A stretch of DNA of 64,000 nt from positions 310,001 through 374,000 of the forward strand of contig WJXW01000010.1 of NCBI GenBank assembly GCA_015832175.1, in the 5' to 3' direction. The notes beneath the pieces were generated by a model. It was given only the letters and a program-made list of their open reading frames with translations. It was not told the origin of the DNA and searched no databases. Source of the DNA: Paraphaeosphaeria minitans. Its lineage: Eukaryota; Ascomycota; Dothideomycetes; Pleosporales; Didymosphaeriaceae. The position numbers were made by a program, and so were the translations under genes. This document shows, in pieces, positions 1 to 64,000 of this stretch (its first letter is position 1; the number at the start of each line of letters is the position of its first letter).

Positions 1-515
1 GCGGGCGTGTTCGGTACATCAGAAAACAGGAAAACGCGACCGTCTGGCAGTCCAGCCTTCCGTGCGGCTGCAACTGCGTTTTTAGAGAGTGAGGGATGTA
101 CAAGAATTATCGATGCTTGAGTGTTCGATATCTGGTGTTTCAATTCTACGTCAAATTAGATACTAGGTTGGTTGACGTGGGCTGTACCAACGCACGTACC
201 TGACACCGTGTAGGCGGGATTGGCGCCACTGAATATTCTCTTAGATCCCACAATGCCCAGATATGCGACTGGCACAAAAATGTGGTTCGGCGTCAAGATC
301 ATGACTACTTCCCTTGGCTTGATACCGAGGCGGTCCAAGCCAAGTGCAAGCCGTTTGGACCATTGCAACAACAATCGCGGGGTGAGGTAATGATTCGTGT
401 CTTGCGCGTCAATCCATATTGGTGTTTCCGTAACTGGCTGTCCTGTTGGGAACAAGTACTCCAGCAAGTTGCATTTTGGAATATTCAAGGAAGGGAAAGG
501 GCTGGAGAAAGGCAT
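1..515 (-). CDS. AMP-dependent CoA ligase, 4-coumarate-CoA ligase-like (5' part only)
   Basis: N-terminal part of an ANL-superfamily acyl/aryl-CoA synthetase, which activates a carboxylic acid as an acyl-AMP and transfers it to CoA. Exon 1 (515-200) begins at the methionine before PFSSPFPSLNIPKCNLLEYLF and contains the family's early block (GLDRLGIKPREVVMILTPNH, then GANPAYTVS). The intron is 199-146 (donor GTACGT, acceptor GTAG). Exon 2 (145-1) restores the expected TVSELKHQI continuation and runs off the left edge in frame at VFLFSDVPNTP. The AMP-binding P-loop and the C-terminal lid lie outside the window. An in-frame ATG 21 codons upstream (578) is less likely because it adds no family sequence. 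The gene diverges from an SDR at 862 across about 350 bp. Family assignment is firm; the substrate cannot be read. Confidence 0.85.
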
Positions 516-861
516 GCTTGAGGTTACTGATGCGCAACGAAATATGAGTGAAATTGAAAGACGCGGAAGCTCGATCACGATGATGCGCCAGACCTCCGGT
601 AGTAGACTGAAGCGTGATCATCTTGTCTCGCAACTTTATAACGCGGTTGACGATCATGATGGTTAGCTCGCTGCAACAGCCGGGGAAGTCGGCGGGGCGA
701 AGAGACGGTGGAGCTAGGGCCGAGGATATCGATCTCCATGCACCGAGCTACCCCAGCTTCTTCCATCTACCCCGGCTGCATCAGCCAATATGCCGCCATC
801 CATTCGTAAACCGGAGTACTTTTTCTTTCTGGTAGGACTGTTTGTAGGAGACTAGCACACC
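516..861. promoter_or_regulatory. Shared divergent promoter region
   Basis: About 350 bp between the start codons of the CoA ligase (minus) and the SDR (plus). It must hold both promoters. No coding sequence or conserved box is evident by eye. Confidence 0.5.
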
Positions 862-1806
862 ATGTCCGATATCAAAAACTTCGATCGCATGTTCCGCCTT
901 AACGGCAAGGTCGCGCTGGTGACAGGCGGTATAGCATCCATCCGGCATAGATTGGTATGAAAGCTGACATGCTGAAGGATCAAGAGGTTTGGGCCTTCAC
1001 ACTGCAACAGCGTTCCTGCTCGCAGGTGCTAAGAAGGTGTTTGTCTCAGCACGCAAGAACGAAGGAGAGCAGGGCATCGATCAAGCCGTCGAGAAGCTCA
1101 ACAAGCTGCCTGTCTCCGGAAAGGCGGTTGGCATTGCATCAAATGTTGCGGACACAGACGCCATTGAGCGGCTGGTAAAGGAGGTGCAAAAGACAGACGA
1201 GAAGCTGGACATATTGGTATGCAATGCAGGCGCGACGTGGGGAGGCCCGTTCGACCCGACACCGGATTGGGGCACCCAGAAAGTACTGGATCTGAATGTC
1301 CGAGGTGTCTTCAACTTGACGAGACTGTAAGACGACTGAACGCGTTGCGAGAGATGACGACTGACACGATGCGATGCAGATTCGCACCGCTGCTTGAGAA
1401 GGCCGGCACGCGCACAGACCCCTCCCGCATTATCATCGTCTCGTCGACGGCGGGCACCACTGTCCCTCACGTCGGCGAACACGGCACGATCATGTACAGC
1501 GTTTCCAAGGCCGCTGCACATCACTTGTCGCGCCAGCTGGCGGTGGAGCTCGGCCCGCGCAACATCACGACCAACACAGTGGCTCCTGGCTTCTTCCCGT
1601 CGAAGCTCGCCAATGGCTTGATCGAAAACCTGGGAGGACAAAAGTCACTCGAGGACCACAACCCGCGGAAACGGTTGGGAGAGCCCGAGGATATTGCTGG
1701 TGTTATGGTGTACTTGGCCTCGCCTGCCGCCTCGTACGTGAATGGAGAGGACATCGCAGTTGATGGCGGCGTGCGATATGCGGCGGGTAGGCAATCGAAA
1801 CTATAG
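862..1806 (+). CDS. Short-chain dehydrogenase/reductase (RhlG/3-oxoacyl reductase-like)
   Basis: Classical SDR of 280 aa in three exons: 862-928, 978-1326 and 1380-1806. Introns are 929-977 (branch CTGAC, AAG acceptor) and 1327-1379 (GTAAGA donor, GCAG acceptor). Splicing produces the cofactor motif TGGSRGLG, then the NAG motif (LVCNAGATWGG), the catalytic serine in IIIVSSTAG, and YSVSK with Tyr178 and Lys182. The C-terminal VNGEDIAVDGG block is typical of enoyl/3-oxoacyl reductase-type SDRs. The sequence resembles fungal proteins annotated as rhamnolipid-biosynthesis 3-oxoacyl-ACP reductases, which is a loose label; the expected reaction is NAD(P)H-dependent keto/alcohol interconversion. It is transcribed divergently from the CoA ligase and convergently with the next SDR. 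Confidence 0.9.
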
Positions 1807-1903
1807 ATACACATGTCACGAAATAGCATTGGAGTTGAAGTTCTAAGCTTTGTATTGCATCTTCAATTCTTCTTCATTGGTATATATCACGAAATACTCT
1901 TGG

Positions 1904-2794
1904 CTATGACCCGTTCGTCTGCGCCTTCGACTTCTCAATTCTCGCCAGCTGGTTCTCCATCGACGTAAACTTCATCATAGCCTCCATGTTCGCGTCACAA
2001 AACTTATTTTTCTCCCTGAAGTAAAAGTTATCCCTGTGCACCTCCACCGTTAGGCCAAATGCCTCCCCAGCCTTAATCTTCTTGCCCGTGGAGTCCTCCA
2101 GGTCGCCTCCGTCGACTACATGCGTGACGGCCTTAACGAGCGTGGACATCGGAGTAAAGTACTGCTCCGGGAAGCTCTTCCACTCCTCACCAGTCATCAA
2201 ATTGGTCTTGATTGTCCCTGGCGCAGTCGCATATGTTCGGATTCCGTCGAGGTGGTACGAGAATGAGATAGCCTTGTTGAATTGGACCACAGCTGCTTTT
2301 CCTGCGGAATACATTGGACAGAATTCTGAGGGGTACAAGCCGCCACAACTTGCAGTCATGACTAACACGGGACCTGGTCCATCTTGCTTGGGCGACTTGC
2401 GGAAGTAGTGGAGCGCCGCATAGCATGTGTTCACCACGGCTTTGAGATTGATGTCAATCGACAGTTGATTCGGTTCTGGTGGTGGCTTGCTCAGATCGTG
2501 TTTCTCGTAAAAGTTGTCGCGCTCCACGATCCCGGCATTTGCGAAGACGAAGTCTATACGACCAGATGTTGAAAAAGCGGACTCGAAGGCTGAGATGAGA
2601 CCTTGGTAGTCGTTCACATTGGTCTTGTGGAAATGTGCTTTTTTGAGTGATGAGACGACCTTCCTGCCGGCCGTTTCGTTGAGATCAACCAGGTGGAGGT
2701 CCCATTCTTCATCAGACCGAGAGGCTAAGGCTTCGGCGACAGCAAGGCCCATCCCCGACACTCCTCCTGTAATGAAAGCTGCTTTCTTCCCCAT
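1904..2794 (-). CDS. Short-chain dehydrogenase, 15-hydroxyprostaglandin dehydrogenase-like
   Basis: Intronless 296-aa SDR. I start it at MGKKAAFITGG, because the open frame continues 22 codons upstream but the Rossmann fold begins right here. Visible motifs are GGVSGMG (cofactor loop), FANAG (NAG motif), VMTASCGG (catalytic Ser149) and MYSAGK (Tyr162, Lys166). The closest familiar fungal annotation is NAD+-dependent 15-hydroxyprostaglandin dehydrogenase-like, where the true substrate is usually an unidentified secondary alcohol. The C-terminal tail after about residue 255 is charged and family-specific. Its stop lies about 100 bp from the stop of the convergent SDR; its promoter faces the aldehyde dehydrogenase across 781 bp. 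Confidence 0.88.
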   Translation of the reverse strand: MGKKAAFITGGVSGMGLAVAEALASRSDEEWDLHLVDLNETAGRKVVSSLKKAHFHKTNVNDYQGLISAFESAFSTSGRIDFVFANAGIVERDNFYEKHDLSKPPPEPNQLSIDINLKAVVNTCYAALHYFRKSPKQDGPGPVLVMTASCGGLYPSEFCPMYSAGKAAVVQFNKAISFSYHLDGIRTYATAPGTIKTNLMTGEEWKSFPEQYFTPMSTLVKAVTHVVDGGDLEDSTGKKIKAGEAFGLTVEVHRDNFYFREKNKFCDANMEAMMKFTSMENQLARIEKSKAQTNGS

Positions 2795-3575
2795 GATGAT
2801 GTTTTGTTCTTTTGAGGTGTATGCGAAGATGGCCAAAAGCAGGGGATGATTCAACCGCAATGGTGATTCAAGGGCTACCTATCGAAGCCTCGTTAGAACG
2901 TAGACCCTGATATGTAACATGTGTAAGACGAATCGTGAACCTTTCTCCGCACTATAAAGTGATGGTAAGGAACGCTTCTTCCGGGTAGGAAAGAGGGGTT
3001 TAGGCATCGCGCCTGGAGTTTATTTCCCCCATGGAGGGATTCTCCATTTTCCTAAACACGCCACTAGCAATCGCTCAGGAAATACCCTTGCTTGAATGTT
3101 CCATAAGAAAGGTCTCATCGCCGTCTCGCTTTTTCTCTGCATCACATCGAGCACCTCGGCACTGCTTCGGAACGATGCCGCATTGCTTTTGGACTGTGAT
3201 GCACGCGACGTCATGCAATGCGGAGATTCCACCCGTCTTGACTCGTGTGACACGACTAGCCAATACTTGGCGCGTCGGTTGGGTGCGGAAAACAAACCGC
3301 GAGCGCACACTGCTTCCTCCAGACAGCACCATGATGAGCGGCACGCAGCAAACTCCACTCGAGAATACTGGAGCCAGTATGCAGCACAGCCGCGACCCGA
3401 CATGTAACCGATCGTCTTCGGACTTAAGCCCTTTACAGCAGGCAATCTAGTCCCTTGATCCAAGATGATTAGACAGCTATCTATACCCCTCCTCTTCCCC
3501 ACCGTGAGAGCTCCTGCACACTTCTCTTTTCTTTTTCTCTCAATTGCTGTGTGAATCCGCCTTGATACCCACACC
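2795..3575. promoter_or_regulatory. Divergent promoter region between SDR and aldehyde dehydrogenase
   Basis: 781 bp with no supported gene. A 103-codon open frame at 3096-3407 begins with a signal-peptide-like stretch but lacks family resemblance (see rejected list). The last 100 bp before 3576 are pyrimidine-rich (CTTCTCTTTTCTTTTTCTCT type), common in strong fungal promoters and 5' UTRs. Confidence 0.4.
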
Positions 3576-5108
3576 ATGTCTCTCGCGTATTCAGTTCAGA
3601 ACATTCCCAAGCAAATCTTCATCAACAACGAATATGTTGAGTCAAAGAACTCGAAGAAGTTGTCAGTGTATAACCCTGCAGATGGCTCCCTGATCGCAGA
3701 CGACGTTGCGCTCGCCGGCGAGGAAGATGTCGATGCAGCAGTTGCCGCCGCCGAGAAGGCTTTCGATGGGTGGAAGAAAATTAGCCCCACGGAGAGGCGG
3801 AACATCATGTTGAAGTTTGCGGACCTCGTCGAGAAAAACGCCGAAGGTATTGCGAGTCTCACACGTGTGTCGCTTGGGGCGCCATACAAAGCTTTCGGAG
3901 CCTTCGAGATTGGGCTATGTGCCGAGGTGCGTGGATGTTGTCTTTGTGCCTACCATGCGACCAAAGAAGCCATCAGACTGATTTATCCATAGACCTTCAG
4001 ATACAACGCTGGTTTCATCGACAAGTTCGGAGGAGAGTCATGGCCACAGGACGATGGATTCCTGAAGATCGTCCGCAACGAGCCCCTCGGTGTCACGGCA
4101 GGAATCGTACCATGGAATGGTCCCGTCGGCACAATTGGTCTCAAGGCCGCACCCGCGCTCGCAACCGGAAACTGCTTTATCCTGAAGCCTTCTGAGAAGA
4201 CGCCACTCTCATCCCTCGCACTCGGGACCCTGATCAAGGAAGCCGGCTTTCCGCCAGGTGTTTTCCAGATTCTTTCCGGAGATGGAAGCACCGGCGCTAT
4301 CATCGCAAGCCACATGCGAATCCGCAAGGTCTCCTTTACCGGCTCAATCCCAACCGGCAAGAAGATTCAAGAGATGGCTTCCAAGTCCAACCTTAAGCGC
4401 GTGACCTTGGAGCTCGGCGGCAAGTCTCCAGCCGTCGTTTTCGACGACGCCAATCTCGATAACGCAGTCACGTGGTGCGCCAACGCCATCACTGCCAACA
4501 CTGGTCAGGTGTGCTTCGCCGCATCGCGCGTCTACGTCCAAGAAGGCATCTACGACAAGTTCCTCGACGGGTACAAGAAGGCCATGCAGGCCAAGAAAGA
4601 CGAGGTCGGCGACCCAGAAACGGACGGCACCAACATCGGCCCACTGGTCGACAAGGCCCAGTTCGAGCGTGTGACCGGCTTCATCGAGCGTGGTCAACAG
4701 GGACAGGGAAAGCTCCTCGTAGGCGGCCAGCGAATCGGCGACAAGGGCTTCTACATCGAACCTACAGTGTTCACAGACGTCGACCCCAACTCCGAGATCC
4801 ACTGCCAGGAGATCTTCGGTCCGGTTTCTGTCGTAAAGTCTTTCAAGACAGAGGAGGAGATCATGAAGCTTGCCAACGGCACGGACTTCGGCCTCATGGC
4901 GGGTGTGTTCACACAGGATATCAACAAAGCACTGCGGGTGGCGTCCGATTTTGAGTCGGGCATGGTTGGCGTCAACTGTGTCAGTTTGATGTTCGGCAAC
5001 ACGCCGTTTGGCGGCAGCAAGCAGAGTGGTTTGGGACGCGAGTGCGGTATCTATGCCTTGAGGGCATTCACAGAGCCCAAGACCATCATGATCAACCTGA
5101 CGTATTAG
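3576..5108 (+). CDS. Aldehyde dehydrogenase (NAD(P)+-dependent)
   Basis: Aldehyde dehydrogenase superfamily enzyme of 488 aa, close to the usual length, oxidising an aldehyde to its carboxylate. Exons are 3576-3926 and 3993-5108, separated by a 66-nt phase-0 intron (GTGCGT donor, CATAG acceptor). Visible landmarks are PWNGPVG and KPSEKTPLSS (cofactor binding), FTGSIPTGK, LELGGKSP with general-base Glu257, TGQVCFAASR with nucleophile Cys291, EIFGPV, and near the end FGGSKQSGLGRE. It has no signal peptide and should be cytosolic. With the neighbouring SDRs and CoA ligase it could convert an alcohol through aldehyde and acid to an acyl-CoA, but that pathway is inferred only from proximity. Confidence 0.93.
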
Positions 5109-5291
5109 TTCGGATGGTACTCGAAAGCGTAGTCCCCGTTAACGATATACGACATTGTAAAGCATCTCCAACCTTCTGTCACTGTGACTGCTTCCCTGCA
5201 TGGCCTACCTCGATTGTGGCCAATCTAAGTAGGTAATCGATAACGAGCGTTTCTCGTGCTTTGCCAACCGCAATGACTTGTTCCAACCTAC

Positions 5292-5594
5292 CTACCCCAC
5301 AAATAACTTCCACGCACTCATTACAACAGCGCCCACGCCGAGCACGACACACCACAAAAACCGCCCATCAGCCTCCATCTCCCTCCTCTTCACCATTCCC
5401 CCCATCTCCTCCAACGCCGCCATGAGGCGATGCTCCAACTGGATCTCGCGGTTCTCTTGCTCCCGGGCGTGCGCCTCGCAGTTCCGGAGACGATGTTCGG
5501 CCTCGGCGAGGCGTTGGGCGGCAGAGTTGTGTCTCTTGTCCGACTCGACGAGGCGCTCGTCCTGCAACGTTATACGACGGTCGTAATCGGACAT
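5292..5594 (-). CDS. Small coiled-coil protein with C-terminal membrane anchor
   Basis: Intronless reading frame of 100 aa that I do not recognise as a named family. Residues about 1-72 are charged and heptad-like (RRITLQDERLVESDKRHNSA, then AEAEHRLRNCEAHAREQENR), suggesting a continuous coiled coil. Residues about 79-97 are hydrophobic (FLWCVVLGVGAVVMSAWKLF) and end two residues before the stop, the layout of a tail-anchored protein facing the cytosol. The start ATG is the first of the frame. A gene is favoured by this two-part composition, which chance frames rarely show, and by its clean placement 183 bp from the aldehyde dehydrogenase stop. No homology can be named. Confidence 0.55.
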   Translation of the reverse strand: MSDYDRRITLQDERLVESDKRHNSAAQRLAEAEHRLRNCEAHAREQENREIQLEHRLMAALEEMGGMVKRREMEADGRFLWCVVLGVGAVVMSAWKLFVG

Positions 5595-6012
5595 TCTGTA
5601 CTTTGATGGTTTGGGAGGGTGTTTTTCTGTAGCTGGGTTTGGAGTATCAGGGGACGGGTGGATGAGGAATGGATTTGAACTATCCGGGGGAAGGGTTTTT
5701 GGATGTGGTGTGGGGGGTGGATTGTGTTTTGGTGGAGTTGATGAGTTCTTACGAGGGGGAGGGGAGATGGCAGTGTGAGGGGGTGGGCTTTATATGTATG
5801 GCGAGACGGTTTTTTAGTTGCGTTTTTGAGGGATACAAACTCGGAAGGTTTGGGTGGAGATGGGGGAAGTTGCAATGGCAGATGTGTAGGCACGTGTTGG
5901 CGTGGTTGTTAGGTACGTCTTTGCTGGGGGTGAGGCCGGCTTGGTCACAAATATGTTTTGTAAAAATCGCAATGCGTCTCCATTGTGGTGAAGAAGGGTA
6001 ATTTCATGAAAT
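5595..6012. other. Intergenic, strand-skewed G/T-rich sequence
   Basis: The plus strand from about 5600 to 5960 is strongly G/T-rich. It is presumably promoter and 5' UTR of the coiled-coil gene on the minus strand, where the same DNA reads C/A-rich, and 3' flank of the next gene. Overlapping open frames here reflect composition. Confidence 0.4.
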
Positions 6013-7313
6013 TTACCACTGGGGGCGTATGTATCGTAAAAGAGCGTAAACCGTACTGTTCTCTAGCCTGCCGCCGGTGGAAGAGAATAAGAAAGGGTAT
6101 CCGTTCCTCTGTCCGCGATTGTTGGAAGTACGAATTAGCCCTTCATGCAGCTCTGAGGCGCTCCACATCTTTTCTCCTATGAAAGTGGATGAGGACATGG
6201 TGTTCTATCAATATGAGCTCAAATTTTCCGTTCAGAGATACAACGCGTCTCACCTTTTTCGGAAGGCTTGTGCTTCAGCAGGGCTTTGTAGGTGACCAAG
6301 CTCCTCACGCCCTCGAAGTATCTTTGCGGGTTGCCGACGAGCTCGGGCTCGATAGCCGCCACCACGTCTTCGTTCTCTACCACCATGGACTTCGCGCTTG
6401 GAGCAGGCTGAAGAGATTTGGCGTCGAGCTTGAAAGTGCGTTCCATGATGTCGACGTTCGCTTCGTCGCTTGGGCCCGCAATCTTCGGCGTAGGGTTAGT
6501 GAGTTCCTCGCCCAAGAACATGTTCTGCCCAAGGAGGCTTCCGACTTCGCTATGCTCGACTTTATCGGAGGTAGGTGTAAGAGGGGGAACATCATCGGAA
6601 TCGGGTGGTGTGACTGGAGGGGTATCGGGTACTTCCCATTTGAAGTCGAAGCCCGAAAAACGTCGCGGTGTTCCGAGGAACTCTCTAACACTCAACGGCG
6701 GCTCTGCATTACTCGCGAATGTCTGGCATGCTTGCCACCAGTTCGATACTTCGGGTTCCAACAGTTTGCTGCTGCGTTTCGACGGATCGTCCTGGCCTTC
6801 TAGGGCGCGAAGCGTGAGCTGCGGAGCATCGTTGTTGCCAGTTGCGTTTGGTTCGTCCTCAAGAGTCGATACCCGATTTTGGATATTCAATAGAATAGTT
6901 CTATGGCCCGCAAGTTCGTTCTGTATGTTTTGTAGCATGTCAACCAGTATGGAATTTGTCTGCCGAAGCTGAGACTTGGTTGTCGAAGTTGATGCTCGCG
7001 AAGAACGCTTTGAGCTTTGATTCATGATGGACTGTGATTGTATAGGCTGCTTTGAGCAAGATGCAATGGCTTCAATGAGATGGACTTTTGGTTCTGTAAC
7101 GAAGTCTGCTAATGTCATGCCAGAAAGGTGAGTCATGTGGTTAACCGACACGTTATCCTCCGACGGCGACTTGTGACCTGGCATGGAGGATATAGATGCT
7201 TGCTGTACGGCTTCCATTGCGAAGGAAAACTAATGCGTCTGTAGGGAAGACGAAAGAGACGCCCGGCGTAAGGAGAGACTTACGGTTCGAAAATTACGAT
7301 CGAAGTTGTCCAT
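6013..7313 (-). CDS. Hypothetical protein, Ser/Pro-rich with central helical segment (3 exons)
   Basis: Predicted 389-aa protein of unknown function. Exon 1 (7313-7284) encodes MDNFDRNFRT and is followed by a canonical GTAAGT donor. Exon 2 (7229-6254) carries most of the protein. Exon 3 (6176-6013) is joined through a GTGAGA donor and CATAG acceptor and ends YALLRYIRPQW. Introns are 54 and 77 nt and keep frame. Residues about 95-130 are helical (SILVDMLQNIQNELAGHRTI) with coiled-coil character. A region near 190-230 is rich in Pro, Asp and Ser (PDTPPVTPPDSDDVPPLTPT) and looks disordered. No signal peptide, membrane segment or enzyme motif is visible. Exon 1 could instead be 5' UTR, with translation starting at the ATG at 7217. 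Confidence 0.6.
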
Positions 7314-8795
7314 CTTGATGACTTTAAGCAGCATTCCCCACCCCGCGTGTCGCCTCGCAATCCAGGCGCCAAGGTGCTAGGGGCTATATCACATACATCT
7401 ATAGCTTTGATTGGAGTCGTTGGCAGATCCCATGGTGACAAGTAAGGGATTCCGCCCTATTGACGCTCCTTGGTCCTCCACTGAGCGTTGCCGAGCGCGG
7501 CCAAGAGGCTGGAAGGCAGCTTGAAGCATGTTCGTGGCGGGGAAGGAGACGACTCAAATGTTAGTGTTGTAGACTTCTACCGTCGCATGTTTCAGTGAGG
7601 ACAGTGCGTCGCTTCGTCGCATCTTGAGCGACTATGGATCTGCTAGGTAGATACCTAGCGCCGCAGGTGACGCAGAAATCTGGGCCATCGACAACAAATT
7701 CGAGGGCTTGCACTGAACCAAGTTCGAGTGTTTTCATCGAGACCAGACATTTTCTCATCCTTGGCAGTGCAGCGCTCCAGATGTCTCGCGTTGCACATTA
7801 GCTCAGCCAAGCGATACGGTAGGCCACCACTGCTCCCTTGCTTCCGTTGATAGATCTCAAGGCCGCGGAGAGTCTTGTTACACCACGCCTAGGCTTTCAA
7901 AAGCACGCGAAGTATCGAAATTGATTGATACACCTCAAAACGATGATAGCCAGAAGCAGGAACCACGAAAAGCTACTAGCCCTGCCTAAATAGCTTGAGC
8001 AATTCATCATTGCTAGGTAACAAGCGAAAGTTAGAAGGCACAGTTACTCCTTGTTCCTAGCGTGAATCCACCAAACACACCTTGGTCAAAAGCCTGTTCC
8101 CTCTAGCCTCCATCTTTTCTTCTATCATCTACAAGTGTGGTCTTACCAGGCCAGGCGCCATCAAGGTCCACCCATCAAGTAAAGGCGCAACGTCCTATTT
8201 CGTTCTCCAGATAATCATAGTCGGCGTCTTGCACACATCGGCCAACCCGTCCAGTTCTTTTCCCTCTTCTTCGCCCCTTCCGTCTTCTGTTGCGTGTGTC
8301 ATCACAGAGGCGCTTCCCTTAACAAGAACAGGCTTGCGTCCCGCCGAGGAACCAGTCATGCATGCGGACCACTACGGGACGATTAGGCGCTTCTTTGGAC
8401 GGATCTTCGAGGCTATTAGGGGAAGGCTGTGGTGGCCGTTGGGACCACCGAGCCATACTGCCAAAGCATGAAGCTGCCCATCAACATGTTCGCTGGGCAG
8501 TGGAAGGAAAGGAAGAGGGAGGATATCTCGAAGGAGTTGATGGAAGAACTGATGAAGGTAGTAAGTAAGCTTTTTGCTCTGTGCATGTATATTATTAATT
8601 GTAGTCTAATCTTGACCTTAACCTTGCGAGACACCACATTCAAATCGTGCCAGATACAATCACTATGAAGTCGTTTCTAAAAAAATGTACAAGAAGGTGT
8701 GAGACCGCAAGCTTCCCAGCCCCGGATACCTACGACGCCAACCCGAAGAACAATGATTCCTTGGACCCTTATTGGAGGCTCTCTTCGGTTACGTA
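7314..8795. other. Long intergenic region without a supported gene
   Basis: About 1.5 kb. The open frames at 8082-8471 and 8429-8668 (plus) are short, partly lack an ATG at the listed start and show no recognisable domain. I see no RNA gene or transposon ends. Confidence 0.35.
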
Positions 8796-9914
8796 TCATA
8801 CCTCATCATTCGTCTCCTGCACCAGCCCTTCGTCCACCATGCGCTTCACCAGCGGATACGCTGCCCTCGCAAAATTGCTATTCCGCCGCATCACATACTC
8901 CACCGTGACCCCTTTCCACCCCTCGTACCACCCCTCCTTCTTGTGTTCCCGGCTCTTGAATGCATGCAGCAGATACGTAGGCGAGAAATCCATCTCCCAC
9001 GCGTTCCTATCCACCTTGCCGAAATCCGGCTTCGCATTCCACCTCTCCACAGCATCCTGCTCTCGATCCTGTCCCACGACTTCGTCGCCGAACGGCGTCG
9101 CGTCATCGTGCGGCTTGTACAGGCGGTCGAAAGAGTCTGCCATCCAGGAGGTGGGCGCCCACGCCTTCTCGTCCAGGATGAGCACTTCGTTGTCGACGCC
9201 GACGAGACGGTCAGACAGGTGGGTGATGAGTTCCACGGCGTGGGTGCTCCACCCGCCGTCGAACACGCGCGGTCCGTCGCGCGCCATCAGATACGCCAGC
9301 CTGCTCCCCTTGGCGCACAGCGCGAGCCCGGAGTTCACGGCGCCGCCCGGCTGCCGGCCGACGACGTTGCGGAAGCCGAGGCGCCGGAGCGCGGCCACGT
9401 CGCGCAGGGGCAGCACGTCCCAGTCCATGTAGATGCCGCCGAAGGCCAGCATCTGCTCCCAGCGCACAAAGTCGGATTTTGCCTCGATGTTCTTGATCGT
9501 CTTGTCGTTCGCGGTCGTGGGCACGTCGACGTGGTTGATGCGCAGGACTGAAGGGAACTGCGTCAGGACCGCGCGCGTCCAGGTGTTGCCCTCGCGCGCG
9601 GCGGTTGCGATGTAGCTGTCGTTGTGGTCGGTGTGCAGGTATATCGCCTCGGGCTTGAAGAGGAGGTTCGCGCCGTAGACGGAGAGGTAGTCCTGGAAGG
9701 TAAATTGAAGGATCGAGTCTGCATCTTTCTTGAGGTATGTGTAGTGCACAATGTTTGGGATGTCGAGGGTGCGGGCCGAGGGGAGGTGCGGGATGTACTC
9801 ATGGTAGCGCTGCGGGAAGGCTGTTGGGCGGAAGAGGAGGATGCAGAAGGAAAGAGTGGCGGCGAAGGCGACGAACGACAACGGCCATTTTGAGAGAAGC
9901 TTGGAGGAGTTCAT
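8796..9914 (-). CDS. Golgi-type glycosyltransferase with DXD motif (GT32-like)
   Basis: Type II membrane glycosyltransferase of 372 aa, intronless. The start at 9914 places a short basic cytoplasmic tail before one transmembrane anchor (about residues 10-28); the frame's earlier ATG (10019) would add a second hydrophobic stretch and is less likely. The luminal domain begins IPNIVHYTYL and contains KSDFVRWEQMLAFGGIYMDW, with the metal and sugar-nucleotide binding DWD at 164-166. This is the signature of the DXD-containing sugar-binding region (Gly_transf_sug, GT32), the family of yeast Och1 and Sur1-type enzymes. A potential N-glycosylation site (NDS) lies near residue 98. It should transfer a hexose to a glycan or lipid in the Golgi; donor and acceptor are unknown. 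Confidence 0.85.
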   Translation of the reverse strand: MNSSKLLSKWPLSFVAFAATLSFCILLFRPTAFPQRYHEYIPHLPSARTLDIPNIVHYTYLKKDADSILQFTFQDYLSVYGANLLFKPEAIYLHTDHNDSYIATAAREGNTWTRAVLTQFPSVLRINHVDVPTTANDKTIKNIEAKSDFVRWEQMLAFGGIYMDWDVLPLRDVAALRRLGFRNVVGRQPGGAVNSGLALCAKGSRLAYLMARDGPRVFDGGWSTHAVELITHLSDRLVGVDNEVLILDEKAWAPTSWMADSFDRLYKPHDDATPFGDEVVGQDREQDAVERWNAKPDFGKVDRNAWEMDFSPTYLLHAFKSREHKKEGWYEGWKGVTVEYVMRRNSNFARAAYPLVKRMVDEGLVQETNDEV

Positions 9915-11955
9915 GGTGGCCTGTGGCCCCGGGAGATTGAAAGAAAGTGGGACAGGGAAGACAATGGACGAAAAGCTGGAAAAGATAACAGTGGCCGTGT
10001 GCCGGATTGGGAAGAGCACGATGGGCCAGAGTTAGCCCCCAGAATGGAGGGTAAGCCGCAGGTCGTAGCGAAATGATGTCCTCACTAGACCAGATCTGTG
10101 CGCCATGGTGAGCATGTTTTTCGAATGCTGATAACCTGTCAGGGTGTATCGCGAGTGCAGTTTTTCTGGGTCCGCTGCTGCATGAGTGGCGCTCTGTGGG
10201 CGTAGCCGCGTTAACATACGTCAGTCACAAACCAACGCTCTCGTACTCACAACAAGTGGGCTTTAAGGGCTTGTTCAGTTCTCTGTGCCCGTAATTTAAC
10301 AGATTAGGTATAGCTTGCCAGTGGAGACTGCGGGAGCGCCGAACAGAAGCTTTCAACGAGTTAAATAGGTCCTACAATGAAGTGAGCACTCACAGGGCTT
10401 TTCTCTACTAAGAACTGCTACTACGACTAGACCTTCGTTCGTATAATTGTATGAGGCATGCCTTTGATGAAGGTTTAGAGAAAACATTACTAATTATGCA
10501 CGAACTAAACAAGCCCTACGAGGGACCCCTAGTCAGCATTCAGACCCTGCGACAGGGTTCCGCTTTGGTGGCCATCAGGGTCTAATTTCCACCCTCAAAA
10601 GCAGGAACAGAGGTCGTTGCTGGCCATGATAACTTCATCATCCACCCTTTTGGCCAAGCGATGCCCAGTTCCATAGATAAGCTCCTGATCTCTTGCTCTT
10701 GCTCTTGCACGGAGAACCCATTCGCTCGTCATTACATCACTCCGGCTCCATGGCAGGTGCCTTCTGCTCTGGTTAAATCACGTCATCTTCAGTAAAATGG
10801 TGGCTTCCACCACGGGTATTCGCGTGTGCGAATCAAGCCTTTTTGCGAAGGGCGGAGATTGAAGATCTGGGTGGGGTGCAAACGGCTGGATTGGGCAGTT
10901 GGCTAACGCTGTTCGAGGTTGGTATCTTGATCCTCCAGCATCGTATCGCACCCACGTTCTCTTTGTCCTAGACTCGACCTTGGACGCACAAGCGCCAGTC
11001 TGACCATGTAGTCAAAGGTAAAAGTAGGCGCGAGATGTGGAGGTAGAGGTGGTGTGTGAAGGTGAGGAAATCAAGGTAATTCCGTCAAGTGCGATGCTGT
11101 TGCCATCCCACGCGATCGTCCAAATATAGATAAGCCAAAAAGTGGCCAATCAGCTGCCACGCATTTTGTCCGGGAATAATGTCCATGGAAGCCGCCACGT
11201 GCATGGCCTAAAAAGATTGGACAAAAAAGATTTGAGACGGCGTGTTGCTACAGCCCTAAGACAGGACGAACGACATCCCACTCCTACATCACTCTCGTCC
11301 GCAACCATGTCGTCGATTTCCTAGGCAACAGTCTGCTTTCCGCAAAGTCTTGTTGCCACTGCGCTCCTTCACCGCGTCTCGATCCGCAACCTAACGCTCC
11401 GTGAGACATGGGACCAGATATGCACGATTGGTAGCTGAACGCGTGCAAACAGGCAACGCTTGAAGATGAGTACAATTGCTTTGACTTGGAGATCAAACGA
11501 AGAACGGTGCATGACATAGGTGGAACAACGTCTTCTTGACCTACTTTTGCACCTTGCCGGTAGCTGTGCCCCTTTCACGAGTTGCGCTCTAAGAAGGGCT
11601 TGGTCGAAACGTTACCTTGTCATTCCGTCCGTTGTCCCCGTCACAGGTTCGTACGAGTACTGAACGTCTCCGTATCGCATTCACGATGGCCAAGTCGCGT
11701 TCTTGTCCTTCGTCTTTGCACGGATGGTTTCGATCGCGGAGACTTTCTCGCTGGGAAGCGTGTAAGCGAAACGAAGTCTCGTATAAAGGCAGTCGAGATG
11801 TACGAAGTGGATGATGAAAAAAAAGAGTACATTTCTTAGAGTCGGTGGAGTTCATCCATCGCCTTTGTAATGACATGATATGTATCCAAAAGGGGTATTC
11901 CCTGACCGAAAGGTCAATATCCTAAACGCCGGCGCTATGCTTTACGAGAAACCTG
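9915..11955. other. Two-kilobase intergenic region
   Basis: No coding frame with family resemblance or consistent splice structure, and no tRNA-like pairing found. It spans the promoter of the glycosyltransferase and the 3' flank of RPC34. The frames near 11580-11880 overlap on both strands and look like chance. Confidence 0.4.
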
Positions 11956-13118
11956 CTAGGGCTCCTCGGATGTCGTCTCTAACCACTCAGCAAAGTATGC
12001 GCAGGTCCTTGCCGTAATGGGTCCCTCGTCGCTGCATAGATCAAAGACCGGGCAGTTTCCGCAGGGCGCATCGACGAAGCCGTTGAACTTCTGGTTGATT
12101 GGAGGAATGACGGTTCGGAAGGTGGAAGCCGAAACATTCTCTAGTGTGCCTTCCAGCACGAGCATCTCCAACAGCTGCTCCATGTCGGACTCGCGCACTG
12201 TCTTCCCTCTCAAAAGACCCGTCTCGTTGAGGTACTTGGCAAGGGTTATTGTGGTGGGATAGCCAGGGTTGCTCCTGTGCACGAGCCGAGAAGCGCCAGA
12301 ATCGGTGGGAGGGTGGTAAGGTTGGACTGGCAAGGCATCTTCGATGTCCGGCATGCTCTTGGTTTGGGCTTTCTTGTGCGCAATGACGGCCTGGCGATCG
12401 CTAGACGTATAGTTATTCCAGCCCGCGGACACCCTGATGCAGGTGTCGTGCTCAACTTTATTCGCGACGACCTTTGCAGCGACTTCGATTAGGGCACTGT
12501 CGAAGTCTCCCTCGTTCTGCCACGGGCCACCTGCGACATCTTCGGAGGGCTTGAGGTGCTTAAGCAGATACATTTTACGATTTGGCGTCTTGACGCTCAT
12601 GACGGCCTGGATGAGATCCTTGGACTCGAGGCTTTTGAGGTACTTCGTCACGGTGGGCTGCGCAAGGTTCGTCTTGGCCCGCAACGCCTTGGACCAGACG
12701 CCTTCGGTGTGCGCATTGTCGATGTGCTGGTAGAGCAACCGCTCGTCGGGAACCAGGCGTCGCAGTCTGCACGTATTATGTTAGTACTGAGCGCGCCTGC
12801 TGCAGAGAAAGGGAGGCTGTACTTGTCGGCAATGTCCTTGGGTCGCAGCTTCCAGCACGGCTCGCCCTCGAATTGCAGCGGCTTCAGCAGGTGCCTGTTG
12901 GACAGGTCGCCCACCAAATTGAGCAGCTCGTTCAGATCACGGGCGATCTGCATGCCCGTCAGGTCCCGCTGGAAGAAGGTAGTCCCCTCCGGCCGCTTCG
13001 CGCATTCTTCGTAGAGCATGTCGGCGCGACTGCCCATGTCTTCGGCTGCGGGCGCAACGGCAGCGCCCTCTTCTGCTTTGGACGCCAGCTCGGGCGGTGC
13101 TGTTGACGCCGAGGCCAT
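11956..13118 (-). CDS. RPC34: DNA-directed RNA polymerase III subunit RPC6/RPC34
   Basis: 368-aa subunit of RNA polymerase III, ortholog of yeast Rpc34 and human POLR3F. It belongs to the Rpc82/34/31 subcomplex that contacts TFIIIB and helps open promoters of tRNA, 5S and U6 genes. Exons are 13118-12823 and 12766-11956; the 56-nt intron has a GTACAG donor, TACTAAC branch and GCAG acceptor, and joins DIADK to LRRLVPDERLLY. Tandem winged-helix folds occupy roughly residues 30-170 (for example SKALRAKTNLAQPTVTKYLK). The C-terminal cysteines C334, C337, C343 and C354 (CGNC, DLC, RTC) match the iron-sulfur cluster module of the family. The N-terminal 30 residues are Ala/Glu-rich and variable. A nuclear housekeeping gene. 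Confidence 0.96.
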
Positions 13119-14671
13119 GGTGACTGGAGGTGGTATCTCGCGATTGCCGACGTGTTGCGAATTGAAGCCGACTAATGTTTCGCAAAAGTTTCGCGGTGGG
13201 GTACCACGTCCGTGTCCGTGCGCAACGCCAGATCACGTGCTCGTTTTTGCTTCTCTCACAGATAAGTGGAGCCTCTCGCTTCCCGTGGTCCACCAAAGTC
13301 TACTCACCCAACGTGCTAAGGCTAGAGCCTTAGGCCGCCATCTCCGCGATCTCCGCCATCACAACCTCCATCACAACCTCGATGTACTCCTCCACAGTAG
13401 TACTTGATTTCCATTGCTCTGTAAACTTCCATCAGCGCGAGCACGATCCATAATACCGATTGCCTAATCCTATTGAAACAGCCCCACGCTTCTGTCGAGG
13501 GCAAATGGACCACCGATCGAGTACCCAGGTAAGACTTTCGCATTAACCAAATTACAGGACCGTGACAGCAGCATGGCCTCCAGCCACACTCCCACACGTC
13601 TTCGCACTGCCATGTCGGAACGGCGTTTTCGTTGCGATTTCCAAAGAGTGGTTGCACCTCCGAGGAGGGAATGCTGCGTCTTGTTTGTGGGTATATCTTT
13701 CTTGTGGGGTTCACGGGTATGTATCCAGGAGATGGTTGGCCTGGTCACAGGAGTATACTTTGAATGATGTGACGTGCTGGAGTTACCTTGCTGGAACGTC
13801 TTCGTAGGGACATAGTCGGCAAAGGGGATTGGTTTCAAAGTTGTGCTGATCGCGCAGATTGTGGTGCGAAGGGGTTGGCGAGACGGGTTGCGGGGCTGCG
13901 GGCTCACTGCAGGACGGGGATAGATGTGTCTTGTAAGGTGTTGGTTGAGGGCGGGATGTTGTTCTTGGTGCTGACGAGGAAGACGACGGTACTGCCGAAG
14001 AAGAAGGACAAGGAGAAGGAGAAGGAGAAGGAAAGCCGTTGACGCGCAAGCGGAAACGATGCGTCGGGCCCCTGCATCGCAGGGATCAGATCCGGGCGTA
14101 TGACATCCAAGTCCCCGCTGGTGGTATGTACGTCTTCGCATAACCTCAGTCCTAAGCAGCTCATCCTTTTCCCCCAGCACTACCGTGTCTCGGAACACGG
14201 TCTTGTCATGATGCCAGGGTACATTTTCCATGCTACGGCGGAGGACAAGTCGGCGGATAACCAGGTGTATCAAGCTGCCCTTTGCGGCTGCATAACCGGA
14301 GCAATTGCGGGTGGCGGCGAGGCCCTTTGTGGAGGATGTCAAACATCTTTTGGCGAGGTCAGCAGTAGATCCTGCCGTCTGTTGCGGAGCACAAGACGCC
14401 GGTTGGTGTGAATGGGGATGTGGGTGTGCAAGGAGAAGATGTCGATTTAGTCAGCTTGCACCTTCACCAAGCGCACTAGGTAGTCGGTCCAGTAACCAAA
14501 TAGATATCGACAGACTAGGTAGGTAATCGCTCTCAACGCTAACCACATGCATCAAACACCCCCTTCAATCCCTCTCCCTCCCGCTCACACGACCCCGGCC
14601 GCCCTCCACACCCCACGCGTATAACACGGCACCAGCGGCCTGACGTGCCCAAGACTCGTCTGGATCAGCAT
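13119..14671. other. Unresolved region with low-complexity open frames
   Basis: No gene model could be supported. A plus-strand frame at 13949-14145 reads as an acidic stretch, a Glu/Gly repeat, then basic sequence (PLTRKRKRCVGPLHRRDQIR) before a possible GTATGT donor at about 14126, but I could not find credible flanking exons. A GGAGAA-type hexamer repeat lies at about 14005-14035. Confidence 0.3.
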
Positions 14672-15165
14672 TCACGCCTTGGCCAACTCAATTAATCTCG
14701 TGTGCTGCTCGGGATGCGTCTTCTCCACGTTCCCCTTTGCCATCTTCTTCATCATGAAGTTGCCCTCGATCTCGACCTCCTCGACGAGCTGGGTCCCTGC
14801 GACGCGCCACTTCGCCGCGATGGTCAGCGCGCCGACTGGCGGCTTCGCGTTGACGAGGGAGTCGATGCCGTCGGGGACGTTGGTGAGGGTGAGTTTGTAG
14901 GTGGTCTGTTTGGGAGTGTTAGGAATGATGGTAGAGGGTGAGGAAGTGGTGGTGCGGGAGGGGAGGGGAAAGGGCATACCTGGCCGATGGGCTTCTTGTC
15001 TGTGATGGAATATGTGGCTTCGGTGGTTTTGTCGCCAGAGATGAATTCGTAAGAAACCAGGCCTGGACAGAGGGCTGCGATCATGATTTCGTGGTTGTGG
15101 AGGGTGGCGATGAGGGTTGAGGCGTCAATGGTGGAGGGGATGGCTGTGGTGATGGTTGAGGACAT
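14672..15165 (-). CDS. DUF7053 family protein
   Basis: 139-aa protein, exons 15165-14980 and 14905-14672, with a 74-nt phase-0 intron (GTATGC donor, CTAAC branch, ACAG acceptor). Splicing joins ITDKKPIGQ to TTYKLTLTNVPDGIDSLVNA, giving the compact alpha+beta pattern I recognise from small fungal proteins carrying DUF7053: LHNHEIMIAALCPGLVSYEF near the N-terminus, PVGALTIAAKWRV in the middle and GNFMMKKMAKGNVEKTHPEQ at the end. It is probably cytosolic, since there is no signal peptide or membrane span. The frame begins 21 codons earlier, but this ATG matches the usual family start. Function is unknown; a START/SRPBCC-like lipid-binding fold has been suspected for such proteins, and I cannot test that here. 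Confidence 0.8.
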
Positions 15166-16636
15166 GGTTGCGGTTGGTAGATGATGGGGAGATTTGGGTG
15201 TAAAGCGTTGATTGGGAGTGGAGGGCACTGAAATGTTGGAGGGGTGTGTGGATGGGATGATGGACGGACAGCGAGAGCTTTATAGCGCACCGATGAGATA
15301 GATCATGGATATCTCTTGCTCTGTGCTGACTCGTAACATCGCTTTTTCGTGCATACAAAGTGTAGCACTCACCTCAAAATAGAGATGCCGAAACCTTCAC
15401 GCATTCCGCGAGTCGATCTCGAACATGACACCATTGGTAACGTACGCCGCGTCGCAGTACTCCAGGTAAGTTAGGGCATGTCGAAGACTGTTCCACGGCC
15501 CCAGTTTCGCTCTCTCGTGTACTATTGTTTCTGTCGCAGACCCTCTTACAGTTCTCTTAGACACTATTGTTCCCAGGGGTTGCCAATAATAGCCCGAAGG
15601 GTCTAAGGATAGGTTTAGTGCTCGGCCCAACACGCATATTTGTGGACTAGATACTGGATACCAACGTTTCGCGCGGGGGTTTCGGTTCAAGGTTCGGGTT
15701 GTTTGCATCATGGGTAGCGTGACTCGTGTGGTAAGAGTGGGTCTCGACATCGGCTCCCCGCTGCACCACAAAGGGAGCATTGACTCTGCCTCTTGGTGGC
15801 ATTGTCCGCCTGTAGCTACCATAGTATTGGCAATGCGGGTGATTTCACGTAACGGCATGCCTCGGTCTCAAATTCTGAGCATCTGCTGTGTCTGCACTTC
15901 GTCGGCGATACTTTTGCGGTGCCGAACGTCTTTCGAGAACTGTCGATGGAAGCTTTTGTGAAGTTTTGCTTCCACAACCCCTGCAACGCTTCAGATATAT
16001 CGCCATGATCTTCCCAAAAATCAGTCGACTCCAACCGCACTGGCACGCTCTCCTCATTTGACGGACGCGATGAACCTCGAACTGACAAAGTCGCACCTCA
16101 CACTGTGCGACTGAACTTTGAAGCCAGTACGCACACATTTCCCATTGCGAAGATTGAAGGACCAAGTGAAGAGGGAAAGGAAAAATAGAGGAGATGGATC
16201 CTGAGGTCGCATTCAGGCTGCTGAGCTGGTACACATGGTACGCATGGTGCGCGTTCAGAGGGCCACGCGGCCGGAAGTCTGGCTGGGAAAATGCTCATGA
16301 GGGTCTTTCCTCAGACATGGCCCTCGTGCCTGCTTCCGATGACAACAAGGACGAACTTCAGCATTAGTTGCTCGCGCTGGAAACTTCCTGACTGCCAGCT
16401 CATCCAACTCGTCTCTTTGGATTCCAGCCTTCGGTTCGCAGAACAGCTACTGTACGCCACACCGTTTCAGCCCCACCGAGGCCGCAGGCGCAAGACGACG
16501 TCATATCAGAACATGAATCATCGCTTTCGACCCGCACATTTCGTAAAGTGGGTTTCTTCCAAGCAGGTATCACGGAACAGTGTCCGAAGGTCACTCTCAC
16601 GGCACCGCGCGGAAGGTCCGGCAACGCCCAGCGATC
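15166..16636. other. Intergenic region without a supported gene
   Basis: About 1.5 kb. Several overlapping short frames exist on the minus strand (15397-16298) and the plus strand (16291-16725). None shows family similarity, and no convincing exon chain could be built. Confidence 0.35.
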
Positions 16637-17960
16637 ATGGCAGACGACTATGGGGAGATTGTCGTAAGCAGCCTTATCCATTGCCAACTACACAAAGCCT
16701 TTCACTGTACTCACCACTTTGGTAGGAACTCGGCTTTGAGGGTGTCGATAGATTCGCGACTCATCTTCATGATCCTGTAGTGGATACGCTGAGCAACTAT
16801 ACGCCCCTCTCGCGCTCCAAGACCAAGCGCGACAGTGGACCGCGGGGTGGCCAACAGCGACAGGCAAGGCAAAGAGAGCTCCCCGAAAAAGAGAAATTCT
16901 CCCCGCGTCGAGACTCACCTCAGAGACGAGAGTCTTCTTCGGAGCAAGATCTGCCACCGCATCCGCAGTTGCAAGTTCCCCCTCCCCCTCCGGGAGCGCC
17001 GCCCGCAGGACTACCTTACCAAACTTATCGACCTTACCCAAGAGGGCCACCGTACCCAACTCATCGACCGTACCCAGGAGGACCACCGTACCCAGCTCCT
17101 CGACCTTGCCCAGGAGGACCACGGTCTGCGATACCTGCGGTCCCTACCATACCTTACCCAGAAGTGCAATTCGCGGGACAACCGCCGCGGAGACAACTGC
17201 CACGACAGCGGTCCTATTCAGAACCACGAGGCGAGCGGTACGACAACAGATCAGTGGCAGATAACATAGGCGAGCTTGACTCGGACTCGGACGTTGAGCG
17301 AGGACCAAGAAGTATGTACTCATCGTATGCACCCGACCGTAGAAGAGACGACAGCTGGAGAGATGATGATCGATATGAGAGAGTTGTCGAAGAAGGCGAG
17401 TATTACGGACCGAGAGGAACAGTGCAGCAGGTGGCAGTACGCACGAGAGATGCGAATCGCTACCCAGGAGCCGTCACGGTGAGCACTTGCCGCGTATCAC
17501 TTTTGTTTTTCTTCATGGTGTTTTGCTAACCTTGTAGCCTCGAGCGCCGTCCCCACCAGACTACGGTTACGCGCAGCGGGGTTACGCGGACGGAATGGTG
17601 GCACGAGGACGGCCAGCGCCACGGCGACAACGTTCTTCGTCCTGGTCTCCGCCGCGCAGAGGTGAGCGGCGTCACGAATCCCCTTGTCGGCGTAAGCGAT
17701 CCAAGTCTCCAAACCACCACCGTGCGTTGGCCATGGTGGTGGGTGCTTTGGTAGGAGGCGTGGCTGGCAGCAGAGTCAAGAAGGACGACCCAATGCCCAA
17801 CACGATGGCTACGGTTGGCGGAGCGATCCTTGGCGGGATCGCGGGTAGAGAAGTTGAGCAGGGCTTCGACGGGCACAAGGAGCGACGTACACACCAGGCG
17901 TACGAGCGCGGTGAAGCAAGGGAGAAGAAAAGATTGTCGCGAGACTACAACTACGACTAG
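16637..17960 (+). CDS. Proline-rich protein with C-terminal glycine zipper
   Basis: Predicted 400-aa protein, exons 16637-16663, 16726-17478 and 17538-17960, both introns phase 0 (62 and 59 nt; GTAAGC and GTGAGC donors). Exon 1 encodes only MADDYGEIV. The middle holds about three copies of a 12-residue proline/tyrosine repeat (YRPYPRGPPYPTH type, near residues 90-130), written in DNA as an obvious 36-nt repeat at about 17030-17130. A long Arg/Ser/Asp-rich disordered segment follows. Near residues 315-370 two Gly-rich hydrophobic helices (MVVGALVGGVAGSRV and VGGAILGGIAGREVE) form the glycine-zipper 2TM-like motif found in small membrane-associating proteins. The tail is charged. Function is unknown; peripheral membrane assembly is an inference from the zipper. 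Confidence 0.72.
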
Positions 17961-18572
17961 GACTAGGACTAGCGGCAGCACGCGTATGGGCTCGAGTCCA
18001 ATTGAGGAGTGCAGGACGGGTCATGAGGTGGGTCGAATTCTGGCGGTCGGGTGTTGGGAGGGGTCATTGTTTGCTCGACAGCCTGGGTGACGGCAGCGTG
18101 TGGCATCTGCACGGGTGGTGGCAGGCTGGTGGCACCCGTTGACGACTGTGTACGGGTCAGGGACGTTGTGACGATTTGTTTTGGTTTCTTTTTTGGTCTT
18201 GAGGGAGGACTGGTACGGATCAAGGTGAGGCGGCTGCGGCGTGGGTGAGGCAAATTCTCGGTGCGGGACAGGCACCGGACAGGCGCTGGACAGGCACTGG
18301 GCAGAAGCGAGGCAGGCGGGCACGCGGAGAGGATGCGGAGGCAGGGGTCTGGCTATGTGTGTTTGACACGACTCTGTTGTACGGTAGTGGTGGGTGGCGG
18401 CACCAAGGCGAGCAGACAGAGATGTCGGTACTAAACAAGCCATGACAACAACGACATGTAGCTGGAGAGAGCATGGGAGCGACGTTGCGAAAAGCATTCG
18501 TCTGCGGGAGCAGCACAGACAGGGCACGTTCAGTTGCGGCGCGGTGAGCGTGGACAGGCACGAGCAGAGTGG

Positions 18573-18712
18573 GCGGGCGGCGGGCGGCGGGCGGCGGGCG
18601 GCGGGCAGTGGGCAGTGGGCGGTGGGCGGTGGGCGGTGGGCAGTGGGCGGTGGGCAGTGGGCGGTGGGCGGTGGGCAGTGGGCGGTGGGCAGTGGGCGGT
18701 GGGCGGTTTCAG
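18573..18712. repeat. Heptamer minisatellite GGGCGGT/GGGCAGT (with GGCGGGC variant block)
   Basis: About 20 tandem 7-bp units in which the fifth base alternates between G and A, preceded by a short block of GGCGGGC-like units. All of it is G-rich on the plus strand, so it could form G-quadruplex or slipped structures upstream of the F-box gene. Confidence 0.9.
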
Positions 18713-18854
18713 CAGGGCGCTTTCCTTCTCGAAGCTTGGTGGAAGCAGCCGGGGGGGGGGGCCACCTTTCTTTGGCACCGCTGGCGACCCAAAGCTGCCC
18801 GCACGGCGCACCCACTGGAGTGCCGCCAGCCAGCTCAAGCTCCACTACAGAGCA

Positions 18855-18895
18855 TCAGCACCCAGCACCCAGCACCCAGCACCCAGCACCCAGCA
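18855..18895. repeat. CCAGCAC heptamer repeat
   Basis: Five near-perfect copies of a CAGCACC/CCAGCAC heptamer in the 5' flank of the F-box gene; C-rich on the plus strand, opposite in skew to the minisatellite 140 bp upstream. Confidence 0.85.
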
Positions 18896-19341
18896 GCCAA
18901 CACACCGCACTTGTACCGCAAAGCAACCCGCGTCCGCCTGTCCGCCCATCGAGTGCTTGCCGGCGTTTGCTTGCAAGACACACGGGAGCGCGAGGCCTGC
19001 CCGCAGCCACCCTCATCCACGTCCGAGAGCTTCGCGCATGCCAATGGTCGCTGACGATTGCCCTCGCTCCTACCACCCACAGCACAGCACAGCACAGCAG
19101 AGCGCAGCACAACACAACACAACACGGCACCCGCATGCCCTCGCCCCGGCCCGCCAGCCCGCCAGCCCGCCACTTCGCACACATCGCTATGAGTCGTCGC
19201 TGAAGCACGCCAGACACCCCGCATCACCTCGTTCCTTCCGTCTCGTCTACCGCGGGCAGGAGCCTCGTCCGTCGTCGCTGCCCCTCTGGTCGTCCCCCAC
19301 CAGATCCCAGCCCACTCCACGCGCCGCTGCTTGACTCAAAC

Positions 19342-22300
19342 ATGCGCAGATACAGGACTGCCGCCTCTGCGGCCGGCAGGTCCAATGGCGGCGTCATGGT
19401 CCCCGATCCCTTCGCCATGGTGCGCGCCTACGAGTCCGACACAAACCCCACCAGACCCATCCGTCCCTCGCCCCTCACCGCGTCCACCATCCAGGGCCTG
19501 CCGCTGGATCTGCTCGACCGGCTGCGCTCCTTCCCGCTGTTCCTCTCCGCCCCCGACACCTTCCTCGCCGCCGTGGGCATGCACCTCAAGCCGCAGCTCT
19601 ACCAGGCACACGATACCATCCTCACCGAGGGCGAGCAGGGCAAGGCCATGTACTGGCTGGTGCGCGGCTCCGTACGCGTCACTTCGCGCGACGGAGAGAG
19701 CACCTATGCCGAGTTGAAGCCGGGCGCCTTCTTTGGCGAGATTGGCATCCTGATGAACATCCCGCGCACCGCCACCATCATCGCCAGCACGCGCTCGCTC
19801 GTCGTGCGCCTGAACAAGGAAGCGCTGGAGAAGGAGCTGCCCAAGTTCCCCGAAGTAGAACATGCCATCATGGACGAGGCGAAAGAACGCCTGGCCATCC
19901 TGGAGCGTAAGAAGAAGGAAGTCGGCAGGAAGCCCGCCATGGGCCTCGTGTCGCGGCCCATCAAGCGCACCATAGACCGTGTCGACGGCCATGTAGTCAT
20001 GACCGAGCGGGGCTCCATGCAGGACGGGGAAGTCATAAGCCAATACAAGAAGCGGAAATCTCCGAGCCCAGGTCTCGCAGATGTCGCAGCCATGAGCGTT
20101 TTCGGCAACGGGAGTCTGCCCGTGAGACTTCTGCTCAAAGAACTGCCCCTGTTCTCCAGCCTGCCCTCCGAAATCTTGCACTTCATTGGCCTCAATGCAC
20201 AGCCCTGCCATTTCCCTCCCTTCACCGACATAATCAAGCAGGGCACACAAGGACGCGATGTCTTCTTCATCGTCAGAGGCGAGGTCGAAGTAGTCAACGC
20301 CCAACCACCCCTAGAAAATGGACATGCCATCATGCCTAACCGAAGAAACTCCGTTGCTGCAGCCGAGCACAGCCTCCAGTCTGTCAAAGCCCGCCTCAAG
20401 CCTGGCCAATATTTTGGCGAGGTCACCAGTTTATCGCTTGCACCTCTTCGCACTGCAACTGTTCGCTCTGTTTCGTCTGTTGAGTGTCTGATGATTAGCG
20501 GCGACATTCTCAACCAGCTGTGGCAAATGTGCGGCGTCAACTTGCGTCGCCAGGTAGAGCAGGTCGCAAATGAACGACTCAAAGCCGCCAAGGACACTGA
20601 CACGCCCATGTCCGACTCTACAGCGGCCCCAGAAATCGATTCCTTGATCATTGCTGACTTCAAAGCACCACGGACACCACGCAAAGGAAGTGTTCCGACC
20701 GTCACTTTCGAAGATATGCCGACCACATTCGACAGTCCATTGACGCCCTCAAGGAGAGAGGAGAAGACGATGGAGCCATTTGATCCGGATCCTTTCCTTA
20801 ACGTCGATCTCGACAACGTTCGCTCTCGATCCCGACGAGGTTCTCTCGCCCCGCCACCACCGGACTCTCCTACTGGCTCATCCGTCATCGTCTCTAAATC
20901 ACCCTCTCCAAGTTCAACTCCGCTTTCACCTTCCCCTCTGTTCAAGCATACGACGACACCACCAGAAACGACGTTTGAGATCAAGAGACCAAGAGTGATG
21001 ACACGGAGGCCAAGTAGATTCAACAAGGGGCTCTTGCCTGATTCCATTGTCATTGGAGTCTTCAAACATCTGGACCTCTGCGAGTTGATGCGCTTACGGC
21101 TCGTGACGACGCACTGGAAACAGCTCATACATACCTCTCCGGATATCCTTCACACGCTAGACCTCAAGAAACACAATCGCCGCGTAACAGATCGTACATT
21201 ACAGGATATCATCTGCCCATTTGTGGGCAACCGCCCCACCTTTGTCGATATAAGCAACTGCTTCCACGTGACAGACGAAGGTTTCGCTGCGCTGGGAGCC
21301 ACTTGTGCACCCAACGTCAAAATATGGCGCATGAAGAGCGTGTGGGACATAACAGGCCCTGCCGTGCTCGAAATGGTACAAAAAGCAAAGGGGCTTGAAG
21401 AAGTAGATTTGAGCAATTGCCGAAAAGTGGGTGACAATCTTTTGGCTCGCGTGATCGGATGGGTCGTCCCTGAACTACCACCTTCGGTGGCGATGGCACA
21501 GGTGCAGCAAGCGCAGATGAACCACCGGCGCTCCTTTGGCCAAAAAGGCGCCCATGGGCAGCAAATGCCGCAACCGCTGCCTCCAGGCACAGTCGTAGGA
21601 TGCCCGAAACTGCGACGGCTTACACTGAGCTACTGCAAGCACATCACAGATCGCTCAATGGCACACATTGCAGTGCACGCAAGCCCCCGAATCGAGCAGA
21701 TTGACCTAACAAGATGCACGACCATCACCGACATTGGCTTTCAGCACTGGAGCGTGTACTCTTTCCCGCGGTTGACGAAGCTCTGTCTGGCGGATTGTAC
21801 ATACCTGACCGACAACGCCATTGTATACCTGACCAATGCGGCCAAAGGGCTGAGGGAGCTAGATCTGGTGAGTGCAACCTTTCATTGTGGAGCGCAAGCA
21901 TGGAAACTGTATCATGTGTCAACTCAGAGGGTCTTACATGCACATGTCCATATGTACAACATGGATTCTGAGTTGACTCGATGCACAATCCACACATGCC
22001 TCTGGTCACTCACAATTATTCCTAACCGCGCCCGCTCACGTTTCATAGTCGTTCTGCTGCGCGCTCTCCGACACCGCCACCGAAGTCCTCGCCCTCGGCC
22101 TCCCCATGCTCACCCACCTCAACCTCGCCTTCTGCGGCTCCGCCGTCTCCGACACATCTCTCCGCTGCATCTCCCTGCACCTCCTCGAGCTGCGCCACCT
22201 CTCCGTCCGCGGCTGCGTCCGCGTCACCGGCACCGGTGTCGAAGCCGTGGTGGAAGGCTGCAGGGACTTGGAGCTCTTCGACGTCAGCCAGTGCAAGAAT

Positions 22301-22408
22301 TTGCAACGGTGGATCGACGCGGGTGGGCCCGAGAGCGTGCGGAGCAGAGGACGAAAAGTCGTGTTCGAAACGGTGGCGGATGGCAAGTGGAGGACTGCGA
22401 CACGGTGA
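19342..22408 (+). CDS. F-box/LRR protein with two cyclic-nucleotide-binding domains
   Basis: 961-aa protein in two exons, 19342-21867 and 22049-22408. The 181-nt intron (GTGAGT donor, CATAG acceptor) joins LRELDL to SFCCALSDTATEVL in phase 0; without splicing the repeats break down. CNB domain 1 is at about 60-175 (ILTEGEQGKAMYWLVRGSVR, GAFFGEIGIL). CNB domain 2 is at about 260-395 (DIIKQGTQGRDVFFIVRGEV, GQYFGEVTSL). A low-complexity Ser/Pro linker is followed by an F-box near 562-603 (LLPDSIVIGVFKHLDLCELM). Leucine-rich repeats of the cysteine-containing type (LTLSYCKHITDRSMA, IDLTRCTTITDIG) run to about 930. The layout predicts an SCF ubiquitin-ligase substrate receptor. Whether the CNB folds bind cAMP is uncertain; canonical phosphate-cassette Arg residues are not obvious. 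Confidence 0.92.
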
Positions 22409-22987
22409 CGAAAGGGGGTAAGCACCACAAGCAATGACCCTGGATGATTGATGGGGTCGAGGTACCATATTTGTTTGCATATCATTGTCAGCGGCATGTA
22501 CGAAACACAATATAGAATTGGCGTCTATGAGGATGGTGAGAAGATGGCGACATCTATCATGAGGTGGGTGGGGCGGAAGCGGCCATGCTGTTTGCCTTTT
22601 TTCTTCGTCGTTTCGTGCTGCGTTTGGGTTAGATGATACCAGCCTGCTTTCGTTCCGATCTGGATGCGAAGTGAAGATATGTTGCATTTAGCGCGTCATC
22701 GTTGGGTTGGGTTGGGTTGGGTTGTAGATATTGAATTGTTTAGTCCATGCGATAACGGCTTGTTTGTACTACGTATCCTGTGTGGTGTGAGCTTGAAGAT
22801 GGACGTTGCCATTCGCTTGTTTCGCGGGTAGCACGGGTTAAGATGGTTCGAGGATCGGTGTACCTAGGTAGGTATCCAAGGCCATGCAGTGACAAGGGAA
22901 TATTTACATCATTCATGATTAGCCCATCTACCTTTCTTCGCCCAACTTTCTTTACCCTCCCCTCACAGCCAATGCACGACATCCCCC
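22409..22987. other. Convergent intergenic spacer with GTTGG repeat
   Basis: About 580 bp between two convergent genes. At 22701-22724 there are almost five tandem GTTGG units; otherwise nothing recognisable. Confidence 0.5.
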
Positions 22988-24963
22988 TCACAGCTTCGGC
23001 ACCGCCTCGCTCCCATCGCTTCCCGTGAAATTCACCGCCTTGGCTTGCTGCACCGTCCCGCTCTTGTTGATGATGCGCAGCTTCCTGCCCCTGCTCAGCG
23101 GCTCGTCGTCGTCCCGGTCGCGGATGTAAAACGCCCAGTCGGCCGAGGGATCCAGCTCCGTCTGGCTGTACCCGTTGCCCATCCAGGCGAACCTGTTCCC
23201 GGCGTACGCGACGTCCCAGTCGTCGTGCCGCACCTCCATCATGGCCTCGATGTAGTGCAGCGTGCTGCCGGGCCACAGCGCCGTGATGGGCCCGTCCGCG
23301 CGCCCCTTGTACCAGCTGCGGCACGGGTCCTGCCACACCGTCCTGCGCATGAAGGCGTCCTTGAACGCGACGAAGTCGTCGACGGCGTCCTGCTTGGGCG
23401 CAAACGTCGCCACGTTGTGCGTCTGGAAGCGGTCGATCAGCTTGCACATGTAGTCGGCCTGGGCCTCGATGGCGGAGAGCACGGGCCCGTTGCCGATGGG
23501 GCAGTTGGGTCCCAGGAAGATGAGGTAGTTGGGGAAGTCGGCGGCGGCGATGCCGAAGTAGGACCGGGCTTCGTGGGCCCACACGTCCTGGAGGTTGGTG
23601 CCGCGCTTGTTGACGACGGGGAAGCGCGGCTTGAAGGACGTGTTGAAGCCCGTGGCGCAGATGAGCACGTCGACGGGGTGCTCGGTGCCGTCGTCGCTGC
23701 GGCACCCGCGCTCCGTGATCTCGCTGATCTCGCCGTAGACGACGTCGACGTTGGGCTTGCCCAGCGCTTCGAGGTACCCCACGCCCGGGGTCAGGCGGCG
23801 GCAGCCGACGTGCCAGCTGGGGATCAGCCGCTGCTCGAGGTACGGGTTCGACAGCTTCTCGGCCATCTGCTGGCGGAAGTAGGCTTCCGTGTTGGCGTTT
23901 GTCGTGGTGTCCTTGAGGAAGATGCCAAACTGGCCGTTGAGGCCGCGCTCGACGTCTTTGCGGTACGAGGTCAGCACGCCGGGCTTGGTGGCGAAGTCGG
24001 TGCGTTCCTGGGCGGAGAAGACGTGCTGTTCGAGGCCTTGGACGGGGGAGATCCAGGTGGGCTCGCGGATGAAGGTGGTTACTTTTTGGACGTGGGGTTG
24101 GATTGTGGGCAGGACTTGGATGCCGGAGGAGCTGGGAGTGGTGTTAGGAACGGTTTTGTGTGCAAAGGATGACGAGAGCAGCTACCCATTGCCAATGAGG
24201 CCGACGTGACGTCCTCGGAGGTCTATCTTCTCGTCCCAGTTTGCCGTGTGCAGGAGCACGCCCTTGTACTTGTCGATGCCTGGGATGGCGGGCCATGCCC
24301 AGTTGTTCAAGATACCAGACGCATTTATGAGGATGTCGCAGTGGTCATGGATGGTCTGTCCGCTCTCAAGGTCCTTGATCTGCACATCGTAGCCGCCCTT
24401 TTGCTTGTTCCATGTGGCGCCGCCGACCTGGTGTCGCGTCTTCACATATTTGTGCAGCCCATACTTCCTCGCGAAATCATTGAAGTACGCAAAGATCTCC
24501 TTGGAGCTCGCATACACGGCGCTCCAGTCCAGCTTCGGCTCGAACGACCATGTGTAGTTGTGCGCGGGAACGTCGCACGCGCAGCTGCCAAACCGTCGAA
24601 TTAGCCTTCCTCTCCCAAAGCGGGCGTGAGTAGGTAGATAAGTACCCCTAGGGGCGGTGCGGGAGAGCTAGGAAAAGAGAGCCGAGGCCATTGTCGCACC
24701 ATATTGTCGTAAGCAGCCACAAAAACAACGTACCCGGGATATCTGTTCTCGAACCACGTCCCCGACACCTCGGCGTTCTTCTCGTACACGCTGAGCGAGT
24801 AGTTGGAAAAGTGTCGCTGCAGCTTGTACGCCATCAGGAGACCCGACGCACCCGCTCCAATGCACACGACGCGAACATGGCGCTGAGCATGGATGGGCCC
24901 GCGTTGACGATGCTGAGCATCCGTCTCCGGGCTCGCCGTAGAAGGCACCAAAAAGTCCGCCAT
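22988..24963 (-). CDS. Flavin-dependent monooxygenase, Baeyer-Villiger type
   Basis: 590-aa FAD/NADPH monooxygenase in three exons, 24963-24734, 24584-24186 and 24131-22988. The 149-nt and 54-nt introns each split a Gly codon (GG|C), and the second has a CCTAAC branch. Landmarks are the FAD Rossmann motif GAGASG (36-41), ENRYPGCACDVPAHNYTWSF (the substrate-side loop restored by splicing), the monooxygenase fingerprint region YKGVLLHTANW (FxGxxxHxxxW type), the NADPH Rossmann motif GLIGNGSSG, and DVLICATGFN. Such enzymes insert oxygen next to a carbonyl, turning ketones into esters or lactones, or oxidise soft heteroatoms. It lies head to tail with the SDR at 25623-26467, a pairing seen where an alcohol is first oxidised to a ketone. 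Substrate unknown. Confidence 0.92.
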
Positions 24964-25622
24964 GTCTATACCTAAGTGTCGGGAAGGGGTATCAAGCGCA
25001 AATTCGACAGCTCAACTCAGCAACGTCCCAAAGCGAAGGGAGAGATCAACGCAGCAGCGTGCAAGAGGATCTGCCACTTCGCCAGTTCTTTATAGCAGAT
25101 GCCGTGCTGCCCAGCTGCGGAGTCAGGCGTCTCCGCTCTGCATCCCCCAGGCGAGTCAGTATGCGTGTCTATGTGGCCGGATGTAAGCCCGCTTGGATCT
25201 GGGGAAGACCGGTATGAATCGGCAGGACGCACCAGTCGAGGTGGGTATTACTCGTGCCGGGTCGGAAATGCTTTGGCGGACGGGCTGGGAGAAACTAACG
25301 GGTAGGTAGCGCATAGGGGTCTACACAGTATCTAGTAGTAGGTAGTCTACGGTGCCTAGACTCGCGTAGGTATCAGCACGTCGAGACTTGTATCTTCTGG
25401 GCTCTGGGGGCAAGTTGTCAGGCGATTGAGATTCGGAGAAGGATGTTGGGGATTCCTTGGAGTGTGCCCATCTGTGAAACCGAGGCCTCTTCGCCCTGCA
25501 TGGTTAGATTATGTACTCGTGATTACATGCATGGTAGCAGTCATCCGGGTCGTCAGCAGATACGTGGAAAACGGTCTACGAGCATCATGGTGGGGTAGTT
25601 TTGGAATGAAGAACGGTAAAGG
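24964..25622. other. Intergenic, promoter of the monooxygenase
   Basis: About 660 bp between two minus-strand genes. No gene seen. It contains several short TAGGTAG-like direct repeats near 25300-25360. Confidence 0.4.
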
Positions 25623-26467
25623 TTACTGAATTGTGAATCCACCATCGGCTACAAGGGCCGAGCCAACAACATAACTACTCGCGTCTGAATGCAAGAACGC
25701 GATAACATCGCCTATCTCCTCCATGGACGCGAACCGCTGTACAGGGACCTTCACCCTCTCGTCGTCCATCACGCTGCCCTTATCCATCGTGCTCTCAACC
25801 AGAGGCGTCAGAACGTAGCCAGGACATATAGCGTTGATTTTGATTCCTCTGGGTGCCATCGCAATCGCATCCGCCTTGGTCAAGCCCACCACCGCGTGCT
25901 TGCTCGTGGAGTACGCTGTCGCGGGAACATTCAGCGTCGGCCCAACCTTGCCATACATCGACGCCGTGTTCACAATCGATCCGCGATACGACCTGTACGA
26001 GTCGCTCCACTTGTCCTGCTTCAGCATCTGCCTGATTTGCGCGCGCTGGCATAGCCACACGCCCGTTGTGTTGATGCTCATGATACGTTCGAATTCCGAC
26101 TTCTCTATCTGATCGGTGGTTTTGAGCGCGCCGCCAATGCCAGCGTTATTGAGCGCGTAGTCTATGCGGCCAAACTCTTTGACCGTCTTGTCCACGCTGT
26201 CGTTGACGGCGGATTCGTCTGCGACGTCCATTTCGAATTCCTTGATGCTGATATTAGGGTAATCTCTCTTCAACTGCTGGACGGTCTTGGTGACGGGGTT
26301 GCGGTCGAGGAGGGCGAAAGAGCGGACACCTTGTCGGGCCATTGCGTAGGCGGCATATTGGCCAATTCCTGTGCCGATTAGCAAATCATTCCGCAACACG
26401 ATAGGCGCGTTTAGTTACCAGAGCCTGCGCCGGTGATGTAGGCGACGCCTTTCAGAGAAAATGCCAT
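25623..26467 (-). CDS. Short-chain dehydrogenase/reductase
   Basis: Classical SDR of 264 aa, exons 26467-26419 and 26368-25623. The 50-nt intron (GTAACT donor, CACAG acceptor) falls inside the cofactor loop and splicing restores GAGSGIG. Other motifs are LNNAGIGG, IVNTASMYG (Ser153), TAYSTSK (Tyr169, Lys173), ICPGYVLTPL, and a C-terminal VVGSALVADGG block. Exon 1 is only 49 nt (MAFSLKGVAYITGAGSG), and an unspliced model would lose the nucleotide-binding motif. It lies upstream of and parallel to the Baeyer-Villiger-type monooxygenase, so it may supply that enzyme with a ketone. The pairing is inferred from position only. Confidence 0.9.
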
Positions 26468-27302
26468 ACTGTTATCGTAGACGTCGAAGAACAGACAGTT
26501 TAGGCTAGCTGCACGACTTTACACAGATTGAGGAATTGGAGCTGAAACGATCCGGCGCGATACCTAGGAATAACAGCGCAAATTTCTCTGGATCCTTCAC
26601 CACTTCCACCCATTACACACCCTCATGCGGAAGCTACAAGCTCCAGTTCCGGGCTGGGATACGCGGGACCTCCACATGGCTAGGCCGATGGGGGCAGGCG
26701 GAAACGGCGTAGATAGCATTGGCGTGGTGCGAACTTCGCGGTGACTGGATGTGCTTTGCTGCGGATGTTCGGAGCGGAGAAGCTTGGGAATGTCTGTACG
26801 GCACGCGAGTCACGATGAAGCAGTGGAAGACCAATGGCGAGTCAATCTGTGTAGGAGCACGCCATCGCTTGTCGTTGATGATAACGAAATCCGTCTGTGA
26901 TAGCAAGCGGTGAGCACGCTTCATACGACTTATGGAATGGTTGTTGGATTACAGTATCGGATGTGACTGGGGTGATGCTGTGCCGCACAGATGCGTTAGA
27001 TCGATCTACCCGGGCGAGCCTGGTGCTATATTGAGCAAAAGTCGCACAGACGTGGTGGACTCTGAAAATAAGACGGACTCAGTTTCTAGTTTCTAGGCGC
27101 ATTTCTCATTGCGATAAATCCTTCAATGAAAAATAAAGTCATCCTGGGATTCGCATCTTCCTTGATGCCGCACGCGAGCACGTGACCGCGCGTCTGCCAA
27201 GCCTTCGAATGTTGAAAGCCAGGATCTAGCGTGTCACGACATCAGCGTGGCGCACCACGCATCAACCCCAAACACACATGCCTGCTCTAATACGAGCTCG
27301 CC
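26468..27302. promoter_or_regulatory. Divergent promoter region
   Basis: 835 bp between the SDR (minus) and the 656-aa protein (plus). Short frames occur on both strands but none is supported; no repeat or RNA seen. Confidence 0.4.
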
Positions 27303-29273
27303 ATGCCAACACACCCGACTCGGATCGCACAAACCTCCACCGAGGTCAAGAAGCTTTTCAAGCAGCATGGCTCTGTTCTGTCGGAGCGACAGCAACGCCA
27401 GCTAGAACGCGCCGCCGATTTGGAGAAGCGAGCCGTCAGCATACGAGAGCGAGAGGAGCGCAGCAAGGCGAACAAGAAGAAGCGCGAAGCCAAGGAGAAG
27501 AAAGAAGCAGCACTTCGAAGAGTGGACGGCGCGGGTCTGGCTACTCAGATGATCGGATACAGCCGCACTCAGGCGCAGCTGAAGAAGGGCATGGAGGCGT
27601 TCTTGGGATACAAGAAGAAGAGCGAACAAGACCGGAGGAAGAAAGAACTCGAGGTCACCAAACAGTTGGAGGCTGTGGTGGAAAAAGCCGCCAAGGAGCC
27701 ATGGGACGATGATGCCGACGATACGTTTGATATGCCCGAGCCGAGCAATCGATGCGGAGACCAGTGGATGGACGATGAGCTGGACGACGATACGCTCCTC
27801 GAGCTACACGATCAAGTCGTGTCAGACCCTATCGAAGAACCTACCGAAGCCACCCACCCACCCCAGATCGCTTCCTCAGCACCCATTGCGCGGTCACCGA
27901 GCATAATACAACCGAAAGAAGACGTCGACTTTGTACGCTTACACGGACCGATTAATAAGATGATCGATTCGGTCTTGCAAAAGTTGCCGGAACCTCTGAT
28001 CGAGCTTCTCTCTCAAGATTGCTCTATCAATTCAACCGCGTGGGACCCTTCACCTGCACTGCTCCACAAATTGAACTCACCTGGACTACCACCTCATCGA
28101 CTACGTATCAAAGTTGGATGTGTCGTTACACTTCTTCGAGATCTTAACTGCAGCAGTCAGCTCTCGAAAAGCCAACATCTACAGATACTGCGGGCAGAGC
28201 AAGAACGACTGGAATGTTTGGTGTTGGATGGACAGCTTGAAGGAACGAAAACTATCCTCACCAAAGTGTCGTTCGCTGCAAAGCATAGGAATGAGGATAG
28301 TTTTCCATTCCGGCGCATTCAATTTCCAATACAAGTCTCGAAAGACTTTGTCACCCCAGCCCACAGTCGAAAGCCTTCACTATCCGGTTTCAAGAAGCCC
28401 ACGCCGTCCGGCCAAGCTCTACAACCGTCGAATTCCTCGTCCAAGCGACTGATGCCAACTCCAAAAGCCCCTTTGCAGGCAAATCGCAATCCCAGCTTCA
28501 AGCTACCAGGCTTGCCTGCCTCAAAGGCTAAGCCTGAACCAAGGCCAAAACCTACACGGCCTTCGCCTGCGCCAGCTTTGGACGGCTGGGACGACTTCCT
28601 TGATACTGCAACACAGATCGCTCGCGACCTATCATCGGAGTCCTCATCGTATTGCATGGCGACACCGGAACCCAACCCCACCGTAGTGCCTGCGGCACCT
28701 ATCTCCAAATCGTTACCCCCACTATCAACTCAAGACTTTGACTTTTCATTAGAAGATCTAGATGACTCACCTGTATTACCTCTGGCCGACTTCAATACCC
28801 CGAAGGGGAGACCGAAAGAGCGTGCGCCTTCGCCGCCAATGCGACCTCAACTTTCCAGAACAATACTACAACCCAGTCAGAGGATGGATACACGCCCTGG
28901 GCAACCCACGAAAACCGGTATGCCTTTTGTTAGCCCACACAATCAGCCATCGCTCAAGCGGACGCACCCCGAAAATCCTTGCCAGGCTGCGGTCTCTGCT
29001 GCGCCAAAGAAGAAAGCTGTCGCCACATCAGTCAGGCGTGATGGGGTTAAGCAACACGTCAGACTGCAATCGCACTCGATGGGTCCAAGACAGGTCTTCA
29101 ACACGGCTACTACGAAGGCTGTAAGCAACATTGGAGCGAAACGAAGTACCAGCAACCCACAGACGATGTCACGACCCTCGTTCAGTGAGTTTGGATTGTC
29201 GACGCAAGAGGCGAATTCTTTTTTTGATGACGACGACGACCTTGCTTTTGGGTCGTCTTCGATCGCGGTATGA
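27303..29273 (+). CDS. Pif1-helicase C-terminal-like protein lacking the motor domain
   Basis: Intronless 656-aa protein. Residues about 10-130 are highly charged and helical (SERQQRQLERAADLEKRAVS), a likely coiled coil. Residues about 225-350 resemble the C-terminal part of Pif1/Helitron-type helicases: LNSPGLPPHRLRIKVGCVVT then LLRDL parallels the family's P-PPH-L-LKVG-P-MLLRNL block, and SFPFRRIQFPIQVS parallels FPFxRRQFP. I see no Walker A, Walker B or other motor motif. Residues 350-640 are Ser/Pro-rich and disordered, ending in an acidic stretch (FFDDDDDLAF). It is not an active helicase as encoded; a DNA-binding or protein-interaction role is an inference. The similarity is from remembered motif patterns, not from a search. 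The gene converges with DOM34. Confidence 0.7.
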   Translation: MPTHPTRIAQTSTEVKKLFKQHGSVLSERQQRQLERAADLEKRAVSIREREERSKANKKKREAKEKKEAALRRVDGAGLATQMIGYSRTQAQLKKGMEAFLGYKKKSEQDRRKKELEVTKQLEAVVEKAAKEPWDDDADDTFDMPEPSNRCGDQWMDDELDDDTLLELHDQVVSDPIEEPTEATHPPQIASSAPIARSPSIIQPKEDVDFVRLHGPINKMIDSVLQKLPEPLIELLSQDCSINSTAWDPSPALLHKLNSPGLPPHRLRIKVGCVVTLLRDLNCSSQLSKSQHLQILRAEQERLECLVLDGQLEGTKTILTKVSFAAKHRNEDSFPFRRIQFPIQVSKDFVTPAHSRKPSLSGFKKPTPSGQALQPSNSSSKRLMPTPKAPLQANRNPSFKLPGLPASKAKPEPRPKPTRPSPAPALDGWDDFLDTATQIARDLSSESSSYCMATPEPNPTVVPAAPISKSLPPLSTQDFDFSLEDLDDSPVLPLADFNTPKGRPKERAPSPPMRPQLSRTILQPSQRMDTRPGQPTKTGMPFVSPHNQPSLKRTHPENPCQAAVSAAPKKKAVATSVRRDGVKQHVRLQSHSMGPRQVFNTATTKAVSNIGAKRSTSNPQTMSRPSFSEFGLSTQEANSFFDDDDDLAFGSSSIAV

Positions 29274-29394
29274 TATAATGATGCATGACCTTGGATACCC
29301 CTCTTGTATATGGGCGTTGCGGTGGGGTTCTACGTCACGTTTTGGGTATTACGGCTTGGGTATCAATGCTAGGAAGTAGCCGACGGCTCTAATC

Positions 29395-30618
29395 CTATAT
29401 TATCATTTCTTCATCATTTGCATGCACCCCGTTTGCCACATCCTCCTCCTCCTCGTCCATCTCTTCTAGTGGGTACGTCAATATGGCAGCGACGCTCCCC
29501 AGTGCCTCTAACCTCTTTCCGCTCTCGTGCAAGCTGCTCAGCACCCTCACCTCGCCACCCTCGACGTCTTTGACCCGATCTACCAGTGCGACCCATCGCT
29601 TCCTCTCGGCGAGGTTATGTGATCGGAACAGCGTGTTCGAGATGAGCAGCACGCCGCCTCCCCTGCCGACTGCACCACTCTCCACCGCCCTCTCAACCTC
29701 TCGTGGTCCGTACGCCGCGCGCCCGTCTTCCAGCCGCATGTGCTTCATGAACGTGTCCATGAGTGCGGTTTCGCGGGTGAATTTCGCGTCGGAGAGCTTC
29801 GCCGTGCAGGCCGGCGAGGCCAGCACCTCGGCGAGATTGTGGACGTGTTCACCCGCCGAATGCGCAACCACGATGCTCGGCACCAGCGCCTGGAGGAACT
29901 TGTTCCCCGACCGCACCGCATGCTCCTTGACGAACTGTAGAAACGCCTGCGCGTAGAAGCCCGCGCTCGCAAGCAGCAGCGGCACCGTCTTCTCCGTCTG
30001 CGCATCCCGCTTCGCGCCCTCCATATCCCGCTGCAGCGTACCCAGCAGCGTGCTGTGGAATTTCTCCAGCCCCTTGTTGTGCTGCTCCATGTGCCCCTTG
30101 CCCTTGCGCGGCACGGCCACTTCGACGCGATTCCGCAGGATGGTTTGGTGCTCGGTGATCAGACAGATATTCGCCATTCCCTCGCCCATGACCACCGCCC
30201 ACATCTCCGCTCTGCTGCTCGTATTGCACGCCTCGCTCAGCATCCCCACGGCCACACTATCCCACCCGTCCACCTTCTCGAGCGTAAACTTGCGGTTCAG
30301 CTCCAGATCCAGCGTGTGGTGGCTCCCCAGCTTGACGTGCTCGTTCTCGGAGACCACGCGGCCGGCGACATGCAGCTCGTTGCTTGCGAGGTCGAAGTCG
30401 GTCGACGTGACGGCGATGGTGAGGTCGAGCGCGATGCGCTGCGACGTTACGGCGCCCGCGCCCATGTCTTTGGAGATGCGGCGGATCGCTTTGGCGCGGA
30501 TTTGGTCCGTCGTTTGGATCAGGTTGTACGCGTGCCACATGTCTTCGGGCTCTTCGGGGAGGAGAGTTGCACTGCCTGCGCCGGTTTTTGCCTCGATTTG
30601 CTGGCGGAGGAGCTTCAT
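29395..30618 (-). CDS. DOM34: Dom34/pelota ribosome rescue factor
   Basis: 407-aa pelota homolog, which with Hbs1 splits stalled ribosomes during no-go and non-stop mRNA decay in the cytoplasm. I start at MKLLRQQI, the usual family start, although the frame continues 87 codons upstream. Domain 1 (Sm-like) spans about 1-130 (TLLPEEPEDMWHAYNLIQ). Domain 2 is about 135-270 (ANICLITEHQTILRNRVEVA), where eRF1's GGQ loop is absent as in all pelota proteins. Domain 3 (about 275-385) is the L7Ae-like fold with a family-typical ISNTLFRS. The C-terminus is acidic (EEMDEEEEDVANG). A G9 run at 30654-30662 sits just upstream of the start, in the presumed 5' UTR. Confidence 0.95.
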   Translation of the reverse strand: MKLLRQQIEAKTGAGSATLLPEEPEDMWHAYNLIQTTDQIRAKAIRRISKDMGAGAVTSQRIALDLTIAVTSTDFDLASNELHVAGRVVSENEHVKLGSHHTLDLELNRKFTLEKVDGWDSVAVGMLSEACNTSSRAEMWAVVMGEGMANICLITEHQTILRNRVEVAVPRKGKGHMEQHNKGLEKFHSTLLGTLQRDMEGAKRDAQTEKTVPLLLASAGFYAQAFLQFVKEHAVRSGNKFLQALVPSIVVAHSAGEHVHNLAEVLASPACTAKLSDAKFTRETALMDTFMKHMRLEDGRAAYGPREVERAVESGAVGRGGGVLLISNTLFRSHNLAERKRWVALVDRVKDVEGGEVRVLSSLHESGKRLEALGSVAAILTYPLEEMDEEEEDVANGVHANDEEMII

Positions 30619-31165
30619 TTTGAAGGGGTGCGGCGGCAGGTCGTCTCGTTTGGGGGGGGGGGGTGTAGGTAGCCCGACTCGCATGCGGTGCCTGGGAAAA
30701 TCTGTACCTAGAGCGCCGTGCGCGTTTGACGTGCGCTTTCTGTAGGTATAGTCTATCTCGAAACTAGTGACCTTGGTTGGAAGTCGCAAGCGCGGCGCGT
30801 TGAGGGGCGCCAGTCGTGACGTGGGAGGGGCAGGTCGAGTGTTTATCGATAATACGCAAGCTTTCAACTGCAGGCTCAAGTATCTCCCACAAGAAGGAAG
30901 TCAACCTGCGTAGACTTGACGCAGGTGCTAGAATGAATCCGAAGATTTCAAAACATGTTCAATAGCATATTTTCCTTGAACATCTGTCAAGGTTCGCGTG
31001 CCCGTCATAGGTACCCAAGTTGGCTCGGGCCCAACGTGGACTCGCTTCATCAACTAGGAAGTCGCCTGCAACTCGACCTCGCCACAGAAAGCTCTACGTG
31101 GCTTCATCAGCCACCATCATCTCTCAGAGGCCATACTCGACTCGCACCAAGTTGTTTTTGCTTCG
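30619..31165. other. Intergenic between DOM34 and the tRNA-Thr gene
   Basis: About 550 bp, holding the DOM34 promoter/5' UTR. No supported gene. Confidence 0.4.
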
Positions 31166-31177
31166 TATATATATATT
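31166..31177 (+). promoter_or_regulatory. TATA element upstream of the split tRNA-Thr
   Basis: TATATATATATT ends 31 bp before the first base of the tRNA 5' piece (31208), a spacing compatible with TFIIIB placement for a start just upstream of 31208. It is about 87 bp from the second exon, too far to place a start there. A perfect 12-bp palindrome (ATTTTCGAAAAT) follows at about 31181-31192. Role inferred from position. Confidence 0.5.
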
Positions 31178-31212
31178 GTAATTTTCGAAAATTTTGCCAT
31201 ATTCACCGCCCG

Positions 31213-31263
31213 GTAAGCTCGTCCAATTTCTCAACCTCACGGACCTTTACTAACAATACACAG
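31213..31263 (+). other. Spliceosomal-type intron inside the tRNA-Thr acceptor stem
   Basis: 51 nt beginning GTAAGC, with ACTAAC at 31249-31254 (branch A at 31253, 10 nt from the 3' end) and ending ACACAG. These are the same signals and size as the mRNA introns of neighbouring genes. It splits tRNA positions 5 and 6, where endonuclease-type tRNA introns are not expected in eukaryotes. Removal is inferred, not shown. Confidence 0.75.
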
Positions 31264-31294
31264 CATGGCTTAGTGGTACAGCGTCGCACTCGTA

Positions 31295-31307
31295 ATCCCA
31301 AATGCAA
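31295..31307 (+). other. Canonical 13-nt tRNA intron (position 37/38)
   Basis: Lies one base 3' of the anticodon CGT, the standard place for introns removed by the tRNA splicing endonuclease. Its removal restores a 7-nt anticodon loop and a fully paired 5-bp stem. Confidence 0.8.
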
Positions 31308-31344
31308 ATGCGAAGATCCCTCGTTCGATTCGGGGTGTGGGCAG

Positions 31345-31351
31345 TTTTTTT
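31345..31351 (+). terminator. Pol III T-tract terminator of tRNA-Thr
   Basis: Seven consecutive T residues start two bases after the discriminator A, followed by a second T5 tract at about 31357; this is the usual Pol III termination signal. Confidence 0.8.
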
Positions 31352-33659
31352 GGTGTCTTTTTGGTCTCGTCGCTTCCCTACACCACTACCTACTACTACC
31401 TACATGACATTTTTGGTTTGTTTTTTAAACATCTGCGTGCATTGCGTAGGTAACACACCGCGGACATGTCGTCCACACGTCTTTTTTTTTTTTTTTTTTT
31501 TATTCTAGTTTGGATGCAATGGTCTCTGGCATTCAGCTCACTCGACATACTTGCCCTTGTCCAGCAACAAACATGTCCTATAAGTAGCACAAGGACGTGA
31601 GAATTCCGGCACGGGAGGTTACGGACCTACGCACATACATGTCGCCGCTGATGAGATCTCTGGGGTGGTTTTGGGTAGGATCTGTAGGTATAGGTGCGAC
31701 ACGCGCAACGAGAGTAAAAGTTTTAGAATGAAGCGGAAGCGACCAGCGGTAGGGGTACTGGGTCCATCGCAGATGAGGAATACCGTAAGATGCATGGTCT
31801 TTTTATAGTGGGCTGGTTGAGTATTTATGCTTCCCCTCGGCCTAGTAGCTAAAGGATCACCGATCCTGGTTTCCTGCAACGCATACCGTGGATACGTCAG
31901 TCGTCCCTGCCAGCGCCTTGGACTTGTCTTCTGGTCGTAATTCAGGAAGTAACATGAGTGCCGGGTTGAATAGAACGATGTTTGGAAACAAAACTTTAAG
32001 GCCGTTCCTAACTATAATTACATACAGATCCAGCTCCTGTGATTAAGTACTGGACAATTGGGTTCTTAACTATGAGGACTCCAACTCTTCTAGTGACTCC
32101 CGACAATCTTCTCTGTCATCACTCAAATTAGTTTCAGGGAAGTGGCTGTAGAAGTGTAAATATCGAAGCTAATCAAACCTGCCGCTGCTGTATCGCTCTG
32201 AAAATACTCCGGCATACTTTTGAGTCAAAGCGGAATTAGCTATAAAGTATCGTTCTGCAGCGGATTGGAAATATTTTGTTTATGATAGAGGAGAGTCGGC
32301 CGATTTGCTGGTGGTTTAATCGTTACTAAAATTCCGGCATTGAAAGTAGTCAGGAACAACTGGGCGTTGCAATATGCAGTGCTTATTTGACTTATTCGTC
32401 AATTCTGTACCGTGTAAGCGGCCGTAATGCGGAGCATGGACAGCAAAGTGTTTACGTAATACGCATCTAGGACGACGACTGCAGTTGATATGAAAAATAA
32501 GTGGAGTGATGCATGGGAGAGAAGGTTGCAATGGGCCGTGTATTGAACACTAAGGTGAGGTGAGGCACAGTTAATGTCGCCACTAAATTGAGTGCGGCTT
32601 TAACAAGCCAATAGGTCCTGTAGTTCGGCGGTTAGTGCGCACTGTTACCCAGTCACTGTGCATTACCTTTTTCTAGTTACATCCTAAATCGCTTTCATTT
32701 TAAAACTTTATATACTTAAACTAATATGAAGTTCCAAATACAGTTGTTGGCGCCATAAATCATCTTCAGCGAATCGGCTACTGACTTCGGCGATACCCAT
32801 ACCTAATTGCTGCCCTCGGGAATGGGTCAGAACAAGTACATGCAATGTGGGGCACTTGGCAGGGCTTCCGACCTATTGGACTGTCTACTAATGGCATTTC
32901 GGCCCCAACTTAGAGAGAGAATGAAACCGACTCGGCATTGCAAACTTGCATTCACTGCTATGCCGTAATAAGCGATTTGACAGGTTGCTTGCACCTTTGG
33001 CCCGTAGTGCATTTTCCGCATTGCCTGTCTATTGTCATTTCTCTTAATCGACAGTTGCCTCGGAAACGCTGTATCAACCAACACGCGCCTGATCTGTATG
33101 CACTTGGGAAAGGTCGCGAAGTTTCCACCGTCGTTAGAGTAAAGGCCTGCATTGATCACGCACTGCCAATTGTCGCTCAGCACAACCGCTCGGTGCCGTG
33201 ATATATATGCGATTACGGGAAATATTAGAGTAGGTGATGTCGGGTTCCTCTTCCACTATCGCCTAGTTGAGCGTACGTGACATGAAGATACTAGTCTCAC
33301 GAGCATATTTTGTTCGGAATGGGTTTCAAATAGAGCCATAACTTGAAGGTTTCACAGTCCATCATCATCGGGGTAAAACATTGTCTCTGCCTCGCTGTAC
33401 AGTGGAAAAAACTGTGCCACTCGTCAAGTCCGTACGGTAGGTAGCGGGCTCTTGTGACTTCACACCCGACGGCACAGTGTGACCGACGTTTTGGCCTATG
33501 TCCGAGAGCCTACATCTGGGTATTTCTAGCACGCTACAAAAGAGATACCATTTGAACATCTTTGGAAACAATATCACCTGCCCCTACTGTGTTTTTTTCT
33601 GATTGAACGATTTTGTATATCAAACAGTCATCTCTCTCCCGAAATCGTTGCGCTCCATC
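31352..33659. other. Gene-poor, relatively AT-rich stretch
   Basis: 2.3 kb with dense stop codons in all frames and lower GC than its surroundings. Includes a T19 run (31483-31501). No transposon ends, recognisable transposase fragments or further tRNAs were identified; it may be an old, eroded repeat. Confidence 0.4.
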
Positions 33660-35778
33660 ATGCGGATCTCGAACATCTTCCTCGCTCTTTGGAGTATTCA
33701 TGTTACAACTGCAAATGCTATCGACTGCTACAAGGCCCGTCGTTTCACTGAATGGCCGGTTCTCGATATCACACAACTAAAGAATGCCATCGATGGCCCT
33801 GTCATGGAACTTTGCGGCACTGGTGGCACCCATGCAATTGTTCACGAGACCAAAGGCGTATCCTTTAGCATCACCCGGAAAACCACCCAAAGCTTTAAAG
33901 AATGCAAGGCGTCATTTGTCGACATAATCAGCCAATGCTTCGATGGTTTGAGCATTGAAGGGGGCGAGTCGGAAGGGGCCAACGGGACCCTGTACAAAGT
34001 TTCCCTTGGAGATCTTACTGACCGCCAACTGGTTGCCCGCAGAGCAAGAGACAACAGATTAACAAACACCAGGCCCAAGGCCACGAACCCTAAGCAGACA
34101 AGTCCGAAGAAAAATAGATCCAAGAAGACAACTGCCAAGACAAAGATACCAAAGACGACCCCTAAGAAGACAAAGAAGAAATCGGCAAAAGAATCGCCAA
34201 AGAAATCGCATCAAAAGCCCCATAGAAGCTCAAGTAACAGAAAGAAGACAGCCACTACCAGTTCTGTCAAAGCAAAGCCTACCAAGTCATGCAAGCAGAT
34301 GTATGCGTTGGCTGCGAAGGCCGCAAAAGCAGAGGCCTTGACGAACGAGAAGACTACTACAGCTCTGGCTAAACGTGGTGAGTATAGAAGTGAGGTTTCC
34401 ACCCTGGGAAAGCGAGCGACAAAGCCCGGGAAGAGTACTTGTGCGTTCACCACAATGAACGCTCTGGACTACCCTGAAGTCAAGACCATGGTAGGCGAGC
34501 AAGAAAGTCTCATTTGGATTGTTTGTTTTTGTTAACAATTCTGCGCACCCGCAGCCTAGTGACGCAAAGTATTATGGGTTTTCCTTTCCTCTAGTCTGCG
34601 ACGCGTTTGGGTTCAAAGAAAGCGAACGTCCTGCACCAGGTCTTGTGCAAAACGACTATCAAGTTGAACATGTCCTAGAATGGTGAGGACTACCTAAAGC
34701 GTTGGCCCTATGAGATCCCCTCGAGCCAAATTCCAGGAGGCTAACATGTGATACAAATGTAGGCAAGTTGTGACAGGATTCTTCCACTGGATTGAGGAGC
34801 GCAAATTCGCAATAAAAGAATTTAACAACCCTAACAAAAGTAAGCTGAAGAAACATGGAAAACGCGCACAGTTAGATCTTTGCGGCTATCTAAAAGCTAC
34901 CTGGAAAAACCCAAAACCACCAACTTTCAAGCTTGCATTCTCAAAGGACGACCAGAAGCGAACTGCACTTGGCCATATTCAATGGGCGTACCCCGGCAAA
35001 AATCATTTCGAAGAAGAGTTTGTTTACCTGCAGGACACAGTGAATGGCCGGGCTAAGCAACAGGTATGTCTCCCGCCGTTTCACTTATCCTGAATCATAG
35101 TACTAATAGTGTCTGCAATAGATGTGGGCTTCGAAAGGCACGACTGGTATATATGGAGATACGACTTCGAAGAAATTCCACTGGGACGACACTAGCAAAA
35201 AGAACGAGCCAAAGCTACACTTGGGCATGTCGGACTTGATTAGGGGCCACAAAGCGTTTGGCACAAACTTCCCCCAAACGGCCGCTAACATTGACGATGC
35301 CCGAACGGCCTACCTCCGGCTGAAATGGATCTATGGTGCACGAAGATACCTCAAGCATCCTGACATCAGGAGAGTTCTCAGGATTCAGAAGGAGCGCATA
35401 GGGGGTGTTTTGGATGCTCTGGACATAGAGATGGAAAATCACCCTAAAATATCTCCTAAGGGGAAGCATAACGCATGGAAGAGGCAAGGACTCAAGAAGC
35501 TTTGGGATGAATACATGGATGAGAAATTTCAGATGGCCAAGGACAGATCTGTCAACGATATGGATAAGTATATCCGTTTGCTAGAGAATGTGTGGTTACC
35601 TAAGAGCGGAGGAGGGAAGGATACTAAGAAAGACCCTAAGGGCAAGGCGAAAAGTGGCAAAGCGAGAAGTGATGTTAATTCGGAGAAAGATCACACAGTG
35701 TTCTTTGCTCAGATCAAAGGACTGAAAAAGAAATGGCTAATTGAGAAGGCTGAGCCATGGAATGCACCATGGTTATAG
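33660..35778 (+). CDS. Secreted protein with Lys/Thr-rich region and dibasic processing sites (unknown family)
   Basis: Predicted 638-aa secreted protein in four exons: 33660-34490, 34555-34682, 34763-35063 and 35122-35778. Introns are 64, 80 and 58 nt (GTAGGC, GTGAGG and GTATGT donors) and keep frame. The signal peptide is about residues 1-20 (MRISNIFLALWSIHVTTANA). Residues about 145-225 are a basic Lys/Thr/Ser/Pro-rich linker. LAKR (about 236-239) and LGKR (about 248-251) look like Kex2-type cleavage sites, which would release a C-terminal module of about 385 residues. Early in that module lies YQVEHVLEWQVVTGFFHWIE; an EHxxEWQ-like pattern occurs in other secreted fungal proteins, but I cannot name the family. 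The C-terminus is Lys-rich and helical. The gene sits alone in a gene-poor stretch, as candidate effectors and orphan secreted genes often do. Confidence 0.78.
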
Positions 35779-36872
35779 GTAGGAAAGGGTAGTTAGGAAA
35801 ACCGCATCTGTGCAGTGGTCCTGCGAGGAAGAACAACAGAATAATCAGACGTCTGAACCTAATTTGTGCCGTAAAAACAAGCTATATTATTAAATACTAA
35901 GTTTTTAGTATTAAATAATCTTTGAAATCGACCTGCGCACTGACAGGCATAGGGGTGGTAGTCCTATCCTCTCTTCGAAATCCTCAATACTTTGCAGTGA
36001 GTACATCCAATCTGGAAAATCCTTCTTTTGAAACATGTCCCAATTGACCTTTTTTTTATGACCCCCGAAATCCTATAATTAGCGAAAGGAAGATGCGACG
36101 GGTGTTGTATACGCGGAGAAGCGGCGATGGTGTTGTTGATGTAGAATTCCCGGGTTTACCCCTGCTTTTCTGGCGTGTACCGTAGCTATCGATAATACTG
36201 TGTGGCATTGTCAACCTGGGTCCAGAAACAACCAGCCATGTCGTGTAGTCCTATCTAGCCCAGCTCTTTGCGTCCACCAGCTTTCTTCGTGCACCTCCAG
36301 CGCACACAAATCCCTAATCCGCATTGCTCATCACCCCACGTCCTTCCCCAACGGTCCTGGTCCACAAACCCCCTCTTATTGAGCACATCAGCACACATTC
36401 TCGCAGTTTTCCTCTCTTCTTGTTCCCTTGTCTTCCTGTAACCTTATCTTTTCCATTTGCCTTTCAACTGTACAATCAGAGAAGTCGTAAACGGCCCAAA
36501 CAGTACCTGGCAATAACGGCCCTGAAAACCATTTGTTTCGGACTCCAAAAGTGTTTCCATACCTAATTCCAGAAGCTGTCTATCATCGCAGACGAATAAT
36601 CAGGGTAGACTATGTAGACCCAAGCGGTGCTGGCTTCTAGTCTCGCGTCTCGCGTCTCGCATCGAGGCAACGCATTTTCGATACGACTTACGCCGACTTG
36701 CCTACTTACCTACCGTACTCATCCGAGCAGCCAGCCAATCAGCGCACTGGTGCCATACCCCTCCACACTCCAACCACCTGCCGTCCTAGACTAGACCACC
36801 TATATCCGTCCATCACAGTATCCCATCACACGTACCCGAAACGCACCACACGGCCCGACCCTTCGCTTCACC
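35779..36872. other. Intergenic with a strong AT hairpin
   Basis: 1.1 kb. It contains the inverted repeat at 35886-35919; nothing else recognisable except the pyrimidine-rich promoter/5' UTR of the zinc-ribbon gene. Confidence 0.45.
35886..35919. repeat. Inverted repeat, 15-bp arms with 4-bp loop
   Basis: Arms ATTATTAAATACTAA and TTAGTATTAAATAAT pair at 14 of 15 positions around GTTT, about 110 bp after the stop of the secreted-protein gene. Could be a 3'-end structure or the remnant of a miniature element; no flanking target-site duplication was identified. Confidence 0.75.
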
Positions 36873-37359
36873 ATGGTCAAATGCCCCGAGTGCGGCGCCG
36901 GCGCCGATCTGACCAAAGACGGATCGTATGCTCACTGCGCGTCATGTACGTTTTCCCCTCTTTGCTTCCCCACCCATGTTCATCGCCGCAAAGGAGCTGT
37001 AGGGCGATGATCTTGTTTAAAACACTTTTCAATACGCACGAGAGTTGTTACCGTATCCCATCCAGACTCCATCCCCCTTGCGGAACTTTTTCCCTTCCAT
37101 TCAGCCCGACTTGACTTCTCACAGCAGCTCCTCGTCCTGCCAGCATTTCATCTTCCTGTCATCGAACCCAGTTTCCCCCATCTTCCATCTTTCGTGCATG
37201 CTGACCCCGTTCTGCACAGGTAACACCATCTTCGAGCCCAACAAAGAAGGCTCGCACTACAAGGGCAGCGGATCGGGCTCAGGCGACAAAGACGAATCGC
37301 CCAAAGACTCCCAGCCCTCCGAGAAGAAAGACGATGGCGAGAGAAGCGGAACCTCATAG
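36873..37359 (+). CDS. Small zinc-ribbon protein
   Basis: 70-aa protein, exons 36873-36945 and 37220-37359. The intron is 274 nt, long for this genome, with a GTACGT donor and CACAG acceptor; it splits the second cysteine codon of the second pair (T|GT). Splicing gives CPEC at residues 4-7 and CASC near 22-25, a treble-clef or zinc-ribbon knuckle, then NTIFEPNKEGSHYKGSGSGS and a charged disordered tail. No signal peptide. Unspliced frames lose the second CxxC pair, which is the main support for this model. Such tiny zinc-ribbon proteins are common and uncharacterised in Pezizomycotina. Because of the small size I am moderately sure that it is translated as described. Confidence 0.72.
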
Positions 37360-37802
37360 CTTCCTCCCTAACGTCAAGCTTCACAGTACATAGCAAGTGC
37401 GAGGGTTAGGCGTTCCAACATCAATATTGTGCCATGGATTTATTTCAGTACATCATGTTTGCCGGCGAACGCGAATAAAGAGCTAGAAAGCAAGCAATAC
37501 ACCCAAGAAGATCAAGTCCCAAAATGCGCCACCAACACCGAATGGTGAGTGAGACTTCGGCCTTCGCACGCAGAGCCCTGAAAAGACCTTATATCTGTGC
37601 CGCCTATATACGGACCTGGCGCCTTAGCGCCCCCGATGCACGCAATCCCACTCATACTGTACAATCCGTTAGCTACGTCCAACACTCCAATGAAGATATC
37701 CGCAAGCAAGTAAGTGGTGAAGCTCACCAACGACCCGGCCCTCTCCCTCCACCTTTCAACACCATAACAACCCAGCACCCTTTCAGGCGCCCCCATTCCA
37801 CC
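37360..37802. other. Convergent intergenic spacer
   Basis: About 440 bp between convergent stops. No gene or repeat recognised. Confidence 0.4.
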
Positions 37803-40800
37803 TCAAAAAAGCTTCAATCGCCTGACCGCCTCCTGCGTGCCACCCCACTCGACCCTCGTCTCCTTCCCACCCTTCCACTCCACCTGCCCCGCATACCCCT
37901 GCTCACGACTACACCACTCCCTGAGATCAAAGAAATAAGAACGTACCACTCTGCCTTCCTCGTCGCCAGTATACACATTGTGCGGCATCGGAAGAATACA
38001 CGTAATGGGCGCCTGGTGGTTTGCACCATCCTCGCGCGACGGGTCGCCGTGGTTGAGCTGCTTTACCAGCGAAATCGCCCATGCGGCGGTGCTGGAGGCG
38101 GGTGCCGGTAGGAGGTGGAATACCTAGCAAACGGAGAGGAGAGTTAGTGAGGGAGAGGATAGAGGGTGGAAGGGGAAGGCTGGAAGGGCAATACGGACCT
38201 TGACGACGCCTCTGCGGTGGCCCGTAAAGATGAGTTCACGCTCGCACCACTCGTTGCCGACGCCTTCGTAGAGGGCGAGTGCGGTGATGCCCTCGAAGTC
38301 GTCGTCGCCATCGCTGATGTCTTGGTCGAGCAGCAATTCCCCGTTGAGCGTGGTGACAATAAGCCGTGGGCCGCACGCTAGCGTGATGTGCCCAGTGACG
38401 TTGTTGATCTTCGCGGCTTGGATGGAAGCCGGGTGACGTTTCTGTGCTGGACCAAGGTCAAGCTCGCGCACAAATTCGAATCGGTTGAGATCCCAGAGGA
38501 AGACGCGGCCGTCGGAAGAGGCAGAAAGGAAAGCGGACAATGCGCGTGATGCAGCGAAGGCAACGACCGGGCTCTTGTGTCCAAAGAGCGTGGTTGTCCA
38601 TTGAAGTTCGATTGTACCCCTTTCTGTCTTGTGGACTTTCCAGATTGCGATTGTGCAGTCAGTTCCGGCCGTGATCAGTGTCATCCCATCAACGAAACAA
38701 GATGCTGTCAGTTGGCCAGAGTGAAGGTGCTCAAAAATTCCCACCAACTTCTTTGAATTGGAGTCGTAAAACCGCACACTACCGTCGGTGAAGCCCCACT
38801 CCATGTAACGATCATACAAGGGCGGAATGTTTTGCCTGAACGGTGCTGAACAGAGGAGCTTGTCATGCTTGGTTATGTAAGCGAGTGATGATACGCGATC
38901 ATTGGATTCAAGGAGGGTCCCGGGTAGGCGGTGGAGACTTTCAGCGGCAGTGTCTAACTTCTGCAGCTTGGGGTTGAGGTCTTCCTTCTGGGGATGCGGT
39001 CGCTGGAATACCTGAACCGGTGTCTGTCCAAAGTTGTTCAACCGACTGATATGCAATTCACGTAACTTGTCGTCTGTAATAGAATCAAAATCGATGGCGC
39101 CTTGGTAGGTCGTCTTCTCGTAGACGTTTGCTGCTTCAACTGCCGCTTCGCCTCGCTGCTTGTACCCGAAGATGAGGTCGATCCAGCGATGCAGGTTCTT
39201 GCTCACATACGGACTCTCCAATGCCTCGCGTTGCTTCTCGATAAAGATCGCGGGATCAGCCTTGGCCCACGGTGGCAATGCAACGTTGTCGATGCTGTGT
39301 CCACTAGCTCGCAGCCCGAAATCGTAGCCATTGACATTGGTAAGGAACTCGGGGAGGAAGAAGAATTCTGGCGTCAGCTCTCTCACATCCGTCATGTTGG
39401 ATCCTGTTGCTGAGTCCCACGCGCTCTTAATAGAATAGAACATACGATCTGCATGGTCCAAGCCACCCTGGATGAGTGAGAAGGCAGCCATGAATGGTTG
39501 AAGACGAACCAAATAAGAAGCAACCATCATGGCGGAAGAGTAGTGTGTCAAATAGTGTGCCGCATCCCCTGTGTCGTCCATCTCTAGCATCGCTTCGTAC
39601 TTCTGGCGGACGAATTCTTCTTGCATGGGATTTTGGATGCCGATAGGCTTCGATAAGTCCCGGAAGTTCTTTGGGTCGCTCAAGTCGAGTTCAGCGTCGG
39701 TATAATTTGAGATGATCCACGGAAAGACGGGATATTGCGTGAGATCGTTAAAAGTACGGCCAGCAAGCGTGTTGACAAACATGAGATAGTGGTAGTTCGA
39801 AAGCTCGCCCTTCATCCATCTCCGTGTTACTGGATGAGACGATACGGTACTAAAAGCAGATGCCCAGCGCGAGCTCAGAGTTTGCGGTGCCTCCTCGGGA
39901 TTTCGCAATGAGTCGAGACGCCAAGAAAGTTCAGGATTGACGAGCAAGTCCGGTTTAGCGACGTGTGGCGCACGTTGCATGAGACGTGAGTGAATGTCGT
40001 TGCGAACTACGTTCGACATTGCTGTTAATAAGTAACTACGACCATCATCGAAAAAGACCTCAATTGCAACATCCCGGTGGAGGAAGCGTCGCTTGGATAT
40101 ACTGATGACCTCGCTCCACTTCCAGTGTCGCGTTATCTCGTCGTGAGTCCGTGGAGGCGGTCGGCGGTTTGTCACAGCTTCCTTCCCTGCAATCACCTGA
40201 ACATAGGGATCTCTTTCATCGGTGGGAGCTTGCCAAACCCTTACGATCTCGCCATCGGCTCTCTGGAAGAAGTCGTCGAGAAGATATAGACAGTCTTTGC
40301 CAACGATCAAAAGACCTTCCATTGCTTCCAAGCCCACCACGCGAGATATGTTGCAGACGTACTGTACTTGATCGCCGCGGTTGAGGCTTCTCATGACCTT
40401 GCGGTTCTTGTCTTCGAATCCGTCCTCGTCTTCAAGCAAGGCCTCGACCATCTCGAAGTCGTCTTCGCTTCCGGAATCTGCGTCGTCTTTTGAACTATCT
40501 GGTGCATTCATTGATATTGAAGGCTTCCTGCCGCTGGCAATGGGCGTGACGCCAAGAGCATCCTTGGCGGAGATCGATGGGACAGCGGTGTTTAGCCTTA
40601 GCTTGTCCCTGTAGTTCGGGTCTGTATCTTTTCGCTTAGGTTGGTAAGATTGTACTCGACCTGCACTGTCAACTATAGTGCGAAGGCGTTTACGATCACG
40701 GCCCTCCGTCTCATCTAGCCGCCACTTGGGAGCAGGACTATCCTCGAAGAGCGCGCAAGGAAATCTTAGTTGTCTGTCTAGCTTGGACATCACCGTTGCT

Positions 40801-43800
40801 AGGAAGGTTGCATTCTCTTGTTGGTCTTGCAGGTCCCGCTGGTGCTTGGTGCGCTCCGAAGCGTGGATGTTTGACCGCCAATGGTTCAAAGTGCTTTCAT
40901 GCTGGCTCCAGACATGTTCGCTGGCATTTTCCTCTTGATGCCACTGCTTCAGCTTGTCTCTTCGCTTCGCGATCCTTTCTTGCGAAGTGCTCTCAATTTT
41001 TTTGTTCTGGTCATTCGCATAGTCTTCCCAGGCTTTGCTCATAGCTCCGTAGAAGAACCGATCAAGATTCTTCTGGTGCTCTTCGAACCACGCCAAGAAG
41101 GTTTCGTTATCCCACTCTGTAAGCTTTTGAAAGCCTTCGTGAAGTTCTCGCTTTTCTGGTGGTATCGTTTGGCTGATGATTGATGCCGCCTCTGCAGGTT
41201 TTTGTACAAAGAACAAGCGCCAGAAGTTGACCGCAGCTAAGCGGACGTCTTCATGAGGTGATGATAATTTCGTATACAACAGATAGCACATAGGCCGGAG
41301 ATAGAAGGGTTCGGTATTCTCGGTCGACAGGATAATTGGCTGCCAGTAAACAACCTTTAATATAGGACGAGACGCGGGAGAGTCGTACTCGGAGCTTTCT
41401 GGTTCAGCTAAGCGAAGCAAAATGATCCTTAGAAATTTTTCGCGAATCGTCTTGACTGGCTTTACGCAGAGCTGGACTGTCTTGATCCGAGAGATATCAG
41501 GTCGCTCCAGATACTCTAGCAGGAAGCCTACAAAATCGAGTAAAGGTTCTGCGCCGCCGAGAAACCAACCTTCGAAAACGGCTTCAGAGAGGTGAGTAAC
41601 AAACCGCGAGAGGTTGCTAAGCACTCGCGTCTCGTGTAGCAGTTTCTGGTCCATTTGCAGAGCACTGGTGACGGAAGATATGGTTTGTCGCATAACGTAT
41701 GATTCAAAATACGCTTGGTGCTCTTGAAATCCAGGAGGTGTCCTCATGAACAAAGCAAGCCCAGGGAATTCTTTGCGGTTGAAGAGCTGATCGTGGTACA
41801 CAAGTAGTACGACTTCAAGGACCGCCTCTACGACCGAACTTCCGATCCTCATGGCGACGGGTCCGTTCTGTCTAGGAGACAGGATCGTTTCGAGCCTGGT
41901 AGCTTTCTGGTCCTTCGCCTTATCGGCGGAGATAAGTACGAATGAGGAAGCTCTTCGTAGTGGTACAACGCGTTGCACTGAAGGCGAAGGCGATGCATCT
42001 ACTGTTGTAGTCCGCACAACCGGTGCTTGGGAGCCGTTGGCCTTAGACAAGGGTTGTATGACAACATCTTGGCCCTCAAAGGTCAAAGCAGAGCCACGCG
42101 AAAGTAGCTCCGTTTCAGCGCTCACGCAGTCAGAAGAGACAATGACCGGATAGAGTACGAACAGAAGCTCCTGTACGTAGGTTGATGAACAAGTAAAATC
42201 CCGGAACGTCTCAGACCGAGAGTGCAGTTCGGACAGAAATTGGATGGCCGAGTTCAGAACACCAGCATAGTTGTTCAAGCGCTCCGATTGTGGGCCTTTT
42301 GTATCTGAACACGTCAGCAAGTCATGAGGCTCAGAAGAAGCGACGAGTCGTACCAATAGTGGGCTGTTTCTCATTCAGCGACATCGTACGTCGACGTCCC
42401 CTAGTCGCTGTGGCTTCGCTATTGTCGCTCTTCGGCGGCTCGTTTTCTGCTTTTCCAGGGTCTCGAACAATGGCTCGCAGACCAGTATCGAGCATGGCGG
42501 TGAGAACGGCAAAAACGGCTGGATAAATGATATCCACTTTCGAATTCTGCGATTTGGTTATAAAGATCTCCACAAGATTATGGACATCAAAATCGCGTTC
42601 GAAATCAATTTTTGCAACATCCGCACCGAACAACAGCGCAAAGCATATTGTCCAGATACCAGGTGTGTTCCACCATTGCCTGAGCCTGTTCTTCATTATG
42701 ACGAATCCGCCGGTCTTTTCCGTAAACTTCTTGACGTAGTGGTGCCCATTGGCCACGAGAAGGCGAGCTAGAATCTTGGCAGCAAGCACGACAACGCGGT
42801 GGTCTGGCTCTGCGAGGAGGTACAGGAGCCACTGAAGATATTAGTATAGCCATACCATTCGAACATCAAAATCGTACCTTTCCAGTCACGTTCTTCGCGA
42901 AACGCACGATCTCGCTCGAGTTGGAAGGGTCACAAAGAAGATCTGCGAGCATTCGCAAAATAGCAACGCCTAGCTCGGCAAGAGGCAAGCCGGCCGGTGA
43001 GCTGGGTTCTTGGCCTGGACTGGCCGATCGGGGTGTATCTCTAGGTGTCAGTGTAGGTGGCGCTGTTTTCCTGAGGCGGCGAGTACTGGGCTTTGGTCGC
43101 AATGGTCGCTTGACATAAGAAGCACGGCTGTCATGTAGCGCATACGTGACGAATAGCGACAAAGAACGGGATGATTCACCGTTGAAATTTGCTTGTAGAA
43201 GCACCTTGAAAGCCTCGAGGAACAGTGGGAAGATTTGTGGAGTGAAGGGTTCCCCCTTGAGAGCATCAGTCAATCGCTTGACGACTCCTGATCCAATTAG
43301 CTTATATACGACCCTGGGTGATAGAATGTACCTACTGATACGCTGGAATCGTTTTGCATTATAGTGGTGATGTTTGCTTCCTCTGGCAAAGTCGATGAAT
43401 TGCTTGTAGTAGAGTTTTTGCATGCCTAAAGACATAGACTGACGCCAAATCTCCAAATCGACAAGAAGAACACGGTAGGCTAGAGGATTTATGATGAGTG
43501 ATTCAATCGGACGTTGTTCATCATGCCCCACAAATTTCAGAACAACCCGGAGCAGTCGAAGAAGGAAAGCCTCACGGTCGTCAGCGCTCACATCAATAGC
43601 CGGAGATGATCGCATGCTGTATCCTGTCAGAGTGGGCCCAACTTTCTGGCGCAGGACTTCAGCGAGAACAGCGAAGCCGTTATTTTGTTCCATGGCCTCA
43701 CAGTTTCGCCAGTTACCTTCCACGGCTTCGAGAAGAATCTGGACTGCACGCAATACAGAATCTAGACTCTGAGCGGACTGGACAAGCTTCAGCCCGACGG

Positions 43801-46024
43801 CTGAACAGCCGCCTATCCTCCATATGGCATCATCGAGCGCTTGAGGCACCACGACCACAGCATCTCCGGACAATCTACCAAACCCGCGGACTTGGGACAG
43901 AGCGTCGTTTACTGATGGTACCGCAGCGTTAATGATGATCGGTGTACCATGCATCATGGTGTATCGGTGCAGTGCTCTTGCTGATTCTCGTGACAGTGAT
44001 CGAATCAGTTGCGACTCGTCAATGGCGTTCCGATCATCGTCGTCCATGACAGAGCTTGGAGAAAAACTGAGCAGTATCTTAGACTCGGGAACCAATTGTC
44101 CCGCGCTGGAGCGTATGGCGGACACGATCTCGGAGCGCTCCTCCTTTCCAGGATGCAAGATCTCGTTGAGCACATGAAGTTCTGCAGATGTACGGTAAGT
44201 TTGAAATGAACCAAGCTTGTCTTGAAAATTACCACAATAGCGCGGGCCAAGCTTGTGATATACAGCAATAAGTTCGTCCGACAGCGGCTCGGCAATGAGA
44301 TGGAACGAGGCCATGGATAGCCTCGACGACAACACATTGCGCCCAAGTCGAGGTGCAAGATTTCGCGGCGTGCCTAGAAAAGCAAGCACGCGATGCTGGC
44401 CGCGACTGGACGACAAGGACGCAAAGCTTTCTTGGCTACTTTCCAACACGGGAGGATGCGATGGGTAGTGTGCCTTCATGGTCTCGGTGAATTCACCGTC
44501 TACGAATAGATATGCCTGATGCGCACCCAGGCTCAAAGCCTTCGGCCGCTTGTGAACAACGGCGATGTGATACCACCGACCTTCTTGGAACTGCGGTGCT
44601 TTCTTGAAGCGAACACTAGGAGTTATGCCAACCGAGTGACCCATATATGTCTGCAAGATAAAACAACGGGTATCTTTCTCTAAGTATGCCATCAGGAAAC
44701 AGGTCTGTGTATCATCATATGCGCCGAAGATTGTAGTGTGACAGTTTGTATCGAATTTGTCCACTCGGACCCAGGTAGCGAAGGTGTAGCCACCACCGGG
44801 AGAGACAGGGGGGAAGGGCCGACCCATGTCTGGGAGCTCAATGGCGCTGAAGCCGTGCAGCGAGAGATCGAACTGAATGAAGGGCGCACCGCGAGAGAGG
44901 CGCATGCCTTGATGCAGAAACTCTGCAGCGTGCTCTGACGTTGCTGCCTTCCGAAAAAGATAGTAGGCATCATCGAGGTTGTTGATTCCAAACTCGATGA
45001 GTTCATCCGCAAGCTCGCGTAGGAGCCCTGCCTCAACCGGAGGACATCTGTTGTCGAACAAGAAGGGAAGTATGATACTGAGCACGCCGGTTATGTGCAC
45101 GCCAGCTTTGTTGTAGGAGGAGATGGCAGTGATTTGGAGTATCGCCAGCAGAACAGCGACCGACAATGGCTTCGAACGCGTTCCTGGAGCATCTTCGCCA
45201 GACAAGCCCTTCCAAAAGTTCAAAACAGTAGGTATGATATCTGAGTTCTGGAGGACCTCGGTGCCGCTGAAAACTGTTCGCACCTGTGTCCGCAAAGCGT
45301 CGATGTCAATGTCAATGTCGGTATCGGTACCACTGTATGTCGAACGAGGGCTTGTGACGACCATTTCGGCTGTAGTCTCCTCGTACTGCTGCCCATTCTG
45401 AAATCGGGCATCCTTTGGCTCGGCTTGCACCTCTTCAACCTTCCTGTCTATGTGGCGAAAGATGCGCGTTACCGCCTCTTCGCCGAGTGCAAAGGCGAAG
45501 AGACTGCCGAACAGCTGTTCCTGCCCCGCGTCATCCCGCTTGCTCTTAGACTGACCGCCAAAGATGCCGGTGCTGGCCAAGGCCTGCTCCAGGGCACTCC
45601 AGCCGTTGCCCTCGACCCTCTTGGCGAAGAAGCGCCTGTTGCCTGCGTGCTCGTTCAGGGCCTCTGAGAGCACATCCAAGGTGCTCTTGATCACCTCGAA
45701 AAAGTCGATGCGGTCGGGGGCGGAAAGGTGGTCAGGGTTGTAGAAGCCGGAGACGGAGCGGAGGGTCAAGAGTAGGACGTCGAAGCCGCGGACGTGGCGG
45801 AAGGCGTCTTTGGTCTGCGTGTGCTCGTGGGAGTCGATAAGCAGCTGGCGCATGCGGCGCAGGGCGTTGCTCTGGGTCTGGAGGACCTCTGGGGTGGGAG
45901 GGGAGCTCTCGGAGGCGACGACGAGCTCATCGGCGAGGCTACGCAGCTCGGCAATTTGGTTGTTCATGAGCGGTGCCCGCGAGGCAGTCGTGGAGGAGCG
46001 ATGGCGGCGGGCGGCCATGTTCAA
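37803..46024 (-). CDS. BPH1: BEACH-WD40 protein (Bph1/LvsA/neurobeachin family)
   Basis: 2683-aa BEACH protein in four exons: 46024-42878, 42831-42354, 42304-38199 and 38123-37803. Introns are 46, 49 and 75 nt; the last has a weaker GTCCGT donor. Exon 1 carries the helical N-terminus and a concanavalin-like module (GGYTFATWVRVDKFD near residue 420). Residues about 1860-1975 form the PH-BEACH domain (GLEAMEGLLIVGKDCLYLLD). The BEACH domain spans about 2030-2310 (WMKGELSNYHYLMFVNTLAG, then TFNDLTQYPVFPWI). C-terminal WD40 repeats start near 2390 (DCTIAIWKVHKT) and finish in the last exon (VYTGDEEGRVVRSYFF). Family members act at membrane trafficking and vacuole or lysosome-related steps. A second Met two codons downstream (46018) could also be the start. 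Confidence 0.93.
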
Positions 46025-46993
46025 TCAAGTGCACCGCCGAGGCGGGGGTGTAGACGAGGTCGCTGCAGGGAATGCAGAGTCATCGCTCTGGCATAGGGGA
46101 CCAGTCTCTAGCGAGGCGAGGGAGGAGAGCACTTGCAGCAGACGCGGTAGGAGCAATTGCTACGCTCATGGGGCAGCGAGATGGAATCGTCGAGTTCCAA
46201 AACGGAAGAGAGCTTGGGCCGCTTGGGCCCCTCCCCCCCTCGAGTGGACGAGCAGGCACCCTCCAAACGCGCGGTGAGATGCACACTCAGGTACTGCTGC
46301 GATGGGCGATGAACGATGGACGAGAGACGAGGGAGGAGGGAGGAGGAATGCACGCCGAAACTACTCGCCTGCCTGGTGGGTAGTTGCTGTCTATCGTTGC
46401 CGTTCACGCGCGCAGTGTTGTGCTCAGGCGCTGACCGTGGTGAGGCTGTTGGATGTTCACGCGGGTGTGCTCACTAGCCCTCCACGATTGGGGAAGGCAC
46501 GCCCGTCGCAGGGTCGCCACTGCCTGGGGAAGGGAAGGAAGGCACGCCCGTCGCCACTGCCGAGTGGTCCCTGTGACAAGCGCCCTCTGTCTGCGGAGAA
46601 GGACAGCAAGCAGCAGCAGCAGCAGCAGCAACGACACCATCCCACAGCGCATGCTCAAAGGCTCGCTATAGCTACTTAACCTCGCCAGACCTGAAGCGCG
46701 AGCTGTGAGGCGCGGCATCGTGCGAACCGCTTTCGGATGGAGGCTGGGGCACACATGACGCATACGGGGGGCTCGTGCGCCCATGCTGATACGCTGCCGA
46801 TAACAAGCTCACCGAGGCCCGGTATAAGTAGCTCATCACCATAGCTACCGCCTGCCCTGCCCTGCCCTCTCCAGCTCCAGCTCCTGCTTCCGCTCTCCCA
46901 TCCCCATCCCCCATCTTACTCCGTCTCTGTACCTCCCGTCCGTCTCTTCTTCCTCTGCATAGTGTACAAGACGCTGTCGCTCCAAACGCCATC
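46025..46993. promoter_or_regulatory. Divergent promoter region with CAG repeat
   Basis: About 970 bp between the BEACH gene and the subtilase. It contains (CAG)6-7 at 46611-46630, duplicated GGCACGCCCGTCGC segments near 46497 and 46542, and a CTGCC run near 46855. Confidence 0.5.
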
Positions 46994-48844
46994 ATGAGGT
47001 ACTCAGCCCTCGCCTTGCTGCCGCTGGCCGCAGCTTCGCCCTTCAAGGTGGGCACCATCCACAACGATGCCGCCCCGGTGCTGTCGTCGACCAACGCTGG
47101 CGAAGTTGTCCCGAACTCGTACATGGTCGTCTTCAAGAAGCACGTCGAGCACGCCGACGCCCAGAGCCACCATGAGTGGGTGCAGAGCGTCCACACCAAG
47201 GCTCAGGACGAGCGCTCCGAGCTCCGCAAGCGCTCCCAGTTCCCCATCACTACCGAGATCTTCGATGGTCTCAAGCACACATACGACATCGTCGGCGGCA
47301 TGATGGGCTACTCCGGTCACTTCGACGACGAGACCCTCGAGGAGATCCGAAGGCACCCAGATGTGAGTACCCTGTTTCCCGCCTCGAACCACCGCCCATG
47401 CCGAACCGTCAGCTCGAGCAGCCGATGAGTCGGCTTCGTGCTCCACGGTTCTGCTGCTGCGTCAACCTGTCGCTCCGCCCGGCGAGTTTGCGACTCTGCC
47501 TCTGTGCGGCTCGAGGACGCCATACGACGCAATCGCACGTCATCTCGTGCCTTGGTCCCTTGCATCTCAGGACCCAAGCTAATGTGGCTCGCGTGACAGG
47601 TCGACTACATCGAGAAGGACTCCATCGTCCACACCATGAAGGGTGATGAGTACGAGACCGAGAAGAACGCCCCGTGGGGTCTCGCCCGTATCTCGCACCG
47701 CAGCTCCCTGAGCTTTGGCACATGGAACAAGTACCTCTACTCTGCCGACGGAGGTGAGGGTGTTGATGTCTATGTCATCGACACCGGCACCAACCACAAG
47801 CACGTCGACTTTGAGGGTCGTGCCCACTGGGGCAAGACCATCCCCAACGGCGACGCTGACGAGGATGGCAACGGCCACGGCACTCACTGCTCCGGCACTG
47901 TTGCTGGCAAGAAGTACGGTGTCGCCAAGAAGGCTGAGGTCTACGCCGTCAAGGTGCTCCGCTCCAACGGCTCTGGTACCATGTCCGATGTCGTCAAGGG
48001 TGTCGAGTACGCTGTTCAGGCCCACATCGCGCAGGTCAAGAAGGCCAAGGATGGCAAGCGCAAGGGCTTCAAGGGCTCTGCTGCCAACATGAGCTTGGGC
48101 GGTGGCAAGTCCACTACTCTCGACCTTGCCGTGAACGCCGCTGTCAAGGCTGGCATCCACTTTGCTGTCGCTGCCGGTAACGACAACGCCGATTCGTGCA
48201 ACTACTCTCCTGCTGCTGCTGAGAACGCCGTCACTGTCGGTGCCTCTACTCTCCTTGATGAGCGTGCCTACTTCTCCAACTACGGAAAGTGCAACGACAT
48301 CTTTGCTCCCGGGCTCAACATCCTTTCCACCTGGATCGGCTCTGAGCACGCCACCAACACCATCTCCGGTACCTCCATGGCCTCGCCCCACATTGCTGGT
48401 CTCCTCGCCTACCTGCTCTCTCTCCAGCCTGCTAAGGACTCTGCCTACGCTGTCGCTGAAATCACCCCCAAGAAGCTCAAGGACAACCTCATCTCCATTG
48501 GTACCGTCGGTGCTCTCTCTGATGTTCCCAGCAACACCAAGAACATCCTCGCCTGGAACGGTGGTGGCTCGTCCAACTACTCCGACATCATCGAGAAGGG
48601 TGGCTACACGGTCAAGGCCGAGAAGGAGGAGAAGAAGGAGGGTCTCACCATCAACATTCCTTCCGTCGCTGAGGTCGAGAAGGACCTCGAGGCCGAGTTC
48701 AAGGTCGCCAAGAACGCGGCTGGACGTGCTGGCTCTCACCTCCACGAGAAGCTTGACAAGCTCACTGGTGAGATTGAAGACTTCATCACTGAGGAGATGG
48801 AGGGCTTCTTTGAGGAGTTCAAGGAGCGCGTTGCCCGCGAGTAA
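46994..48844 (+). CDS. PRB1: Subtilisin-like serine protease, vacuolar proteinase B/cerevisin type
   Basis: 537-aa S8A protease of the proteinase-K/cerevisin group (yeast Prb1, Aspergillus Alp2; relatives are fungal group-18 allergens). Exons are 46994-47362 and 47600-48844; the 237-nt phase-0 intron (GTGAGT donor, GACAG acceptor) is long for this genome. The signal peptide is about residues 1-15 (MRYSALALLPLAAAS). An inhibitor-I9 propeptide runs to about 135 (SYMVVFKKHVEHADAQSHHE). The catalytic triad is Asp184 (VIDTGTN), His216 (GNGHGTHCSG) and Ser382 (GTSMASPH). After about residue 450 comes a charged amphipathic C-terminal extension (VEKDLEAEFKVAKNAAG) typical of the vacuolar form. Strong codon bias suggests high expression. 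It should mature by autoprocessing and act in the vacuole, possibly also secreted. Confidence 0.95.
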
Positions 48845-49410
48845 GCGATAGCTTTTGTGGAGGCTGCGAACATGTTTGCATATAGCACTGGTGTGCTTGG
48901 GTGTATTGTTCCGTAGCACGCATGACATACAGATGGGATTGGTCCGGATCTAGGCGCTGGGGTTTGTGCGCTTTTTTATCATATTCCTTTTTGTCGACAG
49001 TATATGTCACATGTCAGATCTGGCGTAACTCATAATAGGGTTCTTTAAATGCGAAGGAAGATAGCTAGCAGCTAGAAATGCATGTGTGACGCTTCCGCAA
49101 CTTGAATCTTCTCTGTATCATGTACGCTGCTGTGACTCACAACTTTACACAACAATCGTTGGTGTACGCTTGCCTGCTCTGTTGCCATCAAATAGCGTAA
49201 AGATGGTGCCACTTTCCTCGCTGACTAAGCTACGCCGCTGACGGGCCGGCAATCTTTGGCGGGGTTCAACACCCAGCTACATCCGCGATAGGTAGACATA
49301 CTGCTTTTCGATAACACCAGACCTAAATCGAAATGTCACAAGACATGGCCGAATGAGGGATTACTGGTCAGCATAATGTGACAGTCCCACTCCGGTGCCC
49401 AAAAACAACG
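48845..49410. other. Intergenic spacer
   Basis: About 570 bp: 3' flank of the protease and promoter of the zinc-cluster gene. Nothing further recognised. Confidence 0.4.
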
Positions 49411-51696
49411 ATGCCTGCGGCCAATAGCTCCCCCGATGCATCGACGCCTGATTCAGCGATAGCAATACAGAAGAGGCCGATACAGAAATCTTTTTCGTGC
49501 GCCTTGTGCGCTCAGCGGAAGGTCAAGTGCGACAAAGCGTCGGGCGGATGCTCCAACTGCACCAAGGCGCGTGTGGAGTGTATTTACAAAGCTCCCCCGC
49601 CCCCAAGGCGCCGCAAGAAAGGGCAGCATGCAAGGGAATTGGATGTTCAGGCTAGGTTGAAGCTGTATGAGAAGACGCTGAGGGCGCATGGCGTGGATCC
49701 TGAAGAGTTGTTGAGGAGGGAGGAGGGGCCAGCACGACCAGAGGAGCCGATCGGGATTAATAAGTATGTGGACGATATCAGGGTGTCCCGCGATGGGAGT
49801 GCCGAAGGAGATGGAAAGAAGGGAGCGGGTGTTCTTGTGGCTGAAGGGGGGAAGAGCAGGTATCTGGAGAATACATTGTGGACTAGCCTCCAAAGCGAAT
49901 TTCGAGACCCGAAGAGAATATTGGAAGACTCCTCTGATGAAGAAGAGGTGGAATTGACTCCGGGTATGAGTGCCACCTCCCGACTCGGCACGCGTGAAGG
50001 CGACGCGCTCCTCGGCACTTCGGTTCTGGGCAGCTCGAATGTGCCTGGCAGCCTTCGCACATTCCATCCAAGTCCTGGGCAGATCTTCAAGCTCTGGCAG
50101 GTCTACTTGGAAAACATAAATCCCCTGATCAAGGTCTTCCATGCGCCCACGGTGCAGCAAATCATCTCCAAAGCCAGTGGGAATCTGGACGACGTGCCAA
50201 AGAAGGTCGAGTGTCTGATGTTTGGCATCTACTGCACTGCCGTAGAAAGCCTTGGGAATTCAGAGTGTATAGCTATCCTGGGAGAGCCAAAAGACGTCGT
50301 CAGCCAGCGCTTCAAAACCGCCGGCCACCTCGCTCTCATCCGCTCCAGCTTCCTCAAAACCTCCGACCCCATCGTCCTCCAAGCTCTAGTCCTCTACAAC
50401 GCCTCCCTCATCAACTTTGACGCGCGCGTCATCTGGATCCTCACTGGCGTCGCCGCCCGCATCGGCCAACGCATAGGCCTCCACCGCGACCCTGCGACCC
50501 TCGGTCTGCCCCCCTTCGAGTGCGAAATGCGCCGCCGCCTCTGGTACCAGATCATGATTCAGGATGGGTTCGCGGAGAAGCTCGCCGGGACCGGCGGCAC
50601 CATGTTCTTCGGCGAAGTGAAACGCCCCTCGAACCTCAACGACAGCGACCTCTTCCCCGCCATGCAGGAACTTCCGCCAGAGCACGAGGGCGCTACCGAA
50701 ATGATGTTCTTCCTCATCCGCTGCCATCTCGGCGAATTCCTGCGGCACTCCAAAAACCCCCAGAGCTCGTTCGACGGCGTGTGGAACACGCTGAGCGGGG
50801 ACCGGGCAAGCCTGCAGGCCAAGGACAAAGCGATCGACGAGCTGGCTGCGCTGTACCAGCGCAAGTTTCTGGATCATTGCGACGCGAGTATCCCGCTGCA
50901 CTTCATGTGCACGTACCTCTCCAAAGGCGTGGTCGCCATGCTGCGCTTCATCGCGCACTGTCCCGATGGCACCGACGCGGAACTCCCCCAAAGTGAGAAA
51001 GACCTGCTCTTCCAGTGGGCGGTGAGCGTTGTCAGATGGCAGAACATGGCATACACGACCAAAGAAATGCAGGGTTGTTTGTGGCATATCAACAGCCACT
51101 TCCAATGGAAGGCGTTTGTGTATTTTGTGTCTGCGCTGAAGTATAGGACGACGGGCGAGGAGGTGGATAGAGCGTGGAAGGAGGTACAGACGGTATTTGA
51201 CTTCCATCCGAATTTCTCGACGCAGGCGTCCCGGCAGGCACTCCCGATTGCGGTCGCGACGTTGACGCTGACGAGTTGGGGTGCGTACATTGCCGCGAGG
51301 GGTGTTCCGAAGGGGGGCGAGCCGCCTTTCATACAGATTCTGCGGGCTAGGAAGGCGAAGGCGGACTCGAAACCTGCCAAATCGAACCAAGCTACGGAAG
51401 CTCCACTGCAGGCACCCCTCACAGACCTCGATCTCACCACACAACCCCCGTTCATCCCGCAACAAGATTTTCCAGCCGTGGGTGGCTATGCCGAGCCGAT
51501 GGAATATTTCCAGTGGGACGCCAGTCTAGCGACTATGTTTGACAACCCACAACTGGGCGATCTAGACGTCCCGATGCTGGAGGGCCAGCCGAACTGGTCG
51601 AACTGGGATAATCTAATGCTGAATTTTGAGCTGCAGAAGGCTAATAGCTTTGCGGTGGATGTGGGTGGGTTTGAGATGGCGTACGATACGTGGTAA
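49411..51696 (+). CDS. Zn(II)2Cys6 fungal transcription factor
   Basis: 761-aa Gal4-type regulator, intronless. The first ATG of the frame (49411) is used; the open frame extends slightly upstream only through a GTG. The binuclear zinc cluster is C30-x2-C33-x6-C40-x6-C47-x2-C50-x6-C57 (CALCAQRKVKC, GGCSNCTKARVEC), followed by a basic linker (PPPPRRRKKGQHARELD) and a dimerisation helix. The fungal-specific transcription factor domain covers about 230-560 (LIKVFHAPTVQQIISKA, RIGLHRDPATLGLPPFECEM, RRRLWYQIMIQDGF). The C-terminal 100 residues are rich in Pro, Gln and acidic/aromatic residues and may form the activation domain. Nuclear. No neighbouring biosynthetic cluster indicates its target. 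Confidence 0.94.
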   Translation: MPAANSSPDASTPDSAIAIQKRPIQKSFSCALCAQRKVKCDKASGGCSNCTKARVECIYKAPPPPRRRKKGQHARELDVQARLKLYEKTLRAHGVDPEELLRREEGPARPEEPIGINKYVDDIRVSRDGSAEGDGKKGAGVLVAEGGKSRYLENTLWTSLQSEFRDPKRILEDSSDEEEVELTPGMSATSRLGTREGDALLGTSVLGSSNVPGSLRTFHPSPGQIFKLWQVYLENINPLIKVFHAPTVQQIISKASGNLDDVPKKVECLMFGIYCTAVESLGNSECIAILGEPKDVVSQRFKTAGHLALIRSSFLKTSDPIVLQALVLYNASLINFDARVIWILTGVAARIGQRIGLHRDPATLGLPPFECEMRRRLWYQIMIQDGFAEKLAGTGGTMFFGEVKRPSNLNDSDLFPAMQELPPEHEGATEMMFFLIRCHLGEFLRHSKNPQSSFDGVWNTLSGDRASLQAKDKAIDELAALYQRKFLDHCDASIPLHFMCTYLSKGVVAMLRFIAHCPDGTDAELPQSEKDLLFQWAVSVVRWQNMAYTTKEMQGCLWHINSHFQWKAFVYFVSALKYRTTGEEVDRAWKEVQTVFDFHPNFSTQASRQALPIAVATLTLTSWGAYIAARGVPKGGEPPFIQILRARKAKADSKPAKSNQATEAPLQAPLTDLDLTTQPPFIPQQDFPAVGGYAEPMEYFQWDASLATMFDNPQLGDLDVPMLEGQPNWSNWDNLMLNFELQKANSFAVDVGGFEMAYDTW

Positions 51697-53040
51697 TGGT
51701 CCGGTTTAGCAAGAGGGACCGGGAAGATATCGAGGGACTGGACGCGAGGTGGGTACATGAGTCCTGTTGGTGTTGGAACTAGGATACCTCAAAGGCATAG
51801 ACGTTCCAAAGCGAATTGGAGCCGTGTAGTGGAAAACAGCGTGTCCGGAGTCCTCTGGTTGGGTTACCCGTTTTGATATCGACTCTCGCACGGAACGGAG
51901 ATGTCATACGCCCCAATGGAAAGAATACCGGATGATCTTGGCAACCTAGTGGAAAAGCCTCTTCTCTTCGCGGCTTCGACGTGGGCGGGCGACGGGGTCG
52001 AAGGTCGGGTGGGAGCAGCGGGACGACAACAACGGGCACCTTGATCAAGTCTCCGTGTGGCTGTAACCACGAGTAACAAGTTCAGAAACAAGAGCTGGGT
52101 TCGCCCGCGCAGACCAAGGTACTCCAGGATAGTGGGAATGCTAAACGGGCCATCCACAGTCGTCCCAAAGCTCAGAGCCTGCATTGCTTACCCTAGGGTA
52201 AATCAAAGTATCAGAATTTCTACCCGAGGTGGGGGGTTTGCGCGGGGAGTGGGAACGTCGAGGCCGTCTTGGAGATTGCGACACTGCAGCACACGCTCCC
52301 AAGGTTCTGTGTGGAAAGAAAAATTCGGTTGAATGTATGCGAGGTTATTGTTTTGTGTTAGCTGTGTAATCTAGAAATCTTTTTTTTCTGCGTGGACGCG
52401 TTTCCTCTTCACACCAGTAAGGTGCGTTTGGAATTGGTTTCTGCTGGACGCAAGGACTCGGTATGCGGAGAATAGGTATCAGATCGGAGGAGGGCCAGGG
52501 TTCACCAAGCGCGGTTTTTTTCTTCTTCTTCTCCTTCATGTTTTGTATCCTGGCAGCATCGTGTACCACAGGTAGTATAGATAAAAAGACGTCTTGAGTA
52601 GGATAATCCTGTTAGGGATCACCCCACGATGATGCCAACTGTTGAAATGGCTTCCATTGCCCCAGCAGGCCTGAGCGCATATCGTTTAAGCCCGCAATCC
52701 ACCACAGTCGCAACCTCGTGAGTCGGGGAACCGATGTACTCCCCAGGTCCCGCCTAGCAGAAACCTGCTCCCAGACGCTCGTCACCTCATCATCCAAGAA
52801 AACATCCTCGAATACCAAAATGGCAGAATCCCTAGCGCTTGGAATCGTGTCGACAGGCGGAGCAAGTGCTGATGTCGACCCGTGTGCATCTGCAACTCTT
52901 GGCATCTGTAAGGGATCGAGTCTAAGTACCCCGTGGAAAGAAAGAAAGGAAGCACGAAAGAACTCTTTCTAGCTTCGCTGAGATATAGTACTGTCCTGAC
53001 TCACGCTGACTGTGGACCCGCGTTCTGGGTAAAGCATGTT
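51697..53040. other. Intergenic region, no supported gene
   Basis: About 1.3 kb. Frames at 52612-52905 (minus) and 52718-52972 (plus) overlap each other and show no family resemblance. A T/C tract near 52515-52532 and a T9 run near 52380 are the only simple features. Confidence 0.35.
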
Positions 53041-53210
53041 CTGTATTCGGGACACCATTCCAACCTCGTCATTACCTGCGGCCTAGATACCCACAAGGCT
53101 CACCGCAGCATTGTCTGTCCCAGCGCGCAAATCTTCGTGGGGAGCGGTGCGGTTCCCTGGAGTGGATTCGGAGAGTTACAAGGAAGATCTACCTAACGAA
53201 GAGCCCGTCC
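53041..53210 (+). pseudogene. Decayed BTB/POZ domain fragment
   Basis: In one frame 53041-53145 reads HHSNLVITCGLDTHKAHRSI then VCP, and in another frame 53135-53200 continues RFPGVDSESYKEDLPNEEP. Together these follow the BTB pattern of the intact gene 1 kb downstream (KHSDFEITC, KVHKAIVCP, then an acidic loop and LP). The change of frame near 53130-53140 and the lack of a continuation to the rest of the domain mark it as a broken copy. It is probably a degraded paralog rather than a recent duplicate, since identity with the intact gene is low. Confidence 0.6.
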
Positions 53211-53473
53211 TTCTTTCTACGAAGGCAACTATGCGCCATTCGTTTCTCCTTCTGTTCTCAATAGCATTGAAGAAGCCGCCCTATCGAAGCCGCACTAAAG
53301 AAGCCGCCCGTATTCCCACACTAGCCCGGATAGCTTGCTCAGTGCGTATTGGAGCTATAAAAGTGTTTGTAGCTATTACACCTGCTATTTCAACTGCGGG
53401 GAAGACAACAGTTGTTTAGGCGTGACGCTTTGTTAACGTTCCGTCTGCTCGAAGTGCTACCCTCCGATTCCTA

Positions 53474-53704
53474 GTGCACAGGCAGGACTTGTTGAGCAAG
53501 ACGGTTGCTAACTATCTTGAGTCGGTGTTAGATGAGAAGATTGAGGATCTACTGATCTGCGAACACAGCTTTAGATACGAGGTATGTCGGGAGCGGGTTA
53601 TTGAGGTGCAAGGGTGGACAGATGATAAGATGGGCGAGATCAAGAAGCGCTATGATGAAAATTGGTGGGGCTACCTTCGTCATCTTGTGAAGGAAGTCAT
53701 GTAG
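53474..53704 (+). pseudogene. Orphan terminal-exon-like reading frame
   Basis: An open frame of 76 codons reading as ordinary helical protein (VANYLESVLDEKIEDLLICE, YDENWWGYLRHLVKEVM, stop) with no credible upstream exon. It could be the last exon of a decayed gene, perhaps belonging with the BTB remnant 300 bp upstream, but the sequence does not match the C-terminus of the intact BTB protein. Low confidence. Confidence 0.3.
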
Positions 53705-54115
53705 TAAAAGGCCAGGGAGTTGCCATCAGTTTAAGGTTAACGTTGAGTGCGGGGAAGGATATGGTGACGTGAAGGTTGGAGCATGATGCGTAATGTTCGG
53801 GTTCTCGATGATCCAGGTTCGATATGACTGCTTATGCCGTCTAGTATAACTTGATACAACTTCCTGGCATCGGGCAGTGTATTTTTTTTTTTGCTTTTCT
53901 TCTTCTTCTTCTTCTCTTTGATCTTTCACATTTGACGTTGCGCGCCCGGCTGCCTCGGTTGTCCCGTTTGCTGCCTCACTACCCACTTTTCGTACCTTCC
54001 CTTTTCACTTGTTTGCACCGAGATTCTGCCGGCTTGTTTTGATATTGGCGTCGTCGCTCTAGATATCTCCTTCTGACAACAACCCACACCTCGCGTCCCA
54101 AAAGTGCACGCAAAG

Positions 54116-55058
54116 ATGGCGGACGCGGCCGTGAAGCGTCATATGGAGGCGATGCAGCGGTAAGTGCCTTTCCTCATCCAAACCTGAGTCACCTCAGGAG
54201 ATGTAATGAAGTTGCTGACAGTATTTAGCTTGCTAGAGACGGGTAAGCATTCGGATTTCGAGATCACCTGCCAGAATGAGACCTTCAAGGTGCACAAGGC
54301 CATTGTCTGTCCGCAGTCAAAGTCCTTCGAGAAAGCGCTGACCTTCGCGGCCGGAAAAGTGAGTACATAGAAGTCCAAACGGCGTCAAGTCACTACATCT
54401 CCCATACGTTGCGACGTTCGTTTGATTCATCAATTGAATAGGGTTGGCGAAAGTCTAGGAGGCTGAGGAACGCAAAATCTATTTACCACACGACGATGCT
54501 GCCATGGTGGGGCTTCTCGTTCAGTACTTCTACAAGGCTGAGTACGATCCGATTATCGCAGATCCTATGGTGCCACATTTCTGCAACAATGATTATTATT
54601 ACCAATGCGACAACAAAGTCGTCTGTCCTCACCATATATGTGGGCCGGAAACCTGCGGTGATGATTGTTTCAGATTCGTTTGTCCGATATGCCAGAGCGT
54701 CCTTAAAGGCAACGGAGAGCAGCTCGTCACTCACGCGAAGATGTACGAGATTGCAGAAAAGTATGATGTAACTGGAGAAAAAGGCCTTTCCGCTGAGAAG
54801 TTTAAACGTAAGATTCTGTATAGGAACCGTTTCACATACACTTACTCTGTGCCAGGTGTTTGTTCGGAGCTCTGGGATGATCCAAGCTTCCCTATCGCTG
54901 CCAACTTGGCGTTTTCTACGACGCCAGACAAGGATATGGGTCTCTGTTCTTGCGAGGAGAAGACGATCCTGTCAAACCCTTCGCTCTGGGAAAAATCCGA
55001 GATTGAGGTTCTGCTCAGCAACTCCCCTGGTCTGGCTTTGGAAGTAAGGTACGCGTAG
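54116..55058 (+). CDS. BTB/POZ domain protein
   Basis: 241-aa BTB protein in four exons: 54116-54159, 54229-54358, 54459-54807 and 54856-55058. Introns are 69, 100 and 48 nt. The N-terminal part is the BTB fold (KHSDFEITCQNETFKVHKAI then VCP; LPHDDAAMVGLLVQYFYKAE). Residues about 100-155 are a Cys/His-rich insertion (CNNDYYYQC, CPHHICGPETCGDDC, CPIC) common in Pezizomycotina BTB proteins, then MYEIAEKYDVTGEKGLSAEK and the helical C-terminus. The third intron is a multiple of three and contains no stop, so retention would add 16 residues; the spliced form matches the family (KFKRVCSELWDDPSFP). Lacking other domains it may be a CUL3 adaptor or dimerisation protein; target unknown. Confidence 0.86.
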
Positions 55059-55734
55059 GTCGAAGTATGCTTGTCCGTTCAGTGGTAACACAAGTGCACC
55101 ATATAACACACGATCAAGAGTTTTGAAGGTAGTGTGTTAGCTCAAGAGAGTTAATGCCGTGATCGAGCAGGTGGGAGTAGTACTGCAATTTCGTGGAGAG
55201 TATTGCGAACGGAGTGTTATTGTGGTTCTTTACAGAATCCAACTGCTACGCTCAGGCGACATCCAGTGGAATCTCTATCCAAAGCATGGGCTCATTTGGG
55301 GTTGAACCCATCTATTTTATTCAGTTGAAATCCTCGTTTCCAGTATAGATATTCATCCCACCAACAGTTCCAGGCCCGTCGGGCCGACATATTGTCTTTA
55401 GTGAGTTAACAAACAGTGTGGATGATGTTGAACTGGCGCTGCTGATCTATGTGCCTCCTGACTAACAAAGACGAGGTGGCCATATTCCCTTAACTGGCCC
55501 GCAATTCTTTAGAGCCAACATTAAACTCGCGTTAGCCTCATCAACAACCAGGTATTAGCAGCTTGCTTTCGATCGATGCCTCTGAGATTTGGCTGCACCA
55601 CTAGGCCGCACTTTTTATTTTATTTCTCCTGCTTAGGTGGACAATCTTCCAAGCTTTCTTGTAAACCACTGGGCGGTCCTTACCTTCGCAAAACACAAAA
55701 CATATCAACCAAATTTAAATATATATCGTTCAAC
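55059..55734. other. Convergent intergenic spacer
   Basis: About 680 bp. No gene, RNA or repeat recognised. Confidence 0.4.
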
Positions 55735-56874
55735 TCAAGCTACTGGTCTTGGAGCTCTGTCAGCGAACTCTACTTCCGGCCACTCTTTTTTGACTGTATC
55801 ACTACCGCTCAAAATGCCTTCATCTCCTATCCTACCTACCATGTCGAAGAACCCACGTACAAAACGCCTCGTAATCTCAACCATCCTCTCAGCCTTTATC
55901 GCGCCATCCCCACCAGTAATCCCATTCTCCTGCAATAGAACCGCCAGGTCAGTGAAGTCCGAGTGGTTTGTTTTGCCATGCATAATCAAGTATTCCGACC
56001 AGTTGGTCTGCCAGGTGACAAATTGTGCCAAGCTAAAATCTCCCACCGCGAGATGCTCCTCGGACATCAAGAGAAGTGTAGGCGTGTGTACATCGGCAGA
56101 TGAGTCGTTTGCAAAAGCCGGTGGGAAGACCTGCCCATCGACATCTATGGAGCCGAGAATGCGCGGATGCGTTCGGTTCTTATCGGAGAGGAGCTGGTTC
56201 AAGGCTCCACTGCCTCCCAGAGAGTGACCGAAAAGGGCAACGTGGGTTAGATTGAGAGATACACCAAGCTCTTTGCGAAGCATGGGAAGAGCGTCGAGCA
56301 CGGCGGCGGTGTCTTCCAGTCGGTACTCGTGGACCCGATTGATGAAGTTGCCATCGGGAATGAAATCTTTGCCCAGACCTGTTATCCCCGTTCCGTTCGG
56401 ATATTGCAAGTAAGGTTGCTCGCCTGGATGGTCGACAGTCACGATAACATAGCCATGGGAGACAAGGTCGGTAAAGAGGCTGGAGAACATCTGAGATGGT
56501 GGACCTGTGAACGGAGGCCCCCAGAGTAGCGTCGGCAGTGCAAGATGATCGCATTCCGGAATCGGCAGTGCTTCGTCGAGGATACGAGCGGTTGTGTTGC
56601 CGAATGCGCCAGAAGTGATGCTGTAGTACTTCTCGAAATAACTCGCGAGGCCATCCCAGATATAGCGGCGTGGCGATGGCTTATCCCGTGTCGGATAGTA
56701 CACGTTGAGAATTAATGACCTTCCAACGCCGTCAGAGGCAACCGGGTCATTTTCAGTGATCTTGTCCAATACCCATGCTTTGGAGCCGACACCAAATGGG
56801 CCGGTCGTGGGGGGCAGCGAAAAACCAAACACTGGCGCGCCGGACGCGCAGAACAGAATGATTCGGAACAGCAT
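55735..56874 (-). CDS. Secreted PAF-acetylhydrolase-like alpha/beta hydrolase
   Basis: Intronless 379-aa esterase of the platelet-activating-factor acetylhydrolase family (isoform II type), serine hydrolases that cleave short or oxidised acyl groups from phospholipids or related esters. The N-terminal hydrophobic stretch (MLFRIILFCASGAPVFGF) is a signal peptide, followed by LPPTTGPFGVGSKAWVLD, a family-typical start. The oxyanion region is TVDHPGEQ. The nucleophile elbow is GHSLGG with Ser218, the acid is Asp244 (SIDVDG) and the histidine His304 (TNHSDF). Several NxS/T sites fit a secreted glycoprotein. It converges with the BTB gene; no cluster context. The substrate is unknown, and in fungi the family label covers diverse esterases. 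Confidence 0.9.
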   Translation of the reverse strand: MLFRIILFCASGAPVFGFSLPPTTGPFGVGSKAWVLDKITENDPVASDGVGRSLILNVYYPTRDKPSPRRYIWDGLASYFEKYYSITSGAFGNTTARILDEALPIPECDHLALPTLLWGPPFTGPPSQMFSSLFTDLVSHGYVIVTVDHPGEQPYLQYPNGTGITGLGKDFIPDGNFINRVHEYRLEDTAAVLDALPMLRKELGVSLNLTHVALFGHSLGGSGALNQLLSDKNRTHPRILGSIDVDGQVFPPAFANDSSADVHTPTLLLMSEEHLAVGDFSLAQFVTWQTNWSEYLIMHGKTNHSDFTDLAVLLQENGITGGDGAIKAERMVEITRRFVRGFFDMVGRIGDEGILSGSDTVKKEWPEVEFADRAPRPVA

Positions 56875-57629
56875 AACACGCAGTCCGTAAAGATGCTATG
56901 CAACCAGTTCAGTATAAAATGTAAGGTCTTTACCGGCCGAAGTGCATTTAAATGCCACCGTCTTTCTGTTAGTGCTTACCTACTCGCTTATCACCTTCCC
57001 TACAAGGTGAATATAATGGTGGCTTATACTCGTGCTACGGTACTGCAGGGCTAACTGGATAAATTCCTACACTAGTCGGTATCAATTTCCTATTGTGGCG
57101 GCAAGTCTTCGTAGACGGCGCCGCTGGATGTGACTGTAGGATATGGATTCAGCCTTGAAGTGGTTAAGCATGACGCATAATCCCCGCATTTCCAACTCAC
57201 ACATCTGCCGCTGCGACATTCAAGAGTAACATCAACCTCGAGGCTTGCGTTATAAGTAGTTCGCCTTTATCTGTCCTACTCGATTATTTTGGTTGCAAGA
57301 TCTATTCAAGTGCCCATTATTAACGGTTCAGAACCGTGTTTTACCAATGAGAACAAGTCCGCATATTTCACAAAACAAAGGTACCTACACGAAGGATGCT
57401 GGATATCTACGTTATGTGAGAGTCGATTTGCAGCTTAGGGAACTTACGATCGCACTTTTAATTAAACACCTTTGTTCCACATGCACGTTATTTGCTGGAT
57501 AATTTACAAGTACAGTTTAATGTGACAATATCTCAACATCAACAACGAACCTCATTGATACACGGCACTTGCAAGCGCACAGACCAATATAATAACATAA
57601 TTCAGCTCACGAAGTCCTGTCGCTCCTCA
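56875..57629. other. AT-rich intergenic region
   Basis: About 750 bp of AT-rich sequence upstream of the hydrolase. No coding signal. Confidence 0.4.
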
Positions 57630-58048
57630 AAAACAACCTTCTACTTCGCATACGGCACCGACCTCTCCGTAACCTGAATCCTCCGCTGAAAGCGCACTCA
57701 ACCTTATCGCATCTAAACACCCTGCCGGCGTCGCCGTTCTAGACAACTACAATGGCGTTAATCCGGGTGCGCCTGCTTTTGAGGATGCGAGGGATTTGAT
57801 CTAGCTCACTGAGCAGGGTAGGGGATGCCATAACAAGGTGTTTCTTAAGGCGGAACTGTGCGGTGGCTTCACGAGGGGAGAGAGGACAGGAATGTGCGAG
57901 GGTTAGTCTATTTTAATAAGGATACTAAGGATGGTGTTAGAAGGGAGAATTATGTTAGGAGGATTCATAGAGGGGTTAGGGAGGCAGTAGAGCTAGGGTT
58001 AAGTAAGGAGTGGGTGCAGCGCTGTAAAGGTACTGTACAGGCCCCATA
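57630..58048 (+). pseudogene. Decayed gamma-glutamylcyclotransferase-like gene
   Basis: Three pieces of a GGCT/AIG2-like protein remain in different frames: the start YFAYGTDLS (57640-57666; the family has YFAYGSNL), then PAGVAVLDNY (about 57723-57752), and a C-terminal stretch GLVYFNKDTKDG with RRENYVRRIHRGVREAVELG (57895-58000), matching the family's helix after the YxxYVxRMxxG motif. TGA, TAA and TAG codons and at least two frame changes separate them, so no functional protein is encoded. Many of the changes look like C-to-T or G-to-A. Such enzymes release 5-oxoproline from gamma-glutamyl dipeptides. Confidence 0.6.
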
Positions 58049-58307
58049 CTAAGGTCGAGTATGTACGGGTGCTATAGTTCACTACGTACGAATTAACTAG
58101 AAATGCGTACAACGTCGAAAGCGGGTATAGATCGATTCATTTGTTAATGGATTCATCATAGAAAGGCTGTTGTGATGCCGTAAGCATCCGCGTAATGCCA
58201 ATTAAATAGCCTCTACTATCGTACAGAATCTAATCGATGCTCAGAACATATGACGACATGCTTGAAACAATAGACTAACCCCAAACGTGTTCCGAACTCA
58301 TCACTTG

Positions 58308-60265
58308 CTAGTAGGGTGTACGGGAGTTCACCCTGGACGGCTGGCTCGCATAGCTCGCGCCTCTGATAACGCTGCCCCTCCTGGAACCCGGAGCCGGGCT
58401 TCCGCCCACAATCGAGTTATGCCTCGATCCATACAACCCAGGCACAGCACTAACTCTCCTACCACCAGTCTGCTCCCTCGCGCCGGCGAGCTGCTGAGCG
58501 AAGGGACTGCGCGCACGAAGCACCGGACCCTTCCAGTAAACAACGTAGACGGCGAGGACGAGCACGAATGAGATGCAGAAGAGGATCGTGGAGGCGTAGG
58601 CGAGATGGTTGGGGTTCGAAGATGAGGGAATGTTTTGGAAGAAGGGGGTGGCTGGGAGAGTAAGGATACCGGCGAGGAAGTCGCGAGCCCAGCCGTTTCC
58701 GCCCGTCGCGGAGGCAGAGTAGGGACCGTAGGCGCAGATCCTAAAGAACGAGTTAGTCGGGGACATCGATTCGCTTGGAAGTAGACGCGTACATGTAATC
58801 GATGGTAGCCATGTATATGGCATAGTTCGCGATACCGACGATCGCGGCAAAGATCATGGAAGCAATCCATGGTAGAGGCGGTCCAGTGGATGTCCAAGCA
58901 AAGCCTATCAGGCCAATTGGCAGGCACGGAGCTGTGAACAACAGCCACCAAAGGCGGGATTCATACTGTGCTCTTTCGTCGTGAGGCTTGCTCTTGCGCT
59001 CGTTCTCGTTTCGTTTAATGGCTGGGATGAAAGAGATCCATGCAAGTGTGTAGCCAATTCCAATGGAGACGAACGCGAGTCCAATTTGGAATGTAGAGAA
59101 GCCCCACCCTGCGCCTGGACCGTACACAAGGGCAAAGGATTGGATGAACATGAAAATGAGGGCGTCGGAGAAACCGGAGAGCAGAGACAAAACAAGCACG
59201 ATAGGCTCAGTGAGGAACATTCGGAATGGACGGATCCCTGCTTTAACATTAGTAGGTTGCAATTGTATTTTGGAGGGCAAACCTTACAGGTAATTAAAAT
59301 CTCCCGGAAGGAGAAGCGCTCCTTGTACGGCGTGAGCTCATTTGGACCCCAAAGGTTCAAAGGCTTGCCGTTCTTCTCGCTCTCCTTGCGACGCCTCTTC
59401 GCGATGCGGTCCATCATAATGGTGGTACGAGTTTCAGGAACGAAGAAGAAGTGCACGATTTGGGTGGCACCGCCAAAAATCAGCTGGATCCAAATGTTCC
59501 AGCGCCAGGCGAGGAACTGCTCAACAAAACCACCGACGACAGGCCCCAAGATCGAGCCACCGACAGAGGAGAAGACGATAAATGCGACAGCATATTGTTG
59601 GTTGTCAGCTTCCCACATGTCCGCGACCATACCAAGTGTCACTGAGCCGCCAGCCGTCGAGAGACCACCTAATGCTCGGAAAGCGAGGATAGTGCCAAAG
59701 TTGGGTGCAATACCAACAGGAATTTGCCAGATGTTCACGAAAAGCAAGCTGAGCTGGAGGACAGGCCATCGTCCGAGTTCTTCACTCCAGGGCTGTACTA
59801 AGTCAGACTTGCGCAATCGTAAGACCTATTAGAAATACGTACCGCCCACAGCTCACAACCAAAAGCATAAGTGATTAAGAAGATGGCAGCACCTAATCGC
59901 CCAGCCTGTGCGCTAACTCCGAATTCCTCAGAGATTCCAGAAACGGCGTTCGAGTAAAGCGACGTGTTGAAGTTCATTGACACCTGCACGGTGAAAACAA
60001 TGGATAGAATCATCCACTTCTTCCATGACGGAAAGCAGAAGCCCAATTCGTCGTAGCAGTCCTCCTCGGTGATCTCATAGCGATCGTATGTGCCGAACTT
60101 TTCGTAGAACTCGCGATCCTTGTCCGAGACCGTCTCATTTTGGGGACTGCGCGCAACCCCGTTACGCGTACCGGCGTCCGAGCTGTCGTATTTTCCCTCC
60201 GTTTCCGCGTCGCCAACAACGGTGCTGGCTCTAGCATCTGGTGGTAGAGCGTGTGTGTCTGCCAT
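58308..60265 (-). CDS. MFS drug/polyamine-type exporter (DHA1 family)
   Basis: 601-aa major facilitator with 12 predicted helices in four exons: 60265-59843, 59792-59288, 59237-58793 and 58740-58308. The three introns are 50-52 nt, and joins recreate family sequence (CELWAPWSEELGRWPV, ILITWIRPFRMFLTEPIV, IDYMICAYGPYSASATGG). The N-terminus is a cytosolic, Asp/Glu-rich tail of about 85 residues. The first bundle includes LGMVADMWEADNQQYA, VGGSILGPVVGGFVEQ and WRWNIWIQLIFGG, the usual DHA1 motifs; a long charged loop (ETRTTIMMDRIAKRRRKESE) separates the bundles. The C-terminal tail is Ser/Arg-rich. Relatives export drugs, toxins or polyamines across the plasma membrane. Starting at 60265 avoids an upstream in-frame ATG (60340) lacking family resemblance. 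Confidence 0.92.
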
Positions 60266-61912
60266 GCCGAAAGGACAGAGCACGTGTTGATTCGTCGGTG
60301 TTGCCCAAGATGTGGGATGGTATGCCTTTGTCTGAGGCACAACAACGAGGGCAGCACGACGTCAAATATAAAAAAGACTGCGGCAGCATGGACCGAGCCT
60401 ACACTATGCTAAGCACGAAGTGGATATGCGGTAGGAAGCGGAGAGTACGTGAGTGGGTGAATTTTCTGTGCCCAAGTCCGCCTTTGGGTGATCAAAATGT
60501 CCGGAACAGTTGAGTATGCCGTCATCGTACATCCTCTGGCAGACTGGTTTTGCGCGAAGGAGACGCGAAAGACCTTTGATGGGCATGCGCAACCAGTTAC
60601 CGATGGCTTATGGCATTAGATTGTGGGTCTGAGTGCACGCGCCGGGAGATCCGACAGTTGGGGAATCCTTACATCATTGTGCATGGCAACCGCTCATTCT
60701 AACTTCTCTGCATTGTGCGAGGCTAATGTGCTTTGTGTGCTTTGAAGCGTTGGAGTCGTGACTTCAATCGTATCACATAGGTATGAGGGAGTGCCATGCA
60801 TATCCAGTACGACCAGCACTGCTGAGTGTGATCCCAAGCTTCGCCCAGGAGATCTCGATGATCTTGGCCAAGTCAGCCACAAAAGCTTGCGCCGGATATC
60901 ATCGCATTTTTTTTCTTGACGTCATCCGACATTAAGGCCATCAGCGCACAGATGCACCTATGTGGCACATCTTTTGGCTCATTGCGGCATCTGTAGACGG
61001 AGGAGAAGAGCGCCAGGTAGTGGCTGCGATAGCTTGTTCGTATCGAGGCCAGCAAAGTACCTGCGACATCGATGAAAATACCGCGAGTAATCGTAGTCCG
61101 AGAATCGACATTGCGTAGAATCTAGGCATAGAAACTGCTGAAGCACCTAGAGTTTGTGGGAGCTGGGGGTTCGTGGCGGGGTGCAGCGATGATCGGCTGC
61201 GGAGTTCAGCGATTCTGAAACTTGCGGAGGATTGCCGATCGTCCAGCTTACGGTATCACGTTTCACCGGACGTGTGACATGTGTGCAACAGTCTGGATCA
61301 ATTTGCATGCGCATCATAAGACGAAGTTCCGTTTCTAACATGCGTGAGGCTTTCAGTCTTTTTCTGATGCCGACACTGGCACAATCTAGGCAGGCACCGT
61401 TCCAATCACGTGATCTCAAAGGTCTCGGGATATAAAGGTCTCGGACATGACGGTAACGGGATACAAAAGTCACAGGATACGAAGGTCACGGTATCCAAAG
61501 GTCACGAAATTACTCCACCTACATAGGCCTCTGCATCTGGGCACCTGTGCCACTGGACAGGACTCCATGAACCCAGGGCTCTTGAGCATCTGATCTAATC
61601 TGTTGAATCCGCGAATCCATCCGTTACGCCGTATCGGATATATGTGGAAAAGGAGTTTGCGATAGATTGATTGGTACTCCGGGTTGACCCATGCGATGTT
61701 GCCATCTCACCCGGTCCCCAGGCTGGAGCTGCTTCCCGAATCAAGACATTTGAGGTTGTCGCATTCAGGTCTACACCAACGAACCCAGGCAAGCATTCAA
61801 TGCACAAACAAATGCACAGCACGCGGCACGACACACCATCGCAAGGATCAAGAGTACATCATAATACTTTCATTGACTCGCTATGCAAATGCTGCAGGGT
61901 ATACGTCCATCT
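60266..61912. other. Long intergenic region with a 16-bp tandem repeat
   Basis: 1.6 kb containing the transporter promoter. Apart from the repeat at 61418-61512 nothing is recognised. Confidence 0.45.
61418..61512. repeat. Six imperfect 15-16-bp tandem units
   Basis: Consensus close to AAAGGTCACGGGATAC, for example AAAGGTCTCGGGATAT, AAAAGTCACAGGATAC and GAAGGTCACGGTATCC. Located about 400 bp downstream of the nitroreductase stop and 1.2 kb upstream of the transporter start. Confidence 0.8.
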
Positions 61913-62721
61913 CTAGTTCTTGGCGCCGTGGACGAAGACCCTGTCCTCGAGGGGCTTGAACTGCTTCTCTCCGGCCTCGCCGGCCTTTCCACCGAAGACG
62001 AGCTGAGCCCTCAACTTCCACTCCTGGGGAACCTTCCACTCGTTCTGGATCTTCTGGTCGACAATGGGGTTGTAGTGCTGGAGGTTGGCACCGAAGCCCT
62101 CAGCCTCGAGCGCGGTCCAGGCGGCGAACTGGTGCATGGCGGAAGTGTGCTCCGACCAGTCACCGAAGTTGTGCGCGTAGATGGGGAAGGCCTTGCGAAG
62201 ATCTTCGACGGGCTGGGGGTCCTCGAAGAAGAGGATCTGGACAGGGTTAGTGATGAGCTGTGAGACATGGTGGGGCAGATGCGATGACGGTGGTGCGACT
62301 CGCATGAGCTAGTGGGGCAGGGGCTCTTGATGGCGAAGCTACGTGCTGACACACAACCCCAAGGTTCTCGATACTTCCAAATGAAGATTCTGGACGGGGA
62401 GTGCGGCTGTAATTCGGCTCTACTTACAGTTCCGTAGGCGCCCTTGAAGGCATTGAGCTTGGGCTCAGTGCCGGACTTGTACTGGTCCTCGGGAACCTGA
62501 GGTTTGAGAACCTCTGCGGTCAGCGTCCAAAACTTCTCATGCTCCTGGTTGAGGAGGACAACGACGCGGGTGGACTGCGAGTTGAACGAGGAAGGAACGT
62601 GCAGGACGACCTGGTTGACGATGTCGACAATCTCCTTGTCGGACTTCGGGGCCTCTTTGTTGAGCTGATAGATGGAACGACGGTCCTTGAGAGCTTCGAG
62701 GAAGGACTTCTGGGCAGCCAT
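61913..62721 (-). CDS. Nitroreductase-family protein (Frm2/Hbn1-like)
   Basis: 205-aa FMN-dependent nitroreductase-like protein, exons 62721-62428 and 62236-61913, with a 191-nt intron (GTAAGT donor, CTAAC branch, CCAG acceptor). Visible features are FLEALKDRRSIYQLNKEAPK (the RRS flavin-phosphate-binding start), VPSSFNSQSTRVVVLLNQEH, then after the intron ILFFEDPQPVEDLRKAFPIY, HTSAMHQFAAWTALEAEGFG, ANLQHYNP and the C-terminal KPLEDRVFVHG. This matches the short yeast Frm2/Hbn1 group linked to lipid signalling and nitro-compound or oxidative stress. I place the start at the conserved MAAQKS. The same frame continues upstream through MALSLSK (62901), adding 60 residues rich in Arg, Ser and Thr with no acidic residue, which looks like a mitochondrial presequence. 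Confidence 0.9.
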
Positions 62722-63694
62722 TGTTGCTGATGTAGTAGAGAAAGAAGTACGTGAGGTTGAGCTGAAGATAGGTGTTGGAAGTCTGGAGATTGTTGGTTGT
62801 TGACAGAAAGGTAGCGACTGCGCGACCCGACAGCTTTTGTATGCAGCGTGTCTCCAGGTCTGCTGGGCCATTTGTAAGGGCTTGCTCAGCGATAGCGCCA
62901 TGTTGTCGAGAAAAGCGTGCGTGGTGGATCCCAGGCCCCCGTTTCGAGAAAAGTCGTCGCTCGGCAAGTGCAGGTGCGTGATGTGCTGGAGAAATACGGC
63001 AAGCAGAACCCCCGTAATTAGGCCGGCGCTGAGCGTCTTTGCGTTTGCGAGCATGGCCCAAGTCACATGAACCATGATGCACGGTGCTCTTTGTCGACGA
63101 AGGGATCGTTTTGCCCACGTCTGCCAGAGACCTCAAGGCGATCATACTGTTCGCGTGAGGCGCTGATGTCGATTCTGGCGTGGCGTGCCTCGGGGGTACC
63201 GGTAGCGCCCCGGGAGCGGGATCCAGCCTTGCCGGCGGATTAGCAACAGGCCCAGCCTTCTGAGTAAGGGGAGCGGAAACTCACCGCACCTGCTCAGAGG
63301 TCAGAAATGGCACTCTTTCGTTGACACAGATTGTGTGATGTTGACTGCTATCATTGCTACCATCTTTATCTCCGAAATCCTCGACGCCATTTCATCCGGA
63401 CTTACGCGTTCAGCGATGACGCAAAGATGCACGAAGATAAAAACCCTGCGATTGGCAGACCCTCACTTTGCGCAGAAGAACAATTGTATTGATCAAGAAC
63501 TCGCAGACTATCAGCATCGTCCAACTACATTGACAAGACGGGTACGAACCAGCTGTGATGATATCGCCTACAAGCACATTCCGCCGACATATACCCACAC
63601 GACAACGGCCCGAGCAGACGGCCCCATGACATCAAGCCATGTTGAGTTGTACTTCCGTGAAACATTTCTTGAGCTCCTATCATGGCACTGTGCT
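62722..63694. other. Upstream region of the nitroreductase gene
   Basis: Contains the possible N-terminal extension (62722-62901, or to 63075 with a hydrophobic segment) and then intergenic DNA. No other gene is supported. Confidence 0.4.
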
Positions 63695-64000
63695 TTACAA
63701 CAGCGACGCCCAGATGCCCATCCCGGTACTGCCTAGGAGCAATACGCCCCTCCAAAGGTTCATCTTGCCCCACCTCTCCACAAGCTCCCTTGTGTCCTTC
63801 TCCTCCCCTTTCCCACTCTGCCCTCTCTTCGACAGCTCCGTGATCGTCCCCCACATAAGCAGGCGCGTATATGGTACGAGCCCTAACAGTCCGACCGCGG
63901 CCGCCACATACAAGTTCCTCTTCGCATATGACACGAGGCCAGTCGCGGTCAGAGTCGGATGGAAGGATGCACGGTACGCCAGAGTTGCGAAACCGAGTGA
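63695..64000 (-). CDS. DUF1772 family membrane protein (3' part, cut by window edge)
   Basis: C-terminal 101 residues, open to the window edge. They include the segment SYAKRNLYVAAAVGLLGLVP, a Lys/Glu-rich loop (SKRGQSGKGEEKDTRELVER) and a last hydrophobic helix ending GIWASLL. The pattern of a short helix with RLL, a charged loop with WG-MNLWRG and a terminal helix is characteristic of DUF1772 proteins, small four-helix membrane proteins that include fungal anthrone oxygenases. No polyketide genes are present in the window, so a role in anthraquinone synthesis cannot be claimed. The N-terminal half and true start lie to the right of the window. Confidence 0.8.
   Translation of the reverse strand, partial: SLGFATLAYRASFHPTLTATGLVSYAKRNLYVAAAVGLLGLVPYTRLLMWGTITELSKRGQSGKGEEKDTRELVERWGKMNLWRGVLLLGSTGMGIWASLL

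Follow-up and report, generated by a model that had tools for sequence, protein, structure and literature searches.

A split tRNA-Thr(CGU) gene in the window (the whole 64-kb stretch of DNA that was analysed, C10:310001-374000) is most probably, at a rough probability of 0.9, a working Pol III tRNA gene with a U2-type spliceosomal intron, with at least ten others of its kind in the genome of a Pleosporales fungus. What the sequence itself shows is the set of intron signals, the exact restoration of the tRNA, a paralogue with an empty site, the position of a TATA element relative to exon 1, A and B boxes left uncut, and a like anatomy in other genes for which every copy found is split. The features of the window gene and the split genes of the genome are listed in Table 1.

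Table 1. Elements of the split tRNA-Thr(CGU) gene at 31208-31343 of the window (window numbering) and the split tRNA genes found in the genome.
Feature	Location	Strand	Insertion site	Remarks
Exon 1, tRNA nucleotides 1-5, GCCCG	31208..31212	+		Same letters in the intact C11 paralogue
Spliceosome-type intron, 51 nt, GTAAGC...TACTAACAATACACAG	31213..31263	+	5/6	Refound by genome-wide motif scan
Branch-site motif TACTAAC	31248..31254	+		Branch A 31253, 10 nt before intron end
Exon 2, remaining tRNA-Thr(CGU), discriminator A73, anticodon intron inside	31264..31343	+		Rfam RF00005 31264-31337
A box TGGCTTAGTGG, uninterrupted	31266..31276	+
Anticodon CGU	31291..31293	+		Hand reading; C11 paralogue is Thr(cgt) in ARAGORN
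Canonical 13-nt tRNA intron	31295..31307	+	37/38	Hand reading
B box GTTCGATTC, uninterrupted	31323..31331	+
T7 run, Pol III terminator-like	31345..31351	+
TATA element, 36-42 nt 5' of exon 1	31166..31176	+		Usual location for tRNA genes of the genome
Thr(CGU)	window, C10		5/6
Leu(CAG)			after nt 10	Partial or weak Rfam tRNA hit
Ser(CGA)			after nt 3	Partial or weak Rfam tRNA hit
Initiator tRNA-Met	C1		38/39	GTAAGT...TACTAAC...TTAG
Initiator tRNA-Met, two genes	C17, C9		46/47, both	Unlike intron sequences; search with mature initiator tRNA
Pro(AGG), two genes			21/22	Motif scans
Ala(CGC)			25/26	Motif scan
Trp(CCA)			23/24	Motif scan
Trp(CCA), second	C14		23/24 (same site)	GTACGT and CTAAT; search with Trp

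The insert in the window gene ends in ACACAG, with its last base at 31263, and the body of the tRNA runs from 31264 to A73 at 31343. After excision of 31213-31263, GCCCGCA faces TGTGGGC in an acceptor stem with 7/7 pairs, one of them G-U; the co-linear unspliced register gives 4/7 only. The first-pass annotation had proposed GCCCG, GTAAGC, ACTAAC, CAG and a 7/7 acceptor stem after exact removal, all of which is borne out to the letter. Its description of the intron and the acceptor stem therefore stands, and what it left unmentioned is the normal 37/38 anticodon intron (31295-31307). Removing these 13 nt gives, by hand reading, a TCGCA/TGCGA anticodon stem and a 7-nt loop. ARAGORN called a tRNA in the spliced window sequence and none in the unspliced one; it labelled the spliced tRNA as Trp because it placed the anticodon intron elsewhere. 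Over the 64-kb window the same program reported zero tRNA genes, and Rfam reported a truncated tRNA at 31264-31337 (30.8 bits, model positions 6-65 of 71).

A chance origin of the insert was rejected. Dinucleotide shuffling of the 120-nt 5' flank, with exon 2 starting at its real place and the 3' AG taken as given, produced such an excision with 7/7 pairs in 3 of 100,000 sequences, and ten further split genes were found. The minimum-energy fold of the spliced tRNA-Thr, taken without its anticodon intron, is the cloverleaf, no stabler than shuffles (z -0.18), and the unspliced RNA is of ordinary stability (z 0.46). A protein gene across the tRNA was also rejected, the 150-aa ORF at 30955-31407 being a mechanical ORF only. 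The adjoining minus-strand gene of the window (29395-30879) is Dom34/pelota, and its best named matches are those of Didymosphaeria variabile and Paraconiothyrium brasiliense (92% identity over 82% of the query), followed by Bimuria (87%) and then Kalmusia (83%). These matches make the organism probably a Didymosphaeriaceae-like member of the Pleosporales, the family to which those genera belong.

A DNA search of the genome (47.45 Mb, 30 contigs) with the window gene returned three places: the gene itself, C11:1784707-1784785 and a Thr-like gene on C7. The C11 match (85% identity over query positions 56-136) is an intact tRNA-Thr(CGU) gene, the first 26 nt of which are the exact product of the window excision, with GCCCG joined straight to CATGG and nothing between. 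Since this empty site matches the excised window gene, the insert is exact to the base; the boundary allows a one-base shift, and a single choice yields GT-AG. The identity with the C11 gene is stronger evidence for the putative window intron than the shuffle test.

The anticodon arm of the window gene (31284-31320) is closer to that of the Thr-like gene at C7:879352-879433 than to that of the C11 isoacceptor. The anticodon of the C7 gene is UGU by hand reading, and ARAGORN calls this gene SeC. The pattern hints at gene conversion among threonine tRNA genes.

The 11 or more split tRNA genes of the genome, the window copy included, cover seven acceptor types (Thr, Leu, Ser, Pro, Ala, Trp and initiator Met) and eight insertion sites, which span the acceptor stem, D arm, anticodon arm and variable loop. 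Their insertion positions and anticodons were assigned by hand, and their number is a lower bound, with 62 of 1307 first-look tRNA candidates scored. Anticodon introns are also present in the split Thr, Ser, Pro, Ala and Trp genes, and Trp has an A-C mismatch at 31-39 (both by hand reading). The predicted folds of the initiator and Leu tRNAs deviate from the cloverleaf. The genome DNA search with the mature initiator tRNA found no intact initiator Met gene, all three genes recovered being split, and the search with Trp found no intact Trp(CCA) gene (2/2 split), although a divergent copy could escape it. The same caution applies to the search for another Leu(CAG) gene, in which the sole copy found was the split one. 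Initiator tRNA is strongly conserved, so the initiator Met search is the most trustworthy of the three. The split Ser(CGA) gene has an intact isoacceptor gene on C12. ARAGORN, run over the genome, left the window gene and the split Leu(CAG) and Ser genes unreported; a common tRNA finder can therefore miss needed tRNA genes. The initiator tRNA pattern and the split initiator and Trp patterns gave 0 matches in bacterial/archaeal contigs and in viral contigs.

These genes bear on whether the window copy is simply a dead spare tRNA-Thr(CGU), with an insert that is never removed and the C11 gene doing the work. The first-pass annotation had named another intact tRNA-Thr(CGU) gene carrying all expression as evidence against its proposal. 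Such an intact gene does exist on C11, which speaks partly against the window copy, as this copy may not be needed. An unspliced acceptor with 4/7 pairs also suits a dead gene. Against this, the stems, the A and B boxes, the TATA element and the terminator of the window gene are intact, and its anticodon stem has diverged from that of the C11 gene (TCGCA/TGCGA versus TGTCA/TGACA), yet both are fully paired. Moreover, initiator Met, Trp and Leu(CAG) are split with no intact copy found in the searches, which means that the cell has to have a way of taking such inserts out. We consider a dead window copy unlikely, and the reading does not hold for the set. For the set, the loss of the tRNA by intron insertion, which had been raised at first pass as one of two outcomes, fails on the same three tRNAs. 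The other outcome, a Pol III pre-tRNA passing through the spliceosome, gains support from the ten further genes of the same anatomy, and it is favoured over gene loss because initiator Met and Trp tRNAs are needed by the cell.

The inserts of the 11 split genes are 49-57 nt long. All of them have GT...AG ends, with the 5' splice site GTAAG in nine and GTACG in two; the branch motif is CTAAC in ten and CTAAT in one, and the branch A lies 9-13 nt from the intron end. Excision gives a 7/7 acceptor stem in 11/11. The two Pro genes, the Ala gene and one Trp gene were found by a pattern demanding GTAA and CTAAC, so their motif agreement is not independent; the other seven came from Rfam, BLAST and the first-pass annotation. 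In six motif scans of the genome, split tRNA genes accounted for 5/5, 2/9, 2/4, 6/9, 2/8 and 0/1 of the matches, many of which were the same split genes refound. The reversed-pattern controls gave 5, 5, 3, 5, 3 and 6 matches, so that the match counts exceed the controls little or not at all (5 versus 5, 9 versus 5, 9 versus 5, 8 versus 3 and 1 versus 6). The evidence that the scans offer for the candidate introns is that the named matches are tRNA genes, and not the number of matches. Two new matches of the 2/8 scan, the one of the 0/1 scan and two non-tRNA matches of the 2/4 scan were judged from a summary row.

The inserts were also compared with candidate coding-gene introns of the same architecture located between ORFs in the DNA scanned; these numbered 44 versus 12 in the reversed control. 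Those of 48-58 nt numbered 22 versus 6, a share of one half in both. CTAAC was present in 12/44 of the candidates versus 5/12 in the reversed control; the set is noisy, and a fragment of tRNA-Lys is counted among the 44. Two other counts were set aside, a looser one (38 versus 22 in controls) as too loose and a strict one (9 versus 1) as too thin, five of its nine being the tRNA introns themselves. In this rough comparison the tRNA inserts appear to resemble the genome's own introns, their branch motif being the stronger one.

Among three paralogue pairs (initiator Met of C17 and C9, Trp and Pro), the exons are identical in 72/72, 84/84 and 91/91 letters, a comparison that includes the Trp and Pro anticodon introns and, for Pro, one base beyond the 3' end. 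The introns of the same pairs are 64%, 67% and 80% identical, and the 5' flanks 50-52%. With the splice signals removed, the initiator introns are no more alike than shuffles (384/1000 reach the score), the Trp introns are weakly alike (23/1000) and the Pro introns are clearly alike (0/1000). The tRNA parts thus appear to be held constant and the inserts to vary save for the splice signals, which we count as a sign of function. When only the interiors were compared over 55 intron pairs, the Pro pair was clearly alike; six further cross-tRNA pairs, for which at most 6/500 shuffles reach the score, are above chance, a weak likeness measured against simple shuffles only.

The inserts might instead be taken out by the tRNA splicing endonuclease and ligase, as are the non-canonical introns of archaea and red algae, and not by the spliceosome. 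Many tRNA genes in this genome have anticodon-loop introns according to ARAGORN, so the canonical pathway is evidently active, and the sites 3/4 and 25/26 are among the archaeal non-canonical sites given in the accessible part of PMC4090602. However, a full bulge-helix-bulge motif, defined as a central helix of 4/4 pairs and both flanking helices of at least 3/4, was present at 0/11 junction pairs. The nearest cases were Ala (3/4, 3/4, 3/4) and one Trp (4/4, 3/4, 0/4). All the inserts also carry GT...CTAA[CT]...AG at fixed spacing, for which the endonuclease has no need. Removal by the endonuclease is accordingly held to be very improbable, and spliceosomal removal is the preferred reading.

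The promoter elements were examined with respect to the exons. In the Thr, Leu and Ser genes, the introns of which precede or touch the A box, exon 1 is preceded by a TATA element at 36-47 nt. For the remaining eight split genes, the closest TATA was found 42-63 nt upstream. Uninterrupted tRNA genes have a TATA within 65 nt in 38 of 46 cases, and 31 of these place it at -36 to -56. The TATA is thus at a common spacing when measured from exon 1 and not when measured from exon 2, and the machinery is probably positioned relative to exon 1. The B box is uninterrupted in 11/11 split genes and the matched A-box pattern in 9/11. Leu is the sole gene with a cut A box, CAGCCGAGCGG, which the terminal CAG of the intron rebuilds in all but its first base. 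In the Ser gene this pattern finds no match, spliced or unspliced, and by eye the region of the A box is uncut. A T-run of at least four lies within 40 nt downstream of all 11 genes. The boxes and TATA elements fit Pol III promoters, the sites being too few for a statistical claim.

The same data speak to the view that transcription starts just before exon 2, so that exon 1 and the insert would be mere upstream DNA and the 5' strand of the tRNA would be missing or oddly trimmed. The A box of Thr, Leu and Ser, which either follows the insert or needs the last bases of the insert to be complete, would allow this. In these three genes, however, the TATA is 36-47 nt from exon 1, as in many uninterrupted genes, and more than 90 nt from exon 2. 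The view is also inapplicable to Pro, Ala, Trp and initiator Met, where the insert is 3' of the A box, and it seems to us scarcely credible. A start inside the insert was rejected from the TATA spacing.

In the mechanism that we propose for the spliceosomal reading, Pol III would start upstream of exon 1, directed by TFIIIB at the TATA element and by TFIIIC at the A and B boxes. U1 would recognise GTAAGC, and U2 would recognise TACTAAC, on a capless transcript. Removal of the insert by the nuclear spliceosome would build the acceptor stem (Thr, Ser), the D arm (Leu, Pro, Trp, Ala) or the anticodon/variable region (initiator). Only after splicing would RNase P, RNase Z, CCA addition and export follow, and in the last step the tRNA endonuclease would take out the anticodon intron (Thr, Ser, Pro, Ala, Trp). 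The steps after transcription are drawn from general knowledge of tRNA processing.

On this evidence it is likely that the spliceosome is an obligatory tRNA processor in this lineage, for all initiator Met and Trp tRNAs, with translation initiation wired to splicing capacity, and that introns were gained repeatedly into Pol III genes, perhaps as one spreading family. In textbook tRNA splicing, a dedicated endonuclease and a ligase act at one site. If the initiator inserts are spliced, translation initiation would depend on the spliceosome. Splicing of these genes would also mean that the spliceosome handles short, capless Pol III transcripts with 5' exons down to three nucleotides plus a leader, and that it must do so ahead of export and of RNase P and RNase Z action. 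A filamentous fungus would then offer a direct test of splicing without Pol II, of where gained introns come from and of how translation is coupled to splicing.

Several known systems resemble the present one in part. Canonical nuclear tRNA introns, located at 37/38 and removed by the Sen endonuclease, likewise interrupt tRNA genes, and the window gene has one too. The inserts differ from them in their GT-CTAAC-AG signals, in having no full bulge motif and in position: that of the window gene is at 5/6, and the nearest to 37/38 among the 11 is at 38/39 in one initiator gene. The bulge-helix-bulge introns of archaea, Cyanidioschyzon and nucleomorphs also occupy odd tRNA positions, some beside a canonical intron, as described in the accessible part of PMC4090602; unlike them, the inserts show the full motif in 0/11 cases and carry mRNA-type signals.

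According to the part of PMC5832005 at hand, frequent interruption by an intron is known among small structured RNAs for U3 snoRNA and U6 snRNA only. The spliceosomal introns of fungal U6 and U3 genes are, like the inserts here, short, with pre-mRNA splice sites and located in structured non-coding RNA genes, U6 being a Pol III transcript. Here, in contrast, the host is tRNA, with seven acceptor types and eight sites, and among the parts interrupted is the acceptor stem, on which RNase P and RNase Z depend. The single U6 snRNA gene found in this genome (C1:3840467-3840568) is uninterrupted, even though introns of this type in fungal Pol III genes are known from U6. Yeast removes spliceosomal introns placed in its rDNA, that is, from Pol I rRNA (PMC8527467, accessible part). 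The rDNA spliceosomal introns of lichen-forming and other ascomycetes are similar in that the spliceosome acts on a non-Pol II transcript, as would be the case here; they differ in that the transcripts are Pol I rRNAs, whereas the present hosts are tRNAs with internal Pol III promoters. A search of the open literature by titles and abstract openings, with subscription papers mostly uncovered, found no report of spliceosomal introns in tRNA genes. The accessible part of PMC11889510, on rDNA introns in Pleosporales, does not mention tRNA, and those of PMC11782384, PMC3978253 and PMC4133162 hold no tRNA case of this kind.

Some minor observations were made elsewhere in the genome. At C3:2840217-2853194, in a contig of 4.29 Mb, AT-rich tRNAs of mitochondrial appearance (Ile, Arg, Met and one read as SeC) lie in a cluster, which would reflect either mitochondrial DNA copied into the nucleus or a join made in assembly. 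The tRNA gene at C10:840122-840236 has an unusually long, G+C-rich insert around the anticodon loop, in which two similar stretches, GGGCGGTTGTACGAAG and GGGCGGTGTACGAAG, are present. Finally, C1:4584191-4584266 and C5:1251192-1251267 are similar stretches that share the B-box-like GGTTCGANTCC without a recognisable tRNA, and the pair is perhaps a dispersed tRNA-derived element.
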